Virus record (IMG/VR): IMGVR_UViG_3300044633_001437
Location: 1-24,401 of that record
Length of the DNA: 24,401 nucleotides
Source: a virus
Strand: one strand, 5' to 3'
The notes under the pieces were generated by a model, which ran no database searches, had not been told where the DNA came from, and saw only the letters and a list, made by a program, of their open reading frames with translations. The position numbers and the translations under genes are program-made. This document shows positions 1 through 24,401 of the stretch, in pieces (the stretch's first letter is position 1; the number at the start of each line of letters is the position of its first letter).

Positions 1-927
1 GTTTTTACTGACCGGAGAATCAACCAAACTCAATAAATTAAAATAATCCATCGGTCTTGAAGTCATTGGTGTACCAGTTAATAACCACAACCTTTCAGTG
101 TTTTTAACAAGGTCGTTAATAAGTTTTGTTCTTTGAGCGGTTGCGTTTTTAATGTAGTGAGCTTCATCCACAATTACCAAATCAAATTTGGAATTAAGAA
201 TTAACGACTCCTCTTTATTTTTTGGGTCATGAAAATTTTTGATAATATCATAATTCGCAATTACAAAATCATGTTCGGTTGAGAAGTTCTTACTTTCGGC
301 AATGAAGATTGGTCTATCAGAATAATTTTCAATTTCTCGTTTCCAATTAATCTTCAATGTTGCCGGGCAAATAATTAATATTTTTTTAGACCCACTTTCC
401 AGCGCTCCTATGATTGTTGAGGTAGTCTTACCCAAACCCATATCGTCAGCCAATATAAATTTCTTATTTTCCAAAAGTTTTTGGATTGCTTCTTTTTGAT
501 GTTCCAATGGAGGTCTATTGGAATATTTCGAATAATCAACCACAACATTTTGAACGGAATTATCTTTTATGATTGACGCTTTCGGTAACCAAAAATCGTG
601 GAGTTCCTCACTATCAAAAACTTTACCCCAAATATGATACGCCTTTTCTTTGTCTGCTAATAATTTCTCAACCCAAACTTTTTGAGGGATTTCAGTGTAT
701 AGTTTATCGTCAGCTAATTTTTGAGCAAAATAAGCATCAAGAATCACCCACTTTCTGGCAACCTTTGGTTGTTTGTCGTGGAATGAAATTATGTAGTCCG
801 ATTGGCTCCTCGTAGGGTAAAATTTTTTGTTAATTTGTGACTTACGTCTCAACTCCAACAAATAGTTATTACCACCTTCGTAGGTTTCAAGAATCGCCAT
901 CGCTTTCGATTCTAAACTTATTTCCAT
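1..927 (-). CDS. SNF2-type DEAH-box helicase, N-terminal part (cut by window edge)
   Basis: The frame runs unbroken from an ATG at 927 to base 1 (309 codons), so the C-terminal helicase lobe is outside the window. Residues 1-135 have no motif I recognise. A Q-motif-like LEHQ lies at about 141-144. Walker A, ADDMGLGKT, follows at about 160-168. Next come the motif Ia-like LIICPATLKINW, the Walker B box DEAH at 254-257, and motif III LTGTPM about 30 residues later. This order is typical of SNF2-family ATPases (superfamily 2), which translocate on double-stranded DNA. In phages they are placed in recombination, repair or replication restart. The specific role here is not visible. It is divergent from the gene at 983, with about 55 bases between the starts, and is the only large minus-strand gene. 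No Shine-Dalgarno is seen. Family call is firm; function inferred. Confidence 0.9.
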   Translation of the reverse strand, partial: MEISLESKAMAILETYEGGNNYLLELRRKSQINKKFYPTRSQSDYIISFHDKQPKVARKWVILDAYFAQKLADDKLYTEIPQKVWVEKLLADKEKAYHIWGKVFDSEELHDFWLPKASIIKDNSVQNVVVDYSKYSNRPPLEHQKEAIQKLLENKKFILADDMGLGKTTSTIIGALESGSKKILIICPATLKINWKREIENYSDRPIFIAESKNFSTEHDFVIANYDIIKNFHDPKNKEESLILNSKFDLVIVDEAHYIKNATAQRTKLINDLVKNTERLWLLTGTPMTSRPMDYFNLLSLVDSPVSKN

Positions 928-969
928 TGTTTAAATAAAAGTTTGCCTTAAATATAAGTAAAAATAAAG

Positions 970-977
970 TATTTATC
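970..977 (+). promoter_or_regulatory. Putative late-promoter box TATTTATC upstream of the neck gene cluster
   Basis: TATTTATC lies in the divergent gap between the helicase and the gene at 983. It matches the TATTTAT[A/C] box found before six other genes here. It ends only five bases before the ATG at 983. If it is the promoter element, the mRNA would be nearly leaderless or translation would begin at the ATG at 989. This is the weakest member of the set because of that spacing. Confidence 0.4.
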
Positions 978-982
978 AATAT

Positions 983-1300
983 ATGAAAATGTTGCAAGAA
1001 AATTTAGAAAACGCAATTAGAAAAATGTTATCGGTAATTAAACCAACAGAAGCGTCGTTTGTTGATTTTGATTTAACCCCAATAGATAAAGATGAATATT
1101 ATATGTCGATAAGTTATGTTGTTCCTGATGATAGTCCGATATTAAAAGTAAAAACAAGTCCAAGAGTATATGATGATTTAAGGATGAGATGGAATGAAGA
1201 GATGAAAAAAAACCTTAAACATTTTTTTAATGTGAAAGTAATAATTACTTCAACAGGGTTAAATTCTGAATCTTGGTATAAACAACAATTAAACAGATAG
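983..1300 (+). CDS. Small unknown protein, first gene of putative neck cluster
   Basis: 105 aa, not recognised. It has an amphipathic N-terminal helix (about residues 4-20), a beta strand around EYYMSISYVV, a basic helix near 60-80 and a C-terminal strand (VKVIITS). The C-terminal half resembles the protein at 1824-2195: NLKHFFNVKVIITSTG here against NLDNIFNIDITKYG there, each followed after a few residues by a Trp-Lys or Trp-Tyr tail. This suggests two divergent copies of one fold. It is followed after 4 bases by the next gene, so it is probably co-transcribed. ATG codons exist at 983 and 989; neither has a Shine-Dalgarno, and the promoter-like box ending at 977 slightly favours 989. A structural or connector role is inferred only from position. 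Confidence 0.75.
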   Translation: MKMLQENLENAIRKMLSVIKPTEASFVDFDLTPIDKDEYYMSISYVVPDDSPILKVKTSPRVYDDLRMRWNEEMKKNLKHFFNVKVIITSTGLNSESWYKQQLNR

Positions 1301-1304
1301 TAAT

Positions 1305-1820
1305 ATGCAAAATAATTTAGTTCCTATAACAAGACTAGGGAAATTTTTTGGAGGTGAAGACTATTCATTGGAAATTGATATGGGGCAGGAGTGGTTAGAG
1401 GGAGATATGAACTTTACCATTGTATTATATCGTATTGATAGGTATAAGACAAAAACAGATGATGTATATGGTGAAGTGTTAGAAGACGGGATTCAGTTTA
1501 TGGCACCTGTTGAATTGAAAGGTCTTGTCCAAGTTATGGCACCGACTTCCAAATTTATTGGTAATTCTAAAGTTGAACAGAAGGAACCCGGTAATATGAA
1601 ATTTTCGATATATCAAAAAACTTTGGAGGATTTGGATGTTGAAATATTCTTGGGTGATTATATTGGATATTACGAATCTGAAGACCGAGTTAGATATTAT
1701 GTTGTAAGTGATGACGGATATGTTAAGTCGGACAATAAACATACATACGGAGGTTACAAACCATTTTATAGGACTATTATCGCAACTTATGTTAGTGAAA
1801 ATGAATTTAAAGGTATTTAA
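1305..1820 (+). CDS. Putative neck/head-tail connector protein
   Basis: 171 aa, predicted all-beta. The N-terminal region is acidic (GEDYSLEIDMGQEWLEGDM). The C-terminal half has GDYIGYYESEDRVRYYVVSDDGYV followed by a strand with YRTIIATYVSE. That pattern, a phrase describing a defined boundary surface followed by a 'read-back' strand, recalls T4 gp14-like neck proteins, but the similarity is impressionistic and it is shorter than T4 gp14 (about 256 aa). It is four bases after the upstream stop and three before the next ATG, inside a tight four-gene cluster leading to a probable tail-completion gene and the sheath. Position fits a neck or head-completion protein. It could equally be an unrelated small virion protein. 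Confidence 0.7.
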   Translation: MQNNLVPITRLGKFFGGEDYSLEIDMGQEWLEGDMNFTIVLYRIDRYKTKTDDVYGEVLEDGIQFMAPVELKGLVQVMAPTSKFIGNSKVEQKEPGNMKFSIYQKTLEDLDVEIFLGDYIGYYESEDRVRYYVVSDDGYVKSDNKHTYGGYKPFYRTIIATYVSENEFKGI

Positions 1821-1823
1821 GAT

Positions 1824-2195
1824 ATGGAAGATATTATTCGCAAAATTTTAAGAGAGATTGATAATTCCAATGAGGATAGAATTAAAAATATTGAAGATAA
1901 GAAAAAGTATATTAAGAAATTACTACCAAGTATTGTTAAATTTTATAAAGATTCATTCTCCGAAGATTTGTTCGATATTGAGGTTACAACTAAAGGAGTT
2001 CATTACTCGAGTGAAAATTATTCAACAGATGGATATCTTTTAAAGTTTTATTTTACTGAAATTCCCAAAGAACACGAATTTAATATGAGAAGAACAATTA
2101 TTAGAAATTTAGATAATATTTTTAATATTGATATTACAAAATATGGTGTTCCTTTAGATTTAGAGTTTTATGTAAAAACATGGAAAAAAATATAA
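1824..2195 (+). CDS. Small unknown protein related to the product of 983-1300
   Basis: 123 aa, not recognised. It is lysine-rich with a helical N-terminus (residues 1-40), then beta strands (DIEVTT, GYLLKFYF), a basic helix with MRRTIIRNLDNIF, and a C-terminal strand and Trp-Lys-Lys tail. The helix-NLDNIFNIDI arrangement mirrors NLKHFFNVKV in the protein encoded two genes upstream, so the two look like paralogues flanking the possible connector gene. Spacing is three bases from the upstream stop and four to the downstream start, pointing to one operon. Weak purine runs (AAAGG) lie further upstream than a normal Shine-Dalgarno. Role unknown; a structural role is inferred from neighbours. Confidence 0.75.
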   Translation: MEDIIRKILREIDNSNEDRIKNIEDKKKYIKKLLPSIVKFYKDSFSEDLFDIEVTTKGVHYSSENYSTDGYLLKFYFTEIPKEHEFNMRRTIIRNLDNIFNIDITKYGVPLDLEFYVKTWKKI

Positions 2196-2199
2196 AATT

Positions 2200-3243
2200 A
2201 TGCCCCTACCAAAAAATATAGTTAAACCAACCTTACCACTAGTTCCTCGAAAAGAGTTGTCCGCTCGTAGACAAGAACTATTGCAATATATCAAAGAAGA
2301 TGGGACTTATTTACCCAAATCGGTATTGCATGCGGATTTAGATAGAGGTATGTTGGATTTCGTTAAAAATGAATTGAAGGTTGTTACCGCAGGAGAAATA
2401 GTTCCAATGGTAGATATTATCATTACTACTCAAAACTGGTCTCAATATGTTGAAACTTATAAATTCATAGACTTAGATTATAACCCAGACCCACCATATA
2501 TTACAGTCGTTAGAAGTCCTGAAGTTAAATATGGTTCAAACCCTGCGTTGATTTACAATATACCGAATAGAAAACAATTTTATTATGCGTCTGTCCCGAC
2601 TTGGAATGGTAATGAACAAGGTATGGATATCTATACAATACCACAACCTGTCCCTGTCGATATCAAATATAATGTTAAAATCGTTTGTAATAGAATGAGG
2701 GAATTAAATCAATTAAATAAAATTGTAATGCAAACATTTGCATCACGACAAGCATACACCTTTATTAAGGGTCAATATGTTCCAATTATTTTAGATAATG
2801 TTTCAGACGAATCTCAAATGACCATAGACGCAAGAAAATATTATGTTCAGAATTATGATTTCACAATGTTAGGATATCTGATTGATGAGGAAGAATTTGA
2901 GGTAAAACCGGCAATCCAAAGAATAACTCAACTTTTTGAAATAGACACCACAACAAGAAGACCAAGAAGAAATAAATACCCGGAAAACCCTGATGAGTTT
3001 AATTTTCAGTTTTTATTTGTAACCGGTAATACAACCTTGGCAGATAGGATTGATTTTAGGGCGAATATGTCATTTTTAAGTTCAGATAATGTAGACACCT
3101 TTGATGTGTATATAAATAACAATTATTATGGTAGTGATACTCAAATAATACAAATCACAACTAACGATATTTTAAGAATTGAAGTAACTAAAATTAATAA
3201 TAATCAAGAAGCTTTAATTATTTTTGATAACAAGTTAGTTTAA
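2200..3243 (+). CDS. Putative tail terminator / tail sheath stabiliser (T4 gp15-like)
   Basis: 347 aa. The central region (about 70-240) contains a run of predicted strands and a helix: YITVVRSPEVKYGSNPALIYNIP, VPVDIKYNVKIVCNRMRELNQLN, KIVMQTFASRQAYTFIKGQYVPIIL and YYVQNYDFTMLGYLIDEEEFE. This 'impose coordinate system, many strands, LG-Y' pattern is what I associate with T4 gp15-type tail completion proteins, which cap the tube and sheath at the neck. T4 gp15 is about 272 aa; this one has an extra C-terminal domain of about 95 residues (from NPDEFNFQFLF) that looks like an Ig-like beta sandwich. It lies immediately before the sheath gene region, as expected. Its stop overlaps, on the opposite strand, the stop of the gene at 3240-3401. 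A gp14-like neck protein is the main alternative. Confidence 0.65.
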   Translation: MPLPKNIVKPTLPLVPRKELSARRQELLQYIKEDGTYLPKSVLHADLDRGMLDFVKNELKVVTAGEIVPMVDIIITTQNWSQYVETYKFIDLDYNPDPPYITVVRSPEVKYGSNPALIYNIPNRKQFYYASVPTWNGNEQGMDIYTIPQPVPVDIKYNVKIVCNRMRELNQLNKIVMQTFASRQAYTFIKGQYVPIILDNVSDESQMTIDARKYYVQNYDFTMLGYLIDEEEFEVKPAIQRITQLFEIDTTTRRPRRNKYPENPDEFNFQFLFVTGNTTLADRIDFRANMSFLSSDNVDTFDVYINNNYYGSDTQIIQITTNDILRIEVTKINNNQEALIIFDNKLV

Positions 3244-3401
3244 TCTTCCCCATAGATATCTTTCTTCTCTTTACACTTCTCAATTATTAAATTTTCCAAA
3301 AATTTATAAATTTTTATTCCCCTCTTATCACAATACTTTTTCAGTATATTATGTGATTCGGGGGATATTTTAATGTTCTTAATTACTTTCTTGGGTTTCA
3401 T
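3240..3401 (-). CDS. Small ribbon-helix-helix-like protein (possible DNA-binding regulator)
   Basis: 53 aa from the ATG at 3401. After a basic start (MKPKKVIK) come a strand (KNIKIS), a helix (PESHNILKKYCDKRG) and a second helix (KIYKFLENLIIEKC), ending in a charged tail. Strand-helix-helix in about 45 residues is the ribbon-helix-helix plan of Arc/CopG-type repressors, which bind DNA as dimers. A longer form from an ATG at 3434 would add 11 residues, but that ATG is one base from a TATTTATA box on the same strand, so the later start is preferred. It is transcribed against the late genes, and its stop codon shares the TTAA with the convergent gene's stop. It may regulate late transcription locally; that is inference, and the family call rests on pattern only. 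Confidence 0.65.
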   Translation of the reverse strand: MKPKKVIKNIKISPESHNILKKYCDKRGIKIYKFLENLIIEKCKEKKDIYGED

Positions 3402-3435
3402 GGTGAGAAAAAAGGCAGAATTAATTCCTACCATT

Positions 3436-3443
3436 TATAAATA
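3436..3443 (-). promoter_or_regulatory. Putative promoter box TATTTATA for the RHH-like gene
   Basis: On the minus strand the sequence reads TATTTATA, identical to the boxes before tube, tape measure, 1666-aa and 23755 genes. It lies 34 bases upstream of the preferred ATG at 3401. The sheath box at 3481-3488 faces the other way about 40 bases away, so the two form a small divergent control region. Confidence 0.5.
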
Positions 3444-3480
3444 GTTACTCAAAAGTAAAGTTTTTTGATAAAATATGGAA

Positions 3481-3488
3481 TATTTATC
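3481..3488 (+). promoter_or_regulatory. Putative late-promoter box TATTTATC upstream of tail sheath
   Basis: TATTTATC is followed directly by TATAAAATAAAT. The sheath ATG is 33 bases further on, leaving room for a short untranslated leader. The TATAAAATA part also resembles the T4 late promoter core TATAAATA. No Shine-Dalgarno is present in the leader. Confidence 0.55.
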
Positions 3489-3521
3489 TATAAAATAAAT
3501 CTGTAATAGAATTAATAAATA

Positions 3522-6500
3522 ATGGCAACAGCACAAGCAAACCAAAAAGTATTCGTATCTCCGGGTGTATATACATCTGAAACGGACTTATCTTTCGTAG
3601 CCCAAAGTGTAGGGGTAACTACATTAGGTCTTGTTGGAGAAACAATTAAAGGACCGGCATTTGAACCGGTATTCATAACTAATTATGATGAGTTCCAAGC
3701 GTTTTTCGGTGGAGCGGAACCAACCAAATTCATCAACACTCAAATACCTAAATATGAGGCGGCATATATTGCTAAATCTTATTTACAACAATCAAATCAA
3801 TTATTTGTAACAAGAGTTCTTGGTTTATCAGGATATGATGCGGGACCTTCTTGGTCACTTAATGTTACTGCAAATGTTGACCCTACAACTATTGGAAACC
3901 CTTCAACAGGAACCTCTTTCACCTCAACATTCACAGGTAATTCAACATTAGGGGTTGTTGAATTTATTTCAGGATCATTACCTACACAAGTTACTGCAAA
4001 CTTAAATGTACAATATAGACAACAAGATGGAAGTACATCAACATTACAAGATGATTTCAACTCATATCTAACTTCAATAATGCTTTTACCTTCAACTTCA
4101 GCAACCACTGCAGTAATTTATGGGGCAATACCTGAATCAGTTTATTTTAATATTACAGGTCAGTATTCCACAGTTGAGAATCAATATGAGTGTATTAACG
4201 ACTTCGCAGATAATGATTTATCAGATGATTCGAACGATGTATGGTATTATGCTAATTTTGAATTTGAAGATAACGATTCTTTAACCGGTAATTATACGGG
4301 TTACTCGTTCTATTATGTTGTTTCTACTTTGGCTTCAGGGGCCACAAACACATTTACAGGAACAGTTACCGGTAATTCTTACACATTTACAGGTACCGCT
4401 TATGAAGAGTTTAATAATATGGTTGTAGGTACTATTCGTTCGAGAGGTATATCACTTTACACTAATAGTAGTACTAGTGAAAATCACGGACCTGTTTACC
4501 AAGTAAATGGTCTCACAGATTTACAATTAGTTTGTTCCGGACAATATTCAGGAATAACTAAATCCCCATTTGCAACTTTTTTGTTATCGGGAGTTACTAA
4601 TGATAATGATGTTTTCACTTTTGAAACTTCTTTACTTTCATCTTCCTCAAAATATATAACTAAAGTATTAGGTGTTGATAATTTTGGTAAATCAAGATTT
4701 GAAGTTCCAATTTATGTTGAGGAGGCATATCAAGGATCTTTAAATTACGCATATAATCAAGGGTATATTAGAGGTCTCTCTTGTGATTTGATTGCGTTAC
4801 CGGGAGCAAGAAGTCAGAACACATCATCAATTGCATATAATTTGGAGAGATATCAATCACCTGAAACCCCTTATTTAGTTTCAGAGTTGAGAGGTAATAA
4901 GGTATATAATTTGTTTAAATTTATATCAATCTCTGATGGGGATGATGCAAACTTTGAAGTTAAAGTATCAATTGCAAATCTCTCTTTTAATAGTATGTCT
5001 TTTGATGTATTAGTAAGAAACTTCTTTGACACTGATGCAAATCCCGTTGTAATTGAGAAATTTACAAATTGTAATATGGACCCAGCATCAAATAACTTTA
5101 TTGCAAAAAAAATAGGTTCGTCAAATGGTGAATTCGCTCTCATATCTAAATATGTAATGGTTGAGATGTCAGATGAAGCTCCTATAGACGCGTTACCTTG
5201 TGGGTTTTATGGGTACACCCAAAGAGAATATCAAGATTATAACATTTATCCATCACCTTATCCTAAATTTAAAACAAAATATTATTTTCCAGGTGAGGTA
5301 ATCGCTAATCCACCATTCGGTTCGGCCGCTAATGGAGCCCCCGTGGAATCTGGAGGAGATGTTGTTAGAAGAAGTTACTTAGGATTTTCATCTCAGTTTG
5401 GAATTGATGAGTCGTTTTTAACTTATAAAGGTAAACAAACACCTTCAAATTGGATACAATCACCTAGTGAAGTCGACGCTCAACGTTGGAATGTCCTAAG
5501 TAAAGGTTTCCATATGGATTCAGGTGCAACTGTTGTTACAATTGCAAACACTTCTATGTCAAGCGGAGACACGGCGTTTGAGTGTGGTGTTGCGGAATTT
5601 AGAGAAGACCCTGGAACACAAGAAAATCCTTATTACTTCATTTTCTCAAGAAAATATACTGTATGTTTTGCGGGAGGTTTTGACGGATGGGACATATATA
5701 GAGAATATAGAACAAATGAAGATAGATTCCAATTAGGTGCGTCAGGTTTCTTAGCAGGAGCTTACCCTAGTACAAGATACCCTACCGCAACAGGTGACGG
5801 ATTATTCAAACGAATTGTTGTTCAGAACAATACTCAAGATTTTGCAAATACTGATTATTACGCTTATTTACTTGGTATTTTAACATTTGCAAATCCGGAG
5901 TCAACAAATATTAATATTTTTGCAACAACGGCGATTGATTATGTTAATAACTCAAATCTTGTAGAAGAAGCAATAGACATGGTTCAATTCTCAAGAGCGG
6001 ATTCAATATATATTGCAACGACACCTGATTATAAGATGTATACACCGGATTCAACAAATCCTCAAGACATCATCTATCCTCAAGAAGCGGTCGACAACTT
6101 AGATAATACAGGAATTGATTCTAACTACACAGCAACTTACTATCCTTGGATATTAGTTCGTGATACGGTTAATAACACTCAAATTTATTTACCACCAACA
6201 GGTGAAGTTTGTAGAAACTTAGCATTGACTGATAATATTTCATTCCCTTGGTTTGCATCAGCGGGTTACACAAGAGGTCTTGTGAATTCAATCAAAGCTA
6301 GACAAAAACTTACACAGACAGATAGAGACACATTGTATCAAGGTAGAATTAACCCTATAGCAACTTACTCTGACATTGGAACCGTAATTTGGGGTAACAA
6401 AACTTTACAAGTCGCAGATTCGGCACTTAATAGATTGAATGTAAGAAGATTATTACTCCAAGCTCGTAAGTTGATTTCAGCAGTAGCTGTAAGATTATTA

Positions 6501-6740
6501 TTCGAACAAAACGACCAAATCGTTAGACAACAATTCTTAGATAGTGTTAACCCTATTTTAGATTCAATCAGAAGAGATAGAGGTCTTTACGATTTCCGTG
6601 TAACAGTATCTTCAACACCTGAAGATTTAGACTCTAACAGATTAGTTGGTAAAATTTACATAAAACCTACGAGATCTCTTGAGTTCATCGATATTGAGTT
6701 TTTCATCACACCAACAGGAGCATCGTTTGAAAATATCTAA
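3522..6740 (+). CDS. gp18: Contractile tail sheath protein (T4 gp18-like), enlarged
   Basis: 1072 aa. The N-terminus has the sheath signature VSPGVYTSETDLS, then VGLVGE-like and KGPAFEPVFITNYDEFQAFFGG, as in gp18-type sheaths, where the strand exchanges with neighbouring subunits. The C-terminus (from about 950) has LNVRRLLLQARKLISAVAVRLLFEQND, the FRVTVSSTPEDLDSNRLVGKIYIKP block and the terminal IDIEFFIT strand, which form the conserved inner domain contacting the tube. T4 gp18 is 659 aa, so about 400 residues are additional. Residues about 120-370 are Ser/Thr/Asn-rich and probably fold into surface beta domains exposed outside the sheath, with two TFTGT repeats near 280-300. It follows its own promoter-like box and is followed by a short hairpin. 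Sheath subunits surround the tube and contract to drive it into the host. Confidence 0.96.
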   Translation: MATAQANQKVFVSPGVYTSETDLSFVAQSVGVTTLGLVGETIKGPAFEPVFITNYDEFQAFFGGAEPTKFINTQIPKYEAAYIAKSYLQQSNQLFVTRVLGLSGYDAGPSWSLNVTANVDPTTIGNPSTGTSFTSTFTGNSTLGVVEFISGSLPTQVTANLNVQYRQQDGSTSTLQDDFNSYLTSIMLLPSTSATTAVIYGAIPESVYFNITGQYSTVENQYECINDFADNDLSDDSNDVWYYANFEFEDNDSLTGNYTGYSFYYVVSTLASGATNTFTGTVTGNSYTFTGTAYEEFNNMVVGTIRSRGISLYTNSSTSENHGPVYQVNGLTDLQLVCSGQYSGITKSPFATFLLSGVTNDNDVFTFETSLLSSSSKYITKVLGVDNFGKSRFEVPIYVEEAYQGSLNYAYNQGYIRGLSCDLIALPGARSQNTSSIAYNLERYQSPETPYLVSELRGNKVYNLFKFISISDGDDANFEVKVSIANLSFNSMSFDVLVRNFFDTDANPVVIEKFTNCNMDPASNNFIAKKIGSSNGEFALISKYVMVEMSDEAPIDALPCGFYGYTQREYQDYNIYPSPYPKFKTKYYFPGEVIANPPFGSAANGAPVESGGDVVRRSYLGFSSQFGIDESFLTYKGKQTPSNWIQSPSEVDAQRWNVLSKGFHMDSGATVVTIANTSMSSGDTAFECGVAEFREDPGTQENPYYFIFSRKYTVCFAGGFDGWDIYREYRTNEDRFQLGASGFLAGAYPSTRYPTATGDGLFKRIVVQNNTQDFANTDYYAYLLGILTFANPESTNINIFATTAIDYVNNSNLVEEAIDMVQFSRADSIYIATTPDYKMYTPDSTNPQDIIYPQEAVDNLDNTGIDSNYTATYYPWILVRDTVNNTQIYLPPTGEVCRNLALTDNISFPWFASAGYTRGLVNSIKARQKLTQTDRDTLYQGRINPIATYSDIGTVIWGNKTLQVADSALNRLNVRRLLLQARKLISAVAVRLLFEQNDQIVRQQFLDSVNPILDSIRRDRGLYDFRVTVSSTPEDLDSNRLVGKIYIKPTRSLEFIDIEFFITPTGASFENI

Positions 6741-6756
6741 AAATAATAAATTTAAT

Positions 6757-6776
6757 GGGGGTATGAAAGTATCCCC
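6757..6776 (+). terminator. Hairpin with GAAA tetraloop after sheath; weak terminator or mRNA element
   Basis: GGGGGTAT pairs with GTATCCCC (eight pairs, two of them G-U) around a GAAA tetraloop (6765-6768), followed by TTTA. This is the most GC-rich run in a very AT-rich region. It ends five bases before the ATG at 6782, exactly where a ribosome-binding site would lie. It could be a weak terminator, an mRNA 3'-end stabiliser for the sheath message, or a brake on translation of the next gene. Confidence 0.6.
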
Positions 6777-6781
6777 TTTAA

Positions 6782-7621
6782 ATGTCAAATATGAAAAAAC
6801 AGATTAAAGAAGGATTTAATCCCGAGGGAACACCAGATATGAAATATTATGCCTTTGATTGGGATGATAATATTGTTCATATGCCGACTAAAATTATGTT
6901 AAAAACTGAAGATGGTGAGGAAATTGGTATGAGCACAGATGACTTTGCGGAGTATCGACATGATTTAGGTAAAATTCCCATACAATACAAAGGAAATGTG
7001 GTTGTTGGATATGCCGACGAACCATTTAGGAATTTTAGAACGAAAGGTGATAAAGATTTTTTAGTTGACTCTATGATAGCTAAAGAAGGTCCAGCGTTTG
7101 ACGATTTCAGAGAAGCAATAAATAATGGGTCAATTTTTGCAATTATAACGGCTAGAGGTCATAATCCTGAAACATTAAAACAATCGATATATAATTACAT
7201 TATAAGTGGTTTCAATGGTATAGATAAAGACACATTAATTAAAAATTTAAAAAAATATAGGTCGTTTGTTAATGAAGATGAAATGAGTGACGACGAATTA
7301 ATTAAATCGTATTTAGAGTTAAATAAGTATCACCCTGTTAGTTTTGGTAATGAAGAAGGAGTGTCAAATCCTGAAGAATTAAAAGTTAAAGCTATGGAAG
7401 ATTTTGTATCATATATAAAAGGAATGTCTGGAATTATAAATAAAAGGGCATTTATTAAAAATGATATTTCAAATAATTTTATACCAAAAGAACCGGTTAT
7501 AGGATTTTCAGATGATGATATAAAAAACGTAGAAGCTATGAGTAAACATTTTAAAGATAAACCAGATAATATAGTTAAGACTTATTCTACGGCTGGAGGC
7601 ATTAAAAAGTTATATAACTAG
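6782..7621 (+). CDS. HAD-superfamily phosphatase-like protein
   Basis: 279 aa. HAD motif I is FDWDDNIV with candidate nucleophile D26 and acid/base D28. Motif II is IITARG (T123 in the position of the conserved Thr). Motif IV is VIGFSDDDIKN with D244-D246 for magnesium. Lys residues near 226 and 236 are candidates for motif III; I cannot choose between them. HAD enzymes use the first Asp to hydrolyse phosphate esters; phage members include the 3'-phosphatase part of polynucleotide kinase, but no kinase P-loop is seen here. Between motifs I and II about 95 residues act as a probable cap or insertion. The gene sits between sheath and tube, an unusual place for an enzyme, and has no promoter box of its own; the hairpin at 6757-6776 precedes it. 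Substrate unknown. Confidence 0.85.
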   Translation: MSNMKKQIKEGFNPEGTPDMKYYAFDWDDNIVHMPTKIMLKTEDGEEIGMSTDDFAEYRHDLGKIPIQYKGNVVVGYADEPFRNFRTKGDKDFLVDSMIAKEGPAFDDFREAINNGSIFAIITARGHNPETLKQSIYNYIISGFNGIDKDTLIKNLKKYRSFVNEDEMSDDELIKSYLELNKYHPVSFGNEEGVSNPEELKVKAMEDFVSYIKGMSGIINKRAFIKNDISNNFIPKEPVIGFSDDDIKNVEAMSKHFKDKPDNIVKTYSTAGGIKKLYN

Positions 7622-7673
7622 AGAATAATTTCTTAAAAAAAAAAGTAAATATAAAAATTTTTAATCAAGAGTA

Positions 7674-7681
7674 TATTTATA
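7674..7681 (+). promoter_or_regulatory. Putative late-promoter box TATTTATA upstream of tail tube
   Basis: TATTTATA is followed by AAATATAAAC and then an A-rich leader of about 37 bases to the tube ATG. It fits a separate strong promoter for the tube, whose product is needed in high copy. The leader contains a run of nine or ten A residues and no Shine-Dalgarno. Confidence 0.55.
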
Positions 7682-7718
7682 AAATATAAACACAAAAAAA
7701 AAACAAAATTGAAATAAC

Positions 7719-8207
7719 ATGGCTGATTTATTAATGAAAATGCCCATACCTTATGAACCAAAAAGACAGAACCGGTTTATTTTAAGGTTTCCATCCAGTT
7801 TAGGGATAAATGAATGGTTTGTTGAAAGTACATCAAGACCAACTATAAAGATTGGTTCAACTGAAATCCAATTTTTAAATACATCGACATTTGTTGCTGG
7901 TAGATTTAATTGGGACCCAATTACGGTTAAATTCCGTGACCCAATCGGTCCTTCGGCCGCTCAAGCACTTATGGAGTGGGTTCGTTTACATGCTGAATCA
8001 GTTACCGGTCGTATGGGTTATGCTGCAGGTTATAAAAAAGATATCGACCTTGAAATGTTAGACCCAACAGGAGTTGTGGTTGAAAAATGGATTCTTTATG
8101 GAACATTTTTAACTGATGTTAATTTTGGGTCTTTAAGTTATAGTCAAGACGCATTGGCGGATATTACCGCACAACTTCGTATGGATAGATGTGTATTGGT
8201 TTACTAG
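7719..8207 (+). CDS. gp19: Tail tube protein (T4 gp19-like)
   Basis: 162 aa, almost exactly the T4 gp19 length (163 aa). It shows the family pattern: basic PKRQNRFILRFPSSLGI near the N-terminus, WFVESTSRPTIKIGSTEIQFLNTSTFVAGRF, W-DPITVKFRDPIGPSAAQALMEWVRLH in the middle, and a C-terminal strand set LEMLDPTGVVVEKWILYGTFLTDVNFGSLSY. The same fold occurs in tubes of contractile injection systems such as T6SS Hcp-like rings. The protein stacks as hexameric rings inside the sheath to form the DNA conduit. It has its own promoter-like box and is followed by a strong hairpin terminator, a layout that suits high-level expression as a near single-gene message. Confidence 0.96.
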   Translation: MADLLMKMPIPYEPKRQNRFILRFPSSLGINEWFVESTSRPTIKIGSTEIQFLNTSTFVAGRFNWDPITVKFRDPIGPSAAQALMEWVRLHAESVTGRMGYAAGYKKDIDLEMLDPTGVVVEKWILYGTFLTDVNFGSLSYSQDALADITAQLRMDRCVLVY

Positions 8208-8248
8208 ATTTACATTTAATATTTACAATTATTTTTATTTAACTTATA

Positions 8249-8287
8249 ATTAACCGTAAAGCAATAAACTTTACGGTTAATTTTTTT
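8249..8287 (+). terminator. Rho-independent terminator after tail tube
   Basis: A perfect 13-bp stem (ATTAACCGTAAAG at 8249-8261 with its complement at 8269-8281) closes a 7-base loop CAATAAA and runs into seven T residues (8281-8287). The T-run ends only four bases before the ATG at 8292. No promoter box lies between, so the chaperone gene probably depends on read-through, which would lower its level relative to the tube. Confidence 0.9.
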
Positions 8288-8291
8288 ATAT

Positions 8292-9035
8292 ATGGAAACA
8301 CAATCAAGAGACTACGGTCAAGAAAATTTTACATTACCACACGATGTGGTTCAATTACCATCACAAGGACTTTTTTATAAAAATAAAAAGAAATCTTTAA
8401 AAGTCGGTTATCTTACCGCATCAGACGAAAATATTATAATGGCAGGGACAAACGACTTGACAACAAGTTTATTACGAGCCAAGATATATGAACCTGATGT
8501 TAAGATTGAAGACCTACTTGAAGGGGATATTGAAGCGATATTAATTTTTTTACGAAATACGGGATTTGGACCAGAAATGACACTAAATCTTGTTGACCCG
8601 GCAACTAAAAAATCTTTTCAGTCTCAAATTATTTTAGACCAATTAAATATAATTAACGGACAAATACCTAACGAAGACGGAACATTTACTATCCAATTAC
8701 CAAAAACCCAATCAACTGTTAAATTAAAACCACTTAATTACGGAGAGATTATGGACATTAGTAAATTGGCTGAAACATACCCTCAAGGTAGAGTTGTTCC
8801 AAAAATCACTTGGAGATTACAAAAAGAAATAGTTGAAATAGATGGTTCTAATGACAAGTCAGTTATTGGTAAATTTATTGAATCAATGCCAATTTCAGAT
8901 TCTAAATTTATTAGAAAATTTATGAACGAAAACGAACCTAGACTAGATATGAATAAAGTAATAATGGCCCCGTCCGGAGAAAAGCTGACAGTGAATGTTG
9001 GGTTTGGGGTCGAGTTTTTTCGCCCTTTCTTCTGA
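8292..9035 (+). CDS. Tail assembly chaperone / T4 gp26-type baseplate protein, zero-frame product
   Basis: 247 aa. It opens with LPHDVVQLPSQGLFYKNKKKSLKVGYLTASDENIIM and LLEGDIEAILIFLRNTGFGPEM, the pattern I associate with T4-type gp26/chaperone proteins encoded between tube and tape measure. The C-terminal part has FIESMPISDSKFIRKFMNENEPRLDM and APSGEKLTVNVGFGVEFFRPFF, then TGA. Relatives normally continue after 'FFRP' with a charged helical region containing an MP-hydrophobic-R pattern; that region exists here in another frame (9022-9174). The zero-frame protein is therefore probably the short chaperone form (analogous to lambda gpG), which coats or escorts the tape measure. No Shine-Dalgarno; the start lies four bases after a terminator T-run. 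The exact name is less sure than the locus role. Confidence 0.8.
   Translation: METQSRDYGQENFTLPHDVVQLPSQGLFYKNKKKSLKVGYLTASDENIIMAGTNDLTTSLLRAKIYEPDVKIEDLLEGDIEAILIFLRNTGFGPEMTLNLVDPATKKSFQSQIILDQLNIINGQIPNEDGTFTIQLPKTQSTVKLKPLNYGEIMDISKLAETYPQGRVVPKITWRLQKEIVEIDGSNDKSVIGKFIESMPISDSKFIRKFMNENEPRLDMNKVIMAPSGEKLTVNVGFGVEFFRPFF
9015..9035 (+). other. Probable +1 (or -2) ribosomal frameshift site
   Basis: Zero-frame codons are TTT TTT CGC CCT TTC TTC TGA. The downstream coding region is in the +1 frame. At TTT|C a Phe tRNA can slide from TTT to TTC, its better match, while CGC, a codon rare in AT-rich genes, waits in the A site. A -2 slip on the six T residues gives the same frame. A third option is a shift at the TGA itself. 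A one-base sequencing or assembly error in the T-run cannot be excluded. Confidence 0.6.
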
Positions 9036-9174
9036 TTATAGGAAAAACCAAATAGACGAATTCTATTATTTGAATAAATTTATGAATATCAGTTATGGTG
9101 ATTTTGAAAAAATGCCATTATTCGTGAGAAAATATTTATTAGATAAATGGATTGAAGATAACAAGAAGGACTAA
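9022..9174 (+). CDS. C-terminal extension of tail assembly chaperone, +1 frame
   Basis: About 50 codons in the +1 frame relative to the upstream gene, ending at TAA 9172-9174. The reading gives SSDYRKNQIDEFYYLNKF, then ISYGDFEKMPLFVRKYLLDKW and an acidic/lysine tail. It is coherent and helix-rich. Its MP-L-VRKYLL pattern matches the C-terminal region found fused in frame in other T4-like relatives, as I recall them. Joined by frameshift, the product would be about 293 aa, analogous to lambda gpGT. The only in-frame ATG (9082) would leave out the first 20 or so conserved-looking residues, so separate initiation is less likely. In lambda-like systems the extension recruits tail-tube subunits to the tape measure. 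Confidence 0.7.
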   Translation, partial: ALSSDYRKNQIDEFYYLNKFMNISYGDFEKMPLFVRKYLLDKWIEDNKKD

Positions 9175-9191
9175 AAATTTTAGTCCTTCTT
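9163..9191 (+). terminator. Perfect hairpin overlapping the chaperone extension stop codon
   Basis: AAGAAGGACTAAAA (9163-9176) and its exact complement (9178-9191) flank one base, giving up to 14 base pairs less the few needed for a loop. It contains the TAA stop of the extension. It is followed by CTATTTATA, not a clean T-run, though the right arm starts with TTTT and ends TTCTT. It is probably a terminator placed just before the tape-measure promoter box, or an mRNA 3'-end stabiliser. Confidence 0.7.
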
Positions 9192-9192
9192 C

Positions 9193-9200
9193 TATTTATA
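9193..9200 (+). promoter_or_regulatory. Putative late-promoter box TATTTATA upstream of tape measure
   Basis: TATTTATATATAAA begins two bases after the preceding hairpin and ends with 17 bases to the ATG from the 8-base core. The identical string TATTTATATATAAA occurs at 23733, the longest match among the boxes. Confidence 0.6.
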
Positions 9201-9217
9201 TATAAAGTTAAATAATT

Positions 9218-11047
9218 ATGGCAGACAACGAAGGTAGTGCTAAAGAACTTAAAGAAAGTTTTGAAAGGTTAGGTCAACCTATTGATGAAATATTAAACGC
9301 TATTGGTAACATGTATCAAGAAGCGAATAGACTTAATGAGTCCTTTGTACAAGGAAGAACTCGTATGGATGAAATGAATGACGCGGTGTCAAGAGCCGCG
9401 GCGGGGGTCATTCGTTTGGGTGGTGACATTTCTGATGTTAATACAACAATGGCAGGTATTGCAGAAGGTGCTAGAAGGAATGTAATTGCTACAGAAGACC
9501 AAGTTAGTAAGTTATATGCTGCATCTACAATTCTCGAAACTACCTCAAGTTCCTTAGTTGAAAAATTCGCTGAAGTTGGGTATGAGACATCTCAAATCGG
9601 AGTTAACTTAGAGGATTCTATCCAGTATGTTCAAAGTGTTGGACTAAATGCTAAGACGGTAATGACCGATGTCACTCAAAACATGTCTATAATGAATAAA
9701 TTCAATTTCAGTGATGGTGTACGGGGATTGACCAAAATGGCGGCACAAGCGTCAATGTTGAGGTTTGATATGTCAGCAACCGCTACTTTCGCAGAAAAAG
9801 TTATGAAACCCGAAGAGGCTATTAATACCGCGGCAGCCCTACAACGATTAGGTGTTGCGGTTGGTCAATTAGGAGACCCTTTTGCAATGATGAATGATTC
9901 ACTTACTAATCCTGGGGCTCTACAAGATAGTATAATTAAAGCAACACAACAATTTGTTGAACTTGATGCTGCGGGAAATTTTACAATAAATCGTCAAGGA
10001 TTATTGACTTTAAGAGAAATGGCTACTGAGACCGGAATCTCTTATGACCAATTAACAAAAAGTGCTTTAGCGGCCGCTTCTTTAAATGAAAGGTTATCGG
10101 CTATTAGTCCATCATTACAGTTTGATAAACCAGAAGACAGACAGTTGTTGGCTAATATGGCAACAAAGAAAGATGGTGAGTATGTTGTTCAAATTAAAGA
10201 TGATAAGGGTGCGATTGAATACAAAAAACTTGGTGATATTACCGCAGACGAATTCAAAGAGTTGAGGAAAAAACAAGAAGAAGCTCCAAAAACTTTAGAA
10301 GAAATCCAAATCAGTCAATTAGATGTGTTGATAAATATTCAAAAGGCGATAGAATCAAATGTTGCAAAGGGAACTTATGGAATTGCGGGGGCTTCAATCA
10401 TTAGAGGAAATCTTACAGGTGCGGAAAGAATTGTAAGTTCGGTTGCGAAATCGGTTGACAAAAATGTACCTGAAAGTTCTAAGATAACTGAAAGTATTAA
10501 TGATGTCGTTAAAAAAATGGGAGTACTTTTTACCACAAAGGATATGGGTAAAATAAGTAATAAAGATTTTGCGATAAAACTTACCTCTCTTGAAAATGAA
10601 ATTAAAAATAAAGCAAATACTCTTGGTGATAAAGGGTTTGATGCTTTAAAAAATATTTTACGAGATAGCGATAAACAAATTACCGGTAAAAGTGGTATTG
10701 AATTAGCGTTTAAAAAATATGCTTCAGAAATTTTGGGAGCAACAAACTCAGAGCTCAAAAAATCAAGTAGTGCTTCTAAAATTACAGGAACAAAAAAAAT
10801 TGAACCAATAAGTAAATCAAGTATATTTGGAACTAAAAGTTTTGATGGTACTTCGGAAAAAACTAGTAGTAGTGTTCAGACGGTTAATTCGAAAGTTGAT
10901 TTTGGAGGAGTTATAACAATTAAAGTTGACGCACCTCCGGGTGTTAGTCAACAACAATTAAAAACTTATATGGAATCTGAAGAATATAAAAGATTAATCT
11001 ACGAATATATATCTCAAAAATCAAAACAGCTTGAAAGAACAAAGTAA
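9218..11047 (+). CDS. Tape measure protein (T4 gp29-like)
   Basis: 609 aa, close to T4 gp29 (590 aa). Residues 1-330 are dominated by long helices with heptad-like and Ala/Ser/Met-rich character (for example DEILNAIGNMYQEANRLNESF and the AAALQRLGVAVGQLG segment). The centre is Lys/Glu-rich (KKQEEAPKTLEEIQISQLDVLINIQKAIESN). The C-terminal 100 residues turn Ser/Lys-rich and end in a compact beta-helix piece (GVITIKVDAPPGVSQQQLKTYM) and a basic tail. Tape measures fill the tube lumen and set tail length; the length here predicts a tail similar to T4's. Position directly after the chaperone pair and before baseplate genes agrees. No peptidase or transglycosylase motif is seen in it. A generic tape-measure call is safer than a strict gp29 call. 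Confidence 0.85.
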   Translation: MADNEGSAKELKESFERLGQPIDEILNAIGNMYQEANRLNESFVQGRTRMDEMNDAVSRAAAGVIRLGGDISDVNTTMAGIAEGARRNVIATEDQVSKLYAASTILETTSSSLVEKFAEVGYETSQIGVNLEDSIQYVQSVGLNAKTVMTDVTQNMSIMNKFNFSDGVRGLTKMAAQASMLRFDMSATATFAEKVMKPEEAINTAAALQRLGVAVGQLGDPFAMMNDSLTNPGALQDSIIKATQQFVELDAAGNFTINRQGLLTLREMATETGISYDQLTKSALAAASLNERLSAISPSLQFDKPEDRQLLANMATKKDGEYVVQIKDDKGAIEYKKLGDITADEFKELRKKQEEAPKTLEEIQISQLDVLINIQKAIESNVAKGTYGIAGASIIRGNLTGAERIVSSVAKSVDKNVPESSKITESINDVVKKMGVLFTTKDMGKISNKDFAIKLTSLENEIKNKANTLGDKGFDALKNILRDSDKQITGKSGIELAFKKYASEILGATNSELKKSSSASKITGTKKIEPISKSSIFGTKSFDGTSEKTSSSVQTVNSKVDFGGVITIKVDAPPGVSQQQLKTYMESEEYKRLIYEYISQKSKQLERTK

Positions 11048-11074
11048 TTTTTGAATAAAAAATTAACATTAACC

Positions 11075-11082
11075 TATTTATA
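11075..11082 (+). promoter_or_regulatory. Putative late-promoter box TATTTATA upstream of baseplate genes
   Basis: CTATTTATAAATAAATAG; the core is followed by 16 bases to the ATG at 11099. The overlapping TATAAATA (11079-11086) equals the T4 late-promoter core in the sense direction. It is the last box until 23733, so one message of about 12.6 kb probably covers the three overlapping baseplate genes. Confidence 0.55.
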
Positions 11083-11098
11083 AATAAATAGAAAATAG

Positions 11099-14000
11099 AT
11101 GGGTAGTCCATTAGATTATATTAGCACCGAAGGGTTTAGAAAAAAACTTATTGCGAGAAATTTGGCTCCATATTCCAAATCTCCAACTAAAGTTGTGCCA
11201 CCGACAACATATGAGATTGTTCAATCTGATTTAGTTCCTGTTGATAGTCCGGACTCTTTTATAGATACACCATTTTTCGCCGATAAATTATACCCACTTA
11301 ATAAATGGGGTAATGACGGGGGATACGAACAATTACCTGATTTACCTGTTAATACTATTGCCCCCAATAAAGGTGAATATGGTCCCGGACAACAAGACGC
11401 AAAACTTTTAGAAGAAGCCCAAATTGCTGCGAAAATCGGATTTCCAGGGATTGCACCACCATGGCAACCATTAAATGCTTATGGTCCTAATAGTTTACAA
11501 CAATTAGATGCTGGAGAAGCAATCGTGTCTCCTGATTCAATAAATAACGGACTTACAGGTGGAGTCCCAAATTTATATAACAATCAACCATACCCAACAA
11601 CTTTTAATTCGTCATCTTATTCATCATTATCAATATTATTATCGTCAGACCCACAAGGTAGTAATGGTCGTTTGAGTGAGGATTCCTTTATCGCTCGATT
11701 AGGGGCTAAAACATTAAAAAGAGAGTTTGAGGAAAGAATTGGACGAGCAATTATCCGAGAAACTATAGGTCGTGCAAATATTTTAAATGTTAATAGCAGC
11801 ACGAATGTTGTTAATATTTTGACGGGTAGAGTTCCATTAATTGAACCCAATTATCAAATTACCGTCCCGTCTAACCCTATAACCGCGGCTGCGGACTTTT
11901 CACTTAGATTGACGGGAAGTTTACTACCATTCTCATTAATTCCTGGCTCATATTTTGACCCTAACATTAACCAACCAAAACCAGGGACTATTGCCCAATC
12001 CTTAATTGCCAATCCAATTGCTGCTGTAGGTAATTTTGTATCAAATTTATTGGGTGCGGGAAAAACAGGTTCTCAAATTTTCTACAACAATACGGGAGGA
12101 GGACAAAAGTCTATCTTATGGAAAAATATTAATTTTAATAAGTATAAACCAAACTACGATAGAACATTAATAGATAGATTAGGTGGTGCGATTGTTGGAA
12201 GCCAAACAAATAATGCTAATTTTTATGTTGGGTCAACAACATCTGACCCATCAAGAGTATTCTCACCAAGTAGAGAATTACCCGTAGATGCTTTTGGTAA
12301 TGAACAACAAGCTCCTGTTTACGGACCTCAAGAACTTGCTCAATTATATGAAGGACCTAGTAAAGAAATTAGACTGGGGGCGAACGGACCAACATATAGT
12401 AATGGTGGAGGTATTGAAGGTGGGTTCACTTGGGTTTCACCAAAATACAAAGGAAATGCCGGTAAGAAAGTCGGAGTTGGAGGTGAGGTCACTAATCAAG
12501 ATGAGGATTTTAAACCATCATCTTATAATAGTACCGAGTCAACAGAAAGAACTTTTAGGGAGGGTTCAATACTTGACGACACACAAAGAATTATTAATAG
12601 TCAACCACAAGGAGGTAAAAGATTACAACATGTAGGTAATGCTATTGACCAAGTTTCTAAAGTTTTTAACGATGGATATAAAGAGTTGACAAAAGGTTCT
12701 CGGGTTTTAAGGTATGTGGGGTCAATAGGACAAGAAGTTGGAACAGAATATTGTCGAGTATTTGCTAAAGACGTACCATATATTCAATATAATGATTTAC
12801 AGAAAACGGACGGTATTGTTACTGAAGGTAGAAGGTTTTCATATTCAGTGTTAGATAAAACATATAACCTCAACATTGCTCCTAATAAACAAGAAGGAGG
12901 ACAAGACTCAACAAATTTAGTTGGAACTTTTAATAATGCCGTTGCGAAAAAATACATGTTTTCAATTGAAAATTTATCTTGGAGAACATCAAATACCCCC
13001 GGATTCACAGTTTCTGATTTACCTGTATGTGAAAGAGGCCCCAATGGGGGTAGAGTAATGTGGTTTCCACCATATGGATTAACTTTTAACGAAACCGTAA
13101 GTGCGAATTGGCAGGGAACTGATTTTATCGGTAGGCCCGAACCAATTTATACTTACAAAAATACTAGTAGAACAGGTACTTTAACTTGGAAAATTGTTGT
13201 AGACCATCCATCGGTTTTAAATGTTATAGTTAATAAAGTTTTGGCTAACGAGACCAATAAAACTAGAATTGATAGTATTTTAGATTCTTTTTTTGCCGGA
13301 TGTAGAAAATATGATTTATATGAGTTAGCTAAAAAATATTACACAATATCGCCAAATGATTTATTTCAACTTCAAACCGCTTTAAGTTCTAAGGAATTAA
13401 CACCAGACCAAATTAAGTATGTTGTTAATACTATCGATAGTAAAGACCAAGTTAAAAGCGACAATGGTAGTACTGGCGGAGCCCCCGTAAATGATTTGAA
13501 ACAATTTGAGAACATTTCGTTTTATTTTGACAATAACATACCAAAAGAATTGGGTGAAAATTATCAAACACTTTTTGACGCATATACTGGTACAACTAGA
13601 AGAGACAGATACAATACATATCCAGATTCTGGGGCAACAAATTCGTTTTTTAATACGGTAATAATACCAAATAAAAAACGAATTGATGAACTAATTAATG
13701 AATTAGCTAAACAATTAAATAATAACAAAGAAGGAACCGTAACATTATATTTTAAAAGTAGTACATCTCCAAAAGCAACAGAGGCGTCTAATAATATTCT
13801 GTCAGCAAAAAGAATTGATTCGGCAATTAATTATATCAAATCAAGTCCAAATTTGAAAAATTACGTCGATAAAAGGTTATTATTTGACCCGACCGGAGGA
13901 GTTGGAGAGTTTACCCAAGTTATGGCGTTTGATAGTAAGACAGGTCAATTTAACCCAAAGGGTCAAGTTAATTGTGGGGATAATGATGGTAATAGTCAAC

Positions 14001-16099
14001 CCGCAAATAATGAAGTTTATACAACTAACGCAATGGCTTGTAGACGTGCTTTCATATCAAATGTAGTATCAACATTGAACGCACCCCCTGCCGTTCTACC
14101 ACCAAAAAAGACTACCGTTGTTACAGGAAATGTCGTTACTAAAACCGAAACTGTTCCGGTTATTGAAACAACCGTAGTTCAAAGAGATAATATAAGTAAA
14201 AGGGTTTTAAGGTCATTATTATCTGAATGTGATTATTTCGAAACAATAAAAGAAGAAACACCATTAGTTTACGATAACTTAAGGGATAAATTAAAATTTT
14301 TCCAACCTGCGTTTCACTCAATGACACCAGAAGGTCTTAATTCAAGATTAACATTTTTACAACAATGTATGAGACCTGGAGATACAATCCCAACGGTTAA
14401 ATTTAATAATGGGGTTAGATCTCTTAGTTATAATGATGCAACCAATACTTCATTTGGTGCACCACCGGTTTTAGTTTTACGAGTCGGGGATTTTTATAAC
14501 ACTAAAATAATCCCAACAAGTTTGTCATTAACTTATGAGGAGTTAGATATAAATCCTGAAGGTATTGGAGTTCAACCTATGATAGCAAATGTAACTTTAT
14601 CATTTAATTTTGTTGGGGGTAGTGGATTAAAGGAATCTGTGGATAAACTACAAAATGCGTTAACGTTTAACTATTATGCTAATACAGAAATTTATGACGA
14701 TAGAGCAGATTCAACTGATTTAAGTTATAAAGTGATTGATGCTGACTTTTTAAAATCTGCAATTGAAAATAATGTTGCTCCACCAACGATTAACCAAGCA
14801 TCTCCAAATAATGGTCAAAGTAATGATAAAGCGGTAGGAACAATTCTTACAAATGTGGTTGAAGGTACAAATCAAACAGGAACTCTTAGTTATAGTTCTA
14901 CTATGGATAAATTGGTTGAAGAAAGTCAAAATTATTTTACAAATGTTGTTAATAAAAATAGAGAGTCATTAAACCAATATAATAACGCGGTTCGACAACA
15001 ATGGATGTCGGAGAGAATTTACCAAAAAGGTAAATTTTTGATAACTAAAAATGAACCTGAAACTTTCTTATTTGGTAAACCAAATAATTTGGAAAAAAGA
15101 GTTGATGAAATATTCGGGCAATTAATTAAAGACATTAAAAATGAAGATGAAGGGTTTATTGATTTTATCTCAAAACAAAATTTTACAAATAGACTTGTAA
15201 ACCAACTCCAAGAAAATTATTCAAATTTTGTTAATAATAAAAGAGGTTCCTTCCAAAATGCAATTACCAACATAGCTAACGGTATGGTCTCAGTACAACA
15301 AAGTTATATTGGGTATATTGGAAGAATTAATGCAATTACTTACGCTGCGGCTTCAGATACCGGAACCGATGGATATCAAGTTTCTGATGGTAAAATTATC
15401 TCCTATATTACTTCAGGAACCACTGAAGTCGACCCTAGCTCAACCAATGTAACTAATACTTTAACGGAGTTATATAATGATGTGAAAAAAATTAAAAGCG
15501 GTATCACCGAATTTAATCTTATTAGTATCGCACCAACTGAAATTGATTATAAGGGTAAAAAATATACAGGACAATTAGTGTTTGAACCAAATTATAGACT
15601 TGAGACTAAAAAAGTGTTCAACCCGTTTAGCGCTGGTTTATTTGATAGTAATAGTGGTTATACCTTTAGAAGAGTTTACATGATAGTATCTAATGATGTT
15701 GTAGATTCTAAAAAATATGAATCATTTAAAAACGCATTAATTGGTAATATTTTAAGTAATTCTGCATTAATAGGTAAGGGTGATAATGATAAAATAAGTA
15801 CGGAGTTTGATAAATACTGGTTAACGATTGCAAAACCGGCGTTTGAAGAAGAAAATGCAATAACTAAATTTTTTATTGATGAAATGGAGAAAAATAAATT
15901 AAAGGACTTTTTAAAATATACTCCATTTAATTTAAAGAAAAAAAGGACATTTACATATACTACCGAAGGTGCAAATACCCCTGCTCAACAAACATTAATT
16001 AAAGGATTAGGTTGGACTGAAAACCAAAACACAAATAATAAAACTTGGAACGACGAAAGTCCTTCAGATGTATTTATATCAAAAGCAAAACTTAACTAA
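11099..16099 (+). CDS. Giant baseplate/tail-tube-junction protein with OmpA-like domain
   Basis: 1666 aa. Residues 1-540 are Pro/Gly/Asn/Ser-rich, extended and not recognised. Residues about 630-710 contain FSIENLSWRT, a WFPPYGLTFNETVSANW block (M654 onward), FIGRPEPIYTYKNTSR and LTWKIVVDHPS, a strand pattern like tube-like baseplate components. Residues about 801-994 look like an OmpA C-terminal domain: first strand ISFYFDN (806-812), helix KKRIDELINELAKQL, strand TVTLYF, NNILSAKRIDSAINYI with R905, and a closing ACRRAFI (R982-R983). OmpA domains bind peptidoglycan; the usual Asp of the 'TD' pair appears to be Ser890 here. A second beta region with VLVLRVGDFYNTKIIP and MIANVTLSFNFVGG lies near 1121-1176. 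The stop overlaps the next start (TAATG). Tail location is inferred from context. Confidence 0.8.
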   Translation: MGSPLDYISTEGFRKKLIARNLAPYSKSPTKVVPPTTYEIVQSDLVPVDSPDSFIDTPFFADKLYPLNKWGNDGGYEQLPDLPVNTIAPNKGEYGPGQQDAKLLEEAQIAAKIGFPGIAPPWQPLNAYGPNSLQQLDAGEAIVSPDSINNGLTGGVPNLYNNQPYPTTFNSSSYSSLSILLSSDPQGSNGRLSEDSFIARLGAKTLKREFEERIGRAIIRETIGRANILNVNSSTNVVNILTGRVPLIEPNYQITVPSNPITAAADFSLRLTGSLLPFSLIPGSYFDPNINQPKPGTIAQSLIANPIAAVGNFVSNLLGAGKTGSQIFYNNTGGGQKSILWKNINFNKYKPNYDRTLIDRLGGAIVGSQTNNANFYVGSTTSDPSRVFSPSRELPVDAFGNEQQAPVYGPQELAQLYEGPSKEIRLGANGPTYSNGGGIEGGFTWVSPKYKGNAGKKVGVGGEVTNQDEDFKPSSYNSTESTERTFREGSILDDTQRIINSQPQGGKRLQHVGNAIDQVSKVFNDGYKELTKGSRVLRYVGSIGQEVGTEYCRVFAKDVPYIQYNDLQKTDGIVTEGRRFSYSVLDKTYNLNIAPNKQEGGQDSTNLVGTFNNAVAKKYMFSIENLSWRTSNTPGFTVSDLPVCERGPNGGRVMWFPPYGLTFNETVSANWQGTDFIGRPEPIYTYKNTSRTGTLTWKIVVDHPSVLNVIVNKVLANETNKTRIDSILDSFFAGCRKYDLYELAKKYYTISPNDLFQLQTALSSKELTPDQIKYVVNTIDSKDQVKSDNGSTGGAPVNDLKQFENISFYFDNNIPKELGENYQTLFDAYTGTTRRDRYNTYPDSGATNSFFNTVIIPNKKRIDELINELAKQLNNNKEGTVTLYFKSSTSPKATEASNNILSAKRIDSAINYIKSSPNLKNYVDKRLLFDPTGGVGEFTQVMAFDSKTGQFNPKGQVNCGDNDGNSQPANNEVYTTNAMACRRAFISNVVSTLNAPPAVLPPKKTTVVTGNVVTKTETVPVIETTVVQRDNISKRVLRSLLSECDYFETIKEETPLVYDNLRDKLKFFQPAFHSMTPEGLNSRLTFLQQCMRPGDTIPTVKFNNGVRSLSYNDATNTSFGAPPVLVLRVGDFYNTKIIPTSLSLTYEELDINPEGIGVQPMIANVTLSFNFVGGSGLKESVDKLQNALTFNYYANTEIYDDRADSTDLSYKVIDADFLKSAIENNVAPPTINQASPNNGQSNDKAVGTILTNVVEGTNQTGTLSYSSTMDKLVEESQNYFTNVVNKNRESLNQYNNAVRQQWMSERIYQKGKFLITKNEPETFLFGKPNNLEKRVDEIFGQLIKDIKNEDEGFIDFISKQNFTNRLVNQLQENYSNFVNNKRGSFQNAITNIANGMVSVQQSYIGYIGRINAITYAAASDTGTDGYQVSDGKIISYITSGTTEVDPSSTNVTNTLTELYNDVKKIKSGITEFNLISIAPTEIDYKGKKYTGQLVFEPNYRLETKKVFNPFSAGLFDSNSGYTFRRVYMIVSNDVVDSKKYESFKNALIGNILSNSALIGKGDNDKISTEFDKYWLTIAKPAFEEENAITKFFIDEMEKNKLKDFLKYTPFNLKKKRTFTYTTEGANTPAQQTLIKGLGWTENQNTNNKTWNDESPSDVFISKAKLN

Positions 16100-16422
16100 T
16101 GGCATATCAATATTATAACAGATATAGTGATTTTAATATCAATGGGGAACAAACTATTGTCCCTTTTGTAAGTATCGGACAAAAACCAACGGATAAGACA
16201 TTTATTTATAAAGTGGGAAGAAGTAGATTAGATGTTGTTTCACAAGAATTTTACAATTCACCTTTTTTCGGTTGGTTAATTTTACAGGCAAATCCTCAAT
16301 TTGGGGGGTTGGAGAATTATATTTATGACGGTGCTGTATTGATAATCCCTTTTCCTTTACTACCTTCATTACAGGACTATAAAGCGGCGGTGTCCGAATA
16401 TTTTTTTTATTATGGCAGGTAG
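16099..16422 (+). CDS. gp53: Baseplate wedge protein gp53-like, LysM-like fold
   Basis: 107 aa. After a short N-terminal arm (YYNRYSDFNINGEQTIVPF), residues 33-90 show the LysM plan: strand TFIYKVGRSR, helix LDVVSQEFYNSPFFGWLILQAN and closing strand AVLIIPFP. T4 gp53 (196 aa) also carries a LysM-like domain, at the baseplate wedge-hub junction; the tail protein X family has a similar plan. This one is nearly only that domain. Its ATG shares the A of the preceding TAA, and its last 11 bases overlap the next gene, so translation of all three baseplate genes is probably coupled. In T4 the fold serves assembly, so peptidoglycan binding should not be assumed. Confidence 0.85.
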   Translation: MAYQYYNRYSDFNINGEQTIVPFVSIGQKPTDKTFIYKVGRSRLDVVSQEFYNSPFFGWLILQANPQFGGLENYIYDGAVLIIPFPLLPSLQDYKAAVSEYFFYYGR

Positions 16423-19400
16423 ATTACAAGGAGATAACAGTGGTAATATTTTAGTAGAATTTGATTATCAAAACATTGTTGTTGTTGACCCAAATAAAAC
16501 TATAGATACACTTAATAATATTAAAGAAAGGTTAGTTGACCATGAAAATTTGGTTATGTATGTTAATCTTGAGGCCGAAGTAGTTCAAAGAACAAAATTA
16601 TCAATTGGAGGTGCTCCCAATGATACCACTCAAACAATATCGGTTGCAAAAATTAATTTTTTACGACCAACTGAGGAAACTTCTTTAACGACAGGTTATT
16701 ATGATGAGTTAACGGGTAACAATTCTAGAAATGGTACAGGGGATAATCAAATACAAGAAGAAATAATAAGACCACCGAACGGACAGAATCCGTATCTTAA
16801 AACATCCGTCGCAAGTCCCGGAGGTAAACCTATTGATAATGGGTTGTTAGGTATAACTAGTATTAGTATCAAAACAAATACTTCATTTGTCCCTACGGTT
16901 AGTATGACACTTGAAGATGTTCAGGGAAGGGCCTTATTCCAACTTGGAGACAATTCACCATATTCCGCTTTTTTTAACTTACCATATTGCCCATTTTACT
17001 TAACACTTAAAGGTTATTATGGACAAGCGGTTAGATACCAATTAAATCTTAGAACATTTAACGCCAGATTTAATACCTTTAGTGGTAATTACACAATTGA
17101 ATTAGATTTTGTTGGATATAAGTTTAATATATTAAATGAGATATCGATGGGTAGTTTATTTGCTACACCTCATATGTATAGTAGAACTTTTGATATTTCA
17201 AAATCACCGACATCTCCTGAGGGAGGTTCTAATAAAAATATCGAATCACAATCTAAAAGTGATGTAGTATCAAAAGAATCTTCTATATCAACTAATAATA
17301 CCGTAACACAACTTGTGTCAGAAAAAGGATACCAAAAAATTGTTGAGGTTTATAGTGAATACAAATCGAAAGGTTTAATTAGTCCAGATTTTCCGGAATT
17401 GACATTAGCTCAATTAATGAATAAATTACAAGAGTTTGAACGAACTATTCAAAACTCATATCCACCTGTATTAATAGAGCCTTTAACTAATATTAGGACT
17501 TATAAGGAAACATTAACCAACTACTTTAAACGAATTTATTCGGATAATCAATCTTGGTTTAACAAATACATGAACCCAAAACCAATAAAATTGAAGGGAA
17601 CGGGAGAGGAAGTTTATATTTTTAAACAAGAGTATGTTAACAATCCTACTATAAAACAAGAAGCAAATACCTTACTTGAAGGATTGGTTAATGAATTTAA
17701 TAAGTTATTAGCTGCCAACCCAACTTTAGGTAAAGGTAGTACAACGCCAATAAAAAATAGTATAATATATGATACTTTTAAGAAACAAATTTCATTAAGT
17801 GATGTTGATTTAACACAAACAACAATTTCACAAACAGGGATTTTACTACCAACACAGGCAAACATTACCTCAACTGAAACGCTAATTTATGACCAAATTA
17901 AACCTACTACAGAAAAAAATAGTTCTGACACTAGAGGACAAACAAATAATGCAAACATTGTTTTACCCCCCGTTTATGTTTTTAGTGAATTCCAAAAACT
18001 ATTATCCAAGATGGAAACAGAAACTAATAAGAAATTATTGGGTTATGAAACTGAAATTACTGCGGATTTAGCTAAAAAAATTGAAAGCTCTTCAATAGGG
18101 TTAGGGTTCAAACCAACTGTAAGAAATATTATTTCAGTTATTATGGCTTCTGCGGAAGGTTTTATTAGATTATTAGATGAAGTCCATACAAATGCTTGGA
18201 ATGTAAAATACCATCCTATAAGGGCGAATGTTATTTTAAATAACCCATCCTCAGCACTTGGGGTTGATAATGTCCAACATTTTAATATTTCTCAACAAGC
18301 TAAAAACCAAAATCAAGGATTGGTTAATGGTCAAGAGCCAATTTACCCATGGCCTCAATTTTTTGTTGAAACCCCTGATGATAAAAAGGGTAGGTTCCAA
18401 TTAAAATATCCCGGAGACCCAAAATATGTTGATTTAACAAACGGATGGTTGTACGAGGTATGGCCTGAAGTTGAATTTGTTGAAGAATATATGAAAGGAC
18501 TTACCCAAAAATTTTCTCAACCCGTAACTCAACCTTCAATTGATAGTCAAAACACTACAAATATAATTAATTTTAATGCGATTGAATATCCTTCCGAAGG
18601 TATTGCTTATGTTAATAAAGTTGAATTAAAGTTTTTTTATGAAATATGGGAAAGACAGTTTCTAACCTCACATTACTCTAATTTTATTAGAGGTAATAGT
18701 AATCAAATTGACCAACTGTCAAAGTTAATTTTTAATGCTGAAACTAACAATATCAAAACAAGTTTAGGTGTTAGCTCTCCTTTCTTAACTTTAAAACTTA
18801 AGAATTATGATATAACCTCTCAAAACTATCCTAGTTTTCTACAGAATATTTCAAATCAAGGGACGGGAAGGTCTTATCAAGATTACATTAGAGATTTTTT
18901 TGTCACACCATATATTAAAACTTTAACCGAAAATTCGTTTAGTATTTTAAGTTTAAATGATTTAGGTAGAGAACCTCAAACACAAACAATTTCAGATGGT
19001 TTACTACAATTGGTGAAAAATGTAACAAACGAACCAATTATAATTGATACATACCCATTTACAGACCCGACATGGGTTTCTAATAATATGGCGAACAATG
19101 CAAATAGTTCTAAAAATTCTGTTTACAATACAACCAAAGTATTAACAGTTTTTGAAGATAGAGATGTTATTTCAAATTTTGATAGTATCTATAATTATTC
19201 TACTAACAGGCCCGTCACCAATTTTTCTTACCTTAGAGTTTCTAACCCAACAAATGAAGTGGCCACTATTGGTTTATCTGCGTTTTACGATTTAAGAAAA
19301 GACCCGACATTTTTTGTTCCAACCGAAGGATATATTAATTACTTTTCACCGAATAACTCCAAGTCAGTTGAAAATACAACATCGTTATTAAACACTCCTT

Positions 19401-22400
19401 ATTTTGTCAATTCAATACAAAATGGGGTAGACCAATGGAGAAGAAACAACCCACATCCATACACTCAAGCGGCTTATCTTTTCATTAACTCATTACCACT
19501 GGCATCATTAAAAGAAAAATATAAAACATTAGATGCTTCTGCTGATTTGGATTATATTGCATCTTGTTTCAAAAAATTCGGTGCAATACATAAAATGCCT
19601 TACGCTTGGGTTTTAAAACTTGGTTCTATATGGTATAGATATAAAACATACAAAACAACTAATGTTGATATTTTAGATTCAGCTTGGAAGAATTTTGACT
19701 ATAAAGGGAATTTTGACCCGATAGTAAGTTCAGACACTAAAACATACACCATCAATTATGATGGAGTAAAAAAAATTACATTACAAAATATTTTAAATAA
19801 TAATGTTGAAATACAAGTAGGGTTTTACCCAAAAGTAATTAACGATTTTAATGTGTTTTATAATGGGTATGATTTGTATCAAAATTATACGGATAGTGAG
19901 ATACAAAAAAGTATTGATTACGGAGTTCAAATATTTAATTTCAACGATTCAAATATACAGGTTTCAAGTGGAAACACATACCCATACCAAAATATTGAAA
20001 CATGGTCGGTCATTGTCCCTAATGGGTTAGGTGATGATACATCCACAGGTGCTGAATGTAATCCAAGTAATAACACGAGCAATCTTAAATATTATATAGT
20101 TCCTTCTTTCGGAACGCAATTTAATCAAACTAGAATTGAATGTCTTAACAATAATCAACCAATATGTGAATTCGCAAATAACAATTCAATATATAACGGT
20201 TCAATTAGAACATTATGGGCATCACCAAATTATGGTTACTTTAATAATGAACAAATAGTTAAACCACAACCGGATTCTTATTTGAATAAAATTGAAACTG
20301 GTACAACACAACAATCACCATTTAAATTATTAATTACCGACGAATACTCAAAAATTGAAGAGATTTTCTCAGTATTTGATAAAAGTATTTTAGATAAATT
20401 TGAAAAAGAATTTTTAAATTGGTCTAAACCAATTGCGAATATAGATTTAGGTCCTGAAGTAATATTACCTGTTGGTCAATCTCCTTCAGACCCAAATATA
20501 TTATTTAAAAATTTCCAATATTTGTTTAGAAATTTAATGGAAGTTAACTCAAAAACATCTTCAATAACTACCGAAGAATACTTTAACAATATTGGAGGTA
20601 CTCAATTAACAATATTTTCAACAACAATTAAATCATTCTTAGAGTATGATGTTATATTGAAATATGGTAATCCATCTCAATATAATCGAAGAGTAACGGA
20701 TTCTTATCTTGCTCAGGGAGGAGGTAATAACCCAATTGTTAGCCCAATTATATTTAATCCTTATATAAATAATAGTTTACCGTCGAAATCAAATACAACA
20801 ACAATTGCCGCATCAAAATCAACTTATCCGGATGCGTGGTTAGAGTTAGAAACAGAAGTTGGATTTTCAACAATAACAAACTTGGCCTATTCTAATAGTG
20901 GTTCGTATATAACAGATTTTTTTATTGATAATAATATTGAGTTTACAGTAAATAATGTGAAGTTATTATCGCCGATAATAAAAATGTATGCCACCCAAAA
21001 ATTGTTACAACCAACAATTAATAGTGCTCAATTTAAAGTAAAACTTCAAGAGTATTTAACAAAAAATTCTAACTTTCAAGACAATATTTTGAATTTAATT
21101 TTAAATCAAGTAAGGTTGGATTTACCAGACCAACAAGAATTACCCGAAAAAACAATTAAAAGTGTTATAGATGGTGACCAAAGTAAAATTGAAAATTGGG
21201 AGACATTTAAATCTTTAAATGATAAATGGATTGCCGGTTCTGATTATACAAGTAAAACACTATTTGAGGATTTTTTATTTTTAGATAGGGCGTCTAGAAA
21301 CATTGGAGATACAATAATTTTGGATATTTTTGATTTAAAAGATACTCTTAGTATGAATTCTTTAAATATGCAAATGAGTGTTTTTACATTCATAGGTGGT
21401 ATTTTAATTCAAAATAAATTTAATGTCATGCCATTACCATCCTATGTTAATTTCTATAATGTGCAAGATGTTTCAGGTGTAGTAACACCAAGCGGAGAAG
21501 GAAGTTTGGAATTTGGTGATAGAATGTGGGGAACATATCTTGATGTTGATTATACAAACTCAAGCCCAAAAATGGTCTGTTTTTTTGTCGGTAAACCATC
21601 AGAACATCTTGATTTACCAAAGGGTAATTCAAGGTATAGAAATGATGCTTTTGAATTAAGAAGATATTCAGATAATCCATGTATTGAAGATATTACTAAT
21701 AAAAAAGATTGGGGTATTTCAAATAAGTGTGTTGGGTTTAATGTAGACGCTGGAATTAGAAATCAAAATGTATTTAATTCAATACAAGTTTCTATGGACT
21801 CCGGAAAGGCGACATCTGAATCAATCCAGGCGCAGATAAATATGGTTGACCAAGCTTCAGGCAGAAATGTTACAACACAAAATAATGGATTATATAATTT
21901 TTATAAAAATAGAAGTTACCAATGTACGGTTCAATGTCTCGGAAATGCATTATTACAACCTACAATGTATTTCAATCTAAGAAATGTTCCAATGTTTCAT
22001 GGTCCGTATTTTATTACCGAAGTTAATCATACAATTACTCAGGGAAATTTTGAAACCACATTCACGGGGACTAGACAAAGTATATATAATTTACCTTCAA
22101 TTGATAATTACTTACAAAGTATTAATCAGAATCTGTTAACTAATGTTGAAAGTATCATCAAGAACTCTAAAGATAATATCACCGGGAAGGCAATAACAGA
22201 TGTGGACTCATCAAAACTTATTACTCAATCTGGTAATAATACTAAGGCAAATCCTAATTCATGTACTAGTAATTTATCAAGTAATTTTGTGTCTTATGGT
22301 GACGCTCAAACTTCAGTGTTAACTAGTCTTACACCGGAACAATTTGTGACTGAAATTAAAAAAGAAACAAATAATGTAAAATTACAAGTTATAATTTACT

Positions 22401-23713
22401 TGATATGTTATGTAAAAACATTTGAGTCAGGTAAATTTAATGGGTATAATAATAACTTTGCAAATATTACGCTAACCACCAATGATTACGGAGAAAGTGT
22501 TTTTTACTTTACAAAAAATAAATATTCGTGTCTTAATATCTCTAATTTAACTCCGGAAAAAACATCACAACCAATCGCAACATTCGACACAATAACCAAA
22601 TTTTTACAATTTATGATTTCAAGGTTAACACGTAATCTTGAGAGATTTACCGATGAATTCTTGGAATATGGAATTACTAATTATTATGTTTGTGAATGGC
22701 CAGTACCTACAGGAGTTTCGCAAGAATATTTCACTAACAATTTAAGTCAATATAAAAAATTAGATGAAACATTTCAGACGGCGTTTAGATCCATACCAGA
22801 TGTCAAACTACCTGTGGACGTTGCACAAAAATTAAACAAAACTAATAAAAATCAATTAAAATCAATTGAGAACACAAATAAAGGTATAACCAATTCGCCA
22901 AATAATTTAAATACAACTAGTGTTACCGTCACTTGTCCTCCCCCAACGATAAACACATTTTCACCATTAACTGGTATTAGTGGGACTATTTTAACTATTG
23001 TTGGTGATAATTTAGACCAAGTTACCGCAGTCACAATTAACAATGTGACGACAACAAATAATATAACAATTATTAATAAATTTAATATTAGTGTTATTGT
23101 TCCTTTTAGTAATACCTCGATTCCTCAACAAGACTCAATAATAGTTAGAGGATTAAAAGGTGATGGGATAAGTCTCAGCGCGTTCACATATAACCCCCAA
23201 CAATTAACGCCATCAACACCAATAACACCACCGGGATTACCACCTAATGTTAATACCCAACCTCAAATAGTTGTATTAACTGCAAATACAACAACTAATC
23301 AAACAACAGGCGGGAACACCAATATGGTAATTACTATCAACCCTGTCTCAGGTCAATGGAATATTTTACCTGAATATGTTGAATGGACATGGACCGCAAC
23401 TAAACCTGTTGTTGGGCCTAACAATACAATTGTAGATGAGAAAATTGGACAAGGGACATTTGAAAAAGAGTTTGAAAATAATGTGAGTGGAAATAGACAA
23501 AGTTTCTCAATTACCGATGTTGATATACAAGGTGCGGTTAGTGAACGAGTTAGTTATGTTATTGATGTAAATAAAAACACTAAAATTCAAAGTAAAATTA
23601 CTTTAGTTGCAGAACCTCTCGACAGAAATGTAATTTACAATGTTACCAATAATCCTAATGATGTTATTAGAGATATTTCACAAACATTCTCATTTACGGT
23701 TATAACAAGTTAA
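16412..23713 (+). CDS. Giant baseplate hub protein with lysozyme-like and IPT/TIG domains
   Basis: 2433 aa. Residues about 140-245 (SISIKTNTSFVPTVSMTLEDVQGRALFQ through YTIELDFVGYKF) and about 1700-1890 (ending GPYFITEVNHTITQ from G1864, then FETTFTGTRQ) resemble the split halves of a hub of the gp27/gpD type; the latter phrase is a common closing strand of tail hubs. Between them is about 1400 residues of Asn/Thr-rich sequence not recognised. Residues about 1950-2110 look lysozyme/glucosaminidase-like: IIYLICYVKTFESGKF with E2005 as candidate catalytic acid, YNNNFANI, and a later helix beginning at FDTITKF. Residues 2176-2261 are an IPT/TIG Ig-like domain (SPLTGISGTILTIVGDNL). A final Ig-like region ends the protein. 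T4 splits hub, lysozyme and spike into gp27 and gp5; here they seem fused. No PAAR or spike repeat seen. Confidence 0.8.
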   Translation: MAGRLQGDNSGNILVEFDYQNIVVVDPNKTIDTLNNIKERLVDHENLVMYVNLEAEVVQRTKLSIGGAPNDTTQTISVAKINFLRPTEETSLTTGYYDELTGNNSRNGTGDNQIQEEIIRPPNGQNPYLKTSVASPGGKPIDNGLLGITSISIKTNTSFVPTVSMTLEDVQGRALFQLGDNSPYSAFFNLPYCPFYLTLKGYYGQAVRYQLNLRTFNARFNTFSGNYTIELDFVGYKFNILNEISMGSLFATPHMYSRTFDISKSPTSPEGGSNKNIESQSKSDVVSKESSISTNNTVTQLVSEKGYQKIVEVYSEYKSKGLISPDFPELTLAQLMNKLQEFERTIQNSYPPVLIEPLTNIRTYKETLTNYFKRIYSDNQSWFNKYMNPKPIKLKGTGEEVYIFKQEYVNNPTIKQEANTLLEGLVNEFNKLLAANPTLGKGSTTPIKNSIIYDTFKKQISLSDVDLTQTTISQTGILLPTQANITSTETLIYDQIKPTTEKNSSDTRGQTNNANIVLPPVYVFSEFQKLLSKMETETNKKLLGYETEITADLAKKIESSSIGLGFKPTVRNIISVIMASAEGFIRLLDEVHTNAWNVKYHPIRANVILNNPSSALGVDNVQHFNISQQAKNQNQGLVNGQEPIYPWPQFFVETPDDKKGRFQLKYPGDPKYVDLTNGWLYEVWPEVEFVEEYMKGLTQKFSQPVTQPSIDSQNTTNIINFNAIEYPSEGIAYVNKVELKFFYEIWERQFLTSHYSNFIRGNSNQIDQLSKLIFNAETNNIKTSLGVSSPFLTLKLKNYDITSQNYPSFLQNISNQGTGRSYQDYIRDFFVTPYIKTLTENSFSILSLNDLGREPQTQTISDGLLQLVKNVTNEPIIIDTYPFTDPTWVSNNMANNANSSKNSVYNTTKVLTVFEDRDVISNFDSIYNYSTNRPVTNFSYLRVSNPTNEVATIGLSAFYDLRKDPTFFVPTEGYINYFSPNNSKSVENTTSLLNTPYFVNSIQNGVDQWRRNNPHPYTQAAYLFINSLPLASLKEKYKTLDASADLDYIASCFKKFGAIHKMPYAWVLKLGSIWYRYKTYKTTNVDILDSAWKNFDYKGNFDPIVSSDTKTYTINYDGVKKITLQNILNNNVEIQVGFYPKVINDFNVFYNGYDLYQNYTDSEIQKSIDYGVQIFNFNDSNIQVSSGNTYPYQNIETWSVIVPNGLGDDTSTGAECNPSNNTSNLKYYIVPSFGTQFNQTRIECLNNNQPICEFANNNSIYNGSIRTLWASPNYGYFNNEQIVKPQPDSYLNKIETGTTQQSPFKLLITDEYSKIEEIFSVFDKSILDKFEKEFLNWSKPIANIDLGPEVILPVGQSPSDPNILFKNFQYLFRNLMEVNSKTSSITTEEYFNNIGGTQLTIFSTTIKSFLEYDVILKYGNPSQYNRRVTDSYLAQGGGNNPIVSPIIFNPYINNSLPSKSNTTTIAASKSTYPDAWLELETEVGFSTITNLAYSNSGSYITDFFIDNNIEFTVNNVKLLSPIIKMYATQKLLQPTINSAQFKVKLQEYLTKNSNFQDNILNLILNQVRLDLPDQQELPEKTIKSVIDGDQSKIENWETFKSLNDKWIAGSDYTSKTLFEDFLFLDRASRNIGDTIILDIFDLKDTLSMNSLNMQMSVFTFIGGILIQNKFNVMPLPSYVNFYNVQDVSGVVTPSGEGSLEFGDRMWGTYLDVDYTNSSPKMVCFFVGKPSEHLDLPKGNSRYRNDAFELRRYSDNPCIEDITNKKDWGISNKCVGFNVDAGIRNQNVFNSIQVSMDSGKATSESIQAQINMVDQASGRNVTTQNNGLYNFYKNRSYQCTVQCLGNALLQPTMYFNLRNVPMFHGPYFITEVNHTITQGNFETTFTGTRQSIYNLPSIDNYLQSINQNLLTNVESIIKNSKDNITGKAITDVDSSKLITQSGNNTKANPNSCTSNLSSNFVSYGDAQTSVLTSLTPEQFVTEIKKETNNVKLQVIIYLICYVKTFESGKFNGYNNNFANITLTTNDYGESVFYFTKNKYSCLNISNLTPEKTSQPIATFDTITKFLQFMISRLTRNLERFTDEFLEYGITNYYVCEWPVPTGVSQEYFTNNLSQYKKLDETFQTAFRSIPDVKLPVDVAQKLNKTNKNQLKSIENTNKGITNSPNNLNTTSVTVTCPPPTINTFSPLTGISGTILTIVGDNLDQVTAVTINNVTTTNNITIINKFNISVIVPFSNTSIPQQDSIIVRGLKGDGISLSAFTYNPQQLTPSTPITPPGLPPNVNTQPQIVVLTANTTTNQTTGGNTNMVITINPVSGQWNILPEYVEWTWTATKPVVGPNNTIVDEKIGQGTFEKEFENNVSGNRQSFSITDVDIQGAVSERVSYVIDVNKNTKIQSKITLVAEPLDRNVIYNVTNNPNDVIRDISQTFSFTVITS

Positions 23714-23732
23714 CTTATTTAGTTTTGTTGTA

Positions 23733-23740
23733 TATTTATA
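23733..23740 (+). promoter_or_regulatory. Putative late-promoter box TATTTATA upstream of 23755 gene
   Basis: TATTTATATATAAAATAA lies in the 41-base gap after the hub gene, with 14 bases from the core to the ATG at 23755. Its first 14 bases equal the box upstream of the tape measure gene, a match unlikely by base composition alone, though the region is very AT-rich. Confidence 0.6.
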
Positions 23741-23754
23741 TATAAAATAATTAT

Positions 23755-23979
23755 ATGAATTTAAAAACGGCATTAGACAACTATCTTGGAAAATCAGTTA
23801 GATATTCCGAAGAAGATAACGGAGACGGAACTAAACAGGTTTGTGATTTAGATACTGGTGATTGTTATGTGGTTAGAGAAAGAGACGGACTTATCGAAAG
23901 AGCGGGACATCAAACAACTGCCAATAGAAGAGTTAGAGTTGAAACTTCAAGAGGAATTAAACAATTATTAAACGGATAA
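23755..23979 (+). CDS. Small unknown protein
   Basis: 74 aa, not recognised. It is highly charged, with an acidic middle (SEEDNGDGTKQVCDLDTGDC, two Cys six residues apart) followed by a strand-like YVVRERDGLIER and a basic C-terminal half (ANRRVRVETSRGIKQLL). Two Cys in so short a protein could bind metal or form a disulfide, but no second pair is present. It has its own promoter-like box and is four bases upstream of the next ATG, so the two are probably co-expressed late. A virion or assembly role is inferred only from position. Confidence 0.75.
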   Translation: MNLKTALDNYLGKSVRYSEEDNGDGTKQVCDLDTGDCYVVRERDGLIERAGHQTTANRRVRVETSRGIKQLLNG

Positions 23980-23983
23980 TAAA

Positions 23984-24401
23984 ATGAGTTTAGATAAAAA
24001 AATATTAGAAGAAATCCAAAGATATAAAAGTATTAATAACTATATCTCAGAACAGGATGCGATTGATGATTTAACCGCACCATTACCTGGAGCTGAAACT
24101 GCACCGGCGCTCGGAGCAGAAACAACACCACCGGCACCCGAAGCGGAAGTAACACCCGAACCAATCGATGTTGAAACTGACCCTGATGTTGAAAAAATTG
24201 ATAATGAAGGAAAATCTGAAGAGAACAAAGAGGACTCCTCTGGTACTGAAGAACTTGATATTACCGAATTGGTTGACGCTCAAAAAAATATCCAAACCAA
24301 ACAAGACGATTATTTCGAAAACCTATTCAATCAATTAAATACCTTGGAACAAAAACTAGGTGAGATGGATACCATTATGACTAAACTTAATTCACTTGAA
24401 A
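23984..24401 (+). CDS. Acidic Pro/Ala-rich protein, N-terminal part (cut by window edge)
   Basis: At least 139 codons, running off the right edge. Residues 1-30 form a helix (MSLDKKILEEIQRYKSINNY). Residues about 31-90 are low-complexity, rich in Pro, Ala, Glu and Thr (PLPGAETAPALGAETTPPAP), probably a disordered linker. From about 95 a Gln/Leu/Lys-rich heptad-like stretch (NLFNQLNTLEQKLGEMDTIM) suggests a coiled coil. This helix-linker-coiled-coil plan is common in phage virion accessory or scaffold-like proteins, but no family is recognised. It follows the 74-aa gene by four bases with no Shine-Dalgarno. The linker raises the local GC content above that of the neighbours. Confidence 0.8.
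   Translation, partial: MSLDKKILEEIQRYKSINNYISEQDAIDDLTAPLPGAETAPALGAETTPPAPEAEVTPEPIDVETDPDVEKIDNEGKSEENKEDSSGTEELDITELVDAQKNIQTKQDDYFENLFNQLNTLEQKLGEMDTIMTKLNSLE

Follow-up and report, generated by a model that had tools for sequence, protein, structure and literature searches.

Xu, Hendrix and Duda reportedly described in 2004 the lambda gpG/gpGT pair and related frameshifted tail assembly chaperones. In systems of this type, the chaperone gene lies between the tail tube and tape measure genes, the reading frame is shifted near its 3' end, and a short form is accompanied by a rarer, C-terminally extended one; the shift is mostly -1 and, in Mu, -2. Assembly requires both forms, and virions lack them. 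T4 has been presented as the exception among phages that frameshift the tail chaperone (Atkins et al., 2016, PMC5009743), and the authors of PRFect noted that some T4-like phages do not frameshift but encode the short and the long chaperone in separate genes (PMC10885494). For the archaeal myovirus HSTV-2, a chaperone shift that is very likely +1 has been proposed (PMC5009743, PMC8211752). T-rich sites near the end of the short chaperone occur in SPP1 17.5/17.5* (UUUUUUC) and in the Vandenendeviridae (GTTTTT), where they are read as -1 (PMC6316719, PMC12846349), and the latter study further notes poly-T signals in the chaperone genes of T4-like phages (PMC12846349).

The stretch of DNA analyzed here (the window) is a 24,401-base IMG/VR virus contig with a T4-type contractile tail module. 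Judged by sequence comparison, its virus, like about 180 distinct relatives, very probably makes a longer chaperone by a one-base ribosome skip at a UUU codon. The locus resembles the lambda type in the position of the gene, in a break near its 3' end and in a predicted short form with a rarer extended one, but the predicted shift is +1, at UUU_Y, in a T4-type chaperone. With SPP1 and the Vandenendeviridae it shares a T-rich site near the end of the short product, whereas its own -1 frame is closed; with HSTV-2, which has an archaeal host, it shares the reported +1 direction.

The tail module comprises a tail sheath gene (3522-6740), a gp19-like tail tube gene (7719-8207; PHROG 4542, E 9e-26), the chaperone gene (8292-9035) and a gene for a 609-aa protein (9218-11047); the last three, and all the elements of the chaperone locus described below, are on the plus strand. 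The profile search with the 609-aa product gave no family match; we consider it the probable tape measure protein from its position and from synteny, since in Immutovirus and LIS04 the gene next after the chaperone carries the tail tape measure annotation. The chaperone gene thus sits between a tube gene identified by PHROG and a tape measure gene identified by position and synteny only. The sheath gene encodes 1072 aa, far longer than T4 gp18, and its recognized sheath domains are confined to the last third.

The zero-frame product of 8292-9035, the short chaperone TAC-N (247 aa), matched PHROG 150, the T4 gp26/gp51 family, with an E-value of 2e-9, as did all 61 of the 61 aligned relatives; its match to PF12322 (E 3e-4) was below the gathering cut-off. 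TAC-N and the extension were folded apart, with four annotated-phage rows left out of the structure-prediction alignment. The TAC-N model was confident (pLDDT 85) and had fold matches among viral proteins to T4-like baseplate hub assembly proteins, and its best PDB match, the HK97 tail assembly chaperone 2ob9, was weak (Foldseek probability 0.54, E 1.0; VIA Z 5.0, rmsd 5.7 over 92 residues). The AlphaFold model of the extension (pLDDT 85) contained three helices, in agreement with the helix-rich character originally predicted, and superimposed on two chaperone models with an rmsd of 0.9, but with E-values above 4. With the extension joined to TAC-N, the PHROG 150 match ended at position 253 of 282 instead of 233, and its score rose modestly, from 38 to 44 bits. 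Direct hhalign comparison of the family profiles with T4 gp26 or gp51 alone was not significant, so the link to T4 rests on PHROG 150 and the fold matches, and we hold the sequence-based relation of the window chaperone to gp26/gp51 with moderate confidence. Within PHROG 150, gp51 covers positions 13-280 and gp26 only 14-235, that is, gp51 has a C-terminal part absent from gp26; on this ground, genes 26 and 51 of T4 appear to supply the short and the long form, respectively. The two genes are separate and divergently oriented, whereas the window has a single gene of the same family with a frame break.

The zero frame ends in GVEFFRPFF followed by TGA at 9033-9035, and the +1 frame is open across the slip site and closes at TAA 9172-9174; the coordinates of the original prediction were exact on both points. 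The putative slip site, UUU UUU C(GC) at 9015-9021, is invariant in the window clade and consists of the run TTTTTT (9015-9020) with CGC (9021-9023) directly after it. If a Phe codon slips by +1 (UUU to UUU or UUC), the predicted junction is E-F-F-A-L-S-S-D-Y-R, in which the extension at 9022-9174 adds 50 aa and a stop after the shared E-F-F, for a predicted product, TAC-NC, of 293 aa in all. In the window clade the -1 frame shuts within 7-13 codons; the extension is not in the -1 frame, where a slippery heptamer (X_XXY_YYZ) would place it. Because 46 open codons past a stop are not rare by themselves in such AT-rich sequence, openness is weak evidence, and conservation was tested.

Five query proteins were used to collect close and distant relatives from viral contigs, and annotated phages were added; the set covers uncultivated phages as well as Immutovirus of Flavobacterium, SP-15 of Bacillus and LIS04 of Listeria. 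A search of genome contigs contributed one locus (L344). Among the 183 distinct loci, the extension was found in the +1 frame in 180, as a separate gene in two and in an apparent -1 frame in one (Xanthomonas phage XacN1), and a one-frame fusion of TAC-N and extension was found in none. One of the 180 (L297) was set aside for an upstream nonsense codon, which left 179 distinct loci with the same break, among them 55 of 55 distinct window-clade sequences. In the window clade, the extension had a dN/dS of 0.072 in the +1 frame, compared with 1.98 and 0.84 in the other two, and it could be aligned down to about 20% identity, with the consensus GLTxxYR...MPIWLR. Both conserved parts of the chaperone locus are under purifying selection. 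In this comparison, then, both predicted products are conserved, the position of the break is shared, UUU_Y is retained and selection acts on the extension in the +1 frame. The recurrence of the break and the selection on the extension support two earlier proposals, that the extension is the natural C-terminus of the family and that a T4-type tail assembly chaperone is expressed by programmed frameshifting; the latter now has strong comparative support.

At the junction, UUU_Y was present in all 179 loci, as UUU_UUU (95), UUU_CUU (71), UUC_UUU (9) or UUU_CUA (4). The original prediction had pointed to TTTTTTC before a rare codon. The UUU_Y part of that site proved to be the conserved element, and neither the T6 run nor CGC did: CGC is scarce in the genes of the window (2 of 251 Arg codons), and CGT replaces it in half of the relatives, which indicates that the rarity of CGC is not itself the key. 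The A-site codons at the junction include CGY, TGG and CTY, among others. Only two TTT/TTC changes were mapped on the tree at slip codon 1, whereas two other conserved Phe columns had 14 and 18. In the L167 clade slip codon 1 is UUC, yet codon 2 provides UUU_U. No single slip codon suits every site, as codon 1 fails for UUC_UUU_UGG and codon 2 fails for UUU_CUA and UUU_UUU_AGU, and in the window either of the two UUU codons could be the slipping one.

Alternatively, a Mu-like -2 slip on the T6 run could make the same two products, with one extra Phe at the junction (VEFFFALSSDYR); in the window clade and in SP-15 and LIS04, UUUUUU does permit perfect re-pairing after a shift of -2. However, such re-pairing is confined to the UUUUUU group; the same break occurs at UUU_CUU and UUU_CUA (75 loci) and at UUC_UUU (9 loci), where -2 re-pairing is not possible. 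The slide had originally been left as +1 or -2, and +1 is favored on these grounds; we regard -2 as unlikely. Slippage of RNA polymerase on the T6 run, yielding a mixed mRNA pool, would likewise draw on the homopolymer at the junction, but in almost half of the relatives the T run is interrupted or shorter (TTTCTTT, TTTCTATGG, TTCTTTT) and the break is the same. Transcriptional slippage was rejected for this reason and appears highly improbable. An indel from sequencing or assembly, or decay of the gene, has a negligible probability: nothing was found in favor of this reading, and it is refuted by the relatives, in which the same break recurs at 179 distinct loci from many samples with both parts under purifying selection. 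The gene of the window is moreover common to nine contigs (96-100% protein identity), and every distinct variant retains the arrangement, which excludes a sequencing indel.

Expression of the extension as a separate small protein from an internal start, for example ATG 8995, is a further rival reading. An ATG is found at -38 in 53 of 55 window-clade loci, TAC-N codons 229-236 (8976-8999) show little synonymous change in this clade and include a GGAG upstream of this +1-frame ATG, and in two relatives the domain does have a gene of its own. However, the stretch from ATG 8995 to the slip site is constrained in the zero frame but not in the +1 frame, where nonsynonymous change is greater than synonymous (nd/N 0.167 versus sd/S 0.034), and the +1-frame residues upstream of FF vary freely. 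In addition, 22 loci, including L208 of the window clade and seven of the L167 type, have no ATG, GTG or TTG in the +1 open reading frame before the extension, so internal initiation cannot be the mechanism shared by the family; we consider it very unlikely here, somewhat less so than polymerase slippage. The low synonymous change at codons 229-236 is accounted for in part by the candidate stem-loop described below.

A +1 slip at UUU therefore remains the preferred reading, and its upstream context was examined for a stimulator. The candidate is GGGG at 9006-9009, which ends 5 nt before the T-run and includes the GGG codon at 9006-9008. GGG occupies codon -3 in 55 of 55 window-clade loci, compared with about 6% of other Gly codons, and in 78 of 108 loci of Immutovirus-like clades, compared with about 11% elsewhere; at this fixed position it looks like part of the frameshift signal. 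By analogy, GGG(G) resembles the Shine-Dalgarno-like stimulator of prfB (RF2), which likewise combines a P-site codon able to re-pair +1 with a G-rich element just upstream. The spacing is 5 or 8 nt in the window and 3 nt in prfB; unlike prfB, the window has no stop codon in the A site and no RF2 feedback. In the window clade, GGGG may instead pair with CCCC to close a candidate 5' stem-loop at 8968-9009 (CCCC 8968-8971 with GGGG 9006-9009; CTGACA 8985-8990 with TGTTGG 8996-9001). This stem-loop had a z of -2.4 in the window, with 99.8% of cells paired but mostly invariant and a single double change, so that covariation is weak; it was not seen in the L084 and L176 clades. Downstream of the slip site, no pseudoknot or hairpin was found (z -0.9 to +0.1), and a 3' structure was rejected as the stimulator. 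With no downstream RNA structure, the nature of the stimulator is uncertain.

We infer the slippage itself, its +1 direction, the role of the SD-like GGGG, the ratio of the two forms and their part in assembly as follows. Most ribosomes would stop at 9035 and release TAC-N, whereas at a UUU codon of GAG-UUU-UUU-CGC a minority would shift by +1. The tRNA-Phe would re-pair one base downstream, with UUU or UUC, during the wait for a slow zero-frame codon, and pairing of the upstream GGGG with the 16S anti-Shine-Dalgarno would aid the slip. Slipped ribosomes would continue to 9174 and make TAC-NC with its three-helix C-terminal domain. The analogy with lambda gpG/gpGT suggests a division of labor in which TAC-N would cover the tape measure protein and TAC-NC, made in smaller amounts, would bring in the tube subunits. 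That the UUU +1 slip yields TAC-NC besides TAC-N from one two-form locus is, in our judgment, highly probable on the comparative data. UUU_Y has been described as a sequence at which bacterial ribosomes are particularly liable to shift +1 (PMC5009743). The PA-X site of influenza A, UCC_UUU_CGU, also shifts +1 at UUU_CGU/UUU_CGC in a sense context (PMC5009743); virus, gene and ribosome are unrelated, and the likeness is one of site only.

Frameshifted tail chaperones, mostly -1, and the +1 proposal for HSTV-2 were already known; new, as far as the literature searched shows, are the +1 direction, the UUU_Y site preceded by GGG, and the occurrence of this arrangement in many T4-type phages. T4-type phages of lakes and seas and of Flavobacterium, Bacillus and Listeria very probably frameshift their chaperone by +1, which fills the gap left by the "except T4" clause in the rule of chaperone frameshifting in long-tailed phages. 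Sites of +1 shifting at sense codons are difficult to recognize and escape annotation: in the public records examined, the extension is either missing, as in LIS04, where it has no annotation, or a clipped hypothetical gene. The genes annotated for hypothetical proteins immuto35A_232 (L084, 4836-4946) and SP15_046 (L085, 4740-4859) lie in the frame of the extension and end at its stop; judged by these features, they are clipped annotations of the predicted frameshift product.

In the two split-gene relatives, the C-terminal domain is a separate open reading frame with its own ATG directly after the TAC-N stop (L176, 2214-2531; L182, 2217-2504), and the slip codon is TTC, with UUU_Y lost altogether. 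We tentatively suggest that a compact prokaryotic +1 module (SD-like GGGG, a 4-5 nt spacer and UUU_Y, with neither stop codon nor 3' structure), kept across many T4-type phages, could be the ancestral route to two forms, replaced by gene splitting in L176 and L182, by a -1 shift in XacN1 and by genes 26 and 51 in T4. The natural series of frameshift, split gene and two genes makes the need for a fixed ratio of forms testable.

In XacN1 (L086, about 4700-5000), the extension apparently lies in the -1 frame after GCT TTT TTT ATT, and ORF316, annotated at 4816, may represent part of it. No matches came from a scan with the XacN1 protein, so the -1 reading of XacN1 remains a single case. At the end of the window's chaperone gene, a strong hairpin was observed at 9163-9191 (13 pairs, z -4.3), whose 5' arm holds the last codons and the stop of the extension; it is kept in most of the sampled window-clade loci and lost in L069 and L079. 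A similar hairpin lies at 8248-8282, upstream of the chaperone gene, and both look terminator-like, with the next start codon close behind.
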